From NCBI GenBank assembly GCA_024686135.1, contig JAIBDQ010000002.1:17733-81732 (forward strand): a stretch of 64,000 nucleotides of DNA. The letters are read 5' to 3'. Numbering within the stretch: position 1 is the stretch's first letter; each line of letters opens with the position of its first letter. Source of the DNA: Halobacteriovorax sp. (GTDB lineage Bacteria; Bdellovibrionota; Bacteriovoracia; Bacteriovoracales; Bacteriovoracaceae). Shown one piece after another: positions 1 to 64,000 of this stretch. The notes under the pieces are model-generated. The model was not told the origin of the DNA. It saw only the letters and a program-made list of their open reading frames with translations, and did not search any database. The position numbers and the translations under genes are program-made.

Positions 1-1314
1 TGGGGCAAGCGCTACTGCTCTTTCATATGAATCGAGTGCTTTTTTTAAATCACCAGAACTAGCATAAGAGGTCCCTAAGTTTACGAGTGAGTTTATATCT
101 CGATTATTTCCCTGGCTAATTTCTTCGTAAAGAATACTGGCCTCTTTATGCTTGCCCGACTTTAAAAACTCTTGTGCTAAATATTTAATTTCGTCACCAC
201 TGGCGACACCTTTCTTTAACTTTCTTTCCTGTTTTGTCGTCTTAAGCTTGCCTGCCAATTGCTCTTCCGCCACTTCGATCTGCGCTTTGGTCTTAGTTGG
301 TGAAAAAATTAGAAAAATTATCAAGATAGTTAATGGTTTAGAAAAAGACTTACCCAAACTAAAAAGGCTGGATATGAAATATAGTAAGATAAAAATTCCT
401 ATCAGAATATGCCCATACACAGGTCTGATTCTAATATCTGTTTCTCCCAGTTTTTTCTTATAGATCGACTTAAAGAAACTAAGTATGTCATCTGTTGGAA
501 TTGTATATGAAGTTGATATCCAGTATTTAAAGTTTTTGAAGTCCTTGCCCATACCCTTAATAGCTGATTCATTTAACTTACTGATAACCTTATTTCCTTT
601 ATGTTTCTTATAATCGAGAAAGACACCTCTCTTCGTTCTTAGCGGAATAGGTGCGCCTGCAAGTGTACCGACACCAACTACGGCTAAATTAACATCACTA
701 CCTTCATCTAAAGGAAAAACTCCTCCATGCTCCTCACTATCTGTGAAAAGTAAAATATTACCAACAATATTTTCTGAATCATTATCAATTTTAAAGTACT
801 GAAGGGATTCTTTTACGGCCTGATTAATATTTGAATTCCCGTAGTTTAAGTTAGTATTCTCAAGAGCAGCCACTCTAGCATCTAGCAAGTCAATATCATC
901 AGTAAATGGCACTAGCCTTTTTTGAGTATCAGAAAAGAGTACGACAGCTATCTGGTGACCTGCTGCTCTTTTAATAAAGTGTCTGGCTAAAAACAAAGAT
1001 CTCTGAAAACGATTAGGTCTAACGTCTTCTGCTAACATGGAAGCTGAAGAATCTATAATAATAATTGTTTTTTGATCAGGGATCGTAGCTTTTATTCTCT
1101 CTTCAGGTCCTCTCAAATCTAGAACCGCCAAAAAGATAAACAAAAAAGCACTCAAAAAAGTTGCTAACCTAAGTTTTGATACTTTTGAGTCCTCAAAAAA
1201 CCAAAAAGACTTAACTGTGGAAAAGTAACTATTTCTAACTTTAATAATAAAGAAACTGAAAACACAAAATAAAAAAATAGATAATACTAAATAGGAACCA
1301 TACTCAAAACTCAC
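1..1314 (-). CDS. batB: BatB-BatC-like fusion: VWA membrane protein with C-terminal TPR (3' end beyond window)
   Basis: I translated this frame from the minus strand: 438 codons are open from a GTG at 1314 to the window edge, so the C-terminus is missing. The start follows an AAAGGAGG site by five bases, and GTG overlaps the batA stop as GTGA. Two membrane segments (about residues 7-25 and 51-67) precede a von Willebrand A domain whose MIDAS motif is D88-S-S-A-S. After a further membrane segment near 312-330, a second hydrophobic stretch ends in Lys-Ala-Gln and looks like the signal sequence of a separate BatC. TPR-like helices follow, including a stretch with the pattern SLVNLGTSYASSGDLKKALD. 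In Bat operons BatB is an inner-membrane VWA protein acting with a MoxR ATPase and BatC is a periplasmic TPR protein. Here they appear fused. The stress-tolerance role is known from other bacteria only. Confidence 0.85.
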   Translation of the reverse strand, partial: MSFEYGSYLVLSIFLFCVFSFFIIKVRNSYFSTVKSFWFFEDSKVSKLRLATFLSAFLFIFLAVLDLRGPEERIKATIPDQKTIIIIDSSASMLAEDVRPNRFQRSLFLARHFIKRAAGHQIAVVLFSDTQKRLVPFTDDIDLLDARVAALENTNLNYGNSNINQAVKESLQYFKIDNDSENIVGNILLFTDSEEHGGVFPLDEGSDVNLAVVGVGTLAGAPIPLRTKRGVFLDYKKHKGNKVISKLNESAIKGMGKDFKNFKYWISTSYTIPTDDILSFFKSIYKKKLGETDIRIRPVYGHILIGIFILLYFISSLFSLGKSFSKPLTILIIFLIFSPTKTKAQIEVAEEQLAGKLKTTKQERKLKKGVASGDEIKYLAQEFLKSGKHKEASILYEEISQGNNRDINSLVNLGTSYASSGDLKKALDSYERAVALAP

Positions 1315-2282
1315 AGCTCCTCCTTTAGAAATCTTATTCTTATTAATTCAGCTAAAAGCAACAATAGTGTGCCTATAATTAAAAATTCCCAATATAGTTC
1401 TTTATATAAAATTCTTGAAGAAGCATCAATTTCAGTTTTTTCGAGTTTATTTATCTCCTGCAAAACATCCTTCAGAGCCTCAGAGTCCTGTGCAATAAAG
1501 TCTTTACCGCCGGTCAAGCTAGCTATAGTCTGCAAAGTTTTGGTATCAATGCTTCCGCCCGGGATTGTTTGATACCTTTTTCTTCCAAATGTTCTCCCAC
1601 CTAAAGGGATTTTGGCATCCTTACTTCCACCAATCCCAATAGTGTAAACTCTTATATCCTTATCAGCTGCTTCTTGGGCAGCCTGTTTAGGAGTCATGCT
1701 ACCAACATTGCTAACGCCGTCGGTTAGTAATACAATTGCTTTATTATCGGCCAAAGATTGAGCACCGCGAGCAACCGCCAAAGCCAATGCGTCACCAATA
1801 TTTGTTCCCATTCCAAGAAAACCTACTTTAATTTCATCTACTATTCTTCTGATTAAGTCTAAATCTGTTGATAATGGTAGCAATGTAAAAGCTCGCTCAG
1901 AAAACATTATAATTCCAATTCGATCAGCCGGCTTTAAGTTAACAAACTCAAGGATTTTTTGTTTTGCTGCTTCTAATCTATTGGGACGAAAGTCTTCTGC
2001 AAGCATTGACCTCGAAACATCTACAACGAAGAAAATATCATTTACCTTAATTTTATTATTTGAAAGACCTATTGGTTTTCTCGGTAATGTTATTGAAATT
2101 GAAATAAAAATCCATCCCGCAAGACCCAACAAAAAGGTTATGCTCCTTAAAAAAGACTTTCTATTTCCTGTATTTTCACCGTAATAGATGACTGCTTTTT
2201 TGAAAGGCCTAAATATAACAAAACACCAGGCAATAATTCCCAATATTCCGATTATAAAAAAATATGGATGCGCAAATTCCAT
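1311..2282 (-). CDS. batA: BatA-like von Willebrand A membrane protein
   Basis: A 323-residue inner-membrane protein with two N-terminal membrane segments (about 6-25 and 47-65), a VWA domain with MIDAS residues D88, S90 and S92 (DVSRS), and a C-terminal membrane anchor near 297-315. This is the standard BatA architecture and length. VWA domains of this kind bind a divalent metal and partner with MoxR AAA+ ATPases, here encoded three genes upstream. It starts with ATG two bases after the preceding stop, and its own TGA overlaps the GTG of the next gene, so the operon is tightly coupled. The MIDAS is followed by AEDFRPNR, closely matched by AEDVRPNR in the next gene, which indicates that the two arose by duplication. 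Substrate unknown. Confidence 0.88.
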   Translation of the reverse strand: MEFAHPYFFIIGILGIIAWCFVIFRPFKKAVIYYGENTGNRKSFLRSITFLLGLAGWIFISISITLPRKPIGLSNNKIKVNDIFFVVDVSRSMLAEDFRPNRLEAAKQKILEFVNLKPADRIGIIMFSERAFTLLPLSTDLDLIRRIVDEIKVGFLGMGTNIGDALALAVARGAQSLADNKAIVLLTDGVSNVGSMTPKQAAQEAADKDIRVYTIGIGGSKDAKIPLGGRTFGRKRYQTIPGGSIDTKTLQTIASLTGGKDFIAQDSEALKDVLQEINKLEKTEIDASSRILYKELYWEFLIIGTLLLLLAELIRIRFLKEEL

Positions 2283-2284
2283 TT

Positions 2285-3052
2285 CTACCTTATCTCTTTT
2301 GCTATAGGTTCAATTAGGACCTTCAACTCTTCTATTTCAAAGTCTTCTATCTCTTTTTTGAATAAGTACTGTTTAGCAGTGGTTATAAACTCAAGCGAAG
2401 AGTTCTCGTTATCAGAAAGTTTTGTAGACCAAACATCTTTAGTTGAATATATAAAAGAGAAGTCTTCTTTATTTGATGCTTTAACGAAAACCTCTTTCCA
2501 ATTAATATCTTTTTCCTTAATTGAAACTGTTGTTGTTTTCTTTCTTCGTCTTAAAAAAAATAATAATAATGATAATATAAAAAGAAAAGCTACCGGAATG
2601 ATATATTTCAAATAAGACGGGTCGCTAAGATCAAAATCGCTTTCTAAAACAACAAAGCCCTTTTGAACAGAATTGAAAGGTGTTGTTTCAAATTCTTTAA
2701 CTGTCACCTGGATATTTAAGCCACCTAATTTCCAGTTTTTTATTTTTTTTTCTATTCTTTTTTGCAATACGAACAAACCTTCAACTAAAACGATCTCAGG
2801 ATTTGATTCGGCCCACCTAGGTCGAGACAAGCTAACAACATAGAAATTATCTAAAAAACTAGTCCCAACTAGCGAATTAATCATTTCAGGTGATATATTA
2901 TCAATATTCCATAACTCAATAACACCCTTAAAAGAATCTCCTTCGACCAATTGAACTTTTTGTCGTGCTAATGGTCGAAAAAAAGCTTCTCCAGCAAAAG
3001 CATTCGCCAAAATAACCATTAGTATAGAAATTGTAATCAAAACCAGCTTCAC
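2285..3052 (-). CDS. Exported single-pass membrane protein of the Bat operon
   Basis: A 255-residue protein that I do not recognise by family. It has an N-terminal signal peptide (hydrophobic to about residue 18, likely cleaved after ANAFA), a periplasmic domain of some 125 residues, one membrane span near 150-166 (followed by RRRKK, giving a cytoplasmic C-terminus), and a cytoplasmic tail of about 90 residues rich in Glu and Lys. It starts at a GTG that overlaps the DUF58 stop codon by one base (TAGTG). Its place between the DUF58 gene and batA is where many Bat operons carry a variable membrane protein, so it probably assembles with the VWA proteins. That is inferred from context only. Confidence 0.75.
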   Translation of the reverse strand: MKLVLITISILMVILANAFAGEAFFRPLARQKVQLVEGDSFKGVIELWNIDNISPEMINSLVGTSFLDNFYVVSLSRPRWAESNPEIVLVEGLFVLQKRIEKKIKNWKLGGLNIQVTVKEFETTPFNSVQKGFVVLESDFDLSDPSYLKYIIPVAFLFILSLLLFFLRRRKKTTTVSIKEKDINWKEVFVKASNKEDFSFIYSTKDVWSTKLSDNENSSLEFITTAKQYLFKKEIEDFEIEELKVLIEPIAKEIR

Positions 3053-3900
3053 TAAATCATTTCCTTGATAAAGGATTCTAAGTATCTATCCGATATATCT
3101 ATCTTTTTTATCTTCCTTCCAAATTCTTTTTCAAGATTTCTTTCCGATTCGATATTTACAGTCTTAAAACTAGGCTTAACTGCTTTTTTACCTAAGGAGA
3201 ATAGAGAGATAGGTGCTTTGGCAAATCGGTCAAGGGGACTTTCCATAAAGAAACAGTGTAGGTTTCTTCTAAAAATTAATCTTTTCATAGAAGAGGTTTC
3301 AATAAAGTCTACAAAATCAGAAAATATAACAACTTCTCTATTTTTTCCAGTATGCTTCAGGATACTGTGAAGCTTTTTTTCTTCGGGTATATCATTTAGT
3401 TCTCCACCTCTATCTATTTCGACTTTACCCATTTCATCTAAAACCCCGTGTTTTTCCAAGATGCTAATTAAATAAGTAATTCCTTTGTCACCTTGTGATT
3501 TCGGAATATCAACAATATCTTCTCCTATCACTACAACATGAACAAAATCATTTGTTTCGCCTGCTAAAAGATATAACAAACAAGTTATCTCTATACTCGC
3601 TTGTAGTTTTGAAACACCATTTATTCCAGAGAGCATTGATCTTGAAGCATCTAGAACAACCGTAATTTCTATATTTCTTTCTTCTTCAAAGGTTTTAATA
3701 AATGTATGATTAGTTTTGGCCAACATATTCCAGTCAATAAAACGTATATCATCACCAAAGCTATAAACCTGATGTTCTTTAAACTGCAAGCCACTACCCT
3801 TGAAATGTGATTTTAACATTCCTATCGAAAATGAGTTTGAGTTTTTAAAGAGGCTAGCCTTGATTTGGCTAACAGTCTTTCTAACATCGTTTAATTTCAT
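3052..3900 (-). CDS. DUF58 domain protein of the Bat operon
   Basis: A 282-residue soluble protein with the hallmark DUF58 segment near residues 42-75: a YSFGDDIRFIDWNMLAKT-like stretch, then FEEERN and a VWA-like LDASRSM. DUF58 proteins are widespread partners of MoxR ATPases and usually sit directly downstream of them, as here. Their biochemical role is unresolved. The ATG overlaps the moxR stop as TAATG, so translation is coupled. No membrane segment is visible, which is normal for the short DUF58 form. Confidence 0.9.
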   Translation of the reverse strand: MKLNDVRKTVSQIKASLFKNSNSFSIGMLKSHFKGSGLQFKEHQVYSFGDDIRFIDWNMLAKTNHTFIKTFEEERNIEITVVLDASRSMLSGINGVSKLQASIEITCLLYLLAGETNDFVHVVVIGEDIVDIPKSQGDKGITYLISILEKHGVLDEMGKVEIDRGGELNDIPEEKKLHSILKHTGKNREVVIFSDFVDFIETSSMKRLIFRRNLHCFFMESPLDRFAKAPISLFSLGKKAVKPSFKTVNIESERNLEKEFGRKIKKIDISDRYLESFIKEMI

Positions 3901-4850
3901 TATATCACTTTACTCGCAATTTTGATTGCAGCATCTCTCCCAGTTATCCCATCGATTTCTGCTTCGTATGTCATAAGGATTCTATGTCCTAATACATCAG
4001 GGATAATTCTCATTAAGTGATCAGGTGATACATAGTCCTTACCATCCATATAAGCTATAAATTTACCTACTCTCTGAAGCCATATACAGGCCCTTGGGGA
4101 AGCTCCCGCTAAAATTCCACCCTCAAATTCTTTAACAAAATAGTCACTGCCTGGCCTAGTAGCAGAAACAATTCTTACAATAAGATTTTTCAATTTCTCA
4201 TCGACGTAAATTTCATCTACACATTTTTGTATCTGTAATAAGTCGTCTGTTGCCAACAAAGGCGTCAATGTATCTAGAGGTGTTTTAGATAAATCTAAAA
4301 TTTTTGTTTCAGCTTCGAAGTCTGGATAGTCAACATTTACTTTCATCATGAATCTATCCATCTGAGCTTCCGGCAAAGTATAAGTTCCCTCTTGGTCAAT
4401 AGGGTTTTGAGTTGCCAAAACTACAAACGGTGAAGAAAGCTTATGTGTTTTATCACCAATAGTGACTTGCTTTTCGGCCATTGCTTCCAATAAGGCAGAC
4501 TGAACTTTGGCCGGACTTCTATTAATTTCATCTGCTAGTAATAATTGAGTGAAGATAGGTCCAAATTTTGTATTGAACTCTTCCTTTTGTTGGCTATAAA
4601 TCATTGTCCCAATTAAATCACTTGGCAAAAGATCCGGAGTAAACTGAATCCTTTGAAATGAAAGATCACATAATTTACTAATAACTGAAACACTTAAGGT
4701 TTTACCTAGGCCTGGCATTCCCTCTATCAACAGATGCCCTTCGCAAACAAGTGCCGCGATGATTGAGTCGAGTAAAACATCTTGACCATAAATTATACTT
4801 TTAGCTTTTTCCAAGGTCTCAAGAACGTTTTCTCTTTTTACGAAATCCAT
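3900..4850 (-). CDS. moxR: MoxR family AAA+ ATPase
   Basis: A 316-residue AAA+ ATPase. The longer open frame begins at a TTG (4862), but the ATG at 4850 has GGAG six bases upstream and is preferred. Walker A is GMPGLGKT (about residues 44-51), Walker B is LLLADEINR (about 104-111), and an ATQNP sensor motif lies near 150. MoxR proteins are chaperone-like ATPases that assemble or metallate VWA-domain partners, two of which lie downstream. This is the first gene of the five-gene Bat operon and has a recognisable promoter in the 97-base gap before it. Confidence 0.93.
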   Translation of the reverse strand: MDFVKRENVLETLEKAKSIIYGQDVLLDSIIAALVCEGHLLIEGMPGLGKTLSVSVISKLCDLSFQRIQFTPDLLPSDLIGTMIYSQQKEEFNTKFGPIFTQLLLADEINRSPAKVQSALLEAMAEKQVTIGDKTHKLSSPFVVLATQNPIDQEGTYTLPEAQMDRFMMKVNVDYPDFEAETKILDLSKTPLDTLTPLLATDDLLQIQKCVDEIYVDEKLKNLIVRIVSATRPGSDYFVKEFEGGILAGASPRACIWLQRVGKFIAYMDGKDYVSPDHLMRIIPDVLGHRILMTYEAEIDGITGRDAAIKIASKVI

Positions 4851-4895
4851 AATCTTCTCCAAACAAGTTAGAATATATTTATAACCTATAAATCC

Positions 4896-4923
4896 ATTAT
4901 AAGTGTCTAAATTTACACGTAAA
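4896..4923 (-). promoter_or_regulatory. Candidate sigma-70 promoter for the moxR-bat operon
   Basis: On the minus strand the gap before moxR holds TTTACG (4918-4923) and a perfect TATAAT (4896-4901) separated by 16 bases. The predicted start site falls about 40 bases upstream of the ATG. The -35 element is only a partial match, so this is a moderate prediction. Confidence 0.5.
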
Positions 4924-4947
4924 GTGAGGGAAAAGTTTAGCTGTCAG

Positions 4948-7900
4948 CTATTTGGTTTTAATCCGAATCAAAGGTAATAAATTATCGATCATTTCAGTGT
5001 AGTCATTGATATTGTCTCTGAACAATGTGTCGAGAAATCTAACAATATTAGTAGAGTTTGATCCATTCTTTGCCGCGAAGTACATAACTAACTGAGCTGG
5101 CTCATCGTGATGTACATTTACTTCACAGCTAAACTCATCCCTAGCTGCACAGTTTTTATAATGTGTAGTTTTTAACATATACTCACGAATGGCCCTTAGA
5201 CCGAAACGACTGTCTCCTACAACTTCAGTCAAGTTTTTAGAAATAACCTGAAAGCCTGTCTTTCCTTTTGAATCCTCTTTTTCTAACTCCTTAATAAGAT
5301 TTGTCATCGCTTTAAGAGTTAGTAATATCTTTTGTGGTTCATCTTTTAGACTTAAATACTCGGACAAATAATAAGAACCAGCTGGTGAATTCTCGGTTTC
5401 CTCATTAAAAAACTTATTCAAGAATAGAAAGGATTCATTCAATAGCTTATAAACTTTATTTTGATTTAGATTTTTCTCGTTAACAAGCTTGTTCGCTATA
5501 AACTTAACAGGCTTTTGAATTCCTCGAACGACATCTATAAAACTGAATTCACTCGGCCAATTACCAGAAAAATTAACAAATTTAGGTAAAATGGCGGACC
5601 CAATACTTATTAGACTTCCTAAATTATTGTTTCTATACCTTCTATAGTTCTTATCGCTAAGTTCATAACCTGCCTTTGTGGGACCTACACCAATAAAAGA
5701 GGATATTACGGCCAAGTCAAATATTAATGCTTCAAATTCTCTTTGATCTTGGTAATTATTCTCAGCAATCCAATCTATAGCTTCATTCAACAAAGTAGTG
5801 CCATTTTTTTCTATATTGAGGGAGTTGAGCAATTCATTCCCTTGTTTTTCTAAAGAAATTGGATCTACCCCAGTCAGCAATGCATTATCGAGCAAATCTA
5901 TCCTGGGGTCATTAATATTCTCTTCAAATTCTTCTTTAGTCCGTCCAATTCTGTCTCTCACGAACCTAGAAAAGTTGCTAATTCCAGACAGCATTGAGAT
6001 TTTCGTTAGGATTTTTCCATTATGCTTTCTTAACTGCTTCTTTGTTTGAACCCACGGAACCTCAATTCTTTTTCCAAATATTTTAATTTTAACTAATGCA
6101 CTTTTTTGAGCTTTATCAGAACTACTTCTAATAAAAGTTCCAAGAAGAGCCTGCATATAATCGCCAAAAGCAAATTCCTCAATTCTATTAGCATCTAATA
6201 GGCCTGGGTAAGCAGCAACGGCATTCCTCCCCATCCTAATCTGCTGTTTGTTAAAAAACTTCCCACAAAACCGGGCTCCTGTGCAAGTTTTAAACATTTT
6301 AAGTTTCTTTTCAACCGTACCATTATAATCATCAGCTTTGGAAACAGCGTTCATATAATGAGCGCCTAAATAACTCATATCAAATCGAACATCTCTTACA
6401 GAGATTTCTACTCTATCTAAAGTGGTTACCTCAGTAAGGTCATCCTTCAAAAAGAGTTCAGTTTCAGGATTAACTCTATCTTCAAGCTCATCTAATTCTG
6501 CTAATTCATTTTTAGACTTATTCCATTTCAGACCTGACCAATTGTCTACGTCATAACCTCTATCGTACTCATCATCTTCATTAAACTTAATCTTTAATCT
6601 ATTGATAGGGATAGACTTATCTGAAAGTTTATAAACCATTTGAGCAGATTCACTTACTGTAATTCTTTTCAGTCTTTGATTTTTAGATTTATACGGAATA
6701 GCTAACCCATAGCCAGGCACCATTGCTTGTAGAAAATATCCTACTGTAGATGTACCATTTTTTTCAAATATTGTTGTTGCATCTCTTACTACAGAAGCGA
6801 GCGTTTTCTTAATTCGACCAGCACTTGGGCAAGGAATAGCTCCAATATTTTGATTCACATAGTTTTCACACGAGTATGCAACATCCTCTAAGTAGCTCTT
6901 CGGATTAAGATCACCAGTGCTCAAACTTTTACTGTATTGTTCAAAAACTTCCGCAAACCAACCTGAAGTAATTTCAATACTTGGTCCCTCATCTATTATG
7001 GATTCAAAAATCTTGGTGTTTCGTAGGTATCTATGGTTTGCTCCTCCTATAGAGAAGTAAACTGAGGCCATATTTATCGCCCTATCAAACTCAGAAATAA
7101 ATCCTTTTTTTCCCTCTACCACGACCTGATAGAGATATTTATGCCCTAAATCAAGCAAGTATTTCAGTCCACCTGTTTTTTCCTGACTGATTCTAAACGC
7201 CAATTTTTCGTCTACCAATCTTAAAACAGCCACTGCATTATTTAGAGAATTTGAAGACATAAGCCCATTTTCATCCAACAGTGTTCCTGCGCTATTTGGA
7301 CTAATATTAAACATCTCTTCGTATCTATTTTGAGATTCAGCCAACCAAGAAAATGTCTGAAGGGTTATTTCCTTATCTTTGAAAAATAAACATTCTTTCG
7401 GAAAGTTATTCAAGATAAAATAAAGGTCCTTATCATCTGTTAATGAATCAATACAAAGCTTAGTTTTACGAGAATATTCTGTTTCACCGCTCGTAAAGTC
7501 TATATCGTAAGGTGTGTATGGAAGCTTTGTTACATAGTCAGTAATCAAGTTTGCACTAAGTCTATTTAACGCTACTCTTCGCAATTCTGGGCCGCGCGTA
7601 ACAACTTTCATAATTGTTATAATATGATCTCTAGAGAAAAACTTATCAAAATCTCTCAGTACATTAGCGCCAGAAAAGTTTTTCACAATATCAAAGAGTG
7701 CCTGATACGAACTTTCTAATTTTTCAGAAGAGCTCGTCCATTGCTGACTAAATTCTGGCGAAACAACCGCATACTCTTCTAGCATTGTGGCATAGAAGTT
7801 AAAAAGTAGTTTAAAATTAGTATCTTCTTGAAGATGCCTATCTATGAAATTAAAAAGAAAGTTTTGTTCTTCCTGATCTAAAAATAGCCATGAAGCTGCC

Positions 7901-9366
7901 AAGGCTTTTATTTTCTCGTCATTTTCAATCAATAAAAATTCATTAACAAGAACACCCGCTGAATTAAAAACTAAAGGCCTAGAGTCTTTCAAAAGCTGAA
8001 ATACGATATCAAAATAATTATCGCTTGATGCATGGATAATTTTAACTATCTCCACCATCCACTCGACCGCTTCCTCTGTTGCAATATCAAGTAAGAACCC
8101 AGGATTAGGAGGTATATCCCCTAAGTTTCGACTGGCTAAAAAAGTAATAAATTTTGAAATATCAAAGATTGGAATTTCAGAAGTTAGATCAACTAGCTTT
8201 TTTTCTAGCTCAACAAAATTAAGACTATGCAAACCTCTATTCACTCGGCCATTTTCAACATAGGCAATTTCACCAGAATAATTCTTTAGCTTAGGGCAAA
8301 ATGATAGTGCTAACTGCAAGCTAGCTACATTTTGAACAATATAATCGTGAAATGGCTCATATTCGTTTTCGTAAACAAAATTCAAGAACTCATCCACATG
8401 GGTCTTAAGATCTATATCAATTCTTGCTGAATCACTATATGGCTTACAATAGAGTGGATAATGATATCCCCTCTTTAGTAATTTAATATCTTTAAGCACC
8501 TCGGGATTTTCAGTAACAGCATAGTTTGTTAATCTTCTAAAAACCGCATTAGTAAAAGTAGGTTTTTGAATCCAAGTATAAAGATATGGCTCATTACTAT
8601 TTTTCCATTTTACAACTGGAACTTTTTTATAAAATTCTCTCTCTAGTGGTGATAACCCATATAAAAATTTTTGAGCCAAACTAGAGACTAATCTCAACCT
8701 CACATTAAAAAAATCATCGCCGTAAAAAAACTTACGAACTTCGGCCCTAAAAGGGTCAGCATTATCTCCCAGAGTCGTCATACTTTCCTTTATAAAAAGG
8801 GATAACGCCTTGATCGCAACTGGCTTAAGATCTACTAATTTTACTAAATTTTTGATCTGTTCTTTTGTTAACTCTCTTCCCTTACGATTAACACAATCCT
8901 TATGTGTACTATCCTCTGCACATAAAAACATATCTCTCATGCCATCGTAAAAATTTGTTTCATTTAATGAAGTCAACACTCTTGATAGGTCATCAAGACC
9001 CTGCTTTTTATCTAAATCTCTAACATGGTCAAATATTCTATCTCGCCTTTCTCGATCATTTAGAAAGGCGTTATCGATTGGCTTAAAAAAGTGATTCCAT
9101 GATGCGGGGTTAATCTTTTGTATGCCTCTATTTAAACTTGGAAAGGTTTTATCCCACCCCGTACACTTAAATAAAAAGAAAGTGTTTTCATGTGAGAGAA
9201 GATCCTGCGTGAAATTAACTTTAGTACAGGCTTCGAGTCTTTCTTGATCTCGTATTTCCCATGATTCTTCGGGCCTTACGTCGGGAGCAGATTGTTTCTG
9301 ACAGGCCCCTAATTGAAAGAGAACAACGGAAAGCAGTAATAAAAGTATTGCCCTATTTTTTTGCAC
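4948..9366 (-). CDS. Very large lipoprotein of unknown function (1472 residues)
   Basis: I do not recognise a family. The N-terminus is a lipoprotein signal: charged start, hydrophobic run and an LGAC lipobox with Cys at about residue 22, so the mature protein should be lipid-anchored at the cell envelope. The remainder is mainly predicted helical, with many aromatic residues, no obvious repeats, no membrane span and no catalytic motif I can name. Several separated Cys residues could form disulfides. The start is a GTG three bases after GGAGG, and the gene overlaps the stop of the preceding exported-protein gene by 14 bases. It ends the operon, with no clear terminator seen. Such size is unusual for a lipoprotein; a surface or periplasmic role is inferred only. 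Confidence 0.85.
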   Translation of the reverse strand: MQKNRAILLLLLSVVLFQLGACQKQSAPDVRPEESWEIRDQERLEACTKVNFTQDLLSHENTFFLFKCTGWDKTFPSLNRGIQKINPASWNHFFKPIDNAFLNDRERRDRIFDHVRDLDKKQGLDDLSRVLTSLNETNFYDGMRDMFLCAEDSTHKDCVNRKGRELTKEQIKNLVKLVDLKPVAIKALSLFIKESMTTLGDNADPFRAEVRKFFYGDDFFNVRLRLVSSLAQKFLYGLSPLEREFYKKVPVVKWKNSNEPYLYTWIQKPTFTNAVFRRLTNYAVTENPEVLKDIKLLKRGYHYPLYCKPYSDSARIDIDLKTHVDEFLNFVYENEYEPFHDYIVQNVASLQLALSFCPKLKNYSGEIAYVENGRVNRGLHSLNFVELEKKLVDLTSEIPIFDISKFITFLASRNLGDIPPNPGFLLDIATEEAVEWMVEIVKIIHASSDNYFDIVFQLLKDSRPLVFNSAGVLVNEFLLIENDEKIKALAASWLFLDQEEQNFLFNFIDRHLQEDTNFKLLFNFYATMLEEYAVVSPEFSQQWTSSSEKLESSYQALFDIVKNFSGANVLRDFDKFFSRDHIITIMKVVTRGPELRRVALNRLSANLITDYVTKLPYTPYDIDFTSGETEYSRKTKLCIDSLTDDKDLYFILNNFPKECLFFKDKEITLQTFSWLAESQNRYEEMFNISPNSAGTLLDENGLMSSNSLNNAVAVLRLVDEKLAFRISQEKTGGLKYLLDLGHKYLYQVVVEGKKGFISEFDRAINMASVYFSIGGANHRYLRNTKIFESIIDEGPSIEITSGWFAEVFEQYSKSLSTGDLNPKSYLEDVAYSCENYVNQNIGAIPCPSAGRIKKTLASVVRDATTIFEKNGTSTVGYFLQAMVPGYGLAIPYKSKNQRLKRITVSESAQMVYKLSDKSIPINRLKIKFNEDDEYDRGYDVDNWSGLKWNKSKNELAELDELEDRVNPETELFLKDDLTEVTTLDRVEISVRDVRFDMSYLGAHYMNAVSKADDYNGTVEKKLKMFKTCTGARFCGKFFNKQQIRMGRNAVAAYPGLLDANRIEEFAFGDYMQALLGTFIRSSSDKAQKSALVKIKIFGKRIEVPWVQTKKQLRKHNGKILTKISMLSGISNFSRFVRDRIGRTKEEFEENINDPRIDLLDNALLTGVDPISLEKQGNELLNSLNIEKNGTTLLNEAIDWIAENNYQDQREFEALIFDLAVISSFIGVGPTKAGYELSDKNYRRYRNNNLGSLISIGSAILPKFVNFSGNWPSEFSFIDVVRGIQKPVKFIANKLVNEKNLNQNKVYKLLNESFLFLNKFFNEETENSPAGSYYLSEYLSLKDEPQKILLTLKAMTNLIKELEKEDSKGKTGFQVISKNLTEVVGDSRFGLRAIREYMLKTTHYKNCAARDEFSCEVNVHHDEPAQLVMYFAAKNGSNSTNIVRFLDTLFRDNINDYTEMIDNLLPLIRIKTK

Positions 9367-10180
9367 TTTCCTCCAAAATCCTCTGCCTAGCTATTCCCTT
9401 ATTAATCTTATAATTCGAAAATGTAATCTCCGATTTAACTATCCTTTTATTTTCTTTATCTTTCTTTTTACTTGCTACTTTTAATTCTTGGGTGGTAGTT
9501 ACAGTAACTTTTGAAGGAAACCCAAAGCCATCGACTTTTTTATAACTCAGCTTATTCTCCATTTTAGTAACTTGAATACCTTGTACTGAAGTTACAGTAA
9601 TTCTGTCTACAACCCACTTATTATTACTCCATGATTTTTTACTCATAGAAAGATTAGAGGTTTGACTTCCCATAGGACTTCTAGTTTTAAATGATCTAAG
9701 TTTGCCTTCTCGATCAAAATCAATTTCAATTTTATTTATACCTCTTTGGTGAGTACGATCTGTGCCAATGATTTTCTGCATTCCATTTTTTACTGATACA
9801 GTTTCCAATGAATAGCTTCTAACCTTCGGGGCAAGCTTTTGAGGTAGTACATAGTCTAATCTATTTTGTATTAATGCCTTAAGTTCGTTTCGTAATTCAA
9901 CATAGCCCTTAGGGAGTCCTTTTACCTCAACATGATATTTACCTGGAGTAATCCAATAAACTTCATAATAGAGATCGTCGAGTTTACTCAGGGGAATACT
10001 TTTTAATACATTCTCTTTTAAATTAGAGATTCTTATCTCAAAAGATAAGTCTTTAAGGCTCATAACCTGGGGGTGATAGTACCTAAGGTCAAAGTTTTCA
10101 ACCACATCTGCGGGCTTCTGAGACGACCATGCATTTTGGTAAACCAAAAATATAAAAACTATAAATTTTATAAGATTCAT
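9353..10180 (-). CDS. Exported protein of unknown function
   Basis: About 275 residues starting at an internal ATG, which places a clean signal peptide (hydrophobic core, then NAWSS) at the N-terminus. The open frame extends to a TTG at 10210, but those extra residues are polar and would mask the signal. The mature part looks beta-rich, with alternating hydrophobic residues and many Thr, Lys and Ser (for example VTVTTTQELKVASKKK). That would suit an outer-membrane-associated or periplasmic protein. It overlaps the giant lipoprotein gene by 14 bases, so the two are probably made together and may work together. No family recognised. Confidence 0.75.
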   Translation of the reverse strand: MNLIKFIVFIFLVYQNAWSSQKPADVVENFDLRYYHPQVMSLKDLSFEIRISNLKENVLKSIPLSKLDDLYYEVYWITPGKYHVEVKGLPKGYVELRNELKALIQNRLDYVLPQKLAPKVRSYSLETVSVKNGMQKIIGTDRTHQRGINKIEIDFDREGKLRSFKTRSPMGSQTSNLSMSKKSWSNNKWVVDRITVTSVQGIQVTKMENKLSYKKVDGFGFPSKVTVTTTQELKVASKKKDKENKRIVKSEITFSNYKINKGIARQRILEESAKK

Positions 10181-10225
10181 AAACTCACTAACCTCTAAGG
10201 AATTGTACAATTTTAGGAAATCTAA

Positions 10226-11509
10226 TCAATCTAACGAAATAATTTCCTTCCACTTTGGATTATATAACACTTTGAAATAATTAGGGTTAGTAATAGTTAC
10301 AGCTCCCGACTTACCTTTCAAACCTTTGATGTTACTTAATGAAGTGTATATAAGACGCAATTCCGTTGAATTTTTCTTCATTGAGTCTCGAATTAGTGAA
10401 CCAATTAGTTCGGCTATTTCACCATCAATTGAACTCAACTCTATTTTCAAAACAACGTGGCAACTTTTCTCATTCTCCAGATGAAACCAAGTATCACTTT
10501 TGGTACCGAACTGATTCCTCAAGTAGTCATTTCCTTTAATGTTTTTCCCAAGAGCTCCTTTCTTATCATTTAAAGTGAATTCTAGGATTGATTTGTCTTT
10601 TAGTTTTCGGCCACTTTTTTCAAGCCAGTTCGGCAAATTCACCTTTTTCAAATGTGTTACTTCACTTAGATTATCAAATTCATTTTTAAGTTTTTCTTTT
10701 TTGGACTTTAGAAACTCAAATGATTTTTTTAGGTTTTTAATTTTTTGAAAAGCCCTATCTCTAAATTGAAATTCGTTTTCATCATACTTTTTCTTAATTT
10801 TTAAATTTATTTTTTTAAACTCTTTTTCTGTCTGATCAATATTGAAGCCATAAAGAAGTTGCTGTAACTTCTGTGCTTTTTCAATATTTTCAAAACCTCT
10901 TTCAATTTCTAATAGCTTTTTTTCGATAAGCTTTCTTTTACGATTATCCGACTTTTTTGAAACTAAAGAATTATAGTGATCTTGTATATCGCACAGTTTT
11001 ACTTCTCCCGCTTTTTCTTCGGGTCCCTCATAAATACCTTTATAAATCTCCGAAGGGGTATACTTCTTAACCCCTAGATCCTCTTCTTTTTTCCCTATCC
11101 ATGACTTGAATATAAACTCTTCAGACTTGAAAACAAAATTTAAATTTCGACCCTTATAAAAAAGGCTAAAAAGAGTGTTTCCTCTCTTTGAGATTAAGTT
11201 AAAGTTTAAAATTCTATATTTCTTATCTGTTTCTACTTTCGTTATTTTTTGTCCAATCAAATTATTCTTAAGCCAATCATCAAATCTGTCTTTTATCCTA
11301 AAGTCTTTATGCGGAGGGGTCTCATCTAGCCACATCCCTTCTACACCTCTACCTCGGCCCAGGTGAATAACCAAAGTTTCACCCGGTATTCTTACTCTCA
11401 AAGTAAAAGTTGTAGGGGTACTTTGAACCTTTTGTATAAAGGCTCCTTCCTGAATTTTTTTATTTAATTTTTTAGATTGAAATTCTAGTGTGGCTAGGTT
11501 TTGTATCAT
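10226..11509 (-). CDS. Short NFACT-domain protein (RqcH/Tae2-related)
   Basis: A 427-residue protein with an NFACT-N-like domain (about 1-160, including IHLGRGRGVEGMWLDE), a highly charged coiled coil (about 190-295), and a C-terminal NFACT-R/DUF814 domain (about 305-425, with DTWFHLE, CHVVLKI and a GKSGAVT-type end). Full-length RqcH proteins bind stalled 50S-peptidyl-tRNA and direct alanine tailing, and are usually about 550 residues or more. This version is shorter in the middle. At the position where the family usually carries an Asp-Arg pair before a hydrophobic strand, I read Tyr-Arg (KKYRILNF), so tRNA-tailing activity is uncertain. Its ATG overlaps the lepB stop by one base. Confidence 0.8.
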   Translation of the reverse strand: MIQNLATLEFQSKKLNKKIQEGAFIQKVQSTPTTFTLRVRIPGETLVIHLGRGRGVEGMWLDETPPHKDFRIKDRFDDWLKNNLIGQKITKVETDKKYRILNFNLISKRGNTLFSLFYKGRNLNFVFKSEEFIFKSWIGKKEEDLGVKKYTPSEIYKGIYEGPEEKAGEVKLCDIQDHYNSLVSKKSDNRKRKLIEKKLLEIERGFENIEKAQKLQQLLYGFNIDQTEKEFKKINLKIKKKYDENEFQFRDRAFQKIKNLKKSFEFLKSKKEKLKNEFDNLSEVTHLKKVNLPNWLEKSGRKLKDKSILEFTLNDKKGALGKNIKGNDYLRNQFGTKSDTWFHLENEKSCHVVLKIELSSIDGEIAELIGSLIRDSMKKNSTELRLIYTSLSNIKGLKGKSGAVTITNPNYFKVLYNPKWKEIISLD

Positions 11510-12294
11510 CAGTCAATGACTGTACCAATTCGCCAAGGTCTAAACTTAAAGGAATCTTCCCCGAAAGGAAAAATCATAGAAAACCAGACAAATAAGGCAC
11601 GTCCCTTCACTTGTTCCCTTTTCACAAATCCCCAAAACCTCGAGTCATAAGAGAAGTCTCTATTGTCACCCATAACAAAGAATTTTCCTTTTGGGATCGT
11701 TTTCTGCTGATAATCAGTTTTATAATAATTATCACTGTCTTGCTGGATGATATGCTCAGCATCGCCTGTTTTAACTTTATAAAATTTTAAATTGTAATTT
11801 TTAAACTTCTCATCCATGTCATCCATAATAGGTTTTCCATCAACTTCATTTGCCTTGATAGCTTTACCATTTATATAAACAACCTTGTTTCTAATTTCAA
11901 TTTTATCCCCAGGAACCCCAACTACCCTTTTAATATAATTAATACTTGGATCTTTGGGGTACTTAAAGACGACTACATCACCACGAACAGGGTCAGACTC
12001 ACCAAAGATATAAATTGGATTGAGGTTTATTCCAAATAAACTAAGGTCTGAAAAAGGTACCTTAAAACCATAAGAGAACTTATTTACTAAAATAAAATCC
12101 CCTATCATCAAGGTTGGAATCATCGATCCCGATGGAATTCGAAAGGGCTCAAAAAAAACTGATCTAAAAACGAGCACTACTGTGAGGATCATTGAGATAG
12201 ATTTAACTTCTTTCAAGAACTTCTTTTTTCGACTATCTCCTTCGACTGGAGTAGGTTCGGTTTCAATATTTTCAGTGATTTCGTTATCTGCCAT
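11509..12294 (-). CDS. lepB: Signal peptidase I
   Basis: Type I leader peptidase that cleaves exported preproteins at the outer face of the inner membrane. The ATG at 12294 lies one base after the stop of the preceding gene and gives 261 residues. The longer open frame (to 12369) overlaps that gene by 74 bases and is less likely. A single membrane span lies near 33-48. The catalytic Ser57 is in PSGSMIPTL, the general-base Lys is in INYIKRVVGVPGD, and the signature MGDNRDFSYDSRFWG follows. A 20-residue acidic tail precedes the membrane span. The neighbouring genes rlmE and the transpeptidase appear co-transcribed. Confidence 0.94.
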   Translation of the reverse strand: MADNEITENIETEPTPVEGDSRKKKFLKEVKSISMILTVVLVFRSVFFEPFRIPSGSMIPTLMIGDFILVNKFSYGFKVPFSDLSLFGINLNPIYIFGESDPVRGDVVVFKYPKDPSINYIKRVVGVPGDKIEIRNKVVYINGKAIKANEVDGKPIMDDMDEKFKNYNLKFYKVKTGDAEHIIQQDSDNYYKTDYQQKTIPKGKFFVMGDNRDFSYDSRFWGFVKREQVKGRALFVWFSMIFPFGEDSFKFRPWRIGTVID

Positions 12295-12295
12295 T

Positions 12296-13519
12296 TTATT
12301 TTTTCGCAAAGACTTGTTTGTCTTCTGCGCCCGCTTTTTCAATCTGCCTATAGTAATACTCAATGACATTCTTTGCCAAATAAGACGACTTGGCGCGCCA
12401 CATTGGACCCTGAATACTCATAACACTTACAGATATTCCATTATTTTTTCCATTTTTAGGCTTCGCATAAGCAGAAAACCAATCTCTTTTACCTTCAGGA
12501 AAGCCGCCTGTAATACTTCCAGTTTTTCCACCAATCTCAAGTCTTCTCTTTAACTTTCGCCGCATTTTACGAAAACTCTTTCTTGCTGTCCCAAACTCAA
12601 CCGTCTTGGACATCAATTGGGCCATCTGATCAGCCGCTTCACTACTCAATACCTTTTCATCTTCAAAGCTAATTTCTTCATCTAATAAGTTTTCATCTCC
12701 ATAATGAAGTGACTTAATTAATTTAGGTCTCTTCAAATTTCCATCATTAGCAACTATCGAAGCAAATACAGCAGCATGTAACGGGCTGATCATGGTTTCT
12801 GTATTAAACCCAGAGGCCAATTCGGCCATGTTAAATTGGTCTTTTGGTAGATGAAAAATTGATTTAGGCAACCTTAAAACAGTAGATAGTCTTTTATTAA
12901 ATCCAAAACTCTGGGCCATTTCATAGAGAGATGCTGCTGTCGAATTATGTATAGAGGCTTTTCCAAATGCAGCATTATTAGAGTAGGCAAATGCTTTTTC
13001 CAAAGAGATTGTACGATTCCAGCGATGGTTTTTCTTTAATTGATATTTGTATAATGTTGTACCCTTTCCCCGTGTAACAATGTCTGTCCATGGATTGTAG
13101 CCTGCATTTTCAATTAAGTCGGCGGCCGTCACAATTTTTGAAAGACTGGCAGAAGGGTGAGAGGCAAGTAGTGCCATTGAGCGACCAAACTTTTTCTTTT
13201 CTCTTTCGTAAGAGATAAGACTTATAACTTTTCCCGAATCATTATCGAGTACTACTATTGCAATGGCCTTAGAGGCATAACGCTTCATTTGTTTTTTTAT
13301 ATATGACTCTAGTTGTTCATTGAAATAGAATTCAGTTTTGATCCTCTTTTTACCGAACTCAAAACTTTCTAATACTTGGTCATTTAAAATGCGGTGAGAG
13401 ACCTCTCCAACCAAGCTTATAAATTCTTTGTTTTTTTTATCTTCTAGTCGACTTTCATTCCAATGAAAAATCGCGAACCCTACTAATAATATTGAGACGG
13501 CTAGAACACTACGCTTCAT
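12296..13519 (-). CDS. Solitary penicillin-binding transpeptidase domain protein
   Basis: A 407-residue protein with one N-terminal membrane anchor (about 4-19) and a serine transpeptidase domain. The three active-site motifs are present in order: S125-L-S-K128, SNN near 176 (AYSNNAAFGK) and KTG near the C-terminal third (GGKTGS). There is no recognisable pedestal or glycosyltransferase domain, and it is shorter than FtsI or PBP2, so it resembles the transpeptidase half of a class B PBP. It should act on peptidoglycan in the periplasm. It overlaps the end of rlmE by 11 bases and runs into lepB. A canonical ftsI lies elsewhere in the window, so this is an additional enzyme. Confidence 0.85.
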   Translation of the reverse strand: MKRSVLAVSILLVGFAIFHWNESRLEDKKNKEFISLVGEVSHRILNDQVLESFEFGKKRIKTEFYFNEQLESYIKKQMKRYASKAIAIVVLDNDSGKVISLISYEREKKKFGRSMALLASHPSASLSKIVTAADLIENAGYNPWTDIVTRGKGTTLYKYQLKKNHRWNRTISLEKAFAYSNNAAFGKASIHNSTAASLYEMAQSFGFNKRLSTVLRLPKSIFHLPKDQFNMAELASGFNTETMISPLHAAVFASIVANDGNLKRPKLIKSLHYGDENLLDEEISFEDEKVLSSEAADQMAQLMSKTVEFGTARKSFRKMRRKLKRRLEIGGKTGSITGGFPEGKRDWFSAYAKPKNGKNNGISVSVMSIQGPMWRAKSSYLAKNVIEYYYRQIEKAGAEDKQVFAKK

Positions 13520-14102
13520 AATTTTTTGCCACTACAAATATTTCTTTACTTACACTTCTAGTAGAATCTGGTCTAAAAATCTTAACCTGTTTAAAGATCT
13601 TTCTTAGATTCCTAATTTCATTTTGTGCATCGTTACTGTCAAATATTTTGAAAACTAAAGAGCCATTAGGTTTTAAAAAAACTGGTAACTCATAGATAAT
13701 CTTTTCAACTAAACCTAAGCTTCTTGCCTGATCTACATCCTTAATACCTGTGGTGTTAGGTGCCATATCTGATAATACGACATCAAACTTTCCATCAGGA
13801 ACCAGTGATTTCCAATCAGAAAAATCTAAGTAATCTGATTCTAATAAGTTCACATTTTTAATACCGGTAAGTTTTTTATTCACAGGCTTTATATCAATAC
13901 CTACGACCTTTCCCTTTTCACCAATAACTTCACAGGTATACTGAATCCACGATCCAGGAAAATAACCTAAATCTAAAACATTCATTCCCTTATTTATAAT
14001 CTTAAATTTTTCATTTATTTCTTTTAGTTTATAAATACTACGAGCAAGATAGTTTTCTTGCTTAGCTTTTTTAAAATAGTGGTCTTTAACTTTAAAACTC
14101 AT
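13509..14102 (-). CDS. rlmE: 23S rRNA 2'-O-ribose methyltransferase (RlmE/FtsJ family)
   Basis: A 197-residue RrmJ/FtsJ-family SAM-dependent enzyme that methylates the 2'-hydroxyl of a uridine in the 23S rRNA A-loop. The K-D-K-E catalytic set is visible: Lys in ARSIYKL, Asp in LSDMAPNTTG, Lys in SLVFKIF and Glu in SKEIFVVA. The SAM-binding glycine motif is VLDLGYFPGSW, where most family members have GAAPGGW. Length matches the family. It starts with ATG two bases after the preceding stop, inside a minus-strand operon. Confidence 0.92.
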   Translation of the reverse strand: MSFKVKDHYFKKAKQENYLARSIYKLKEINEKFKIINKGMNVLDLGYFPGSWIQYTCEVIGEKGKVVGIDIKPVNKKLTGIKNVNLLESDYLDFSDWKSLVPDGKFDVVLSDMAPNTTGIKDVDQARSLGLVEKIIYELPVFLKPNGSLVFKIFDSNDAQNEIRNLRKIFKQVKIFRPDSTRSVSKEIFVVAKNYEA

Positions 14103-14104
14103 AA

Positions 14105-15616
14105 TTAATTAAATAACCTTAGGAAAATTTTAACTCTTCCTTCAAAGTGAGAATCTAACAGGCAAATCAAAATATAAATTAAATAAATCATATTTCGGCT
14201 CGATCTTAATCTACTAATACTTTGGAAAACCAACTCTAAAGGGATCAAGCTAAAAAATACAAACATCCACATTAAAGAGAATGATTTTACCAAGTATGAG
14301 TCTAACACTAATGACGAAAGAAATAAGATGAATATGATGATAAAAATCTCTATGACATTCTCTTTATTTACTTTAAGTTCCCGAATTACCGTTACCTTAG
14401 AATCAAAGGCCTTAAAAAGTAGAATTAAGAACCCAAAATAAGAAAGTGAATAAAATGCTTTCCTATTCAAAATTTTAGTAAACTCAGCGAAATAGTTCTC
14501 ATCAATTGGAATCATATTCTGAAGAATATCTATATTGGAAAACAAAACAACCGCTGTAAGAGAAAGCCCAAAAAGTGAATACTTTAAAATCTGTCTTTTG
14601 TACCAAAGAGTCTTATCCCTTAGAAAAAGAAGATAAAGTAAAATACATTGAGGTATTACTAGTAACGCAAAGCTTTGATTAATAATTGTGCCCAAATAGG
14701 AAACCAACCCTAAAAATAAACCGGCTCTATAAGTCGCACTCTTTACTACCCATAAAAGAGTCCACACCCACAACAGACTATAAGTTGTCGTTATTGCATC
14801 CCCATAATTACTGGCCAATATTTTAGTAAAGGACCAAGAGCTTAATACGGCAAAAACACCCAGCAGAGATAACCTTCTTGAAACAAAAAACCTCAACATG
14901 GCGTAAAACGTCAGACAAAAAAGCCCTAGACCAACGAGGTAAAAATGTATGCACCAGGCTAGTTTAAAAAGAATCGGGTATTTAAAAAATGGATAATAAC
15001 CGACTAATAAAAAGTTCCAATACTGATTTCCTATTTTTTCGAAAGGATCAAAAAATAACTTTAGTGCCTCAATATTAGTGAGTTTAGGAAGTTCTGGAAT
15101 AGAAAAAACAAACATAAGCAGAGACAAGAAAACTAATGTTTTTTCAAAAGAATCTAAATATTTGAATTCGTTAAAGTTTGTTGTAACTGATTCCTTTATA
15201 ATTTTTCCTCTTGTGGGCCAAGAGTAAAACAGCCCTAGGACTGCCCAAATTACCCAATAGGAATTATAAATCCACTTGTGCGGCAAAAAACTAATCGTAT
15301 TAAAAAGCAGGATAAAAAATATCATACCCAAAAAGAGCCTATAAACGACTCGATCAATTGATGAATTCACCCTGAAATAGATTTTCAAACGGTGATCAAC
15401 CTCTTTTCCAAGCATGAACCACTGGGAACACATAAAAAGCGTATAAAAAACCAGCATGATAATCTGAAGAACGGTATTCAAATGCAAAGTCTTAGGGAGC
15501 CATATTGGAATTAAAAGAATTCCAAAGTACGTAAGTGCCCGATATAAGAAGAATTTAGACTTCAGAAACCATATATTTGAGCTTTTCAGTAAAGTATTTT
15601 CTATATTATCCGACAA
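14105..15616 (-). CDS. Polytopic inner-membrane protein, unknown function
   Basis: A protein of about 503 residues with around 12 hydrophobic spans and short polar loops. I do not recognise the family. The pattern resembles multi-pass glycosyltransferase or polymerase-type membrane proteins, but no catalytic loop is evident. The open frame extends to a TTG at 15721, with no ribosome-binding site, and that extension contains a perfect 11-bp hairpin. I prefer the TTG at 15616, which has AGGA eight bases upstream and still precedes the first membrane span. It is the first gene of the run leading through rlmE and lepB to the giant lipoprotein. Confidence 0.65.
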   Translation of the reverse strand: MSDNIENTLLKSSNIWFLKSKFFLYRALTYFGILLIPIWLPKTLHLNTVLQIIMLVFYTLFMCSQWFMLGKEVDHRLKIYFRVNSSIDRVVYRLFLGMIFFILLFNTISFLPHKWIYNSYWVIWAVLGLFYSWPTRGKIIKESVTTNFNEFKYLDSFEKTLVFLSLLMFVFSIPELPKLTNIEALKLFFDPFEKIGNQYWNFLLVGYYPFFKYPILFKLAWCIHFYLVGLGLFCLTFYAMLRFFVSRRLSLLGVFAVLSSWSFTKILASNYGDAITTTYSLLWVWTLLWVVKSATYRAGLFLGLVSYLGTIINQSFALLVIPQCILLYLLFLRDKTLWYKRQILKYSLFGLSLTAVVLFSNIDILQNMIPIDENYFAEFTKILNRKAFYSLSYFGFLILLFKAFDSKVTVIRELKVNKENVIEIFIIIFILFLSSLVLDSYLVKSFSLMWMFVFFSLIPLELVFQSISRLRSSRNMIYLIYILICLLDSHFEGRVKIFLRLFN

Positions 15617-15664
15617 GAATAGTATCCTATTATGGGCGTTTATCGTCCGAATCTCTTCGAAATC

Positions 15665-15691
15665 AAAGGACCGGTCCCCAACCGGTCCTTT
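15665..15691. terminator. Perfect 11-bp GC-rich hairpin, terminator-like on the plus strand
   Basis: AAAGGACCGGT pairs with ACCGGTCCTTT around the loop CCCCA. On the plus strand it runs into TTTTAATTT, which is the better terminator tail; the minus-strand tail is weaker. It lies between the divergent membrane-protein gene and fliD, so neither neighbour obviously needs a terminator there. It may instead be a leader hairpin in the minus-strand mRNA. Confidence 0.5.
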
Positions 15692-15844
15692 TAATTTAAT
15701 GCTCTTTACCTCTAAATTCAAAAAACCATTTATATTTGTCTGATTTAGGGAGCAATAACTGCCTTTACCTCTAGCTTCATTGCATCAATTCCTCCATATG
15801 ATAAGCTAAAGTGAGGTTTAATGGGCTTTTTTGGCTTATGGACC

Positions 15845-15863
15845 TTTGCTCAGGATGAGCAAA
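15845..15863 (+). promoter_or_regulatory. Hairpin in the fliD leader
   Basis: TTTGCTC (15845-15851) and GAGCAAA (15857-15863) form a 7-bp stem with an AGGAT loop, followed by ATTTTTATC and then the AGGAGG of fliD. The stem sits ten bases upstream of the ribosome-binding site. It could be a mild attenuator or an operator; function is inferred. Confidence 0.35.
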
Positions 15864-15883
15864 ATTTTTATCAGGAGGATTGA

Positions 15884-17272
15884 TTGGGAATCTCTTTTGG
15901 ATCCATAAATACGGGCCTACCAAAAGATATTGTTAAACAGATTATTGAAGCTGAAAAAATCCCCATAAAAAAAATGGAAGGAAGAAAGGGGAAGGTTAAA
16001 GCAAAACAAGATCTGGTGAGCGATTTAGTTAAACGCATGGAAGATATGCGCGCGCTTCTCAATACCAATGCTGATGCCCGAAACCTAAAAGAAATCCAAG
16101 CAAACTACAACGACAAAATTGTCGGTGTAACCATGGACAAAAACAAAGCTAAGCCCGGTAGTCATCAAATTGAAGTTGTTCAACTGGCTCAAAAAAGCTC
16201 TGCCATGACCTCTGGATTTGAGGACAAAGAAGAAAGCTATATCGGTGTTGGATATATTCAATACCATCTTCCAAATGGGGAAAGTAGAGATATTTATGTC
16301 GATTCTGAAAATGCAACATTATCGGGTGTCGCGAAATTGATTAACAATACGCCAGATGCTGGCATGACAGCGAAAGTTATTGATGACGGATCTGGATCTG
16401 AATCCCCCTATAGATTAATCCTAAGTCTTTCAGACACTGGTGATGCTAGCAAAGCAGAGTTTCCTTATTTTTACTTCGTTGATGGTGAAAATGATTTTTT
16501 TCTAGAAAAGGAGAGGGAAGCTCAAGATGCAATAATTAAAGTTGATGGATTTGAGGTTCAACTCCCAGAAAATAAAGCAAAAGATATTATTGATGGTGTA
16601 ACAGTCGATTTAAAAAAAGCTGTTCCTGGAGAAGAGTTTACCCTTCAGGTTAGTGAAGATATTGGAAAAATTTCTGAAAAGATAAGTGATATGGTTGATA
16701 AAATTAACTCTGTATTATCTTTTATTAAAGAGCAAAACACTCTAGACGAAAACTCAGATACGACTAAGACTCTTGGTGGGGACTTTATTCTACAAACGAT
16801 AGAGGGAAGACTAAGAAGTTCCATGTTCAAAAACATATTAACGGAAGAAGGTTACAAAAGAGCTGGTGACATCGGTATTACTTTTCAAAGAGATGGTTTA
16901 TTAAAACTTGATTCTAAAAAATTCGATAATATGCTTAGTTCAAATTACACGGTTGTCAGTCAAGTCCTAACGGGATTTGTAAGTGAAGAAACCGGAAATA
17001 GTCCAGGTCTAGTTGATAACTTGAAAGATGCTGTATCAGAAACCTTAAAATCTCCCGGTGGAATTTTAAGATCCAGACAAAGAAGTTTACGTAATAATAT
17101 TAGCCAAATTGATAGACGTATTCAGCAAAAACAAAGAGTGATCGAAAGAAAAGAAAAAAACTTAAAAGATAAATTTGCAAGATTAGAAGGAACAATATCA
17201 AAAATTAAAAACCAGGGAGCTGGTATCGCTGCGTTAGGTGCACAAGCTAACCCAGTTACACAGCTAGGATAA
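15884..17272 (+). CDS. fliD: Flagellar filament cap protein FliD (HAP2)
   Basis: A 462-residue hook-associated protein 2, which caps the filament tip and guides flagellin assembly outside the cell. The N-terminal FliD domain (about 5-105) shows the typical start (GISFGSINTGLP, then AEKIPI). The C-terminal FliD domain spans about 210-440, and the protein ends in a helical coiled-coil segment (RRIQQKQRVIERKEKN). The start is a TTG five bases after a strong AGGAGG; no ATG fits. fliS follows after 14 bases, the classic fliD-fliS arrangement. Length is typical of the family. Confidence 0.93.
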   Translation: MGISFGSINTGLPKDIVKQIIEAEKIPIKKMEGRKGKVKAKQDLVSDLVKRMEDMRALLNTNADARNLKEIQANYNDKIVGVTMDKNKAKPGSHQIEVVQLAQKSSAMTSGFEDKEESYIGVGYIQYHLPNGESRDIYVDSENATLSGVAKLINNTPDAGMTAKVIDDGSGSESPYRLILSLSDTGDASKAEFPYFYFVDGENDFFLEKEREAQDAIIKVDGFEVQLPENKAKDIIDGVTVDLKKAVPGEEFTLQVSEDIGKISEKISDMVDKINSVLSFIKEQNTLDENSDTTKTLGGDFILQTIEGRLRSSMFKNILTEEGYKRAGDIGITFQRDGLLKLDSKKFDNMLSSNYTVVSQVLTGFVSEETGNSPGLVDNLKDAVSETLKSPGGILRSRQRSLRNNISQIDRRIQQKQRVIERKEKNLKDKFARLEGTISKIKNQGAGIAALGAQANPVTQLG

Positions 17273-17286
17273 AATAGGAGGAATCC

Positions 17287-17697
17287 ATGAGTTATGGATT
17301 AGGAGCTTACAAAAAGACATCAATACACACCGCCAGTAAAGAGCAGATTTTATTAATGCTTTATCAAGCTGCAATTAAAAACTGTAAGAAGGCTATCGAA
17401 TCTATTGAAGCAAAAGATATCGCGAAAAAAGGCGAGTACATTGGAAAGCTTCAGGACATTGTAATTGAACTAAATAATAGTTTAGATTTTGAAATCGGTG
17501 GCGACGTGGCTCAAGAGCTCAGTAGTTTATATGACTACATCCTGTTCGCGAGCACTCAGGCAAATATCAAAATTGAGGCCGAGCCACTCAATGGATGTCT
17601 TCAAGTTTTAGGGACATTATACGAAGGGTGGAACGATGCTATCAAAGGTCTTCGAAAAGAAAATGCTACAAAAAAAGAAGCGAGCAGCGGAGCTTAG
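17287..17697 (+). CDS. fliS: Flagellin export chaperone FliS
   Basis: A 136-residue helical protein with the FliS pattern: an N-terminal YKKTSIHTASKEQILLMLYQ motif (about 8-27), LNNSLDFEIGGDVAQELSSLYDYI in the middle, and a conserved WNDAIKG near the end. FliS binds the C-terminus of flagellin in the cytoplasm and keeps it unpolymerised before export. An AGGAGG lies upstream of the ATG. The stop is immediately followed by the next gene, so fliD, fliS and that gene form one unit. Confidence 0.93.
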   Translation: MSYGLGAYKKTSIHTASKEQILLMLYQAAIKNCKKAIESIEAKDIAKKGEYIGKLQDIVIELNNSLDFEIGGDVAQELSSLYDYILFASTQANIKIEAEPLNGCLQVLGTLYEGWNDAIKGLRKENATKKEASSGA

Positions 17698-17700
17698 TTG

Positions 17701-18096
17701 ATGGATAATATTGAAAGAAACATATTCTTTCATATAAAGACTTTGAAAAAGGTCAGGGGCTTAACCCTGGGAATTCTCTCTGACTTAAAAGCACAAGAGG
17801 TCGAAAAAGCCTTAATCGGCATTCAAAATAGAGACAATCTATTAAAAGTTATATTCGACCTTAATAATATAATAGAAAAACACATTGAGAGTGCCCAAAA
17901 TCTTGAGCAAAAAGATCACCTATTAATTAAAGCCTGGAGGTTAGACCTTGATGAATGGTCTAAAAACCAGTCCAAAAAAAATAAAGAGATCGAAGAATTG
18001 TTGAGAGCCGAGAGAGATAAGATCACAAACGAGATAGCTGTTATATTTGACAAAAAAAGTCGTCATAAAGGCTATGATTTAACCAATGTAAAATAG
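17701..18096 (+). CDS. FliT-like small helical protein
   Basis: About 132 residues, almost wholly helical and charged, starting at an ATG three bases after the fliS stop. I cannot match it confidently by sequence. The position directly after fliD-fliS and the small helical composition are those of FliT, the chaperone for FliD, or of other flagellar chaperones. No Cys-rich, membrane or catalytic motif is present. The FliT assignment is an inference from context. Confidence 0.6.
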   Translation: MDNIERNIFFHIKTLKKVRGLTLGILSDLKAQEVEKALIGIQNRDNLLKVIFDLNNIIEKHIESAQNLEQKDHLLIKAWRLDLDEWSKNQSKKNKEIEELLRAERDKITNEIAVIFDKKSRHKGYDLTNVK

Positions 18097-18189
18097 ACCG
18101 AGTAAACCACTTTGGTCGTTTGACCCATAATCATAAAAATGGTCAAATTTTATAAAAAAATTCGTGCTAAACTTATACTTGGATCTACG

Positions 18190-18864
18190 ATGAATAACGA
18201 AAATCAAAATACTATAGAGGTAAAAGAATCAAAGACAGGACATTCAATTCCTGTGGTTGATGGCGTTCACTTACACTCTAGTTACAACCCCACCAAAGAA
18301 GCTGAAACTTTTATAGAGAAATTTAATGATCAGTTAGCCGAAAACAAAAATGTTTTAGTTCTTGGCCTTGGCTTTGCTTATCATGTGGATCGATTAATTT
18401 ATCAAATGAAACGAATATGGGGTGATGACTATCAAATCATGGTTATCGATCCTCTTCTTAAAACTGAAGAACTTTTAATGGAAAACAGAACCTTAGATTA
18501 TGGCAAAAAGGTTATGATCCACTCTGGTTTAAAAGTTTCTGAGGTTTATGGAAATAGAGACATTGTAGACTTTATGTCACTCAAACCAACTGTTGTACCG
18601 CACACAGCCTCATTTAATCTTTTTCAAAACTATTTCAAATCCCTAATGTCCTTTAACGCCAAAAGTGACCTTGAATCAATTGCTTCACACGTGGAAGATC
18701 CCGAATTTAAGAAGTATCTATTGGGATTCGGAACTAAAAGTTATTTTGAAATGGTTAATACTATTAATAGCAAAAATGAAGATTGGAATAAGTGGGACTT
18801 TTTAATACTAAGTCTTAACTCTATTACAAGTCCTGAAAACACCGTAAGAAGAGAACAGCTATGA
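18190..18864 (+). CDS. Maf-type glycosyltransferase N-terminal domain-like protein
   Basis: About 224 residues from the ATG at 18190 (GGAT upstream). An upstream in-frame ATG at 18139 lacks a ribosome-binding site and overlaps an inverted repeat. Residues equivalent to LHSSYNPTKEAE and VLVLGLGFAYHVDRLIYQM match what I know of the N-terminal domain of motility accessory factors, which put pseudaminic or related acids on flagellin. The DUF115 catalytic domain of those proteins is absent, so this is a stand-alone domain. The gene overlaps the next by four bases. A flagellin-glycosylation role is inferred from this similarity and from neighbouring fliD-fliS. Confidence 0.6.
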   Translation: MNNENQNTIEVKESKTGHSIPVVDGVHLHSSYNPTKEAETFIEKFNDQLAENKNVLVLGLGFAYHVDRLIYQMKRIWGDDYQIMVIDPLLKTEELLMENRTLDYGKKVMIHSGLKVSEVYGNRDIVDFMSLKPTVVPHTASFNLFQNYFKSLMSFNAKSDLESIASHVEDPEFKKYLLGFGTKSYFEMVNTINSKNEDWNKWDFLILSLNSITSPENTVRREQL

Positions 18865-20480
18865 GTAACGTTTTATTTGTAAATCTAAAAAGAAATGGCG
18901 ATATTTTTAATACCGCAGCATTGGCGCATTCTTACCTGAAAGAGAATCCACATGCTACGCCATACATCTTAACATATGATGAATTTAAAAAAGCGACAAA
19001 GCCTCTATCCGTATTCAAAGGCGTCTTTACTCTAGATAGAAAAAAACTTACCACTTTTAATAATCACAATCTATATTCAAATGGATTCGCTTTAGATCAA
19101 CTACTTAGTGAGCTCAAGGGTATTGAATCAATTGTTTGGTCTGATATCGTTAACTACAGTAGCGACAGGGCATCTACTTTTCTTTGCAATTATCTTAAGA
19201 GCTCTACTGGAGCAAATATTAAAGGTGTCTCTTTTGGAGGTTTTAACAATCTAGACTATAAGTCTAATTGGGAAATCGTTTTCAATGAAGTTATGACCAA
19301 TTCAAAATTGTCACCCGTGCATTTTTCAACTGCGTACCATGGGATGCTTGGCATTAAAGAGAACAACACTTCTTACTCAATTAAGAGGATCAAAAAGCAT
19401 GATGAAACAGTCATGAATAATTTTGAGAATCTTAGAAAGACAAATCAGCCCAAAGACTCTAGTTGCTCTCTAATAGGTGTTCAACTGAGTACAAGCTTAG
19501 ATTCTAAGAATTGGGATTCTAGCCATCTAGTAAAGTTAGTAGAAAGTATTCTTGATGATTCCACCCTATACCCACTCATCCTGATCGCTCCCTGTGAAAA
19601 AGAAAGGGCACTATCAAAAGAGCTGAACGAGCAATTTGATAACAAGCTAGTTATAGTTGAATCTGACTTTCTTGCACTTTCTTCAGTTTTAAGAGGGTTG
19701 GATGTTTTAGTGACACCAGATACTTCTGTTAAACATCTTGCGGACTTAAACGACGTTAAGATTGTAGAGTATACTCATAGTCTTTCAACTAGTCTAAAGC
19801 AGGGGAGTAGAGGCAAAAGTAATATTATAATTAATGTTCAAGAGAATGCTCTAGACTTAATATTTAATTCTATTAAATTTCTACTTGATCCTACTGATGC
19901 TGCAATTAAGAAAATCTGGGATCAAAATGTTTATTTCACATATAATGACAATTTAGGATGGAACCTTAGACCAATCAATGGAGCGTTTTCAAAAGACCTG
20001 CTAAGAAGACAACTTAAAAGAACTTATATAGCAAGTTGGTGCGATATAGTATTTGAATGGGATATAAAGAAATATTTTTCTGACTATAGCTACTCCGAAG
20101 TACAAAGCATTATCGATGAAGAGAAAAGCTTTATAGGTGAGGTAAGTAGAGATCTTCTAGGTACCTTACGGAGCCTTGTAAAGGCCTCAGAATCACCATC
20201 AGAAGCGAACAATTTTATTGTCGCTTTAGATAAGCTTTTAAATCATTGCGAAAGTGAGTTGACTGGATCTATACCAGTTTCTGAATTTAAAGCACTGCTA
20301 GAAAATCTTGATAGAACATCTAATCAAGAGCAATTAAGATCGGCTGAAGAGCTTTTATATAAACTTAAAAAGAATTTGCAAGTTGCACTTACTTGTTTAA
20401 ACACTGTTGAAAAAGATGCTCGTTCAATGCCGATTAATAAAAGAGGTAAAAGCGAAACTTTTAGTGAAGTAAGAGCTTAA
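18861..20480 (+). CDS. GT9-type glycosyltransferase with long C-terminal helical extension
   Basis: A 539-residue cytoplasmic protein. The first 330 or so residues resemble heptosyltransferase-family (GT9) enzymes: an N-terminal LFVNLKRNGDIFNTAAL, a nucleotide-sugar region with GVQLSTS followed by KNWDSSHLVKL, and VTPDTSVKHLADLNDVKIVE in place of the usual DSG-HLAAA motif. GT9 enzymes are usually about 350 residues; about 190 helical, acidic residues are added here. The second GT9-type gene in this cluster carries a similar extension. The ATG overlaps the preceding stop (ATGA). Substrate is unknown; flagellar glycan or LPS are both possible. Confidence 0.75.
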   Translation: MSNVLFVNLKRNGDIFNTAALAHSYLKENPHATPYILTYDEFKKATKPLSVFKGVFTLDRKKLTTFNNHNLYSNGFALDQLLSELKGIESIVWSDIVNYSSDRASTFLCNYLKSSTGANIKGVSFGGFNNLDYKSNWEIVFNEVMTNSKLSPVHFSTAYHGMLGIKENNTSYSIKRIKKHDETVMNNFENLRKTNQPKDSSCSLIGVQLSTSLDSKNWDSSHLVKLVESILDDSTLYPLILIAPCEKERALSKELNEQFDNKLVIVESDFLALSSVLRGLDVLVTPDTSVKHLADLNDVKIVEYTHSLSTSLKQGSRGKSNIIINVQENALDLIFNSIKFLLDPTDAAIKKIWDQNVYFTYNDNLGWNLRPINGAFSKDLLRRQLKRTYIASWCDIVFEWDIKKYFSDYSYSEVQSIIDEEKSFIGEVSRDLLGTLRSLVKASESPSEANNFIVALDKLLNHCESELTGSIPVSEFKALLENLDRTSNQEQLRSAEELLYKLKKNLQVALTCLNTVEKDARSMPINKRGKSETFSEVRA

Positions 20481-20512
20481 ATAAATTTATATTTTTTAAA
20501 CTAGGATGGTTT

Positions 20513-20650
20513 ATGGAAGATTTCAGGATGAAACTTCAAATAGAGACCAAAAAAATCTCTGAAAAAATAAAAAATGGTGATGCCCTCACTGAAGAAGATA
20601 TGAAAATCCTTTTTCTAACTTCTTATTTAGCTGAGGATACCAATGAGTAA
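20513..20650 (+). CDS. 45-residue protein between two glycosyltransferase genes
   Basis: A short gene, ATG at 20513, preceded by AGGATGG at good spacing and ending at a TAA that overlaps the next gene's ATG by eight bases (ATGAGTAA). The product is helical and charged (MEDFRMKLQIETKKISEKI, then NGDALTEEDMKILFLTSYLA). The translational coupling on its downstream side and the good ribosome-binding site suggest a real protein, not chance. No family recognised; it could be a regulator or partner of the glycosyltransferases. Confidence 0.6.
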   Translation: MEDFRMKLQIETKKISEKIKNGDALTEEDMKILFLTSYLAEDTNE

Positions 20651-22286
20651 CAAACCAGGATCTATTACACTTGTTCAACTTACGCGTTTCGGAGATATCC
20701 TCCAAACAATTTGGGCCGTAAAAGACATAAAAACCTCCAACCCTGACTTAGCAGTTAATTTAGTTGTCCGCAAAAGCTTTGGTAAGCCACTCGCCTTCTT
20801 GCTAGATAAGTATTTCAATAATATCTATTACCTCGATTCTAAAAGTTTTATTGGAGACGATCTTACGAGTGGACTAGATTCGACTATAAAAGAAATCAAC
20901 TCTTGGGAAACTAATGTTCTCGTCAATTTATCGTTCTCAAAGTCTTCCTCATATTTCTCCAGTTTGATCAATGCAAACTTCAGGTTAGGAATGTCAGCTA
21001 GTCAGTTTGCAAGTGACAACGTAAACGGATCGTGGTCTGAATATTTATACAGCACAGTAATGAGAGGACCCCTAAATTCTTTTTCTCTAGTAGATATATT
21101 CAAGTTTATCTTGGGAGCAAAAAATAGACCTTCGATGCCTGAAAAAAATCATACCGGCAATACTCTTGTAATTCATCCCTTTACCTCATCTGAAAAAAAG
21201 ATGTGGTCTCCAAACAAATGGGGTGAAATTATCTTCAAAGTCTTGAAAAATAATCCTGAAATTAATTTATCCATCGTGGGATCTAAAGAAGATTCCACCA
21301 GGGCCCAGGAGATCATCAAAAACCCTTTGTTATCTGATTACAATGAGAGAATTGACATAAATTGTGGAAACCTAGAAATAGAAGAGCTATATGAATTACT
21401 TCAAAACTCATTCTTATTCTGTGGGCATGATTCAATGGTGGGGCATCTTGCTTCTCTTGCTGGATTGCAGACATTAACACTATCACTTGGAACAGTTAGG
21501 GCAATAGAGTCAACACCCTACGGAATAAACAACTATGTTTTAGCACCAAGAACGCCATGCTTCCCATGTTTTCCCAGTGACCATTGTGCTGACTTTAAAT
21601 GCCATAAGGACCTTAGCTATCAAGCCGTTACTGAATGCTTACAACAACTCATAGACACTAACGAGATCAGTGCCTCCGAGCTTCAAAAGAATGTTTCACC
21701 TCTACACTTAAGTACTGCAGATGTTCTTCAGTCAAACTTTTCAAAAGAAGGTCTTTTTTACTTAGAAAACATCTCCTCGAATGAACTTTCCATGAATGAG
21801 TTATACCGAAAGTTTTATCGTATCGTTTGGCTTTACATGTTGGAAGAAACTGAAGAAAACAGCAGTTACCCAAAACTTAACAAGGCAAGCTATGCTGGAT
21901 TAGAAGGTTTTATACCTAATTTAAAACAGCTATTTGAATTAGCTGAATTTGGTAAAAAATATTCTCGATTCATTTTAGAGGAAATATCAAAAGATCAACC
22001 TGACGTTGAGTATATAAAAAATTGTGGACAGAAAATAGAAGAGATTGATGAGATGCAAGTATTACTAGGAAAAGCATCACCTGCGTTGAATCCTATTATT
22101 GATTTTTTTAATCTTAAGAAATCTAAAATGGCTGGCAATAACCTGGTCGAGCTTTGTACTTCGTCACACGAAATTTACCAAAGTATTGGAAGTTTCTGCA
22201 ATATAATGTACGAGCTTATTGAAAAAACAATGAACGAATATAGTATTAAAAATAAAAAAAATTCCATGAAGGAAGCAAAGGAGTAG
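20643..22286 (+). CDS. GT9-type glycosyltransferase, second copy with C-terminal extension
   Basis: A 547-residue heptosyltransferase-family protein, closer to the family norm than its neighbour: N-terminal LVQLTRFGDILQTIWAVKD, LVIHPFTSSEKKMWSPNKWG, then GHDSMVGHLASLAGLQTL and the Cys-rich CFPCFPSDHCADFKCH typical of GT9 enzymes. As in the upstream copy, about 190 extra residues follow, predicted helical. It starts at an ATG overlapping the small upstream gene and ends four bases before the next. The pair of extended GT9 proteins beside fliS suggests O-glycosylation of flagellin, but LPS synthesis cannot be excluded. Confidence 0.8.
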   Translation: MSNKPGSITLVQLTRFGDILQTIWAVKDIKTSNPDLAVNLVVRKSFGKPLAFLLDKYFNNIYYLDSKSFIGDDLTSGLDSTIKEINSWETNVLVNLSFSKSSSYFSSLINANFRLGMSASQFASDNVNGSWSEYLYSTVMRGPLNSFSLVDIFKFILGAKNRPSMPEKNHTGNTLVIHPFTSSEKKMWSPNKWGEIIFKVLKNNPEINLSIVGSKEDSTRAQEIIKNPLLSDYNERIDINCGNLEIEELYELLQNSFLFCGHDSMVGHLASLAGLQTLTLSLGTVRAIESTPYGINNYVLAPRTPCFPCFPSDHCADFKCHKDLSYQAVTECLQQLIDTNEISASELQKNVSPLHLSTADVLQSNFSKEGLFYLENISSNELSMNELYRKFYRIVWLYMLEETEENSSYPKLNKASYAGLEGFIPNLKQLFELAEFGKKYSRFILEEISKDQPDVEYIKNCGQKIEEIDEMQVLLGKASPALNPIIDFFNLKKSKMAGNNLVELCTSSHEIYQSIGSFCNIMYELIEKTMNEYSIKNKKNSMKEAKE

Positions 22287-22290
22287 GACA

Positions 22291-22914
22291 ATGGCCCTAA
22301 TTACCGTTAATCAGGAAGAAGTAAATTTAAAAACCCAGTCCAATCAAACTGTTAATGAGTTAATAGATAAACTACTGAATGGAGTAATAAAGGATTCAGA
22401 AGTGATTACTTCGATTCAAATAAATGGCAAGCAACTTAATGAAGTTGAAGAAGGGGAGTGCTTACCTTCACAAATATCAGAGTTTTCTGAAATAGACTTC
22501 ACAGTAAAATCAAGTATCGAATTAGCTTTTGAAGCTTTAGAAAGCTGCAGCTCATATATAGATGTTGTAATTAGTAAGATTCAAGAATTGAACAAGCTTT
22601 ATGCCTCTGGCGAGTTGCAAAGTGCGAACTCTCTTTTTGCAGAAGTTATCGAAATTATGGATTTATTTGTACAATTGATGTCAAAGATACACAGCACATT
22701 AAGAGCTAATCTAGGTGATAAGTTCGAAAAAACTCAGACTTTGCAGAACCTTGAAATACACTTATTATCTATACTGAAAGGTTTAGTCCCTGCAAAAGAG
22801 AAAAATGATATTATCATGCTCTGTGACCTACTCGAGTACGAACTTATCGATAATTTGACACAATGGAAGATAAAAGCAATCCCAGAATTAAAAAATCTCA
22901 AAAAGATTTCATAG
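22291..22914 (+). CDS. Conserved-context protein of unknown function (207 residues)
   Basis: No family recognised. The first 70 or so residues look beta-rich with a small-domain feel (ALITVNQEEVNLKTQSNQTV), and residues 75-205 are strongly helical and acidic, like an adaptor. No signal peptide, membrane span or metal site is visible. It follows the second glycosyltransferase by four bases. Its last 52 bases overlap the longest reading of the histidine kinase gene, and a terminator-like hairpin lies 17 bases after its stop. Confidence 0.75.
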   Translation: MALITVNQEEVNLKTQSNQTVNELIDKLLNGVIKDSEVITSIQINGKQLNEVEEGECLPSQISEFSEIDFTVKSSIELAFEALESCSSYIDVVISKIQELNKLYASGELQSANSLFAEVIEIMDLFVQLMSKIHSTLRANLGDKFEKTQTLQNLEIHLLSILKGLVPAKEKNDIIMLCDLLEYELIDNLTQWKIKAIPELKNLKKIS

Positions 22915-24554
22915 AAGAAGACTCTTCGGATGGGCCTCTCTTCTCGGAGGCCCTTTCAATTTCAGACAAATCAAATTATTTAGAGCTGCAACTGAAAGAA
23001 GGAATGATTCACCTCACCCTTCCCAAAAAAACCTGCAACCAAAGGTCAATTCAGAAACTAAATCTTAATAATGAAAAAATTACTGGTACTCCAGAACTAG
23101 AAAAGAAATGCCAAAAAATTCAACAACAGTTTTGGAAGGGTTTTAATAAGTTCTCATCATCATCAAAGTTTCACGAAAAAAGCTTAAATGAAGAAATTAC
23201 GAGGAAACAAACCGTTGACCTACTTCACTCTGAACTCTATTCCTGGCACACACTCCTTAGGCATTTAGTTTCACTACCCTCCCTAACAAATTTTAATGTT
23301 TGCCAAATTCTCGCCCACGAGAAAGGAACAACAAATGTTGTAAGTTATTCTTTTGGGTCTGATAATCAATTAAAAGAATCTAAAACCAGCATTGATTCAT
23401 TTAATAAAGTTTTCACCCAGATTAAAAAGTCTAAAGGTAAACAATTTTCACAAACACAATTAACAATACCGGAGTTCAATTTTGCCGGAAGTTTTTTAGC
23501 AAATATTTTTCAATCAAAAACACATAATATGTTATTCCTTCTTTCAGAGAATAGTTTTTTTCCGATTCCGGAAGAAATCATATTAGAGATGGACCTTATT
23601 TACCCACAAATTGGTGTCGTCCTCGAAAATATTATCCACAAAGACCTTTCCGATAGTAAGATTTCAAATCTTTTTAGAGTTTTCGAACTTCTCCCAAATC
23701 CCATTTCTATACACAATCATTTGGGAGTTCCAATCTTTCAAAATGATGGTTATAAAAACAGTAACCTAAATGAAATAGAACCTAGTAACATATTCGAGGC
23801 TGATCTAAATAACGGATACAAACTTGTAATGATCAGAAACTCTGGTCTTAGTAAATCAGATATACAACATTTTCAGCGTGTAGGACTATTGGGTGAACTG
23901 TTAAATACTCTTCAGCATGAGCTCTCTAACCCGTTATTTGGTATACAGCTGGCAACAGACTTTTTAAATCTGCAACCCAACGATGACTCAGTGTCCGAAT
24001 CATTAATGGAAATCTCTGAAAACTGTAAACGCTGCCAAGACATAATTAAAGACTTTAAGTTCATATATCAGGGTGGAGATAAGATTTTAGAAGTTAATTT
24101 GGAAAAACTTATTAAAGAAACTCTCACGTTAACAAAGTCTGCGAGTCGGGGTGTTCAAAAGAAACTTTTTAATAATTTAACCAATGATTTAATTACAACC
24201 AACCCTACTTGGCTCAGCCAAATTATATTTAATTTGATTATCAACTCTTCACAGGCGCTGCAGGCGCAGGGCTGTGACCAGGACGGAAGCGGCCTTATTG
24301 AGATTTCTTTAAAAAACATGGAAGATGGTAAGATGCTTATTACTGTAGACGACAATGGACCAGGTATACCGGAAGATTTAAGCGCAACTGTTTTTGACCC
24401 ATTTTATACGACAAAAGAAAAGGGCACCGGCTTAGGACTAGCGATCTGTCAGAATCTTGTACAGAAACTAGGAGGCAAAATAAGCTATACTCAAAACGCT
24501 AGAGGCGGAGCATCATTTTCGCTTTTATTGCCAAGAAATGAGATACATAGTTAA
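22863..24554 (+). CDS. Histidine kinase with N-terminal sensory region
   Basis: A 563-residue sensor kinase without membrane spans. The phosphorylated His352 lies in TLQHELSNPLFG. The ATPase domain shows an N box (NLIINSSQALQ), a G1 box (DDNGPGIP) and a G2 box (GTGLGLAICQNLVQKLGG). The region before His352 has no family I can name; it may include a GAF-like or PAS-like fold. The ATG at 22863 overlaps the upstream gene by 52 bases and has no ribosome-binding site. A GC-rich hairpin inside the first 90 bases hints that the true start could be the ATG near 23001. The stop overlaps the response regulator start. Probably a flagellar regulatory pair. Confidence 0.85.
   Translation: MEDKSNPRIKKSQKDFIEEDSSDGPLFSEALSISDKSNYLELQLKEGMIHLTLPKKTCNQRSIQKLNLNNEKITGTPELEKKCQKIQQQFWKGFNKFSSSSKFHEKSLNEEITRKQTVDLLHSELYSWHTLLRHLVSLPSLTNFNVCQILAHEKGTTNVVSYSFGSDNQLKESKTSIDSFNKVFTQIKKSKGKQFSQTQLTIPEFNFAGSFLANIFQSKTHNMLFLLSENSFFPIPEEIILEMDLIYPQIGVVLENIIHKDLSDSKISNLFRVFELLPNPISIHNHLGVPIFQNDGYKNSNLNEIEPSNIFEADLNNGYKLVMIRNSGLSKSDIQHFQRVGLLGELLNTLQHELSNPLFGIQLATDFLNLQPNDDSVSESLMEISENCKRCQDIIKDFKFIYQGGDKILEVNLEKLIKETLTLTKSASRGVQKKLFNNLTNDLITTNPTWLSQIIFNLIINSSQALQAQGCDQDGSGLIEISLKNMEDGKMLITVDDNGPGIPEDLSATVFDPFYTTKEKGTGLGLAICQNLVQKLGGKISYTQNARGGASFSLLLPRNEIHS
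22932..22953 (+). terminator. Terminator-like hairpin after the 207-residue gene
   Basis: GGGCCTC (22932-22938) pairs with GAGGCCC (22947-22953) around an 8-base loop, followed by TTTCAATTTC. It lies 17 bases past the upstream stop codon and inside the 5' end of the kinase frame as read from 22863. It may attenuate transcription between the glycosyltransferase genes and the two-component pair. Confidence 0.45.
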
Positions 24555-24913
24555 TGAAAAAAATACTTCTAATCGAAGATGAAATTCTTATCCAAAAAAG
24601 TCTAAAAAAACTCTTAGAGGCCAAGGGCGCTGTTGTCTCTGTAGAGTCTTCAGGTAAAGAGGCCATTGAAACAATATTTCAAAATGATTTTGATAAAATA
24701 ATCTGTGATTTAATGCTCAAAGATATCACAGGATTTGATGTTATCGAAGAATCTAAGAAAAGATATACCATTGAAGAAATTGGGAAGTTATTTGTGATTA
24801 TTACGGCGTATAGCTCACAACAAGTTCTCGACAAAGCAAATGGTTATGGTTGTACTGTGTTAAGTAAACCCTTTGAAGATATGAAAGAAGCACTACAAAC
24901 TTTTATGGAGTAA
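24554..24913 (+). CDS. Single-domain response regulator (CheY-like)
   Basis: A 119-residue receiver domain with no output domain. The acidic pocket (D9, E10), phosphoacceptor D52 (CDLML), switch Thr84 (ITAYS) and Lys105 (SKPFE) are all present. Its ATG overlaps the kinase stop (TAATG), so it is surely the partner of that kinase. As it lacks a DNA-binding domain, it should signal by protein contact, for example to motors, a phosphorelay or another regulator. Confidence 0.92.
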   Translation: MKKILLIEDEILIQKSLKKLLEAKGAVVSVESSGKEAIETIFQNDFDKIICDLMLKDITGFDVIEESKKRYTIEEIGKLFVIITAYSSQQVLDKANGYGCTVLSKPFEDMKEALQTFME

Positions 24914-24915
24914 AT

Positions 24916-25818
24916 GTGGGTAAGAAGGCAAAACTTAAAAATGTTTGTATCGTTTTGAAGCCAAAGCTTAATAGCGAGTTTTCCAGTATTTTGCCAACAC
25001 TAGTTTCTTGGTTAAGAAGAAGATCAGTAAAAGTTTACTTTCAAGAGGATCAGATAAAATTAATTGATAAAATTATAAGTTGTTCTTCATATGAAATTAT
25101 TGGAAATGATTCGAACTTTAAGGACGTTGATCTAATCGTTACTCTTGGTGGAGATGGAACTCTTATAGGTCTTTCTAGGAAGGGCTCTCGCACAACCCCA
25201 CCCATTTTCGGTGTAAATATGGGGCACCTGGGGTTTATAACTGAATTTTCCAAATCTGAACTTTATGATGAACTAGAAGTTGCCCTTACAGGGAAGTCGC
25301 CATTAGTTAAAGTTCATCTCTTCAAAGTGGAAGTTACTAACAAGAAAGGTAAGAAAGATAGATTTTACTTTATAAATGATATTGTTTTTAATCAGAGTAA
25401 TATATCTAGATTAGTTACAGTTCGGGTTAAAGCAAATGAAGAGCCTGTTTACACTCTATCGGGCGATGGCCTAATAATTAGCTCTCCTATTGGTTCCACT
25501 GCTTACAGCTTGGCTGCAGGTGGTCCCATTATTCACTCAGATGTAAAGTCCCTTGTAATGACTCCCATCTGTCCCCATAGTCTAAATTATAGACCAATTG
25601 TATTACCTTCCTCAACCGACCTTGAAGTTCGACCCGGAGGAAAAAATGAACAAATTAATATTACGCTAGATGGACAGCAAGCAATATCACTTGAACCAAC
25701 TGATATTGTTAATATAAAAATAAGTCCATCTCGATATGTTCAATTTATTAAAAATCCAAATAAGACATATTTTCATACCTTAAAAACGAAATTCACACAT
25801 GGACGTAGGGAGTTATAA
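24916..25818 (+). CDS. nadK: NAD kinase
   Basis: A 300-residue ATP-dependent NAD kinase that makes NADP. The nucleotide motif GGDGT (G78-G79-D80-G81-T82) and the GVNMGHLGFITEF segment are diagnostic, and a later glycine-rich region around GDGLIISSPIGSTAYSLAAGGP forms the NAD site. It starts at a GTG two bases after the response regulator stop, and recN follows directly after its stop. In many bacteria nadK and recN are neighbours. Length fits the family. Confidence 0.94.
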   Translation: MGKKAKLKNVCIVLKPKLNSEFSSILPTLVSWLRRRSVKVYFQEDQIKLIDKIISCSSYEIIGNDSNFKDVDLIVTLGGDGTLIGLSRKGSRTTPPIFGVNMGHLGFITEFSKSELYDELEVALTGKSPLVKVHLFKVEVTNKKGKKDRFYFINDIVFNQSNISRLVTVRVKANEEPVYTLSGDGLIISSPIGSTAYSLAAGGPIIHSDVKSLVMTPICPHSLNYRPIVLPSSTDLEVRPGGKNEQINITLDGQQAISLEPTDIVNIKISPSRYVQFIKNPNKTYFHTLKTKFTHGRREL

Positions 25819-27444
25819 ATGAACTCAGTACTTAAAATAGACAATTTACTTATTAATAATTTTGCCACGATCAAAAACCAATCAATCGACTTTAGCAATG
25901 GCTTTAATGTTATCGTAGGAGAAACTGGTAGTGGGAAGAGTCTCATCCTAGATGCACTACAACTAACATTTGGTGCAAGAGCGGAAAAAAAGCTTGTAAG
26001 AAAAGATTGTGAATTTTCTACAGTCGAAGTTTCTTTCTCAATAGAAAATAGTGGATATAAAAAGATAAAGAAGTTTTGTGATGAATTAGGCTTTCCCTTT
26101 GAAGACTCTATACATATTAAAAGAGTTATTTACAAAGAAGGTAACTCAAAAGCATTTTTAAATCATCAGTCATGCCCTTTAAATATTTTAACAAAGTTTA
26201 CAAGAAAGTTTATCGACCTAGTAGGCCAGTTCGAAAATCAAAAATTGCTTTCTCCTGAGTATCAATTAAAACTTCTAGATTCATTTGCCAGAATAGATAG
26301 TAACTTTAAAAAGTTTTCAGAACTCTATACCTCTCTTAAGTCGCTTAACCAAGAGTTAGACGATCTTGAGGGGCGGATAGAAAACCGAGAGAGGGAGATA
26401 GATTATTTAGAGTTTCAACTAAGCGAATTCGAAAGCTTAAATCCCTCACTAGAAGAAGAAGAGAAATTAATTCAAGAAAAAAATTCAATACTGAATATAG
26501 AAAAGATTGATTCTCTAGCGGAAGAATTTAAGTATTTAACATTTGAAGAAAATGACGGAGGGTTTCTCTCCAGGTTTAAAAGTGTTTCCTCAAAAATATT
26601 AAATATGTCTTTTGAGGATAGTGATTTAATACAGAACAAAGTAGAATCTATCGAAAATACTCTCTTTGAAATTGATGAATTGCTCAGGGGAAAATCTGGT
26701 GCAGTTCAAGACTCTGATGAAAAAATAGAAGAGGTTTTAGATTTATTAGATCGATATCAAAAACTAAAAAGAAAGTTTAATTTATCTACTGAAGAACTGA
26801 GTGATAAGCGTGACATTCTCCAAAATGACCTTGAAAAGCTCAAAAGTATCGAGAATTGTATTGAAAGCTTAAAGACGAAAATTACTGAAGTTAAAGAACA
26901 GTGTTTAAACCTAGCTTTAGAATTACATAGAAATAGAACAGCTGCAGCATCTAACCTATCAAAAGAACTAACTAGAGTTATCCAAAAACTCAACATGGAA
27001 GGTGCTAGCATTAAGTTCAACTGTGAAGAAACTAGTGATTTGTCCTCTAATGGTCTCACGAAGCTAGAGTTACTAGCAGAAACTAACCCTGGAGAAGGAT
27101 TCCACAACCTAAGCAAGATTGCTTCAGGAGGAGAACTTTCTAGAATTTTACTTTCCCTAAGACATCTAATGACCACCCAAGACTCCATCTCTGTATTTTT
27201 ATTCGATGAAATTGATACTGGTATTGGTGGCAAAACAGCATTAAAAATTGGTGAAATGTTAAAAGAAATTAGTACTAGCTCTCAAGTCATAGCTATAACC
27301 CATCTTCCTCAGATAGCTAGCTTTTCTAACAATCTCGTTGCTGTAGAGAAGAAAACTATAGATTCCAGAACAGAGTCTAAAGTAAGTGTCTTAAGTGATA
27401 AGGCAATAAAAGGGTATATAAACCAAATGGCTAGTTTAAGTTAA
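25819..27444 (+). CDS. recN: DNA repair ATPase RecN
   Basis: A 541-residue SMC-like protein acting in double-strand-break repair. Walker A is GETGSGKS (about 34-41), followed by DLVGQFENQKLL. Two coiled-coil arms (about 150-400) flank the middle. The signature LSKIASGGELSRILLSLRHL precedes Walker B FLFDEIDTGIGGKTA, and the end has a D-loop-like AITHLPQIAS. The ATG lies next to the nadK stop. Its last 14 bases overlap the convergent LpxH-like gene. Confidence 0.93.
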   Translation: MNSVLKIDNLLINNFATIKNQSIDFSNGFNVIVGETGSGKSLILDALQLTFGARAEKKLVRKDCEFSTVEVSFSIENSGYKKIKKFCDELGFPFEDSIHIKRVIYKEGNSKAFLNHQSCPLNILTKFTRKFIDLVGQFENQKLLSPEYQLKLLDSFARIDSNFKKFSELYTSLKSLNQELDDLEGRIENREREIDYLEFQLSEFESLNPSLEEEEKLIQEKNSILNIEKIDSLAEEFKYLTFEENDGGFLSRFKSVSSKILNMSFEDSDLIQNKVESIENTLFEIDELLRGKSGAVQDSDEKIEEVLDLLDRYQKLKRKFNLSTEELSDKRDILQNDLEKLKSIENCIESLKTKITEVKEQCLNLALELHRNRTAAASNLSKELTRVIQKLNMEGASIKFNCEETSDLSSNGLTKLELLAETNPGEGFHNLSKIASGGELSRILLSLRHLMTTQDSISVFLFDEIDTGIGGKTALKIGEMLKEISTSSQVIAITHLPQIASFSNNLVAVEKKTIDSRTESKVSVLSDKAIKGYINQMASLS

Positions 27445-28165
27445 TAAACTGATGTTGATCATTTATAAATATAAATGTTCTCTCCGACAGGGCATATCCG
27501 TTATTTAAATATATATATCCATTAGGGGAACTATACATATCCTTTACGTGGGAATGTCCGGTCACAATCAAATCAAAATCTTCTTGCACCCTTAAAACTT
27601 CTGTGGATCTTCTGAACTTATCTTTAATTAATTCTATTTTCTCATTATATTTTTCGATGTTCTTTTTACGTGAACGTGAAGACGCCCAATCCCCAACAGA
27701 TTTAGTAATAGAGAAGGGGACAATACTCTCGGCCAATACTTTGATCGGAAAGGATCTAATTAGTTTGCTATATATTTTATAACTAGGGTTTTCTATTTCT
27801 ATATCGTCCCCATGTGAAAATAGAATTTTTTGATCTAGGTGCTCAATTTTTATAAAACCTGTGGAGAAAAAGAAGTTCTTATGCCCCAAGAATCTTTTAA
27901 GAAATTTACCAATATGAAAGTCATGATTACCCTCAAGATAGTGCACTTCTGCGCCTGAGTCCATAAGTTCAGTTAAGCGATCAAAAATTAATTTATATTC
28001 CAGGTAAAAACTTTCACTACCTCCAACGAGGAGATCAAATATATCACCAAGAAGAATGATTTTTTGAGAGGTAATTACTTTTTCATGATTTAAAAAGCTT
28101 AGAAAGAGATGGTATGCATCATCTCCACTTTTTTTAATATGAACATCAGAAATTATTGAGATCAT
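27431..28165 (-). CDS. LpxH-like metallophosphoesterase
   Basis: A 244-residue calcineurin-type phosphoesterase with the motif set of UDP-2,3-diacylglucosamine hydrolases: SDVHI, GDIFDLLVG, GNHDF, FSHGDDIE and TGHSHVKD. These bind two metal ions. The enzyme would cleave UDP-diacylglucosamine in lipid A synthesis at the cytoplasmic membrane. The family also includes related phosphoesterases of unknown substrate, so the call is LpxH-like and not firm. Convergent with recN, overlapping by 14 bases, and separated from the flagellin gene upstream by a strong terminator. Confidence 0.75.
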   Translation of the reverse strand: MISIISDVHIKKSGDDAYHLFLSFLNHEKVITSQKIILLGDIFDLLVGGSESFYLEYKLIFDRLTELMDSGAEVHYLEGNHDFHIGKFLKRFLGHKNFFFSTGFIKIEHLDQKILFSHGDDIEIENPSYKIYSKLIRSFPIKVLAESIVPFSITKSVGDWASSRSRKKNIEKYNEKIELIKDKFRRSTEVLRVQEDFDLIVTGHSHVKDMYSSPNGYIYLNNGYALSERTFIFINDQHQFINLN

Positions 28166-28202
28166 ATCTAATTTTAGGGGATTTAAAGGTTATTGTATAT
28201 CT

Positions 28203-28245
28203 AAGCCTTAAGAGACCCCCTCAGAAGACTGAGGGGGTTGGGCTT
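28203..28245 (-). terminator. Strong hairpin terminator after flagellin 1
   Basis: ACCCCCTCAG (28215-28224) pairs with CTGAGGGGGT (28229-28238) over the loop AAGA, with an outer AAGCC/GGCTT stem. It lies about 53 bases beyond the flagellin stop on the minus strand, before the LpxH-like gene. There is no long T-run, but the 10-bp GC-rich stem is perfect. Confidence 0.65.
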
Positions 28246-28297
28246 AAAGGGAGAATACAAATCATTGCTCAATATTTTGTAGAATCCCTATTCGATA

Positions 28298-29128
28298 TTA
28301 AATTAACTTTAAACTTGAGTTTCCAATATTATTTGCTTGTGCAAGTGTACTAATACCTGCCGCTTTAGTAATTTGCTTCGAAGCTAGTGTTGCCGCTTCT
28401 TGAGCTACATCAACATCCTGGATCACAGACCTAGCCTGTTCAGTGTTAACTGTTTGACCCTCTAAGTTTGTCATAGTTGCTTGCAACCTATTCTGAAGCG
28501 CTCCTAGGTTAGCTCTTTGGCCAGACACTTGGTTAATAGCTTCGTCTAATGAACCAATAGATTCTAGAGCATCACTTTTTTCAAGGACTCCGGAGCCACT
28601 AATTCCTATATTTGAAGACGTTGCAACTGTTGCATCTGAATCAAATTGTATCGTATTTTCTTCTCCAGCAAAGGTTCCTACATGAAAATCTAAGACCCCT
28701 GCACCTTCACCACTCAGAAGGTTCATGCCATTGAATTTTGTTGATGAGGCAATTCTATCAACCTCGGTTGTTAATTGTTGGTATTCAAGATCAAGAAATG
28801 CTCTTTCATCTTCTCCAATAGTATCTGATGCAGACTGAACACTAAGCTCTCTCAATCTAATTAGAATGTTAGAAACCTCGTTAAGCCCACCTTCTGCTGT
28901 TTGCACAACACTGATACCATCATTCGCATTTCGTGCAGCTTGCCTTAACCCACTCGCTTGAGCTTTTAAGTTCGTAGCGATGGCCAAACCAGCAGCATCA
29001 TCTGCAGCACTGCTAATTCTTGACCCTGAGGAAAGTTTTGCTAATGATTTTGTTTCATCTCGAGATGCTTCTTTTAAATTCTTTTGCACCATCTCTGAAG
29101 CAATGTTTGTTGAAATTCTTAAGCCCAT
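28298..29128 (-). CDS. fliC: Flagellin
   Basis: A 276-residue flagellin with intact D0/D1 ends: an N-terminal LSSGSRISSAADDAAGLAIA motif (about 32-51), ARNANDGISVVQTAEGGLNE, and a C-terminal QANNIGNSSLKLI helix. The central variable region is very short, as in many small flagellins. It is exported by the flagellar type III system, helped by FliS encoded upstream. The ATG has a CAGGAG site, and a sigma-28-like promoter lies 57 bases upstream. The gene name fliC is generic; several paralogues are expected in such genomes. Confidence 0.95.
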   Translation of the reverse strand: MGLRISTNIASEMVQKNLKEASRDETKSLAKLSSGSRISSAADDAAGLAIATNLKAQASGLRQAARNANDGISVVQTAEGGLNEVSNILIRLRELSVQSASDTIGEDERAFLDLEYQQLTTEVDRIASSTKFNGMNLLSGEGAGVLDFHVGTFAGEENTIQFDSDATVATSSNIGISGSGVLEKSDALESIGSLDEAINQVSGQRANLGALQNRLQATMTNLEGQTVNTEQARSVIQDVDVAQEAATLASKQITKAAGISTLAQANNIGNSSLKLI

Positions 29129-29184
29129 TTTAATTCTCCTGTAGTTTTAATGTTTTGACCGAGCAATTAGGTCAGTTAATAAAC

Positions 29185-29211
29185 TCTTCGGAGGTAAAAA
29201 TAAAAACTTTA
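29185..29211 (-). promoter_or_regulatory. Sigma-28 (FliA)-type promoter for flagellin 1
   Basis: On the minus strand TAAAGTTT (29204-29211) is followed after exactly 11 bases by TCCGAAGA (29185-29192), close to the known TAAAGTTT-N11-GCCGATAA consensus of the flagellar sigma factor. Transcription would begin some 50 bases before the ATG. Confidence 0.72.
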
Positions 29212-29266
29212 GTCTTTTTATCAAGTATTATTGTTTTTTTTTAGTTTTATGCTTTAAAACTGAAAA

Positions 29267-29286
29267 AGGGAGCCATTTGGCTCCCT
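29267..29286 (-). terminator. Rho-independent terminator after flagellin 2
   Basis: AGGGAGCC and GGCTCCCT form a perfect 8-bp stem with a 4-base loop. On the minus strand it is followed by a T-run (TTTTTCAG), 33 bases past the stop of flagellin 2. It separates the two flagellin transcripts. Confidence 0.85.
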
Positions 29287-29319
29287 AATTCGAGTAATTA
29301 ACATGTTGTATAGATTTTC

Positions 29320-30150
29320 TTAGATCAACTTAAGCGCACTATTCATTGAACTATTAGTCTGAGCAAGTACTGATGTATTAGCTTCAGAGAGTATTCTTTG
29401 CTTAGCGAGGCTTGCTGACTCTACGGCAATATCAGCATCTCTAATTCTTGAGTTAGCAGCTGACAGGTTTTCCGTTTGAACTTCTAAGTTGCTCATAGTT
29501 ACTTGTAATCGGTTCTGGATTGCACCTAACTGGGCACGGTTTCCGTTTACAATATTAAGAGCGTTATCAATTCTTTCTAAATTTCCTCTTGCGTCGTCTT
29601 TAGTCGCAACATTAATTCCAGAAACACCCAAAGCGTCCAGACTTACATTTCCCTCTTCAGGTCTATACGTAATCCTATCTGCAACTTCGTCATTTCCGAT
29701 ACCAACTTGAAGATCAACCTGACCACCCTCACCAGATAGTAATTTTCTTCCATTAAATTCTGTTGATTTTGCGATTCTATCAATCTCTGTTGCCAGTTCT
29801 TGAGCTTCTAAATCGCTAAACTTTCTTTCGTCTGCCCCAACTGTATCTGAAGCCGACTGGATTGAAAGTTCTCTTAGTCTAATAAGTAGGTTTGAAACCT
29901 CGTTCATTCCACCTTCGGCAGTTTGAACTAATGATATACCGTCGTTAGCATTTCTCGTGGCCTGATTACCAGATCTAATCTGAGATCGTAATTTCTCAGA
30001 AATTGCTAAGCCGGCTGCATCGTCAGAAGCTGAATTAATTCTGCTGCCTGAAGATAATCTTTGTAATGTTTTAAATTCATCTCTTTTAATTTTTTGTAAA
30101 CTGTTTGTAGCTTGAATTGAAGGTACATTCGTTCTAATTCGTAATCCCAT
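29320..30150 (-). CDS. Flagellin, second copy
   Basis: A second 276-residue flagellin next to the first, sharing the terminal regions: LSSGSRINSASDDAAGLAIS, ARNAT/NDGISLVQTAEGGMN and a closing TNSSMNSALKLI. The middle differs (RITYRPEEGNVSLDAL region), so this is an old duplication. The ATG is preceded by GAGGAG. An upstream five-codon open frame with its own stronger ribosome-binding site overlaps this site. No sigma-28 promoter with a good -10 is seen here, unlike flagellin 1, so the two may be expressed differently. Confidence 0.95.
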   Translation of the reverse strand: MGLRIRTNVPSIQATNSLQKIKRDEFKTLQRLSSGSRINSASDDAAGLAISEKLRSQIRSGNQATRNANDGISLVQTAEGGMNEVSNLLIRLRELSIQSASDTVGADERKFSDLEAQELATEIDRIAKSTEFNGRKLLSGEGGQVDLQVGIGNDEVADRITYRPEEGNVSLDALGVSGINVATKDDARGNLERIDNALNIVNGNRAQLGAIQNRLQVTMSNLEVQTENLSAANSRIRDADIAVESASLAKQRILSEANTSVLAQTNSSMNSALKLI

Positions 30151-30152
30151 GT

Positions 30153-30170
30153 TTAATCTCCTCGAAACAT
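30153..30170 (-). CDS. Five-codon leader minigene upstream of flagellin 2
   Basis: On the minus strand AAGGAGG is followed by ATG TTT CGA GGA GAT TAA, ending two bases before the flagellin ATG. The flagellin ribosome-binding site (AGGAGA) lies inside this minigene. Translation of the minigene would pass ribosomes over that site, which suggests coupling or a translational control. Whether it is translated is inference. Confidence 0.4.
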   Translation of the reverse strand: MFRGD

Positions 30171-30228
30171 ATACTTCCTCCTTAAAATGAAAAGTTTAGA
30201 CAACCTTGTCAGAACCCATAATTAACAA

Positions 30229-30244
30229 GCACTCCCACAGTGCT
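30229..30244 (-). terminator. Weak hairpin, possible end of the rfaE2 transcript
   Basis: AGCACT and AGTGCT form a 6-bp stem over CCCAC. On the minus strand it is followed by TGTTAATTAT. It is weak compared with the other terminators in the window, and the larger inverted repeat nearer rfaE2 is an alternative. Confidence 0.3.
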
Positions 30245-30266
30245 GCTTACATAACCTGTATCGGGG

Positions 30267-30319
30267 TCGGGTATTAATACTTGAGTAAATTTTCAATAAA
30301 TTCAGGTATTTATACCCGA
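30267..30319. repeat. Imperfect inverted repeat in the flagellin 2 upstream region
   Basis: TCGGGTATTAATACTTGA (30267-30284) is inverted at 30302-30319, with 16 of 18 positions matching across a 17-base loop. GTCGGGTA recurs at 30328-30335. Each arm contains its own small palindrome (GTATTAATAC and GGTATTTATACC). This lies 117 bases or more before flagellin 2 and just after the rfaE2 stop. It could bind a dimeric regulator or form a transcript end for rfaE2. Confidence 0.5.
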
Positions 30320-30353
30320 GTTAATTTGTCGGGTACTATATAGATGTTTGAAA

Positions 30354-30815
30354 TTATACGAGAGATTTAATTTTTTCGATTATATTTGTAGTAGAAAAAC
30401 CGTCCTTAAAAGGTAGGCTTTTTACAATTCCACCGTTTTTTTGAACAAATTCATGGCCAATAATTTGCTCAACGGCCCAGTCTCCACCTTTAACAAGGTA
30501 ACTAGGATCAACTTTTTTAATTAATTCAATTGGAGTTTCATCTGTAAAAAGCTCAACAAAATCTACGGCCTTCAGGTTCTCAAGAATAAACTTTCTCTCT
30601 TGCTCATCATTAATAGGTCTTTCTTCGCCTTTTAATCTCTTAACGCTTGAGTCAGAGTTTAATCCAATAAAAAGAAGATCCCCCAAAGCTTTTGCATCAT
30701 TCAAATAAGCAATATGACCAGAGTGAAGTATATCGAAGCAACCATTTGTGAAAACAATCTTCTTATCTTTATTATTCCGTAAGAATAATTCTGCCTTTTT
30801 ACTAAGGTGAAACAT
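30354..30815 (-). CDS. rfaE2: Heptose 1-phosphate adenylyltransferase (RfaE2/HldE C-terminal type)
   Basis: A 153-residue nucleotidyltransferase of the cytidylyltransferase-like family, making ADP-D-glycero-beta-D-manno-heptose for LPS core. The diagnostic GCFDILHSGHI (about residues 26-36) and a late ISTTxI-like motif (FSTTNIIEKI) are present. It is the stand-alone form, lacking the kinase domain that some bacteria fuse to it. It overlaps the RDD-family gene upstream by 14 bases, so it is the last gene of that operon. Confidence 0.92.
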   Translation of the reverse strand: MFHLSKKAELFLRNNKDKKIVFTNGCFDILHSGHIAYLNDAKALGDLLFIGLNSDSSVKRLKGEERPINDEQERKFILENLKAVDFVELFTDETPIELIKKVDPSYLVKGGDWAVEQIIGHEFVQKNGGIVKSLPFKDGFSTTNIIEKIKSLV

Positions 30816-31494
30816 CTTCTACTACTTTGGTATCACTTAACTTACCTTGGAAATCAAAAACCAGGGGCATAAAGATAGTTATAAATGAAAGCAGAGTTAC
30901 AACAGACCTAATAAGAGTTTGATCTATAGTAACCTTTGAAGAGGTCGTTGACTTAAGTCTCAACGAAAAGATCCTCTTTCCTGGACTGGCCACTAAATCA
31001 AAAATCGTAAAATAAAATAAAAATATAAACGAGAAAAAGATAGCTTGCTCAATCCAAGTAAACTCTAGAAACTGAACAATATTGCTTAATCCCGATAATT
31101 TTAAAAAAGCTGCATTTATCAATAACTGTGAACCTAATATTATAAACAGATCAAAAACAAAGCTCGTTCCTTGTAGTCCTAGTCTTGCTGGGATTTCCTT
31201 TGGTGCAGATTTTTTAGTCTGTATCCTCTCCTCAGTCTTAACCCTTACTTGATCTTGATTAGGAGAAGGTAAATCAATTGTGGGGATATCACGCATTTTC
31301 TCGATTCTTTGTTTTCTTTCGAGACGTTCTCTTGATTGAGGACGAGGAATGCTTTTAGATTTAGATTCTATTTTATTTTCTTGATGAAAACCAAGACCCT
31401 TAGTAACAGGCTTAAAGTCTAAGCTATCAATATCAAAATCCATCGCTGGATGATTGATTGCCTTAGGTCTTCTTTGTGGTGTGATTTCTTGCAT
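30802..31494 (-). CDS. RDD-family membrane protein
   Basis: About 230 residues from the ATG at 31494, which has GGGGGA upstream. A longer GTG start at 31521 adds nine residues. The first 120 residues are charged and probably cytoplasmic (many Arg, Lys, Gln). Then an RDD-like membrane domain follows, with SFVFDLFI, three membrane spans and PGKRIFSLRLKST, the SPGK/R signature of the family. RDD proteins have been linked to ion transport in some bacteria, but function here is unknown. It overlaps rfaE2. Confidence 0.75.
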   Translation of the reverse strand: MQEITPQRRPKAINHPAMDFDIDSLDFKPVTKGLGFHQENKIESKSKSIPRPQSRERLERKQRIEKMRDIPTIDLPSPNQDQVRVKTEERIQTKKSAPKEIPARLGLQGTSFVFDLFIILGSQLLINAAFLKLSGLSNIVQFLEFTWIEQAIFFSFIFLFYFTIFDLVASPGKRIFSLRLKSTTSSKVTIDQTLIRSVVTLLSFITIFMPLVFDFQGKLSDTKVVEDVSP

Positions 31495-31536
31495 ATATCC
31501 CCCGAGACAATAGAATCTCACAATTGAATCAAGGCA

Positions 31537-32223
31537 TCAAATTTTTGAAAGGACCCATCCGGACGCCACGCACAATGCCGTAGGGGCACGCAAAATTGAA
31601 GTACTTAATTGTACAATCTCTATCCCTTTGAATTTCGACTTTAACATCTCTAAATCTTTTTCGGAAAACCCCCCTTCTGGTCCAATCACAATCAGATATT
31701 CAGAGTCTTTTTCTAATTTCTCATTTACGTCGATAAAGGATGAGTTTAAATGAAACAAAAATGTCTTTTGATAATCAACGCCTATTTCAATATTTTTCTC
31801 AAGTTTCTTTATATTAGGTAAATATGGATTATTCGATTGAACCAACGAAGCTCTTAAGATTTTCAAACACCTTTGCTCATCAATTTTTTTATTCTGACAA
31901 TATTCAGATTCAAATAGATAAATATTCCTAATACCGATTTCTCCGCAAAACCTAAGGCAATCGTTAAAAGCATCTCTCTTTGGGGGAGATATTAATAAAT
32001 CAATTTTGAATCTTCTTTTTTCTGACTCAACTTTACCTGTACTAAGAAAGAGTTTTCTTTTTTCGACAGATTGAACAATTGTTATACGCCTATCACCTTT
32101 TCCATTTAAAAGTAGTACTTGATCATTAGGCTTAACTCTCAAAGAAGAATTAAGGTGGACAAAAGCTTCACCACTTATCTCAATAACTTCTCCTTCTATA
32201 TCTTCTAAAAAACAGGCTATCAT
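31537..32223 (-). CDS. rsmE: 16S rRNA m3U1498 methyltransferase
   Basis: A 228-residue SPOUT-family enzyme that methylates N3 of U1498 in 16S rRNA. The knot-forming motif VIGPEGGFSEKDLE is intact, and STSILRAPTAL matches the usual ILRTETA segment with small substitutions. Length is typical. Its ATG overlaps the prmA stop by four bases, so both rRNA/ribosomal-protein methyltransferases are co-translated. Confidence 0.92.
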   Translation of the reverse strand: MIACFLEDIEGEVIEISGEAFVHLNSSLRVKPNDQVLLLNGKGDRRITIVQSVEKRKLFLSTGKVESEKRRFKIDLLISPPKRDAFNDCLRFCGEIGIRNIYLFESEYCQNKKIDEQRCLKILRASLVQSNNPYLPNIKKLEKNIEIGVDYQKTFLFHLNSSFIDVNEKLEKDSEYLIVIGPEGGFSEKDLEMLKSKFKGIEIVQLSTSILRAPTALCVASGWVLSKI

Positions 32224-33170
32224 ATTTTCTTAAATGTTAGCGCCATCCATTCACCTTCCGATTTCTCAGAAACTAATTTAAAGGCTGGTTCATACTTATT
32301 CATTATTGTATTTTTTTGCTCATTCAAAATCCCTGAAATAATTAAATACCTCCCTTGCTTAACAGATTCTGAAATTGTTTCATACTCTTCTAGAAGCACT
32401 GGTTCTAGAATGTTTGCAAAAACCAAGTCATATTCATTTTTTAAAGTGAAATCTTTCCTTACAAAGTAATTTGATTGATCATCTTTATTTGGGAAATTTA
32501 ATTCAGAGTTATTCTTATTATTTTCAATTGCTCTTTCATCTATATCTACAAAGTCCACGGGACCTAAAAAGGTTTTCTGATAAGAGATTCCAAGGATTCC
32601 AGACCCTGATCCAAAATCTAAGCAGTTTAAAAGGTTTTCATTCCCACCTTTAAGTTCCAAAAGGGATAACATACATTGCCTAGTTGTCTCATGAGTTCCT
32701 GTTCCAAAACCCATTCCTGGATTGATGATTATTTTCTCTCGATCTCCACCAATCTCACTATCTTTATCCCAAACAGGTAATACTACAAAACTATCTAGCA
32801 AAATTGGTTCATAATGCTGCTTCCAAGACTCATTCCAGTCCTCTTCTTCATGTTCACTGAGTTCTGCTGAATAATGACTCTTAATCAAATACTCACGAAA
32901 TGCTTGGGCATGTGGTTTAGATTCAGAGCTAGAAAAATAAAACTTAAGCTTCTTACTTGCTTTTGTTTCAAGTCTTTCCATAAGCTCTTCAGTTAGATCG
33001 CCACCACAAAAAGCATCTTCACCTAGGATTTCATCGACTTGCTCTTCATTTAGTGAAAACTCTTCGTAGCCATCACTTTTGAATTCCTCTTGAGAGACAT
33101 TAATGATCTTTTGTATATCTAATGATTCATTTTGATCTAAGGTAACTATATAATATTTTTTACTAGTCAT
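32220..33170 (-). CDS. prmA: Ribosomal protein L11 methyltransferase
   Basis: A 316-residue SAM-dependent methyltransferase that trimethylates L11. The PrmA motif NPGMGFGTGTHETTR, the SAM-binding LDFGSGSGILGI and the catalytic-region FANILEPVL are present. An N-terminal domain of about 120 residues before the catalytic core is typical. It overlaps the upstream solute-binding protein gene by eight bases and the downstream rsmE by four, in one operon. Confidence 0.94.
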   Translation of the reverse strand: MTSKKYYIVTLDQNESLDIQKIINVSQEEFKSDGYEEFSLNEEQVDEILGEDAFCGGDLTEELMERLETKASKKLKFYFSSSESKPHAQAFREYLIKSHYSAELSEHEEEDWNESWKQHYEPILLDSFVVLPVWDKDSEIGGDREKIIINPGMGFGTGTHETTRQCMLSLLELKGGNENLLNCLDFGSGSGILGISYQKTFLGPVDFVDIDERAIENNKNNSELNFPNKDDQSNYFVRKDFTLKNEYDLVFANILEPVLLEEYETISESVKQGRYLIISGILNEQKNTIMNKYEPAFKLVSEKSEGEWMALTFKKI

Positions 33171-34671
33171 TTCCTTTACATACCAGCTTTAAGTCCCGTA
33201 ATCCAAGGAAACCTCCGTTAGGGAATATTTTTACTCCTTTTACACAGTCTCTTTTTATCCAAGTTATATTTGGATGCCACATACCTAAGTAGGCGAAATC
33301 ATTCTCTGCCATAATTTGGGCCTTCTTATAAAGAGTATTTCGTTCCTCTTCATCTAGTTTTGAGGCAGCAAAGTTTAAAATCTTATCGAACTCATTATTA
33401 ATATAGTGGCCTCTATTTGCACCTTTGGGGGGCACGCTATCGCTATGCCAAATAAACTTCATCATGTCGGGCCCTGTAAATCCTATCCATTGACCCATTA
33501 TCAAATCGAAATTACCCTTCTTAACATTCTTCATAAATGTTCCCCATTCCTGGACTGACACCTTAATGTCAAAACCAAATTCAGTTAAAGAGTCTTTGAT
33601 AAGGTTCACAATTTCGATAGTTGCTTTATTATTGGAAACACGCCAATTAAGAGACACCTGCTTTTTTTCAAAAAACCATTTTCCCTTTATCTTTTCATAA
33701 CCAGCTTCCTTCAATAGTGAGGTAGCCTCCGTTTCGTTAAATCTCATTTTTTGAGATTCTATGAAAAACTTTCCAAAGGAAGGTGAAAAAAGACCACTGG
33801 AAAGAACAGCTGTATTGTGAAGTTTATATTTTAACAACTCTCTCCTTGGAATAAGTTTGGAGATGGCCTTTCGAATATTATACTTAGATAGATGTTCGTT
33901 TTTATGATTAAAACTTATGTATTTATAATTAGTACCTGGAATCTCTAGGAATTCATAATCCTTAGTGTTTTCTTTTAGCCATTTATATTTCCTAGGAGAA
34001 ATGCCTCCTAGTGACAAATGTAATTCCTTATTAACAATTTTAAGCGCAAGTGTTGTCTCATCTTTAACAACCTTAAAACTTAACAGTGGCTTTTTTTTAT
34101 TAAACACAGGCTTCAAAACTACCTTCAAAGCGGTTTTTTCTTGAATGCGATAGTCTCCGCAGCCTATTACCCGCCCATCATTAGATTTTTTTAAAATCTT
34201 TAGCAGGGTCAGGTTATTTAAATTCTCTATACTAAATTTTTTAAACTTTATATTGAGTATAAAATCACTCAAAAGTTCAATTCTTTCAATATTCTGAAAT
34301 GCTCTTGCATGATTAGATTTGTTATTTTCAGAAACAAAGTACTCATAAGAAAACTTAATATCTTGAGCGGTAACCTTACTCCCGTCCCAAAACTTCAAAC
34401 TATCCTTAAGTTCGAATTGAACTTGATGTTCACCTGTCGATTTGATCTGCTCTACAAACACTTTGCACGCATCACAAATGGCTGTCATTTTCTCATCGAA
34501 ATCTATTAATGAAAGATGGGTTATCCTATTTATATTCTGAGAATTAGCATCAGTAGCATAAAGAGGGTTAAGATTTAGAGGTACTGATGTAATACCAACT
34601 CGAACTTCGGCAGCTAATAGGCACCCGCAGGTAAGTAATAAAATAACCCCATAAAAAAAACGATAACTCAT
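33163..34671 (-). CDS. ABC-type peptide/solute-binding protein (SBP family 5)
   Basis: About 502 residues from the ATG at 34671, which places a clean signal peptide at the N-terminus (FFYGVILLLTCG, then LLAAEV). The start at 34701 adds ten residues and is less likely. The fold is that of DppA/OppA-like periplasmic binding proteins: LNPLYATDANSQNI, LKFWDGSKVTAQDIKFSYEY and a C-terminal region with NFDLIMGQWIGFTGPDMM. No permease or ATPase is next to it, so it is an orphan in this locus. The operon goes on into prmA. Confidence 0.85.
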   Translation of the reverse strand: MSYRFFYGVILLLTCGCLLAAEVRVGITSVPLNLNPLYATDANSQNINRITHLSLIDFDEKMTAICDACKVFVEQIKSTGEHQVQFELKDSLKFWDGSKVTAQDIKFSYEYFVSENNKSNHARAFQNIERIELLSDFILNIKFKKFSIENLNNLTLLKILKKSNDGRVIGCGDYRIQEKTALKVVLKPVFNKKKPLLSFKVVKDETTLALKIVNKELHLSLGGISPRKYKWLKENTKDYEFLEIPGTNYKYISFNHKNEHLSKYNIRKAISKLIPRRELLKYKLHNTAVLSSGLFSPSFGKFFIESQKMRFNETEATSLLKEAGYEKIKGKWFFEKKQVSLNWRVSNNKATIEIVNLIKDSLTEFGFDIKVSVQEWGTFMKNVKKGNFDLIMGQWIGFTGPDMMKFIWHSDSVPPKGANRGHYINNEFDKILNFAASKLDEEERNTLYKKAQIMAENDFAYLGMWHPNITWIKRDCVKGVKIFPNGGFLGLRDLKLVCKGND

Positions 34672-34715
34672 AGCAAAATCTACTCCATATACTATGAACA
34701 TTATCTCTATCTTTC

Positions 34716-34721
34716 TATAAT
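34716..34721 (+). promoter_or_regulatory. Possible -10 box abutting the RNase J-like gene
   Basis: TATAAT ends one base before a GTG and seven before an ATG of the same frame. With no ribosome-binding site seen, the transcript may start at or near the ATG and be leaderless. The matching -35 (TATGAA, about 17 bases upstream) is weak. Confidence 0.4.
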
Positions 34722-34727
34722 GTGAAA

Positions 34728-36290
34728 ATGTTTAAGTTTTTCCCAATGGGTGGGGTTGGCTACATCGGCGGTAATATATCATACCTAGAGCTAGATGGAG
34801 CCTCTTACATTATAGATACAGGTATACTTTTTCCAAGGGAAGAGTCTCTAGGAATTAACTATCTTTATCCTAGTTTAGATATTCTCGATGAAAGGGAGTT
34901 TATCAAGCCAGATTTTCTACTTCTTACTCACGCACATGAAGATCATATAGGTGGAATAAAGCACCTCCTTAAGAAATTCCCCCAGATAAAAGTCATATGT
35001 AGTCCCTATACTCGATTGTTTATAGAAAAAAAATTTCCTGATTTTTCAAATGAACTTATAGATTTCAAAGATCACAACAAAGAAGGACTAAGTTTTTTCA
35101 ATTTGCGCCACTCAATCCCTGGTGTTTATGGCTTTCACTACTATTCGAAAAAGAAGGATTATGGGGTTTTCTTTTGCACTGATTTTAGGTTTGACCCAGA
35201 CGAAAAAGATTCTAACTATTTGAACTTTAATCTTCTGGAAAAATATTCAAAACTTGGAAAAAAGAAATTCTCCTTTGTCGACAGTACCAACATTTGCTCT
35301 AGGGGCAACAAAGGTCTTTATGAAAAAGATCTCTTTGAGAATTTAAAAAACGAATTTAAAAACGCCAAAAAGAATATATACCTAACCACCTTTCCTTCGA
35401 ACACAATGAGACTATCAAGTATAATTAAGGCAGCAAACGAGCTAAATAAATCAATTAAGCTTTGTGGTTATTCCGTAGAGTTTGGTTATGAACTAGGAAG
35501 AAAAGCGGGACTTATAGATAAGATCAAGAACGAAGGTGAGGGGAAAAGTAGCTCTATAACAATACTCTCTGGCAGCCAAGGAGATTTAAGGGGTGCCTTT
35601 AGAAGAGTGTTCTCGGGTAACGATAAAAAAGTTAAACCAAAGCCTGGTGATTATTTAATGTATTCCAGCAAGATCATCCCTGGGAATGAAAAATCAGTAG
35701 GAGAAATGTTCAATAAAGCTTCATTACTTGGCTTAAAGATTAACAAAGGCCATGATCCAATAATCCATGCCTCTGGCCATGCATATCCATTTGAGATATC
35801 GTCCATAGTAAATACGTTAAACCCAACAGACATTATTCCTATTCATCTTGAGAGTTGTTTTTTTCAAGATTTTTTGTCTTTGGCCGAAAATCAGAAATTC
35901 CCTGGTGAAGTCCACTGCTTAGATAACTTCAAAGGTATAATTTATACATCATCTGAAAAAATTAAGTACATCGAACACGATACGCCAGATTTGAGACTCT
36001 TTGTTCATGGAAATGAGGAAGTTTCAAAAGGTGTTATTAACGACAGAAGAAGACTTGGAAACTCTGGTGTTCTATTCGTCTCCTTAAAAAGAGAGGACCT
36101 AAGTTCCTTAAAGATAAAATGCTATGGCCTACCTGACTTCGATCAAACCAAATTTGAGAAGGAGTTGTTAAAGCTGTTAAAAGCTGAGTGGAATAATCCA
36201 GAGTGCGAAGAGGCCTTAAGAGTGGGTCTTCGACACTACCTAAGTAAAACTATCGGTTATAAGCCCCTTGCATTCATCCACTTGCTTTAA
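34728..36290 (+). CDS. Ribonuclease J-like metallo-beta-lactamase nuclease
   Basis: A 520-residue beta-CASP nuclease. The start is set at the ATG 34728; the GTG at 34722 adds two residues. Metal-binding motifs HAHEDHIGG (about 75-83) and FCTDFRFD match RNase J, and the C-terminal beta-CASP region contains SGHAYP and PIHLESCFF-like motifs. RNase J proteins act as RNA exo- and endonucleases in mRNA decay and rRNA maturation. The protein is a little shorter than Bacillus RNase J (about 555). It is on its own, divergent from the solute-binding protein gene. Confidence 0.8.
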   Translation: MFKFFPMGGVGYIGGNISYLELDGASYIIDTGILFPREESLGINYLYPSLDILDEREFIKPDFLLLTHAHEDHIGGIKHLLKKFPQIKVICSPYTRLFIEKKFPDFSNELIDFKDHNKEGLSFFNLRHSIPGVYGFHYYSKKKDYGVFFCTDFRFDPDEKDSNYLNFNLLEKYSKLGKKKFSFVDSTNICSRGNKGLYEKDLFENLKNEFKNAKKNIYLTTFPSNTMRLSSIIKAANELNKSIKLCGYSVEFGYELGRKAGLIDKIKNEGEGKSSSITILSGSQGDLRGAFRRVFSGNDKKVKPKPGDYLMYSSKIIPGNEKSVGEMFNKASLLGLKINKGHDPIIHASGHAYPFEISSIVNTLNPTDIIPIHLESCFFQDFLSLAENQKFPGEVHCLDNFKGIIYTSSEKIKYIEHDTPDLRLFVHGNEEVSKGVINDRRRLGNSGVLFVSLKREDLSSLKIKCYGLPDFDQTKFEKELLKLLKAEWNNPECEEALRVGLRHYLSKTIGYKPLAFIHLL

Positions 36291-36319
36291 AAAATTAAAA
36301 ATTAATCCGAAAAGAATTT

Positions 36320-36862
36320 ATGCACAATACTGAACAGATATATTTTTTAGCACTACTAGGCATCGCATTCTTACTCATTGGTATACTCAGTGGCATTGTG
36401 GTTTATTTATTACTTAAATCCAGAGATAAAACAAGCTCTAGTGATAAAGAGAGTATTAGCGAAGAAAATCTATCAAAGCTAGAGTTTGAAGGCCTTCAAA
36501 ACTGCCATTTTCATGAGAAAGAACCTGGAAAAGGTAGCTGCTGCATGTGTGAAAAGAGTTGCTGCGAGACCTGCCTCAAGGAATATGATGGACTTACATT
36601 TTGCCCCGAACACTTAAGAACATTTAGTGAAAATAAGTGGACAGATATCACGAACGTAAAAACAACTCCTAATAACCCTGAAGCTGCTATTTATATCTAT
36701 GAATTTAAAAAAGAATTATGGAAAAGTGATAATATTCCAACTTACATTATGACTCACTATAAAATTAACATCGACGGTGATCATATTGAATCCTATGTAA
36801 TGTTATATGTTAGGTCACAAGATGAAGAAATGTTGAGGGATAAAATTAATCAGATAAATTAA
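36320..36862 (+). CDS. Membrane-anchored B-box-like zinc-finger protein
   Basis: A 180-residue protein with one N-terminal membrane span (about 8-30), a Ser/Glu linker, and a Cys/His-rich segment at about 60-100: CHFH, then SCCMCEKSCCETC and a closing CPEH. This spacing resembles the B-box zinc finger known from eukaryotic TRIM proteins and found sparsely in bacteria. The C-terminal 80 residues are mixed alpha/beta. No enzyme motif is visible. It follows the RNase J-like gene by 29 bases and ends at a strong terminator shared with ftsZ. Confidence 0.7.
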   Translation: MHNTEQIYFLALLGIAFLLIGILSGIVVYLLLKSRDKTSSSDKESISEENLSKLEFEGLQNCHFHEKEPGKGSCCMCEKSCCETCLKEYDGLTFCPEHLRTFSENKWTDITNVKTTPNNPEAAIYIYEFKKELWKSDNIPTYIMTHYKINIDGDHIESYVMLYVRSQDEEMLRDKINQIN

Positions 36863-36887
36863 GGAGCGACCACCTACGGTCGCTCCT
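36862..36887. terminator. Bidirectional terminator between the zinc-finger gene and ftsZ
   Basis: AGGAGCGACC and GGTCGCTCCT form a perfect 10-bp stem over six bases. On the plus strand it is followed by TGTATTTTTT; on the minus strand, past the ftsZ stop, by a looser TTAATTTAT. It ends both convergent transcripts. Confidence 0.85.
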
Positions 36888-36894
36888 GTATTTT

Positions 36895-38277
36895 TTATAC
36901 TCTTGGTGTTGGTTCTGGCTTTGGACGACTGTTACTCTCTTCGTCTCTTCTTAAGTAAGAAGGAGTATCTAGTTCTTCTTCATCAAAGTTAATAAAGCCA
37001 AGTTTCTCAGCAATAGATCTTGCTCTTCCACTTCCTTTATTAGCATCAAAAGATTCTCTACCATTATTTTGATTATTATTTTCATTTTTACTGGCTTCGT
37101 ATCTAGTCGCTGCTTCTTTAATAGAACGAACTAATGTCGAATCTTCTTCTGTCGAAGTCGCTTCCATTTTAGTGGCTGAGACTTCTTCAGTTTCCATCGT
37201 CACTTGAGGCTCTACGGTCTCTTTTGTCTTCGTTTCAATAACTGGACCCGTTGATTGTTCCCTTTCAACCGGCATATCCATTGCTCTATGTTTTGTAAGA
37301 ACTCTCTCTTGTCCGCCTAACCCAGTTGCGATAACGGTTACTTTAATATCATCTTCCATTGTGTCATCGATAACAGTTCCAAAGATAATTTCAGCGTCAT
37401 CATCAGCCGCTTCCATGATTAGCGTTACTGCCTCATTTGTTTCATGCATGGTGAGAGAATCACTACCTGTAATATTGATAATAATACCCGTTGCACCATC
37501 AATCGAAATGTCTTCCAGAAGAGGAGAGCTAATAGCTTCTGTTGCTGCCTTGATTGCTCTATCAGGACCTGAACATAATCCAGTTCCCATAAGAGAAAGA
37601 CCTTTATTACCCATCACGGTACTTACATCTGCAAAGTCAGCATTAATATGACCTGTATTATTAATAAGATCAGAAATACCTCTAACCGCATTTAATAAAA
37701 CCTCATCAGCTTTTTTAAACGTATCCACAAGTGAAAGACTGTCACCGGCGATATAAAGTAACCTTTGATTTGGTATGGTAATCAATGAATCAACACTTTC
37801 CTCTAGAACTTGTATTCCAGACTCAGCTTGTCTAAATCTTTTCTTACCTTCGAACAAGAAAGGCTTAGTTACAACACCAACAGTAAGAGCGCCAAGCTCT
37901 TTAGCCAATTTTGCTATTACAGGTGCGGCACCTGTACCTGTTCCACCGCCCATTCCGGCAGTAATGAAAACCATATCGGCTCCTTCAAGAACCTCTGATA
38001 GTTTTTCATACTCATCTAACGCAGCCTTTCTGCCAACTTCTGGATTAGCACCTGCTCCCAAACCTTTGGTCACATCGGCTCCAAGTTGAACTTTTGTTGG
38101 CGCTAAACTTGCGTTTAATGATTGAGAGTCAGTATTAGCAACGATGTACTCCACCCCGCTTAACCCTGCTTTAATCATCGTATTTACAGCGTTACTTCCG
38201 CCGCCGCCGACACCAACGACTCTAATTTTAGCACCTTGCTGCATTTCTACTCCTTCATTACTAGTTATTTCAAACAT
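36895..38277 (-). CDS. ftsZ: Cell-division tubulin homologue FtsZ
   Basis: A 460-residue GTPase forming the division ring. The tubulin signature [11 protein letters not shown] starts near G110-G112; [12 protein letters not shown] is at 20-31. The GTPase core ends near 330, followed by a long acidic, Asn-rich linker and a C-terminal conserved peptide-like segment ([13 protein letters not shown]) for binding FtsA. A good AAGGGG site precedes the ATG. It ends the dcw cluster, 12 bases after the ftsA stop. Confidence 0.96.
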
Positions 38278-38289
38278 AAGGACCCCTTA

Positions 38290-39522
38290 TTAAAAAATTT
38301 CTTTAAATACTGTTTTTAACGAATCACTAAATTTACCTATTAAATCGACACTCTCTTGCTGAATGGGAGTATCAACACCTTCATTACTTCTACTTGCTTC
38401 GATTAATAATCCAAGCACTGTAGAAAACTTAGGATTTTGCATTATATTTGTCATTCCACCAAAGGGCTTAGGATAACCAATCTTAGTTGGATGCTCTAGA
38501 GTGTATTCACCTAACTCTGGTAGACCTTTTATAAGTGCCCCACCGCCAGTTAATACAACACCGCCTGTAATCTCATTCTTAAGATCCTTATCGGCGATAA
38601 TATTTTTAATAAAATTAAACAGCTCTTCTCCACGTGCCCCCAAAACATCGGCTACGTGACCTAAGGGAACCTCTCTACTTGGTGTTCCTGATATTCCATT
38701 AACTGTAATATGTGCTGATTGATTTAATTGTTCTGCTAAAACACAACCGTGATTTATCTTAATTCTTTCAGCTTCAACATGAGGAACCTTTAAGGCCACC
38801 GCCAAATCATTTGTAAAATGATTCCCACCAACAGGAATGATTTGGGAATGTATCAGACTTCCATTTTTCCAGATTGCAATATCGGTAGTACCACCACCTA
38901 TATCAACTAGGACAACACCCAAGTCTTTTTCTTCAGAGCTTAATACAGACTCAGAAGATGCTATCGGCTGAAGGATTACATTTTCTGCAATCACTCCTGT
39001 CTGCTCTACGCATTTTACTAAGTTTTGAATTAAAGAAACTGTGCCGGTAACAATATGAACATGAGCCTCAAGTCTTACTCCGCACATCCCAAGAGGATTT
39101 TTAATCCCACCCGTATTATCCACTCTAAACTCTTGCGGAATAACATGAAGAATTTCACGATCTGATGGGATAACAACTGCCTTCGCCGCTTCTAAAACTC
39201 TATCAATATCTTCTTCTGTTATTTCTTGCCCTTTGATTGCAACGACACCAGAGCTATTAAAACTATAAACATGGCTTCCGGCGATTCCGATCGCTGCTGA
39301 AGTTATATCTACCCCTGCCATTAATCTTGCTTCTTCAAGTGAGCACTGAATTGATTTTACAGTTTTATCAATATTAACCACTGAACCTTTCTTAAGGCCG
39401 TGAGAGGGGTGTGTTCCGATACCAATAATTTCTAGTTCACCACTTGCTGTTTTAGATCCAACAATTGTACAAACTTTTGTGGTACCAACATCTAGACCAA
39501 CTATGATACTTTTTTCGTTCAT
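38290..39522 (-). CDS. ftsA: Cell-division actin homologue FtsA
   Basis: A 410-residue actin-like ATPase that tethers FtsZ to the membrane. Typical motifs are an N-terminal IVGLDVGTTKVCTIVG, a VVLVDIGGGTTDIAIW phosphate loop and VVLTGGGALIKGL. The C-terminal amphipathic helix (FSDSLKTVFKEIF) can anchor it to the membrane. The start has AAAGGA upstream. It precedes ftsZ, as in most dcw clusters. Confidence 0.96.
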   Translation of the reverse strand: MNEKSIIVGLDVGTTKVCTIVGSKTASGELEIIGIGTHPSHGLKKGSVVNIDKTVKSIQCSLEEARLMAGVDITSAAIGIAGSHVYSFNSSGVVAIKGQEITEEDIDRVLEAAKAVVIPSDREILHVIPQEFRVDNTGGIKNPLGMCGVRLEAHVHIVTGTVSLIQNLVKCVEQTGVIAENVILQPIASSESVLSSEEKDLGVVLVDIGGGTTDIAIWKNGSLIHSQIIPVGGNHFTNDLAVALKVPHVEAERIKINHGCVLAEQLNQSAHITVNGISGTPSREVPLGHVADVLGARGEELFNFIKNIIADKDLKNEITGGVVLTGGGALIKGLPELGEYTLEHPTKIGYPKPFGGMTNIMQNPKFSTVLGLLIEASRSNEGVDTPIQQESVDLIGKFSDSLKTVFKEIF

Positions 39523-39601
39523 GAGAATCCTTTCTCAGTTCAAACAGAATCCATTCTGTATATACAGTACCCTATTAAAATTATAAGGCACCACAAAAAT
39601 T

Positions 39602-40360
39602 TTAGAATTTGTCGCTAAACTTGACAACCACTTTTTTAGAATTGGTTAGATTGATTATTGCGGGAATCTTGCGTTTTTTATCCAGGTATTTAACTACTCT
39701 TTCCATTTTTCTGATCTTTTCACTCCAGTTTTCTGGACCAAGAAAGACGCTTGAAGGTGTACCTCTTAAAGAGAGAATTATAGTTAAATCCCTCTTTTCC
39801 CCCAGTATAACTTCACTAATCGACCTCGAAACAATTGGGTCCATATTCTTAATTAAATTAGTCAACTTTTTCTGAACACCTTTATCCATTTTCTGAACGG
39901 GGAGGGCGAGGAAGGGTAATGCTTTTTTTAACTTTTTCTCACTTCTGAGTAAAACCTCATAAGTTGGATCAATAAGCTCTCCATTATCAACCAATATAGC
40001 TTCATATGACTCTAGGCCATTCTCTTTATATAACTGGACTTTCATTAATGGTTTTGGACAATCAAAGCTCATAAACAAGGAATTCTTCAAAGGATTATAA
40101 TTAATTTTATAACTAGAAATATAATGTTTCTTATCCAATTTTTCTTTCGAGATTTTTTCTTTTAGTTTTTTAAGAGATTTAACATCATCAAAAATCTTCA
40201 TCAACTGAAGAGCAAAGCTACCTGCTGTTCTCGACGGACACATACCAAAACTCGTCCTATACTTATATTTCCCTTTTCTTTCTGTGCTCAAGCTGTCGTT
40301 CAATGCTGCCTTAGATAGGAGCGGTGTTAATATCAATATAATGAGTACGAACTTTGCCAT
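39602..40360 (-). CDS. Divergent FtsQ/DivIB candidate
   Basis: A 252-residue protein with an N-terminal signal/anchor (hydrophobic FVLIILILTPLLSKA). Its place between murB and ftsA is exactly where ftsQ belongs. The C-terminus has an SVFLGPENWSEKIRKM segment, then INLTNSKKVVVKF, reminiscent of the end of FtsQ, but the POTRA domain is not clear by eye and the first 100 residues are Lys-rich. The ATG overlaps the murB stop (TAATG). I infer FtsQ from position and the C-terminal resemblance. Alternatively it is a lineage-specific exported protein. Confidence 0.5.
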   Translation of the reverse strand: MAKFVLIILILTPLLSKAALNDSLSTERKGKYKYRTSFGMCPSRTAGSFALQLMKIFDDVKSLKKLKEKISKEKLDKKHYISSYKINYNPLKNSLFMSFDCPKPLMKVQLYKENGLESYEAILVDNGELIDPTYEVLLRSEKKLKKALPFLALPVQKMDKGVQKKLTNLIKNMDPIVSRSISEVILGEKRDLTIILSLRGTPSSVFLGPENWSEKIRKMERVVKYLDKKRKIPAIINLTNSKKVVVKFSDKF

Positions 40361-41271
40361 TATTTAAGTTTTACCTCTGTTTCAAATTCAACTCCGTACT
40401 GGAGTTTTAATTCTTTTTGTACAATAGAAATAGTTTCACATATATCTTCAAAATTAGCACCACCTGTATTCACCATAAAATTAGCGTGCTTTGGGCTTAT
40501 TTGAATTTTTTTATTAATAAAACCCTTCATCTCTATTATATCGATAAACATTCCCGCAGGGCAAACCTTGTTAGTTTTTTTATCATTCTTGAAAATACAG
40601 CCACAAGTTGATTCCTTTAAGGGCTGTGTTCTATTTCTTAAAGCTAAATAATCTTTAATTTGAGTTGTAATTTCAGGGGATTGACCATGGTGTATTAGCT
40701 TAGCTCCTGTTATTACGTCGCCTTTTTCTAGAAAGTGATTTTTTCTGTAACTAAAAGATGATTCTTTAACTATTACCTTTCTTTCAATTCCCAACTTATT
40801 AACCACAAATACTTCTTTAACAATATTACAAATTTCACCTAAATTTGTACCAGCATTCATAAAAAGCGCCCCACCTAGAGAGGCAGGAATCCCAGTAAAC
40901 ACCTCCCATCCTTTCAAGCCATTTTTTACAGCATGAGAAGATAGTACTGATAATGAAACTGAAGCTGGTAAAATATATTCTTCATGCACTTCATCTAAGT
41001 AAGATTTTTCAAATGGAAAACTCAGCATCAAATAGGGCAGGTCCGATGTTTTCGGAAGAAGCTGATTTGCGCCCCAACCAATTACTCTAAACTCAATATT
41101 GGTTTTTGTAAGTACAGGTAACAGTTTTTTTAAGGCCAGCAAGCTCTTAACAGTGATTAAATCCCCAACGGCCACTAATCTCATAGTTGAGTATTTTGTA
41201 AGATCCTTAGATTCTTCTAACTCTACTTCTTTTATCTCAGAAACTAATTTAGAAAGACTACTAATTCCCAT
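40360..41271 (-). CDS. murB: UDP-N-acetylenolpyruvoylglucosamine reductase
   Basis: A 303-residue FAD enzyme that reduces the enolpyruvyl group in UDP-MurNAc synthesis. It shows the FAD-binding VIGWGANQLLP, the GIPASLGGALFMNAG loop and YRKNHFL. The catalytic proton donor region reads CGCIFKN, with Cys where many MurB have Ser (a known variant). The ATG at 41271 overlaps the murC stop by 11 bases; an upstream GTG at 41283 is in frame and possible. Length fits the short MurB type. Confidence 0.93.
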   Translation of the reverse strand: MGISSLSKLVSEIKEVELEESKDLTKYSTMRLVAVGDLITVKSLLALKKLLPVLTKTNIEFRVIGWGANQLLPKTSDLPYLMLSFPFEKSYLDEVHEEYILPASVSLSVLSSHAVKNGLKGWEVFTGIPASLGGALFMNAGTNLGEICNIVKEVFVVNKLGIERKVIVKESSFSYRKNHFLEKGDVITGAKLIHHGQSPEITTQIKDYLALRNRTQPLKESTCGCIFKNDKKTNKVCPAGMFIDIIEMKGFINKKIQISPKHANFMVNTGGANFEDICETISIVQKELKLQYGVEFETEVKLK

Positions 41272-42643
41272 CGGCCCACTCACGAGCTTTTCTACCTATA
41301 GCTCCAGCTCCTAAACATAAAAAAGCTATCTCTTTATCTAAAAAAGGTTTTATCAATTCACCGATGTCATCAATTGAACCAACTTGCTCGCACAGACCTG
41401 GATGTAAATGGTTTATATCTTTTACCAATCTCTCCGTTGTTATTCCCTCAATCGGTTTTTCACTCGCAGGGTATATTGGCGCAATAAAAACTCTATCGGC
41501 ATTATTAAAGCTATGAAGAAACTCATCCCAACAATCTCTAGTTCTAGAAAATCTATGGGGCTCAAAAAAGACTACAACTTCTTTTTCTTTCCTTGTATCT
41601 TTCATAGTTTTAATTGTTGTTTTAATTTCTGTTGGATGATGACCATAATCATCTATTAACTCAAAACCATCCTTCTTATAAAGGTTTTGCAATCTTCTTC
41701 CAACGCCTTTAAATTTTTGAATAGAGGATAGGATCAAATCTTCCTTTACACCCATAGAGTAGGCCATAGAGATTGCGCCAAGGGCATTTAGAACATTATG
41801 ACGCCCAGGAAGTTGTATTTTAATTTTTCCTAAATCTCGCCCGTCAACGACCAAGCTAAACTCTGCTAAATCAGGACTCATTTTAATATCTTTGGCTCCA
41901 ATATTGGCTTCAACCCCTTCATCTAAAATACCATAAGTGATATGAGGTTTTTTCATTTTAGGGATAAGAGAATTTATTATATCGTCATGTGCATTAAGGG
42001 CACAGCATCCATAAAATGGAACCTTATTGGTAAAGTCTTCAAAAGCTTTTATTAAGTTTTCTTTTGTTTTGTAATGATCAAGATGATCAAAATCAATGTT
42101 TGTTATTACCGACATAATAGGGTTTAAGAGGAGGAAAGATCCGTCAGACTCATCAGCTTCAGCAACTAAAAATTCCCCTGTACCGACTTTTGCATGTCCT
42201 TCTAAGTTTTCAACAATTCCACCTATGATATACGTTGGCTCAAACCGACTTTCTTCTAAGATTGTTGCCAAAATTGAAGTTGTCGTGGTTTTTCCATGAG
42301 TGCCTGCCACAGCGACTCCTTTCTTTAGTCGCATTAACTCTGCAAGCATTTCTGCACGTCTCATTATTGGAATATTTTCCTCATTAGCTCTTTTGATTTC
42401 TGGGTTCGTCTCATCTATAGCAGAACTGTATACAACAACAGTAACATCTTTAAGATTTTCCCAAGCATGACCTTTGTAAACTTCAGCACCAAGCTTTTGA
42501 AGCTTCTCTGTATTTGCTGATGACGCCATATCGGAGCCTGAAACCTTATAACCTAAACTAAGTAGGATTTCTGCAATCCCACTCATACCAATTCCACCAA
42601 TTCCTATAAAGTGAACCTTTACAGACTTATTTAGATTAAACAA
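41261..42643 (-). CDS. murC: UDP-N-acetylmuramate-L-alanine ligase
   Basis: A 460-residue Mur ligase adding L-Ala to UDP-MurNAc. The start is a TTG at 42643 preceded by AAGGAG at six bases; upstream in-frame codons to 42802 lie inside ftsW. The N-terminal Rossmann motif HFIGIGGIGMSG, P-loop VAGTHGKTTTTS and the later DDYGHHPTEI are typical of MurC. Length matches the family. It follows ftsW directly; murG, which usually lies between these two genes, is absent. Confidence 0.93.
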   Translation of the reverse strand: MFNLNKSVKVHFIGIGGIGMSGIAEILLSLGYKVSGSDMASSANTEKLQKLGAEVYKGHAWENLKDVTVVVYSSAIDETNPEIKRANEENIPIMRRAEMLAELMRLKKGVAVAGTHGKTTTTSILATILEESRFEPTYIIGGIVENLEGHAKVGTGEFLVAEADESDGSFLLLNPIMSVITNIDFDHLDHYKTKENLIKAFEDFTNKVPFYGCCALNAHDDIINSLIPKMKKPHITYGILDEGVEANIGAKDIKMSPDLAEFSLVVDGRDLGKIKIQLPGRHNVLNALGAISMAYSMGVKEDLILSSIQKFKGVGRRLQNLYKKDGFELIDDYGHHPTEIKTTIKTMKDTRKEKEVVVFFEPHRFSRTRDCWDEFLHSFNNADRVFIAPIYPASEKPIEGITTERLVKDINHLHPGLCEQVGSIDDIGELIKPFLDKEIAFLCLGAGAIGRKAREWADGN

Positions 42644-42653
42644 TTTATTCTCC

Positions 42654-43877
42654 TTACCTTGGTAACCTGCTCGCAGGGAACCTTTTTTCTGATAACGACG
42701 GACTTGTTGAAGAGATCGGGGAAGGTGTTTCAGAAAAAACATCTTCCCTGGAAAAAGGATTATCTTGAACAAAGAGGGTTTTTCTATATGAATTAATCGC
42801 ACTTAAAACTAGCCCGATTCCAAAAGCATTAGCAAGCAGACTTGAGCCACCAGAACTAATAAAAGGAAGGTTTAGTCCTTTGGTCGGAAGCAAACCTAAT
42901 ACTACCCCCATATTCAAAGTTGCCTGTAATGAAATTAAAAAGACTACACACGATACAATAATTGCATGACTTCTATTTTTAATTAGTAATGCTAACTTTT
43001 GTCCATATAAATTAAAAAGAAAGAACAAGACTACTATAGTGAACACGCCAATAAACCCAAGCTCTTCTCCGATTACACTAAAAATAAAATCGTTATGAGC
43101 TTCTGGTAAATAAAACAGTTTTTCATTACTATTTCCAAGACCTGTTCCCAGTATGGAGCCATTCGCAAAGCCTAAGTAAGATTGGATTATTTGAAATCCA
43201 GATGTTTGAGGGTTCTTCCATGGGTCTAAAAAAGAAAAAAGCCTTTTAACTCTATAGGGTTGAGATATAAGGATTGGAATTAACGCTGTAATAGCTACTC
43301 CAAAACCCCAGTAAAAGATTTTTCTAGGAAACGAACTTAAAAAACAAGCATAAAGAACTATAATTAAACATATCGTAAATGATCCAAAGTCCGGCTGCAT
43401 AAGCAAGAGGAGTAATGGAAGAAGCATTCCCACACTTCTGTTAATCTTTGTATTTTTATCTAGAGAATTAAAGTTTTCAAAAAAGTTAACAGCGCTTAGG
43501 AGGACTGTATATTTCACTAGCTCACCTGGCTGGAAACCAAAGAGCCCTAAATCTAACCACCTCTTCGCTCCCTTTACAACTTTTCCAAATCCAGGAAGAA
43601 AGGTGGCAAGCAACATTGCTGTCAAAACCCAATTTACAATATGTCCGTATTTCATCCAAAACGAAACTTTAGTTTTTGAAATGACAAAAGCTATAACTGT
43701 TCCTATAGAAAGAAAAATCACTTGTTTGAAAAAAAAGTAATTACTATTTCCATATTGCTCTTGAGCAAAAATATAACTTGATGAGTAGACCATGATCACG
43801 CCAATCGTAGATAGGATTAACGTGAAAATAACGACTAATTTTGTGGTACTCTGTAGATCTTCTAACTTATCTTCCAT
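42654..43877 (-). CDS. ftsW: Septal peptidoglycan polymerase FtsW
   Basis: A 407-residue SEDS-family membrane protein with about ten membrane spans, polymerising lipid II at the septum with FtsI. Typical motifs include the N-terminal MVYSSSYIFA region, KYTVLLSAVNFFENF, ILGTGLGNSNEKLFYLPEAHNDFIFSVIGEELG, and a late GLLPTKGLNLPFISSGGSS. A Ser/Pro-rich C-terminal tail of about 35 residues follows the last span. It lies between murD and murC, with 10 bases before the murC start. Confidence 0.95.
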   Translation of the reverse strand: MEDKLEDLQSTTKLVVIFTLILSTIGVIMVYSSSYIFAQEQYGNSNYFFFKQVIFLSIGTVIAFVISKTKVSFWMKYGHIVNWVLTAMLLATFLPGFGKVVKGAKRWLDLGLFGFQPGELVKYTVLLSAVNFFENFNSLDKNTKINRSVGMLLPLLLLLMQPDFGSFTICLIIVLYACFLSSFPRKIFYWGFGVAITALIPILISQPYRVKRLFSFLDPWKNPQTSGFQIIQSYLGFANGSILGTGLGNSNEKLFYLPEAHNDFIFSVIGEELGFIGVFTIVVLFFLFNLYGQKLALLIKNRSHAIIVSCVVFLISLQATLNMGVVLGLLPTKGLNLPFISSGGSSLLANAFGIGLVLSAINSYRKTLFVQDNPFSREDVFSETPSPISSTSPSLSEKRFPASRLPR

Positions 43878-43924
43878 AAGGTTATTTTAACAAACCCTAT
43901 AAAATCTGCTAGTTGTATTTTCAA

Positions 43925-45307
43925 TTACAATTGGTAGACCAATTTCTTAAAGTAATTACCACGTTCTTCAAAATCCCTAAAAAAGTCTGAACTTCCATTA
44001 CCCGGGGAAAGTAGTATGGTATCGCCCGTTCTACTTTTTTGGTAAGCAAATAAAACTGATTCTTCGAAACTTCCAACAATATAAGTTTGTGAATGCTCTC
44101 CAAGGGCTCTATTTAGCCTTTCCTTACACTCGCCGACTAAAACAAGGACTCTAGCGTGCTTGATAATTTCACCTGCATAAGGCTCAAACTCTATTTCTTC
44201 ATTATCTTTACCGCCTGCGATCAGGATCACAGGGTTTTTGTAGGAAGCGATACTTTTGAGCATATCTTCCATTTTTTCGGCTTTTGAATCGTTATAGAAG
44301 GAAACTCCATTTTTCTCCATCAAGAATTCGATTCTATGTGGGATTCCAGGGAATTTTTCAATACAGTTTTGGATAGCTTTATCAGAAGCATCTAGGGCCT
44401 TACAGGCCGTTATTGCGGCAAGAAGATTTTCTCGATTATCCTGTCCAACAATTCGCATCTTATTAACTTTAAATTCTGAATGATAATTAATATTGCTATG
44501 AATTCTTCTTTCGTGAAAATGTGTCCCCTGAATTTCATTCATCACACCCATTTTCAAAAAGCTTCTTCTAGAATACCAGTAAGTTTGGCAATTCGCGTTT
44601 CTGAAAAAGGTATTATTAGCAAGGGTATCAAAGTTTACTACCAAAGTGTCATCTGGCGATAATGACTTAATGATTGAAAGCTTCGTTTCAATATATTCAC
44701 CAACAGACCTAAAATGAGACTCTGGGTATTTTTCACTAATATTTGTAAAGACAACAAGCTTCGGATGAAAGTTTTGCAAGCTTTTCATTTGAATTGCTGA
44801 GACTTCAACAATTACATAATCAATTTCTTCTTTATTCGGAAGCATACAGTATTCAATAAATGGACTCTCACTCGTTCCACCTACGAAAACATTCTTACCA
44901 TCAAGCTTCATCGTAAAGCCGATCATATGAGCAACAGTTGTTCTTCCCTGGCTACCGCAAACTGCAATTATTGGTTTTCTACAAAGTTTATTGGCCAAAC
45001 CAAATTCACTATAAACTTCTTTTCCGTTCTGTCTTGCTAACTCTAACTGTGGAAGCATAGGATCCACCGAAGAAGTATAAACAACAACATCAGCATCTAT
45101 AAAGTCTTCATCTCTATGCTCACCAAAAGTCATTTCAGGAGCTGGAGATATTTTCTTTAGTTTTTTAACAGCTTTATTTAAGTCAAAGATGGGCTTTATA
45201 TCAGTAACTCTAATCAAGCATTCTAATCTATTGAAGAAGTTGATAAGGGTAAAACCTGTTCTGCCTATACCAACAATAAGAACTTTCTTATTTTTAAAAC
45301 GTTCCAT
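43925..45307 (-). CDS. murD: UDP-N-acetylmuramoyl-alanine-D-glutamate ligase
   Basis: A 460-residue Mur ligase adding D-Glu. It has the N-terminal LIVGIGRTGF, P-loop-type VCGSQGRTTVAH (a GxxGRTT form, different from the usual GTNGKTT), EVSAIQMKSL, and FYNDSKAEKMEDMLKS, ILIAGGKDN. The substituted P-loop Lys position (Arg in GRTT) is worth noting, as the family usually has Lys there. It is followed after 47 bases by ftsW. Length is typical. Confidence 0.9.
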   Translation of the reverse strand: MERFKNKKVLIVGIGRTGFTLINFFNRLECLIRVTDIKPIFDLNKAVKKLKKISPAPEMTFGEHRDEDFIDADVVVYTSSVDPMLPQLELARQNGKEVYSEFGLANKLCRKPIIAVCGSQGRTTVAHMIGFTMKLDGKNVFVGGTSESPFIEYCMLPNKEEIDYVIVEVSAIQMKSLQNFHPKLVVFTNISEKYPESHFRSVGEYIETKLSIIKSLSPDDTLVVNFDTLANNTFFRNANCQTYWYSRRSFLKMGVMNEIQGTHFHERRIHSNINYHSEFKVNKMRIVGQDNRENLLAAITACKALDASDKAIQNCIEKFPGIPHRIEFLMEKNGVSFYNDSKAEKMEDMLKSIASYKNPVILIAGGKDNEEIEFEPYAGEIIKHARVLVLVGECKERLNRALGEHSQTYIVGSFEESVLFAYQKSRTGDTILLSPGNGSSDFFRDFEERGNYFKKLVYQL

Positions 45308-45312
45308 TCAAA

Positions 45313-46392
45313 TTACCTCATCTTAAGGGTCGCAATCGCAACCAACGCCAGAAAAATACTAATGATCCAAAATCGGACAATAACTTTTGGCTCTGGCCAG
45401 CCTAACAACTCAAAATGGTGATGAATGGGTGCCATCTTAAAAATTCTTTTACCTCTTAATTTAAAAGACGCCACTTGAAGTATTACCGATAAGGCTTCAA
45501 CAACAAAAACACCGCCAATTAAGACAAATAAAATTTCATTCTTCGTAATGACTGCAATTGTTCCCAATGTGCCGCCAAGAGACAAAGACCCTACATCACC
45601 CATAAATATTTGAGCTGGATAAGAGTTGTACCATAAAAAGCCTACGCCAGCACCTATAATGGCCGTAGCTAAAACGCTCAACTCGCCCACACCATCGATG
45701 TATGGAATAAATAAATAGCTACTAATTTCGCGATGCCCCGACACATAAGCGAGCAATGCCAAAGTCACTGAACTTGTAATAATTGGACCAATGGCGAGGC
45801 CATCCAACCCATCAGTTAGATTAACCGCATTACTAGAGCCAACAATGACTAAAGTAGAAAACAGGACGTAACCAACTCCGCCCATATCAAACAGAGGTCC
45901 CTTCACAAATGGAACATAGAATTGAGTATCAATAACACCTTGATAATAGAGATACCATGAGGCAGCCAGGGCAGTTAATATCTGCCAAACAAGCTTTCCT
46001 TTAGCAGAAACACCATCCGTATTCCCCCTAAGGACTATTAGGTAATCATCCAAAAAACCCAATACAAAATAAGAACTCAATACAAACATCGTGACCAAGA
46101 AAGGCGCCGACATGAAGTTCCCGCAAAAGATTAATGCGAACAAAATGCTGCCTAGAATAAAAACTCCACCCATTGTTGGAGTTCCAGCTTTCTTTAAATG
46201 ACTCTCTGGGCCGCTCTCCCTAATCACCTGTCCGAATTGCTTTAATTTCATAAAGTTTATAAAAGCCTTCCCCCAGATAATTGAAATCGCTGCCGCAATT
46301 AAAAATGCAACAATTGCGCGAAACGTTATATATCTAAAAATATTAAATGCGGAAACGGACTGACTTAAAGGATAAAGAAAGTGATAGAGCAT
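45313..46392 (-). CDS. mraY: Phospho-MurNAc-pentapeptide translocase MraY
   Basis: A 359-residue multi-pass inner-membrane enzyme that moves phospho-MurNAc-pentapeptide onto undecaprenyl phosphate, making lipid I. Hallmarks seen: GTPTMGGVFIL, FLDDYLIVLRGNTDGVSAKGK, NLTDGLDGLAIGP, FMGDVGSLSLGG and the C-terminal PIHHHFELLGWPE. About ten membrane spans and a typical length. It lies between murF and murD as in most dcw clusters. Confidence 0.96.
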   Translation of the reverse strand: MLYHFLYPLSQSVSAFNIFRYITFRAIVAFLIAAAISIIWGKAFINFMKLKQFGQVIRESGPESHLKKAGTPTMGGVFILGSILFALIFCGNFMSAPFLVTMFVLSSYFVLGFLDDYLIVLRGNTDGVSAKGKLVWQILTALAASWYLYYQGVIDTQFYVPFVKGPLFDMGGVGYVLFSTLVIVGSSNAVNLTDGLDGLAIGPIITSSVTLALLAYVSGHREISSYLFIPYIDGVGELSVLATAIIGAGVGFLWYNSYPAQIFMGDVGSLSLGGTLGTIAVITKNEILFVLIGGVFVVEALSVILQVASFKLRGKRIFKMAPIHHHFELLGWPEPKVIVRFWIISIFLALVAIATLKMR

Positions 46393-46422
46393 AGGGACCC
46401 ATAAATTTTAAATACTTAGGTA

Positions 46423-47802
46423 TTAATTAAGTGCCACGAGAGTCTCCAATTGTAAAGTTCTACTCCCCTTTAGAAAAAAGTTAGAGTATCTCTCGTAACA
46501 ATCGGCCCAATCGTGCTTTAGTTCATCCACATTAGCGTAACACTTTCCTGCTTCAGAGTATCCCTTATTATAGAATTTGCTAAACCTTCCTACGAAAATA
46601 ACTTCACTAATATTTAGTGATTTTAAATATCTTCCAATTTCCTCATGATACTCTGGGCTCCTATTTCCAAGCTCATTCATATCGCCAAGAACAAAAAGGC
46701 TCTTGGATAAATCTTTCGATCTATCTTTTAAAAAAGTCGTAAATGTTTCTAGAGAAGCAATCATAGAGGAAGGATTTGCATTGTAAGCATCTAGGAAAAT
46801 AGACTTACCATCTCTATCAATCAGCTCTGATCTGTTGTTACTGGGTAGTGAAATATTTAAACAACAACTTTCTATTTCTTTAATTTTTTCAGGGAACATC
46901 TGCACCATTAAGCTTGCAGATAATGCCAAATTTTTAAAGTTATGAACTCCAAAAAGAGATGGTGCCTCCAAAGTTAAATCGACCTTCCCCTTGAGCTCCA
47001 TCTTAGTTCCCGTTAGCACAGCTTTTGTATTTCCATCCCTTAAACCAACCGAGACTGTTAAATCATCAAGAATTAATTTTTTTAAATGTCTATTATCTCC
47101 GTCGATAGAGAAGAATCCTTTTTTATTATTTACATAATCATATAAAGATCTTTTTTCTTTAAATACATTTTCTTCTGTTTCAAAGAACTCTAAATGTGAC
47201 TGACCAACGGTTGTAATAATACCAGCATCCGGATCTCCAAGATTACATAAAAATGGAATCTCTCCAGGATGATTAGTTCCCATTTCTAAAATGCAAATAC
47301 GATGTTTATTTTTGAGCCTTAGCATCGTCATAGGTACACCAAGATGATTATTCAGATTGCCGGAAGTATATAATACTTCTCCTGGGAACAAAGATTCACA
47401 AATATATGCGAGTAACTCTTTAGTTGTAGTTTTGCCATTGCTTCCAGTTATGCCGATTGTTTTGCTATTATTAGATCTCGAACGCCAATTATTTTGATGA
47501 AACTTGGCTAAGTCTTGTAAATATTTTTCGGTATTATCAACACCAATAAGAAAAACTTCCGGAAACTTTGTGAATAAATCTGAAGCATTAAAGTTTTCAT
47601 CGATTCTATATATGCAACCTGATGCCCCCTTAGTAATAGCGGATTCAATGAACTTATTTCCATCAAAATTCTCCCCTGATAAGGCTAAAAATAAATCTCC
47701 TTCTTGTATTGTTCTAGTATCTGTTGAGACGCGCTCTACCTGACGAATTTTTCCAAAGAATTGATCTTTATTTTTATTTACGAAGTCATCTATCTTTATC
47801 AT
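46423..47802 (-). CDS. murF: UDP-MurNAc-tripeptide-D-alanyl-D-alanine ligase
   Basis: A 459-residue Mur ligase adding D-Ala-D-Ala. Its P-loop is GITGSNGKTTTKEL, followed by LEMGTNHPGEIPFLC, and DAYNANPSSM and VLGDMNELG near the C-terminal third are diagnostic for MurF. ATG start one base after the murE stop, so the two are coupled. Length matches family. Confidence 0.95.
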   Translation of the reverse strand: MIKIDDFVNKNKDQFFGKIRQVERVSTDTRTIQEGDLFLALSGENFDGNKFIESAITKGASGCIYRIDENFNASDLFTKFPEVFLIGVDNTEKYLQDLAKFHQNNWRSRSNNSKTIGITGSNGKTTTKELLAYICESLFPGEVLYTSGNLNNHLGVPMTMLRLKNKHRICILEMGTNHPGEIPFLCNLGDPDAGIITTVGQSHLEFFETEENVFKEKRSLYDYVNNKKGFFSIDGDNRHLKKLILDDLTVSVGLRDGNTKAVLTGTKMELKGKVDLTLEAPSLFGVHNFKNLALSASLMVQMFPEKIKEIESCCLNISLPSNNRSELIDRDGKSIFLDAYNANPSSMIASLETFTTFLKDRSKDLSKSLFVLGDMNELGNRSPEYHEEIGRYLKSLNISEVIFVGRFSKFYNKGYSEAGKCYANVDELKHDWADCYERYSNFFLKGSRTLQLETLVALN

Positions 47803-47803
47803 T

Positions 47804-48493
47804 TTATTCTCGAATTGATTCCACTACCGAGAAGTCACTAAAAAAATGCTTCTCACCTTTAATCTCTTGGTACTCTTCATGACCTTTACCAGCTATCAAT
47901 AGAACATCACCTTCCTTTAGGTTCTTAACACCTGCCTTTATGGCCTTTTCCCTATCGGCTTCTACCAGCAAGGGTTCCTTTTTTAAACCTACCAAAATAT
48001 CTTTTATAATTTCGTCAGGCTCTTCTGATCTTGGATTGTCACTTGTGACAATGACTCCATGACTAGACTTTTCAGCTGCCTCGGCCATAAGCGGCCTCTT
48101 TGTTTTATCTCTATCACCGCCGCACCCAAACAATGTAATTACTTTAGACTTTGGAAAGGCCTTAACTGTTGCTTCTACTAGGTTCTCTATTGCATCAGGC
48201 GTATGAGCGTAATCGACGATAGCGAACGCATTATTAACCGGTAGAACTGAAAATCTTCCTTTCGGTGTCGCAATATTATTTAAATCAACTTTTTTAATAT
48301 CTATAAGACTAGCCACAACTCCTATAGAGAGCGCCAAATTGTCCTTATTATAATGTACTTTAAAAAATGGTGGTAAGTTAACAATCCCCAACTCTTCAAG
48401 GTTTTTAACTTTTGTAACTTTTGAATCCAGAGTCTCATTACTCATATATTTTTTTAAATCTTCAAAAAGTTTCACTTCTGATGGCGGAACCAT
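47804..48493 (-). CDS. murE: MurE C-terminal part (split by an in-frame stop)
   Basis: A 229-residue piece holding the ligase C-terminal domain: DYAHTPDAIENL, FGCGGDRDKTKRPLM, TSDNPRSEEPDEII and AGKGHEEYQ. DNPR is the signature for meso-diaminopimelate as the amino acid added. It starts at an ATG six bases after the TAA of the preceding piece and in the same frame; the codons between are TAA, TTA, ATG. No good ribosome-binding site precedes this ATG, so translation would depend on reinitiation or readthrough. Both halves look intact and conserved in key motifs, unlike a decayed pseudogene. Either MurE is made as two chains here or the stop is a sequence error. Confidence 0.8.
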   Translation of the reverse strand: MVPPSEVKLFEDLKKYMSNETLDSKVTKVKNLEELGIVNLPPFFKVHYNKDNLALSIGVVASLIDIKKVDLNNIATPKGRFSVLPVNNAFAIVDYAHTPDAIENLVEATVKAFPKSKVITLFGCGGDRDKTKRPLMAEAAEKSSHGVIVTSDNPRSEEPDEIIKDILVGLKKEPLLVEADREKAIKAGVKNLKEGDVLLIAGKGHEEYQEIKGEKHFFSDFSVVESIRE

Positions 48494-48496
48494 TAA

Positions 48497-49210
48497 TTAG
48501 GTTTCCGAGTCTTCGAACAATTCAACGATTCTGGCTTTTGCTGAAAAATATTCTTCCATCGTTCCATGGTAATCAAGATGGTCCTGACTAAACGAAGTCC
48601 AACCTGCCCCTGTCAGCTTTATACTGCCAAGTCGATTCTGATCAATTGCATGACTACTTACCTCCATAAAGAGATATTTAATATCTGAGCTCAAAGCACT
48701 TAAAACTCTTCTCAAATCAATATAAGAAGGTGTCGTGCCTGTGATTCCTAGATCTTTAATTTTCCCATTCACAGTAACACCAACAGTACCCAAACTTCCT
48801 GCTGGAATATTTTGTTGAAGGAGTAATTGCTCGCACAAACAAACACAGGTTGATTTACCATTAGTCCCAGTAATACCAATTACTTTTGGAGTACTGGTAC
48901 CTATTGGATAAAGATCATTTAAGATCTCTTCCAGTAAATCAGCCTCATTATTTAAATCAACAATAACGGTTGGATAACTTATATCAAACGCAGGTTTTTT
49001 ATTTAGAAAAAGAATTTCAGGTTCAACGGAGCTTAGTCTTTCTTTAAATAAGGATTCTGAATTAGAATCAGAAATTCTATAAACAGCCGCTATCCCTGCA
49101 CCTGAGTTTTGTAGGTTTGTTGTTAAATGTTGGAAACTAATATCATTATCGAAATTTAATAATTCAAACTTTAAATTTTTTAGATAGCTTAAAAGTTGAT
49201 CTTTATTCAT
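48497..49210 (-). CDS. murE: MurE N-terminal part (ends at an in-frame stop)
   Basis: A 237-residue piece of UDP-MurNAc-dipeptide:meso-diaminopimelate ligase. It holds the N-terminal uridine-binding domain and the first half of the ATPase domain: P-loop GITGTNGKST, MEVSSHAIDQNRL and DHLDYHGTMEEYFSAKARI, in which the Lys of SAKA is the expected carbamylated residue. It stops at TAA (48497-48499) where the ATPase domain should continue; the frame resumes unchanged. The full reading would be about 468 residues, near the normal MurE length. ATG overlaps the end of ftsI. All residues needed in this half are present. Confidence 0.8.
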   Translation of the reverse strand: MNKDQLLSYLKNLKFELLNFDNDISFQHLTTNLQNSGAGIAAVYRISDSNSESLFKERLSSVEPEILFLNKKPAFDISYPTVIVDLNNEADLLEEILNDLYPIGTSTPKVIGITGTNGKSTCVCLCEQLLLQQNIPAGSLGTVGVTVNGKIKDLGITGTTPSYIDLRRVLSALSSDIKYLFMEVSSHAIDQNRLGSIKLTGAGWTSFSQDHLDYHGTMEEYFSAKARIVELFEDSET

Positions 49211-51119
49211 AAACTGGCGGGGAGTAATTTAAAGATATCTCTGTATCTTTAGTTAATACTGATCCTGGAGCGGGCGTTTGTGATTTTACCACTCCAATTC
49301 CTGCAGATTTTATCTTGGCTTTTATTTTCTTTCCTAGTTTCATACTAGATTTTTTATCAAGACCTATAAAATCTGGAACAACTTCTGCGCTTGTAAATCT
49401 TCTTGCTGCTGATTGTTTAAACCTAACCTTATCAATATCACTTCCAATTTTCGGTTTCTTAATCGCCATCTGGTCAAACTCTTTTGTTTTATAAAGCATA
49501 TACTCAGCTACTTTCTTAAAGATAGGAGCCGCAATCTGGTTCCCATAATACTTTTTACTTCCAGGCTCATCTACATAGGCAAAGATAACAAATGGCTTTT
49601 TAATATTTACCGGGTATCCAATAAAACCCGGTATATAACCTTCATAGCCCCCATTCTTACCGGCCTTTTGAGCTGTACTCGTTTTTCCAGCTATTTTGAA
49701 ATAAGGAATTTTGGCATTTCCACCAGTTCCATCTTCAACCGCTTTAACAAGGATACTTGTAAGCTGGTCAGCCGTTGATTTATCTATAATCCTAGTTCTT
49801 TTCCTTTCTTTGCTTTCATCTTTTATTATTGTTGGAGGAATATAGTAACCACCGTTAGCAATCGCTGCATAAGCGGCGAGCATTTGAACACCTGTTACGG
49901 CCACTCCTTGTCCGAAAGAAATATTACTAAGGGTTAGTGGAGACACATTTTCATTATCATTATAAATTCCTCTAGATTCACCCGAAACTTCAATACCAGT
50001 TTTTTTTCCAAAACCAAATTCTCTTAAGGTTTCATTTAACCTAGGGTAGGTAAGATCAAAGGCCATCTTTGTCGTTCCAATATTTGAACTATACATTATA
50101 ATTTCTTCAACTGATAACCATTCATAATTTTTATGTGACTCGGCTTCAGTAATTACATGATCCTCTACTTTTAAATATCCACGCTCACAATAATAATTCG
50201 TATCAATCCTCGCAATTTTATTTTCTAAAGCTGAGGCAACGGTAAATACTTTAAAGGTACTCCCTGGCTCAAAGGGATCTGATACAAATGAAAGCTTCCT
50301 AAAGTCTCTTTCACTTTTTTTCAACACATTTGGGTCATAGGTAGGGTAATTTGCCATGGCTAAGATTTCACCAGTTGTTGCATCAATAACCCCGATACCA
50401 CCCTTTTTTGCTTGGAATTTTTCTACAGAATCTTTAAGTGCTTTTTCAGCAATAGCCTGAAGTTCTTTATCAATAGTTAAATTTAGCTCAAGTGGTTTAC
50501 CTTTTAAGCTCGAGCTCTGCATTTTAATGGCCCTACCTTTAGCGTCCTTAACATAGCGAATTGTTCTAGGCTCACCTTTGAGTTCCTTATCGAAGCTATA
50601 CTCAATTCCTGCTAAACCAATATTATCAATACCTACAAATCCTAGAGCCTGTGAAAATAGCTCATGATTTGGATAGATTCTTTTTGGAACAGCTTCTATA
50701 TAAATACCTGGAATTTCCTTGATTGTTTTTACTTGCTCTTTAGAAAGTGAAATTTTTCTTGCCAGCCATGTATAGCGCTCTCTTCCTTTAATCTTCTTTA
50801 TAATTTTTCCGTAAGTTAGAGCTGGTACTGTTTTCGCCAGTTTCTTATAACTAGTTTTGTCAGCTTTTAAATTTTTTGGAATAGTGAAAATACTATAAGT
50901 TTGAATATTTAAAGCGAGTGGATTTTTATTTCTATCATAAATATTTCCTCGCTTGGGATATACCTTTCGTTCTCTAATAAACTGAGATTTACTTCTACTT
51001 ATGAGTTCTTTTTTATCAACAACCTGTAACTTTAGCGCTTTTGCTAGGATTAACGTAAATGCTAATAGGAACATCCCTAAAGTAAAATAAATTCTATGCT
51101 TTAAATCTTTATTTTCCAT
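49203..51119 (-). CDS. ftsI: Septal transpeptidase FtsI/PBP3 with PASTA domain
   Basis: A 638-residue class B penicillin-binding protein with one N-terminal membrane span (about 10-28), a dimerisation domain (RGNIYDRNKNPLALN), and a transpeptidase domain with the SxxK motif in GSTFKVF, SSN in YSSNIGTTK and KTS in AGKTSTAQ, where most PBPs have KTG. A PASTA-like domain closes the protein (VPDFIGLDKKSSMKLG, then PAPGSVL). It crosslinks septal peptidoglycan with FtsW. It overlaps murE by eight bases. Among proteobacteria a PASTA end on FtsI is not the rule, though it is found in several Gram-negative lineages. Confidence 0.93.
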   Translation of the reverse strand: MENKDLKHRIYFTLGMFLLAFTLILAKALKLQVVDKKELISRSKSQFIRERKVYPKRGNIYDRNKNPLALNIQTYSIFTIPKNLKADKTSYKKLAKTVPALTYGKIIKKIKGRERYTWLARKISLSKEQVKTIKEIPGIYIEAVPKRIYPNHELFSQALGFVGIDNIGLAGIEYSFDKELKGEPRTIRYVKDAKGRAIKMQSSSLKGKPLELNLTIDKELQAIAEKALKDSVEKFQAKKGGIGVIDATTGEILAMANYPTYDPNVLKKSERDFRKLSFVSDPFEPGSTFKVFTVASALENKIARIDTNYYCERGYLKVEDHVITEAESHKNYEWLSVEEIIMYSSNIGTTKMAFDLTYPRLNETLREFGFGKKTGIEVSGESRGIYNDNENVSPLTLSNISFGQGVAVTGVQMLAAYAAIANGGYYIPPTIIKDESKERKRTRIIDKSTADQLTSILVKAVEDGTGGNAKIPYFKIAGKTSTAQKAGKNGGYEGYIPGFIGYPVNIKKPFVIFAYVDEPGSKKYYGNQIAAPIFKKVAEYMLYKTKEFDQMAIKKPKIGSDIDKVRFKQSAARRFTSAEVVPDFIGLDKKSSMKLGKKIKAKIKSAGIGVVKSQTPAPGSVLTKDTEISLNYSPPVYE

Positions 51120-51124
51120 AAAAA

Positions 51125-51436
51125 CTAAGGAACCACTATTATTTGTTTTTGAGTTGGTTGCTTTAAATTATGATTTGTGGCCATTGACCTTAAGTTTTTT
51201 GTCGAAAGAAGCTTAGCCTTCTTAGCCTTAAGTTCTTTATTTTCTAAAAGACTTTTTTCAATTTTAGAGTTCACTTCATTAACTTTGTAATCTAGTTCAA
51301 CACCTTTCATGCGAAATAAGACAAAGAGTATAGAAATTGTAATAAAGGTCAATGAGAGGGGAAAGCCGTGGCTACTAAAAAAAGTATCTTTAAGTTTATC
51401 ACTTATTTTAATTTTTCTTTTTACTCGAGTAGACAT
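51125..51436 (-). CDS. ftsL: FtsL-like small division protein
   Basis: A 103-residue bitopic protein with a basic N-terminus, one membrane span (about 26-43: LSLTFITISILFVLF) and a periplasmic coiled-coil region (LDYKVNEVNSKIEKSLLENKEL). The place between rsmH and ftsI, size and topology are those of FtsL. Sequence similarity in this family is always low, so the call rests on position and architecture. It would join FtsB-FtsQ in activating FtsWI. Confidence 0.8.
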   Translation of the reverse strand: MSTRVKRKIKISDKLKDTFFSSHGFPLSLTFITISILFVLFRMKGVELDYKVNEVNSKIEKSLLENKELKAKKAKLLSTKNLRSMATNHNLKQPTQKQIIVVP

Positions 51437-51446
51437 AAGAGCCCTG

Positions 51447-52385
51447 CTATTTAATCTTTTGTATTACTCTTAGTTTAGCACTTCTCGCCCTCGGATTGTT
51501 TAAAATTTCGTCTTGGGTTGGTAAAACAGGTTTTTTAGTCAAAATTTTTAATGTCTCATCTTCTTTGGCAGCATTTTTAAACGACCATTTTACTATTCTA
51601 TCTTCTAGCGAGTGAAAGCTAATGATTTGAATAATTCCACCAGGGTTTAGTAAAGAAAAAAGCTCAGGTATAAGATCTTCTATTACTGTAAGTTCTTGAT
51701 TTACCTCAATTCGTAATGCTTGAAATGTTCTCGTAGCAGGATGAGGTTTCTTATGACGTTGTCCTGGTGGATATGAAAGGAAAACAACTTCCTCTAATTC
51801 CTTCGTGGTTCTAAATGGATTTTCTTTTCTTTTTTCTACTATATTTCGGGCAATTCTTCTGCTTAATCTTTCCTCTCCATACTTATAAATCACATTCGCT
51901 AAATCTTCTTCATCATATGTATTAACAATATCAGCGGCCGTAATAGCTTCTTCATCACCATAATTCATTCGCATATCAAGAGGGCCATCTTCTCGATAGG
52001 AAAAACCTCTTTCGGCTTTATCAAACTGATGGCTTGAAACTCCTAGATCTATGGTTACAAAATCAATTCCACCAACGTCGTGGGACTCTTTGTATTTTTT
52101 AAACTCATCTGGGAAGTTGATAAAATTAGAATATATCAACTCTATATTTTCTGAAAAAGGTGAAGCCTCAATCTTTTTCTTTCCTGTAGCAATTGCATCT
52201 GGGTCCTGATCAAACCCTATAATTTTCGTATTCTCTCTTTCTTCTAATATTGAGAAAACGTGACCACCGCCGCCAAAAGTCAGATCTGCACCAAGAATAT
52301 TTTCCTTAGTTGTTAACAATTCTTTAATGTTTTCCACAATTTCTGTTTTTAAAACAGACTCATGTTTACCGAATTCATACGTCAT
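51447..52385 (-). CDS. rsmH: 16S rRNA m4C1402 methyltransferase
   Basis: A 312-residue RsmH (MraW), methylating N4 of C1402 in 16S rRNA. Typical features: HESVLKTEIV near the start, LGADLTFGGGGHVFSIL for SAM binding, FVTIDLGVSSHQFDKAERGFSYREDGPLDMRMN, and PATRTFQALRIEVNQEL and IISFHSLEDRIVK. It is first of the dcw core; no mraZ precedes it. Its ATG overlaps the mtnP stop by one base. Confidence 0.96.
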   Translation of the reverse strand: MTYEFGKHESVLKTEIVENIKELLTTKENILGADLTFGGGGHVFSILEERENTKIIGFDQDPDAIATGKKKIEASPFSENIELIYSNFINFPDEFKKYKESHDVGGIDFVTIDLGVSSHQFDKAERGFSYREDGPLDMRMNYGDEEAITAADIVNTYDEEDLANVIYKYGEERLSRRIARNIVEKRKENPFRTTKELEEVVFLSYPPGQRHKKPHPATRTFQALRIEVNQELTVIEDLIPELFSLLNPGGIIQIISFHSLEDRIVKWSFKNAAKEDETLKILTKKPVLPTQDEILNNPRARSAKLRVIQKIK

Positions 52386-53224
52386 TATCTGGTTAAAACC
52401 TCTACGATCTCTTTTTGTTCTTCACTAAGGCTTTCTAGGGGAGTCATGATCCCAACTCTATTTTCTTTAGGAAATTCAAACTGATTCTCATTCAATTTTT
52501 TTAATACAAGTTTAACAACCTTATTAGCATTTACATTATTATCTTTCATTACTTTTAAAATTTCATCAATTGCACAATGCTCTTCTTTCCAGCAATCATA
52601 ATCTGTAACCATTGCTATAGTTGCATAGGCCATTCCCGCTTCTTTTGCTAAATAGGACTCCGGTACATTAGTCATTCCAATTACGCTTGCGCCAAAGCTA
52701 CGATAAATCTCCGACTCAGCTCTCGAAGAGAACTGCGGACCCTCAATACAAATATATGATCCTCCGTCAGAGTTTTTCACATCGCATTCCGAACAGGCTT
52801 CGTGCAAAATTTTTCTCAAACTTTTATCAACGGGGTAAGCCGCTGAAACATGTGCAACAATTCCATTCCCAAAAAAAGTTCTCTCTCGCTTGCCTTTTGT
52901 CCAATCAATAAAGTTATCTGGTGTAACAAAGGTCCTAGGTGGTAACTCTTCTTTTAAACTACCTACAGCTGAAACCGAGACTAAGTACTCAACCCCGAGT
53001 TTCTTTAAAGCATAGATGTTAGCCCTGTAATTAACCTCAGTCGGTAATAACTTATGTCCTCTCCCATGACGAGGAAGAAAAAATGCCTTCACCCCGTCAA
53101 CCTCTGCTTCTATAATTGAGTCACTAGGGCTTCCAAAAGGCGTTTCTACCTTATGTTCTTTAATAGTTTTGATACCATCAAGCTCGTAAATACCACTTCC
53201 ACCTATAATTCCGATTTTTGACAT
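52385..53224 (-). CDS. mtnP: 5'-methylthioadenosine phosphorylase
   Basis: A 279-residue purine-nucleoside-phosphorylase-like enzyme that splits MTA, a by-product of polyamine synthesis, into adenine and methylthioribose 1-phosphate. Motifs seen: IGIIGGSGIYEL, TPFGSPSD, LPRHGRGHKLLPTEVNYRANI, EGPQFSSRAESEIYRSFGASVIGMTNVPE and VTDYDCW, which match the MTAP family. An AAGGAG site precedes the ATG. It is directly upstream of rsmH and may drive the dcw cluster transcript from its own promoter. Its presence at the head of a dcw cluster is uncommon. Confidence 0.9.
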   Translation of the reverse strand: MSKIGIIGGSGIYELDGIKTIKEHKVETPFGSPSDSIIEAEVDGVKAFFLPRHGRGHKLLPTEVNYRANIYALKKLGVEYLVSVSAVGSLKEELPPRTFVTPDNFIDWTKGKRERTFFGNGIVAHVSAAYPVDKSLRKILHEACSECDVKNSDGGSYICIEGPQFSSRAESEIYRSFGASVIGMTNVPESYLAKEAGMAYATIAMVTDYDCWKEEHCAIDEILKVMKDNNVNANKVVKLVLKKLNENQFEFPKENRVGIMTPLESLSEEQKEIVEVLTR

Positions 53225-53306
53225 AAATATACTCCTTAAAATTTAAACAAATTTGACTCGAATCACTCAGAGTGTCAAAATACAAATCCCTCACATAATA
53301 ACAGAT

Positions 53307-54491
53307 ATGGAATTAAGAACATACATTGAAAGTTATATTCAAAAAAGCTTCAAAAAAAGAGGCTTATTTAAGAAGGCTGCCAAGGTAAGTCTCAATGAAA
53401 TATTGGCACGTGTTGAAGACTTTAGTTCTAATCCATCTCCTCAAAGTTTAATAATTCTTCTTAGGGGCCTCACTACTTCTGGTGTCTATATTTCAAGAAC
53501 TTTCCTTAAGTATTTGGTATCTCACGTACAGTTTAACAATGAACAGAAGCCTGAATTATCAACTCTCGATAAACAACTTCTTAAATCTGTTTATTCTATG
53601 GAAGATATAGATCCACACGTCGCGGGATCAAAAGAGATCTTTGGAGCGATCTTTAAAGATCAGATATTAAAACATGAAGACCCAAACTATTTAATTACCA
53701 ATGATATTAAAAGGTTTGATTCTACTGTCGTACTAATTTCAGGTGTTTTAAACGAGATCTTTTCAAATGCAGCATTTGAAAGGGGTGCTCAGCATTTATC
53801 CGAGAAATTAGGAGTACATTATATTTGTCCCAAGGTACATGGTACAAAAAGCGTTAAACACAATGCTGATCTGTTAAAGGACCAACTTTTAGATTATTCA
53901 AATGATAACCCCGATGAAAAACTTTGGCTCCTTGCTTTTTCAAAAGGTGGATTAGATTGCCTTCATTTTTTAATTGAAAATCAAGAATTTAGTGAAAAGC
54001 ATATTTGCGGTCTATCAACTATAGCAAGTCCAATACTGGGGGCAGATCACTTAAATCATAAAATTTTAAAACTTGTAAACTCTCTTCACGACTACTCTGA
54101 TAATCAAGTCTATAAATTCTTTGAGAAGCAGTATGACTTTCTATTTAATGAGTTTCAGAAATCTCTTTCTCAAGAAAGACAAAAAACTTGGTTCTCCTGT
54201 AATCACGAAAGGCTACCAAATCTAGATTTTTACTCTTCACTTGCCATGGAGTCAAACTGGAATGAAAGTCACTTTTGGATGATGTTAACCAAAGCTTTTT
54301 TTCAAAATCAAAAGCTTAATGATGGAATAGTAATAGCTGAAAATGCTCTTTTTCCAAGCTATTTTGAGTCACATAATTTTGGTATAGTTAAAGGACACCA
54401 CTTAGTAGGAACGAGATCTAGTACATATAATCAAGAGGCTTTACTAGAAGCTCATATAATATATTTGCAGTATAAAAAATTACTTTCTTAA
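53307..54491 (+). CDS. Alpha/beta-hydrolase-like protein
   Basis: About 394 residues from the ATG at 53307. A TTG at 53253 extends the frame by 18 residues but coincides with a promoter-like TTGACT, and neither has a good ribosome-binding site. The centre looks like a lipase/hydrolase fold: a strand [12 protein letters not shown], then [12 protein letters not shown], in which Ser in FSKGG sits in the nucleophile elbow, then a loop to ASPILG. No obvious signal peptide. The stop overlaps that of mglA, transcribed convergently. Family not pinned down; substrate unknown. Confidence 0.7.
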
Positions 54492-55075
54492 AGGCCTGAT
54501 TTCAAGTTCATCAAGACTAATTTACTTATTGTTTTTAATGTCTCAAAGACACCCACACCGTCTGTAGCAATTGACTCAAAAGACGGAAGATTTCTTTTGT
54601 TTAACTTACGTTCAAGCTCTTCAATTGAAACAACATTTGGTAAATCTCTCTTATTCCACTGCATAACAATAGGGAGTTGATCTATATCATAGCCTTGCTC
54701 TTTTAAGTTTTTCTCCATTCCTTGAAGGCTTTCTAAGTTTGCTTCCATTCGTTCGACTTGAGAATCAGCAACAAAAACAATCCCATCCACGCCTCTTAAA
54801 ATTAGCTTTCTGCTGGCCTCGTAAAACACTTGTCCAGGGACAGTATATAAATGAAATCTTGTTTTAAATCCTCGAATCTCTCCTAAATCCAGAGGCAAGA
54901 AATCGAAAAAAAGTGTTCTTTCATTCTCAGTACTAAGGCTAATCATGTCACCGCGTGAATCTCCAGCTGTTTTTTTATAAACATACTGGATATTTGTAGT
55001 TTTACCGCCCATTCCTGGCCCGTAAAAAACGATCTTACAATTAACTTCCTTCGTCTGATAATTCACAAAGGACAT
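54488..55075 (-). CDS. mglA: Ras-like small GTPase MglA
   Basis: About 195 residues from an ATG two bases after the mglB stop with GGAG at six bases. GTPase motifs: [10 protein letters not shown] (G1), [20 protein letters not shown] (the altered G3 loop typical of MglA) and WNKRDLP (G4). MglA sets front-rear polarity in motile and predatory deltaproteobacteria-like bacteria, and in Bdellovibrio relates to the invasive pole. It is paired with the activator MglB upstream, as in many genomes. Confidence 0.93.
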
Positions 55076-55076
55076 T

Positions 55077-55559
55077 TTAAACTCCTGCAAACGAGAATAT
55101 TTTCTCGATTTCATCATCAGTTATATTTTCAAACAGTGGCTCTTCCATGCTTTCCCTTGCATCAAAATATATACTTAATTCTTCTACTATTTGTTGAGAA
55201 ACATTCCTTAACTTATTTTTAAGAATCGCTGGATTAATCTCATTTTTGAAGAATAATCCTAAGTAAAACTTTTCACTAGATGCATTTATTGGAAGAATAT
55301 AGATTCCAGAATCAGAGGTATCAAACCCAAGTCTAAAAAAGTTTTTTTCTTCAACCGGAAAAAAGTTAGCCATCGCTTCTGCCGCTTGCCAAGCCCCTGC
55401 CATCAAAGCGCCTAACGTTTGCTTATCTTTTTCGCTTATTTCTTGATCCTGCTCAAAGACCACTACACCATCTTGTCTCGCCAAGATAAGAGTGCTTTCA
55501 ATGGAGTTTTTTTCTAAAACCCTAGCTATCGAACCTCTTAATGTATCTTTATCTACCAT
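55077..55559 (-). CDS. mglB: Roadblock/LC7 protein, MglB-type GTPase activator
   Basis: A 160-residue Roadblock/LC7-fold protein (about residues 10-125: [28 protein letters not shown]). The acidic C-terminal extension follows. Adjacent mglA, with two bases or fewer between them, makes this the MglB-type activator that helps MglA hydrolyse GTP and set cell polarity. It starts with ATG after the recR stop. Confidence 0.88.
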
Positions 55560-55565
55560 AGCAGC

Positions 55566-56159
55566 CTATAACGATTTTCTGTTTTTTAGAGCTTGAGAAA
55601 TCGTTAACGAATCTAAATACTCTAAACTTCCCCCGATGGGAACACCAAATCCAATCCTATCAACTTTAATTGCCTCTGGAAGGACCTCATTAATATAAGA
55701 ACAAGTTGCATCACCCTCAATAGATGGGTTTATTGCAAGTACGACAGTTTCGGTATTTCCATCAACTACTTTTTTACACAGTTTACTAACGCCAAGTTGG
55801 TCTGGCCCAATTCCTTTAAGAGGGTTCAAAACTCCTCCTAAAACAAAATAACTACCAGAAAACTCCCCACTATTCTCAATGGCCAAAAGATCGCTCATAG
55901 ATTCTACAACGCACATCATTTGACTTTCATTTCTACGAGGATCTTTACAAAGCTCGCATAGAACATCATCCGCTAGAGAGTTACAGCTTTCGCACTTTTT
56001 AATATTTAATAAGTTTTCAATACCAGAACTTAAGTTTCGAATATTCTCATCATCCCAATTTAAAATAGAAAGGGACAACCTAAGCGCTGATCTTTCACCT
56101 ACGCCCGGTAATCGTTTTAACTGAGAAACTGCATTTTCTAAAGTTTTTGGTAAATCCAT
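55566..56159 (-). CDS. recR: Recombination protein RecR
   Basis: A 197-residue RecR, which works with RecO and RecF in gap repair. Features: N-terminal helix-hairpin-helix LKRLPGVGERSALRLSLSIL, a Cys4 zinc finger (CESCNSLADDVLCELC), and a TOPRIM domain with CVVESMSDLLAIENSGEFSGSYFVLGGVLNPLKGIGP. It is followed after six bases by mglB and preceded by ybaB, a frequent trio with dnaX. Confidence 0.95.
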   Translation of the reverse strand: MDLPKTLENAVSQLKRLPGVGERSALRLSLSILNWDDENIRNLSSGIENLLNIKKCESCNSLADDVLCELCKDPRRNESQMMCVVESMSDLLAIENSGEFSGSYFVLGGVLNPLKGIGPDQLGVSKLCKKVVDGNTETVVLAINPSIEGDATCSYINEVLPEAIKVDRIGFGVPIGGSLEYLDSLTISQALKNRKSL

Positions 56160-56162
56160 TTT

Positions 56163-56477
56163 TCAGAACATTCCTGGAATAGATAATCCGCCTGTTACTT
56201 TAGACATAGCTTTAGAAACCATATCCTGCGATTCCTTGACCGCCTGATTGACTGCCGTTTTGACCATTTCTTCGAGCATTTCAACATCGTTAGGATCGAC
56301 GCATTCTTTATCAAGTGAGAAATCAAGAATTTCCTGTTTTCCGTTTATTTTGATTTTAATCATGCCTCCACCAGAAGAGAATTCCATCTCTCTAGTTTCG
56401 AGTTCCTTTTGAAGTGTCGCCATTTTTTGCTGCATCTGCTGCGCTTGCTTCATTAAGTTATTAAGATTCTTCGCCAT
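56163..56477 (-). CDS. ybaB: YbaB/EbfC nucleoid-associated protein
   Basis: A 104-residue DNA-binding protein of the YbaB/EbfC family, with the N-terminal NNLMKQAQQMQQKMATLQKEL helix, a VEMLEEMVKTAVNQAVKESQ helix and a closing GGLSIPGMF, all typical. It binds DNA as a dimer with a tweezer-like shape. Position between dnaX and recR is conserved widely. Confidence 0.95.
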   Translation of the reverse strand: MAKNLNNLMKQAQQMQQKMATLQKELETREMEFSSGGGMIKIKINGKQEILDFSLDKECVDPNDVEMLEEMVKTAVNQAVKESQDMVSKAMSKVTGGLSIPGMF

Positions 56478-56485
56478 AAAATCCT

Positions 56486-58156
56486 CTACTGTTTTTTATT
56501 TACAATAACCTTATCAACTTTTGTGTTGAATAGACTTTCGGCCATTTTAAGCTGAGGGTTATCTAACATATTTTTTTCTTTCTCTTTAATTGCTTCTTCT
56601 AACTTCATATCTTTTAAATTGGCCACTGAATGAAACTCTTCTTCTTGCCCTTTAAGATCAAACTCAAGTTCAAGCTTATCCATAGAAACTTGGTAATAAT
56701 TGGACAATTCTGTAAGTATTTTAGATCTAACTTCTGGCTGGGAAAGATACTCATAAAAGACCTTTGCCGACTTGGGAAACCCAAGCTTTACACCTAAAGA
56801 TTCTCCAATCTTTTTTGGCTCTGAAATTATATTTCCTTGCTCTAGATTATGACCCGTAGCAGGTGAAATATTATGAACATGATTTAAAAAGCCACTCCAA
56901 GTCCTCGGACCTTCAATTTTTGGTATTTCTTTTTGAACAACCTCAGGCTTAATTTCTTGCACCTCTTCCTTTTTTTCTACTGGAATATCTAATGGAATCT
57001 TAATCCTTTTAGGTTCTTCTATAGTTGCTTCAAGATCTTCTTCTTGAACTTTTTTTACTTCAACCTTTTTTTTTTGAACTTTCTCTCCAAGCTCTTCTCT
57101 TCTTACGCATATCTTTTGTAAGATAATCTCTAGAGTTTTTCCTAAATCATAGGTTTTTGTAGCCCACTCAAGATCCTTAGAAAGAGTTTCATAAATCCAC
57201 ATTAACTCTTGAGGTCCATAAGCATCTAAGGACTTGGAATAGTTCGTCTTCCCATCCATCAAGGAGTTAATCAGCTCATAAAATGTATCAATCAAGCCAT
57301 GATAAATTTTTTCAGAAGAGACATTCTCAGTTTGAAGGCCACGGTAAACTTCACTCATAGCCCTAACATTTCCAGATAGGATATGTTCTGCTAACTCGTA
57401 AAGACTGGTTTGCTTAGCTAAACCTAAGCCAAGAAATAAGGTGTTCTCATCAATATTGTTATTTTCAGAAAAAGTTAAAAGTTGATCTAAGATACTTAAA
57501 GAGTCTCTAACTGATCCGTTTCCAAAAAAACTAATTTTTTCAATTATATTTTTATTTTCAAAAGTGATGCCTTCTTTTTCCGCAATTAAGGAAATTAAAG
57601 CATTAAGTTTTTCAAGGCTAGGACTTCTAAAATCAAATCTCTGACATCTCGATAAAACAGTATCTAAGATTTTCTCTGGTTCCGTTGTCGCAAAAATAAA
57701 AATTACGTGCTCCGGTGGCTCTTCAAGTGTTTTTAATAGGGCATTAAAAGCGCTCGATGAAAGCATATGAACTTCATCTATAATATAAACGCGATACGTT
57801 CCAGTTGATGGAAGAAATTGAACATTATTAATAAGTTCTCGAATATTATCTACAGAGTTATTTGAAGCACCGTCGATTTCTATGACATCAAGAGATTGAG
57901 TGTCTGCAAAGTTTTCACAACTTGGACATACTTCACAGGCCTGTCCATCATCACCCAATTTTTCACATCGAATACTTTTAGCAAAGATTCTAGCTACAGA
58001 TGTTTTTCCTACACCTCGTGTTCCTGTGAATAAATAAGCGTGACCCGTCCTTCCTCTTTTTAAGGCGTTCATGAGTGAAGTTGTAATATGCTCTTGGCCT
58101 ATAACTTCTTCAAATTTTCTAGGTCTCCATTTACGAGAGAGTACTTGATAGCTCAT
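56486..58156 (-). CDS. dnaX: DNA polymerase III subunits gamma/tau
   Basis: A 556-residue clamp-loader ATPase. Walker A is TGTRGVGKTS (about 43-52), then a Cys4 zinc site (C64 and CEVCPSC), Walker B VYIIDEVHML, and SRCQRFDF; domains I-III end near residue 350. The remaining 190 residues are Lys/Glu-rich and of tau type, for binding polymerase and helicase. A 10-A tract near codon 362 could yield a shorter gamma form by slippage. The ATG lies next to a 12-bp palindrome and is followed on the same strand by ybaB-recR. Confidence 0.95.
   Translation of the reverse strand: MSYQVLSRKWRPRKFEEVIGQEHITTSLMNALKRGRTGHAYLFTGTRGVGKTSVARIFAKSIRCEKLGDDGQACEVCPSCENFADTQSLDVIEIDGASNNSVDNIRELINNVQFLPSTGTYRVYIIDEVHMLSSSAFNALLKTLEEPPEHVIFIFATTEPEKILDTVLSRCQRFDFRSPSLEKLNALISLIAEKEGITFENKNIIEKISFFGNGSVRDSLSILDQLLTFSENNNIDENTLFLGLGLAKQTSLYELAEHILSGNVRAMSEVYRGLQTENVSSEKIYHGLIDTFYELINSLMDGKTNYSKSLDAYGPQELMWIYETLSKDLEWATKTYDLGKTLEIILQKICVRREELGEKVQKKKVEVKKVQEEDLEATIEEPKRIKIPLDIPVEKKEEVQEIKPEVVQKEIPKIEGPRTWSGFLNHVHNISPATGHNLEQGNIISEPKKIGESLGVKLGFPKSAKVFYEYLSQPEVRSKILTELSNYYQVSMDKLELEFDLKGQEEEFHSVANLKDMKLEEAIKEKEKNMLDNPQLKMAESLFNTKVDKVIVNKKQ
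57066..57075 (-). other. A10 slippery tract in dnaX
   Basis: On the minus strand codons CAA AAA AAA AAG make ten A in a row, after the ATPase domains and before the tau tail. Slipping to the -1 frame reaches TAA four codons later (AGG TTG AAG TAA), and the +1 frame reaches TGA at the second codon (GGT TGA). Escherichia coli (ribosomal) and Thermus (transcriptional) make gamma by such shifts. Use here is inferred. Confidence 0.55.
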
Positions 58157-58172
58157 TAAAAACTAGGTCCTG

Positions 58173-58184
58173 ATTCGGCCGAAT
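58173..58184. repeat. Perfect 12-bp palindrome upstream of dnaX
   Basis: ATTCGGCCGAAT reads the same on both strands, 17 bases before the dnaX ATG on its transcribed side. It could be an operator or a small hairpin in the leader. No other copy was noticed in the window. Confidence 0.4.
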
Positions 58185-58244
58185 TGCCAATGAGAGAGTT
58201 TACCGAGGAAAAAAAAGGGTGGCAAAAAAAGATAAGTGGCAACA

Positions 58245-58328
58245 GGGCTAAATGCACAGCAGCGCTTTGGCTACCGTTGCTTCCTTCCGGACCTGGCGGA
58301 GTTCACCCAGCAACTGCTTGCATCGCCC
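58245..58328 (-). ncRNA. ffs: Bacterial signal recognition particle RNA (4.5S type)
   Basis: On the minus strand the conserved core CAGGTCCGGAAGGAAGCA is present, with GGAA apical loop, and the ends pair as GGGC with GCCC around a long stem (GTGCA/TGCA, CAG/CTG). This is the short 4.5S form that binds Ffh for co-translational targeting. The 5' and 3' ends are set from pairing and may be a few bases off. Downstream T-rich tracts could end transcription. It lies between dnaX and tRNA-Ser(GGA), with a good promoter upstream. Confidence 0.92.
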
Positions 58329-58341
58329 TATTACCGCGGCT

Positions 58342-58370
58342 ATTTAATGTCTATTTCAGGGAGTTGTCAA
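58342..58370 (-). promoter_or_regulatory. Sigma-70 promoter for the SRP RNA
   Basis: On the minus strand TTGACA (58365-58370) is followed after 17 bases by TTAAAT (58342-58347), placing the start site 5-12 bases before the RNA. A perfect -35 and ideal spacing support it. Confidence 0.7.
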
Positions 58371-58391
58371 TTTCGCTACGCAGAATAAAGA

Positions 58392-58479
58392 TGGCGGAGA
58401 ACATGGGATTCGAACCCACGATACGTTGCCGTATACCCGCTTTCCAAGCGAGCGCCTTCGACCACTCGGCCAATTCTCC
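58392..58479 (-). tRNA. tRNA-Ser(GGA)
   Basis: An 88-base class II tRNA with a long variable arm. Acceptor stem GGAGAAT pairs with GTTCTCC (one G-U pair), anticodon GGA lies at 58443-58445, the T-loop GTTCGAATC is normal and CCA is encoded. It reads UCC and UCU. Confidence 0.96.
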
Positions 58480-58536
58480 GCAACTGAAGCTGTAAAATTA
58501 CACAAATTCAATGAGGGTGTCTATAAAAGGCTCTTA

Positions 58537-59010
58537 TCAGCCGTGAAACTTTCTTTTTTCCCTAAAAAAGTTAGATAAAATATTCGAACATTTGTAATGG
58601 AGTATTCCACCATATAATTGGCAATTGTGATTAATTCTTTGATCCTTAAAAAGTTCATAACCAAGGCTTATAGCCCCGCCCTTTTTATCATAAGCACCGA
58701 AAATTATTCGATCCACTCTGGCGTGCAACGCAGCTGAGAGACACATAGCACAAGGCTCAAGCGTCACATACAAAGTACAGCCTTTTAAACGCCAATTTTT
58801 CACTTTCTTCGCCGCTTCTTGGAGAGCTAATATTTCTGCATGTCCGCAAGGATCATGAGTTGATTCTTTTATATTATGGGATCTCGAAATAATAGCACCG
58901 CCCTGATCAACAACAACTGCCCCTATGGGGACCTCATCAATCCTATAAGCGGCTTCCGCTTCAAGTAGAGCGGTTTCCATATGCCATTCAATATCTCTAA
59001 AATTTTTCAT
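58537..59010 (-). CDS. tadA: tRNA adenosine-34 deaminase
   Basis: A 157-residue zinc deaminase that converts A34 of tRNA-Arg(ACG) to inosine. The zinc motif CGHAEI and TLEPCAMC with the catalytic Glu of HAE are present. Length fits TadA. Its ATG overlaps the stop of the PilZ-like gene (ATGA). Its substrate tRNA-Arg(ACG) is encoded about 770 bases upstream on the same strand. Confidence 0.94.
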   Translation of the reverse strand: MKNFRDIEWHMETALLEAEAAYRIDEVPIGAVVVDQGGAIISRSHNIKESTHDPCGHAEILALQEAAKKVKNWRLKGCTLYVTLEPCAMCLSAALHARVDRIIFGAYDKKGGAISLGYELFKDQRINHNCQLYGGILHYKCSNILSNFFREKRKFHG

Positions 59011-59735
59011 GCCTTATTCTGTTTAGTGAACTTTCTCTCTCTTCTTCGAAGAGTTTCATTTCTCCAGAGATTTAGCAAGTCTGAATATGCTGAAGTCTCT
59101 TCTTCATTTTTTAGAACAAATTTCACACCATAACTATAGGGCCTTCCTAGAGAGTAAATTCTTTTAGACACAATCTCTAATTTAAGACTTCCACTAAAGT
59201 AGCTATCTGACTTTATCTCAATTTCTTGTCCAACCTTAAACTCTTCAAACGAAGCAATACAAGCAGCACTTCTCCTAAGGTCTGTAACTCTTGCATCTGT
59301 TTTATTATTTTCATTGATTATTGATACTCTTAAGTCAGTTCTATAGCGAAAGTCATATTCCCACCAACTTACTCTTGGATAATAAATTGGAGAGGACAAA
59401 ATATAAACTTCAATACCTAGCAAACATAATCCTAAAAAATATAGAAGTCTTATTTCCATAGTGGGTAAGGGTGAAAATAAAATTTTGTTAAGTAAGAATA
59501 AAAATAACAGTGCGCTAAAAGTCCAAAATGAATAAAACAACTCTTTCTTCGTTATAAAAAAGAGTCGATAGAAAATAAATAGACATCCAACCTGAATAAT
59601 CCAACTTAATAACCCAAGCCCATAAAAAAGCTCTAAGGTGATTCCTAAAAATACAAAAGCGAAATGTCCCCAGTGTAGAATCTCTAGACGATTGGTGTCT
59701 TCTTTTAATTTCAGATAATTAAGTACAATTCTCAT
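59007..59735 (-). CDS. Membrane protein with PilZ-like C-terminal domain
   Basis: A 242-residue protein with about four membrane spans in the first 130 residues and a cytoplasmic domain after that. The C-terminal 110 residues show YRTDLRVSI and later VTDLRRSAA, reminiscent of the RxxxR and DxSxxG motifs with which PilZ domains bind cyclic di-GMP, but the second motif is degenerate. A possible c-di-GMP link is therefore only tentative. It runs straight into tadA. Confidence 0.6.
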   Translation of the reverse strand: MRIVLNYLKLKEDTNRLEILHWGHFAFVFLGITLELFYGLGLLSWIIQVGCLFIFYRLFFITKKELFYSFWTFSALLFLFLLNKILFSPLPTMEIRLLYFLGLCLLGIEVYILSSPIYYPRVSWWEYDFRYRTDLRVSIINENNKTDARVTDLRRSAACIASFEEFKVGQEIEIKSDSYFSGSLKLEIVSKRIYSLGRPYSYGVKFVLKNEEETSAYSDLLNLWRNETLRRRERKFTKQNKA

Positions 59736-59782
59736 ACTTATATTTTCTTAACTTTTGGGGGTATCAGATAGGGGGAAATAAA

Positions 59783-59859
59783 TGGCGCAGCTGGCAGGAG
59801 TCGAACCTGCGACCACTTGATTCGTAGTCAAGTACTCTATCCAGCTGAGCTACAGCTGC
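59783..59859 (-). tRNA. tRNA-Arg(ACG)
   Basis: A 77-base tRNA with acceptor GCAGCTG pairing with CAGCTGC, D-arm AGCTCAGCTGGATAGAG, anticodon ACG (59823-59825), T-loop GTTCGACTC and encoded CCA. A34 is the TadA substrate, and tadA is downstream. Confidence 0.96.
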
Positions 59860-60163
59860 GCATTCAGTAAGGCTTTATATTAGCCACTGAGTCTAATGTC
59901 AATGTAAGTGGTTAATTTTATAGACAAAATAGCTATAAAACATCATTAAATTCAATTACTTATAATCTTTGTTTTTTTCCAGCATTATATAAAGATGAAT
60001 GGTGAGAGCCCTCAAAAGCTCTATCCTCTAGATAGTCACGAATAGGTATTTCTTAATTCTGAATATTCGGTGATTTTGTTAAGAGATTCACTAGGTCCAT
60101 CGTGAGTAATTTCCTGATCTAAATAGACTCTAAAGTATTCAATAGGAACTAGAAGAAATGGAA
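59860..60163. other. 304-base intergenic region between tRNA genes
   Basis: It holds the tRNA-Arg promoter next to that gene and no gene I can support. A frame that reads through the tRNA-Ser(GCT) end gives a short protein-like tail near 60036-60160, with no start or ribosome-binding site of its own, so I treat it as chance or as a remnant. Confidence 0.5.
59874..59902 (-). promoter_or_regulatory. Sigma-70 promoter for tRNA-Arg
   Basis: TTGACA (59897-59902), a 17-base spacer and TATAAA (59874-59879) on the minus strand, with the start site a few bases before the tRNA. A near-consensus stable-RNA promoter. Confidence 0.8.
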
Positions 60164-60253
60164 TGGCGGAGACGGTGAGATTCGAACTCACGGAACCGCA
60201 AGCGGTTCGACACCTTAGCAAGGTGCTCCCTTCGGCCACTCGGGCACGTCTCC
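60164..60253 (-). tRNA. tRNA-Ser(GCT)
   Basis: A 90-base class II tRNA with acceptor GGAGACG pairing with CGTCTCC, long variable arm, anticodon GCT (60217-60219), T-loop GTTCGAATC and encoded CCA. It reads AGC and AGU. Confidence 0.96.
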
Positions 60254-60264
60254 AAGTAAAGAAA

Positions 60265-60352
60265 TGGCGGAGGACACAGGATTCGAACCTGCGGAACCGT
60301 GAGGCTCAACGGTTTTCAAAACCGCCGCTTTCGACCACTCAGCCAATCCTCC
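60265..60352 (-). tRNA. tRNA-Ser(TGA)
   Basis: An 88-base class II tRNA with acceptor GGAGGAT, long variable arm, anticodon TGA (60316-60318), T-loop GTTCGAATC and encoded CCA. It lies 11 bases from tRNA-Ser(GCT), so the two are co-transcribed. Confidence 0.96.
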
Positions 60353-60365
60353 GCGTAGTGGCGAA

Positions 60366-60394
60366 ATAATACGGAATAGTGTGCTTAATGACAA
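60366..60394 (-). promoter_or_regulatory. Sigma-70 promoter for the two tRNA-Ser genes
   Basis: TTGTCA (60389-60394), a 17-base spacer and TATTAT (60366-60371) on the minus strand, ending 14 bases before tRNA-Ser(TGA). Good spacing and a promoter-length gap support this call. Confidence 0.7.
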
Positions 60395-60412
60395 TATCTG
60401 AAACCAAAAAAA

Positions 60413-63400
60413 CTAGCGTAGAGCCCTGATATACTTTTCAATTTCGGCTTTATCAACGGCACCCGGGTCCAACCTCAGGTAAGTCTCAAAGCTTTCAGCG
60501 GCTAATGAGCTCTGCCCTGACGCGTTAAAGATATACCCTAACTGCTTATGGATTTCGGGATTATTTGGAGCTTCTTTTAATGCCTTTAGATAAAACTGTC
60601 TTGCCTGCTCATAAAGATTATTTCTGTATTTTATAAAACCAATACCCATCAAAGCAGGCACTAACCTTGAGTTCTTAGAAATGGCCTTTTCAAAATATGG
60701 TGTTGCCTTAGCAAAGTCACCTGTTAACCGATAAATCTCGCCAGCAATATAATGACCATAAGGTAGACTTGGATTCTGTTTAATTTCTTCAAGGGCACTT
60801 TTTATGGCCTTGTCATATTGCTTTAGGCTTATGTACACCTTTGCCAGATTGTAGTGTATCTTTGGGTAAGTATTTAATCTTTTAGCCACTTCTAAGAATT
60901 CATTTAGAGCCTCTTTATTTCTATTACTAAGTAAAAGATATTCACCCAAAATCATTCTAGTCTTTAAATTCCCTGGGTCAGTTTCAATTAGTTTTTTACT
61001 ATAAAAAATAACGTCTTCATTGTTATCTTCAACTTTACTTGAACGAATCATAAACTGGTAAAAATCTCCATCTTTCTTAGGAAGATTCTCAATCTTCTTT
61101 TTATATTCTTTAAACTCTACCGTTTTACCGCTTCTATAATAATAAACAGCTATATCCCCGAGTAACTTGGGGTGATCTGGGTAGAGCTTAAGAACATCCC
61201 TTAAGTACCCAATGGCCGTATCAGCGTTATCTAATTCATATAAAATATTACCCTGCAAGGAGAGATAAAAAATATTATCAGGATCAAGATCTAAACATCT
61301 AGAAAGATATTTTTTAGCATCCTTAAATCTTTTTCTTTTAAAAAACTCTTGAGCTAGAACAAAATAATACTCATCATTTAATGGGTCTTTCTTTAGTGCC
61401 ATTTGAAAATATTGATTAGCAAAGTTGAAGTTCTTTTTCTTTAGCCAATAGTATCCAATCAAAGCCTGAAAATTCGATAATTGAAAAAACTTCGTTGTAT
61501 TTGATAGAATACTAATTTGTTCATTAGCTTCATCCATTTTCTCAACTTGCATTAAAGCTGTAATTAAAGCAAATGCTACATCAGGGTTTGCAGGATATTC
61601 TTTTTTAAGAAATCTTGTAGTTTTAAGGGCCTCTTGATAATAACCACGTTTGGTTTGTATCTTAGCCAGTAATAACTGTGATGGAATATATGTTTCATTC
61701 AGATCAACAGCTTCGATTGCATAGCGAAAAGCTCTTTCCCAGGATTTTTTCCTTAGGGCCTCTTTTGCCTTTCTCATTGCATCTTTGATTTTACTCTCTT
61801 GTATTAGCGTTTGAACCGCTTCACTTCCCTGTTGATCAAGAGCTGCCAGTTTTGAACGTAATGAATTACTTTCCTTGTATCGCAACGCTTTCTTTAAAAG
61901 CTTAACGGCCATATCAAGGTTTCCATTTAAAGCTTTTATCATCCCCATGTACTCAAGATACTGAGAGTAATAGTGAGGAGAATGTTCCATACTTAACATT
62001 TTTATCTTTTTAAGTGCCTTAGTTAACAATGCGTACTCACCATCTACGAATAAATTTTCACAGAGAGCCAGCCACAACTTTACAGAGTCTGGTCTGATTT
62101 CTACAGCCTTTTTAAGTAGACCTCTTTGTTTCTCAAATTCTTCATTGGCACGTAGAAAATGAGCCATATAGAAATACGTTTCTGAGTTTTTATTTTTAAA
62201 ATTTTCAAGTCTCTTGAAAACTCTTTTAGCCTCAACGTATTCACCTGTTTCAATCAAAACGTATAAATAATAAGTAAATATCTCTAAACTTGGTTTATTA
62301 ACCCTTAAATAGTTTTCTATTACTCTTTCAGCACTACTAAACTTTTCAAGATAAGCATAAAATTTTGCTACACCTAAGGTTAAGTTACTGTCTTTCAGGA
62401 TCTTATTTTGAGAAATTTGAATTAATCTAAAAATCGTCTTCTTCGCTTTCTTTTGGTCTTTTGCCTCTGGTAAAAGCTCCGCATATGACCTAACCAAAAG
62501 ACCTAAAGCTGGATTTTCATCATAACTGCTTTTTAGTGACTTTAAAAAATATCCGCTAGCCTTAACTCTCGCTAGATAGGATCCGTCTTTATATAATGAG
62601 ACCCCTTTAACAAGTAACTCTTTTGCTTTTGTTTTATTCTCTTTTTTATTAACTACTGGGAATTCAAAGTTTATATATCTGGGCTTAAAGGGTGCAGGAC
62701 CAGACTTATCATCCATCATAAATAAACCAAGTAGCCCAACAACCACTACTACAAGAATTACTGGGTTAATTTTTTTCTTTTCGGGCTTCTTTTCTTCTTC
62801 CTCTTCTTCTACCTCTTCAGGTACTTCTTTTGGCTTTGCCTTCCTTTCAATTTCCTCTTCGGCTTGCCTTGCTATAGATTTAATATCGGGCATAATTTCT
62901 TTAAGATCCACAAAGCCTGTTTTCTCATCCACATCAATCGTTTCTTCGACAACTTCGACTTCCTTAATTTCTTCAATTTCCTCTTCAGGCTCCTCTTCTA
63001 TTTCCTTAATCACTTCTTTAGGTCTGATTACTCTAGTTTTATCTATATCTTCAGCCTTAGGAGGTACACGTATAAGTCTAGTTTTTTCTACTGCAGATTC
63101 ATCTTCTTCTGCAACTTCCTCCGCTTCTACTTCTTCCTGCTTGTACTTTTCTTCTAGTTCTTGATAGTTGATTTTAGTCGATGTTTTTTTCTCAAACTGA
63201 AACTCACTAAACCCATCCTCATTTGCAATAGGTGTTGACTCATCTGCCATGTCATCAACTTCTGGTTTCTCTTCCTTCTTAGGTTTCTTAGGAATATTTA
63301 TTCGGGCAATAGTGCTATCGCCAACTTCATTTTTTACAGAAGCTGTTTTTTTGTTAGTGATAATTTCCTTTATAACCTTTTTAAGATCAGGAAAATCTTT

Positions 63401-63544
63401 TAGCCCTAACCAATCACCAGCGGGATAGCTTTGGATGGCCTCTTTTCCAGAGATATGCCCCTTGGAGAAAAGTTCTCCAATCTGCTCTTTTTTAAACGGT
63501 CCGACTATTCGACCATTTTTTAATTTGACGCGGTACTTTGCCAT
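60413..63544 (-). CDS. Large membrane protein with GYF_2-like N-terminus and TPR repeats
   Basis: A 1043-residue protein. The first 55 residues look like a GYF_2 domain (YRVKLKNGRIVGPFKKEQI, then GDWLGLKDFPDL). A highly acidic, Glu/Lys-rich region follows, then a membrane span near 263-281 (NPVILVVVVVGLLGLFMM). The remaining 750 residues are TPR-like repeats, many with the pattern Ala-Lys-x-x-Phe-x-x-Ala and Pro-x-x-Pro turns (DPGNLKTRMILGEYLL, then GDFAKATPYFEKAI). The C-terminal TPRs should lie in the periplasm. A large protein-binding scaffold is likely; its partner is unknown. No enzyme domain is seen. ATG start. Confidence 0.85.
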   Translation of the reverse strand: MAKYRVKLKNGRIVGPFKKEQIGELFSKGHISGKEAIQSYPAGDWLGLKDFPDLKKVIKEIITNKKTASVKNEVGDSTIARINIPKKPKKEEKPEVDDMADESTPIANEDGFSEFQFEKKTSTKINYQELEEKYKQEEVEAEEVAEEDESAVEKTRLIRVPPKAEDIDKTRVIRPKEVIKEIEEEPEEEIEEIKEVEVVEETIDVDEKTGFVDLKEIMPDIKSIARQAEEEIERKAKPKEVPEEVEEEEEEKKPEKKKINPVILVVVVVGLLGLFMMDDKSGPAPFKPRYINFEFPVVNKKENKTKAKELLVKGVSLYKDGSYLARVKASGYFLKSLKSSYDENPALGLLVRSYAELLPEAKDQKKAKKTIFRLIQISQNKILKDSNLTLGVAKFYAYLEKFSSAERVIENYLRVNKPSLEIFTYYLYVLIETGEYVEAKRVFKRLENFKNKNSETYFYMAHFLRANEEFEKQRGLLKKAVEIRPDSVKLWLALCENLFVDGEYALLTKALKKIKMLSMEHSPHYYSQYLEYMGMIKALNGNLDMAVKLLKKALRYKESNSLRSKLAALDQQGSEAVQTLIQESKIKDAMRKAKEALRKKSWERAFRYAIEAVDLNETYIPSQLLLAKIQTKRGYYQEALKTTRFLKKEYPANPDVAFALITALMQVEKMDEANEQISILSNTTKFFQLSNFQALIGYYWLKKKNFNFANQYFQMALKKDPLNDEYYFVLAQEFFKRKRFKDAKKYLSRCLDLDPDNIFYLSLQGNILYELDNADTAIGYLRDVLKLYPDHPKLLGDIAVYYYRSGKTVEFKEYKKKIENLPKKDGDFYQFMIRSSKVEDNNEDVIFYSKKLIETDPGNLKTRMILGEYLLLSNRNKEALNEFLEVAKRLNTYPKIHYNLAKVYISLKQYDKAIKSALEEIKQNPSLPYGHYIAGEIYRLTGDFAKATPYFEKAISKNSRLVPALMGIGFIKYRNNLYEQARQFYLKALKEAPNNPEIHKQLGYIFNASGQSSLAAESFETYLRLDPGAVDKAEIEKYIRALR

Positions 63545-63581
63545 CCTAACTATTCTAGCGGATTTCAGTAATTTTAAAACG

Positions 63582-64000
63582 TTAGGAAGGTTTTGGCTTT
63601 CTTGAGTAAATTAATCTAGCAAGACCTGGTAGCCGCAAAAGACCCTGTCTGAAATTTAAACCTAACAACAATAACATGATCGTGAGTTTAGTAAGGTCTT
63701 TATCAACCACGTAATAGGCCACAGCCTCGTATTTAAAGTTAAACCAAGGGCTAAACGGGAATGTAATTAAGAAGAAAATCAAAATGATTGAAGAAAACAT
63801 AACTGGAATAGACTTTTCTTTGCTGTAATTATTAATTGATATAAACGCTATGATAACAACATTATTTGCCCAAAATAATGTTACTGGTGTTGAAAAATTT
63901 ATAAACGAATTTAGTGAGCATATTGTTAAATTAAATATAATTAGGTACCAAATTTTTGGCAACTCGTCCGTTTCATTTTCTAACTTGAATGCACAGATAA
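63582..64000 (-). CDS. C-terminal part of a polytopic membrane protein (5' end beyond window)
   Basis: At least 139 codons are open in this frame, running off the window edge without a stop, so the start is not seen. A TTG at 63962 could be a start but the frame is open beyond it. The visible part has about four hydrophobic spans (YLIIFNLTIC, VVIIAFISIN, FSSIILIFFLIT and LTIMLLLLG) and a short basic end (YSRKPKPS). No family recognised. It lies 37 bases upstream of the TPR protein gene and may be in its operon. Confidence 0.7.
   Translation of the reverse strand, partial: ICAFKLENETDELPKIWYLIIFNLTICSLNSFINFSTPVTLFWANNVVIIAFISINNYSKEKSIPVMFSSIILIFFLITFPFSPWFNFKYEAVAYYVVDKDLTKLTIMLLLLGLNFRQGLLRLPGLARLIYSRKPKPS

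Follow-up and report, generated by a model that had tools for sequence, protein, structure and literature searches.

A lone in-frame TAA in murE of a Halobacteriovorax relative and its probable origin in the draft assembly

The closest described counterpart of the gene considered here is MurE, UDP-N-acetylmuramoyl-L-alanyl-D-glutamate--2,6-diaminopimelate ligase (TIGR01085; PDB 1e8c, 7b53, 2wtz). The two share the same domains, the same motifs, including DNPR, and the same gene neighbours, and the match is full-length and collinear once one stop codon is passed over. The difference lies in that codon, a TAA standing in frame in the assembly under study. The split-chain transketolase (PDB 6yak, N-terminal component) is another system worth comparing, as it shows the likeness that two adjacent open reading frames could in principle form one enzyme.

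The window, that is, the whole stretch of 64,000 nucleotides that was analysed, is the part of contig C57 (81732 bases long) from base 17733 to base 81732. This contig belongs to the draft genome of a Halobacteriovorax relative (bin G000), which consists of 248 contigs and is 81.6% complete. On the minus strand of the window, a single frame (49210-47804) codes for 237 aa, passes through TAA, TTA and ATG, and continues for 229 aa to a terminal TAA (Table 1). An earlier sequence-only reading had described MurE as split by this one codon, and the translation confirmed it. The ATG was placed there six bases later, which is right when the count starts from the first base of the stop; from its last base the distance is three. 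The motifs said to be intact in the two halves (GTNGKST, the SAK segment, GGDRDK, DNPR and AGKGHE) were all found in the translation. With the TAA inside the match, the frame scores 328.8 bits for TIGR01085, above the cut-off of 257.3. The gene as assembled does not encode one uninterrupted chain. Pfam found profile positions 1-115 of the 200 of PF08245 in the first half (E 6e-29) and the complete PF02875 in the second (E 1.8e-29). The break therefore lies inside the central ATPase domain, as had been proposed.

Reading of the neighbour genes placed murE in its normal cell-wall gene cluster. No other copy had been visible to the sequence-only reading, and none was found in the bin, although only 81.6% of the genome is present there. 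A match for rpoB and several expected tRNAs are also missing from the bin, in agreement with this completeness. The viral contigs scanned for this murE gave no match, and a literature search on split MurE or on interrupted genes in bins returned nothing useful. The other apparent interruptions in the window proved to be antisense shadow frames, 5′ extensions or natural gene ends, leaving murE as the sole real one there. A TAA flagged in a histidine kinase is the natural end of that gene.

A separate observation in the window concerns a dnaX-like clamp-loader gene (56486-58156, minus strand), which carries a run of 10 A at 57066-57075. In the same-genus genome this run has 11 A and the frame breaks there. 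In other bacteria, dnaX is known for programmed slippage at such A runs; the simpler alternative here is a homopolymer error.

Table 1. Features of the murE locus (window positions) and lone in-frame stops elsewhere in the draft genome (contig:position)
Feature	Position	Strand	Basis
Penicillin-binding protein, ftsI position, upstream of murE, intact; overlaps murE start	49203..51119	-	PF00905, PF03717, PASTA
murE first half, 237 aa: N-terminal part and start of central ATP-binding domain	48500..49210	-	translation; PF08245
In-frame TAA; lysine (AAG) in same-genus relative	48497..48499	-	sequence, alignment
Possible restart ATG; column V/I/L/F/Y in 18 aligned relatives	48491..48493	-	sequence, alignment
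murE second half, 229 aa and normal TAA: remaining central domain and C-terminal ligase domain	47804..48493	-	translation; PF02875
Mur ligase, murF position, downstream of murE, intact	46423..47802	-	PF01225, PF08245, PF02875
ileS (isoleucyl-tRNA synthetase), TAA	C95:72165		orthologue pairs
753-aa protein, internal stop, near contig end	C132:37168		orthologue pairs
Transketolase N-component, TGA	C6:11392		flanked-stop scan
htpG, TAA	C229:38340		flanked-stop scan
rluB-type gene, TAA	C182:5169		flanked-stop scan
HAD phosphatase-like gene, probable case	C33:12750		flanked-stop scan
Large repeat protein, probable case	C229:52349		flanked-stop scan

Over the whole gene, the interrupted frame and the same-genus relative's intact murE align without gaps, so that we are dealing with a single gene carrying a single lesion rather than with open reading frames paired by chance. 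The nearest named relative found was the Halobacteriovorax MAG L038, to which the first half is 75% identical. Purifying selection on the two halves is equal: against the same-genus gene, pN/pS is 0.235 in the first and 0.233 in the second. Neither half has thus been drifting, and there is no sign of relaxed selection. The sequence-only reading had proposed a comparison with relatives; among the murE matches listed in 38 relatives, none contained a stop, and each relative carried one strong match. The column of the stop holds lysine in 7 of the 18 aligned family relatives, while the column of the possible restart codon is hydrophobic in all 18. Judged from this alignment, methionine would be unremarkable there in an unbroken MurE; it need not be a start and is weak evidence of a new one.

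In two family relatives, L022 (G020) and L025 (G024), the murE open frames reach 987 and 934 aa, with a second Mur ligase match behind. This suggests a MurE-MurF fusion, and PDB 8f5d is, judged by alignment, a fusion protein of this kind.

If a lone stop interrupts murE, then we can ask: how often does this happen in the rest of the assembly? The comparison set about 0.95 Mb from the draft genome against 1.28 Mb from the same-genus genome. Among 365 orthologue-like pairs, three had an internal stop in the draft genome (murE, ileS and a 753-aa protein) and none had a frameshift. In the opposite direction, the same-genus relative showed three frameshift-like breaks and no internal stop that was convincing. 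A second scan sought stops with in-frame coding sequence both before and after them. Altogether at least five further conserved genes with a lone in-frame stop, and two probable cases, were found besides murE. Two candidates were dropped: at C139:6299 the relative shares the stop, and C233:33906 resembles the boundary of two genes. Homology continues across the stop in the transketolase N-component, HtpG and the RluB-type protein, and the transketolase stop stands where the two best solved homologues have a glycine. The case of ileS carries most weight. The bin holds one copy of this gene, and it contains the TAA; no ileS stop was seen in 23 relatives, and the stop is not directly followed by a start codon. 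Lesions such as assembly or base error would leave in genes expected to be intact are present in ileS, the transketolase gene, htpG, the rluB-type gene and the gene of the 753-aa protein. In the same-genus genome, the flanked-stop scan gave at most one plausible comparable stop. The difference between eight stops (two merely probable) in 0.95 Mb and at most one in 1.28 Mb has p of about 0.006, a rough value since the events were chosen by eye from the scans.

Two chains, reinitiation, stop read-through and sequence error had all been listed by the sequence-only reading, without ranking. Sequence error is now favoured among them, and the results give no support to special biology in this MurE. 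We consider it highly probable that murE is an ordinary single-chain gene and that its TAA is either a wrong consensus base or a minority variant without function that the assembler took up. This explanation is preferred because further conserved genes of the assembly also contain lone stops, among them single-copy ileS without a nearby restart, and because murE and ileS are stop-free in the relatives examined and stop usage gives no sign of suppression. From one gene with one stop, intact relatives and similar stops in the same assembly, we infer that the base is most probably wrong. Such a base, or such a variant, would create an apparent TAA in murE, and the organism itself would very likely make normal full-length MurE. 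Given the codon usage, ~5% of single substitutions made at random would yield a stop codon, and the three orthologue-pair stops imply about 2e-4 substitutions per base; it is plausible that this value would fit draft base errors or minority variants. Against sequence error it can be said that seven of the eight stops are TAA, more than the 46% expected from random single substitutions (p about 0.02, rough for the same reason), although a biased error spectrum may account for the excess. Also, the 53 ABC-transporter matches were all free of stops, which means that the rate of lone stops is low. The in-frame TAA in several conserved genes would also be expected if some TAA codons were read through in this organism, whether because termination is leaky or because a suppressor tRNA is present. 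We give this the smallest probability of all, since TAA ends more open reading frames than any other stop codon (363 of about 666), and both stop usage (174/91/52 versus 173/97/47) and the number of tandem stops (99 versus 97) are like those of the relative. The bin, whose tRNA set is incomplete, yielded no stop-anticodon tRNA; the transketolase stop is TGA, and the replaced residues and the stop contexts differ between genes.

A stop really present in the sequenced cells is also conceivable, with murE a dead or minority allele and an intact copy either in the part of the genome that the bin lacks or in other members of the population. In a bin of this completeness a second copy could indeed be missing. 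However, the relatives have one strong murE each, the gene lies in its normal cluster without relaxed selection, and the explanation would have to cover ileS and the other interrupted genes too; we therefore regard it as unlikely. It is still less likely that the stop is real, that ribosomes start again at the ATG three bases downstream and that two chains, split in the ATP-binding domain, assemble into a working MurE. Both halves are conserved, and the spacing of TAA, TTA and ATG would allow coupled restart. In addition, a variable stretch begins at the stop, where 12 of the next 40 codons keep their residue, so that a split there is not impossible structurally. The position of the break within a domain, the unremarkable methionine, the absence of this stop from every relative examined and the other lone stops without a nearby start, as in ileS, all argue against it.

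If the split were real, an essential enzyme divided in its ATP-binding domain would be a striking example of a working two-chain enzyme. Before an in-frame stop that stands alone in a draft bin is taken as special biology, it should be weighed against the bin-wide rate of such stops. Truly split enzymes differ from this MurE in that their split would be expected to recur in relatives, whereas the break described here falls inside a domain and belongs to one genome only.
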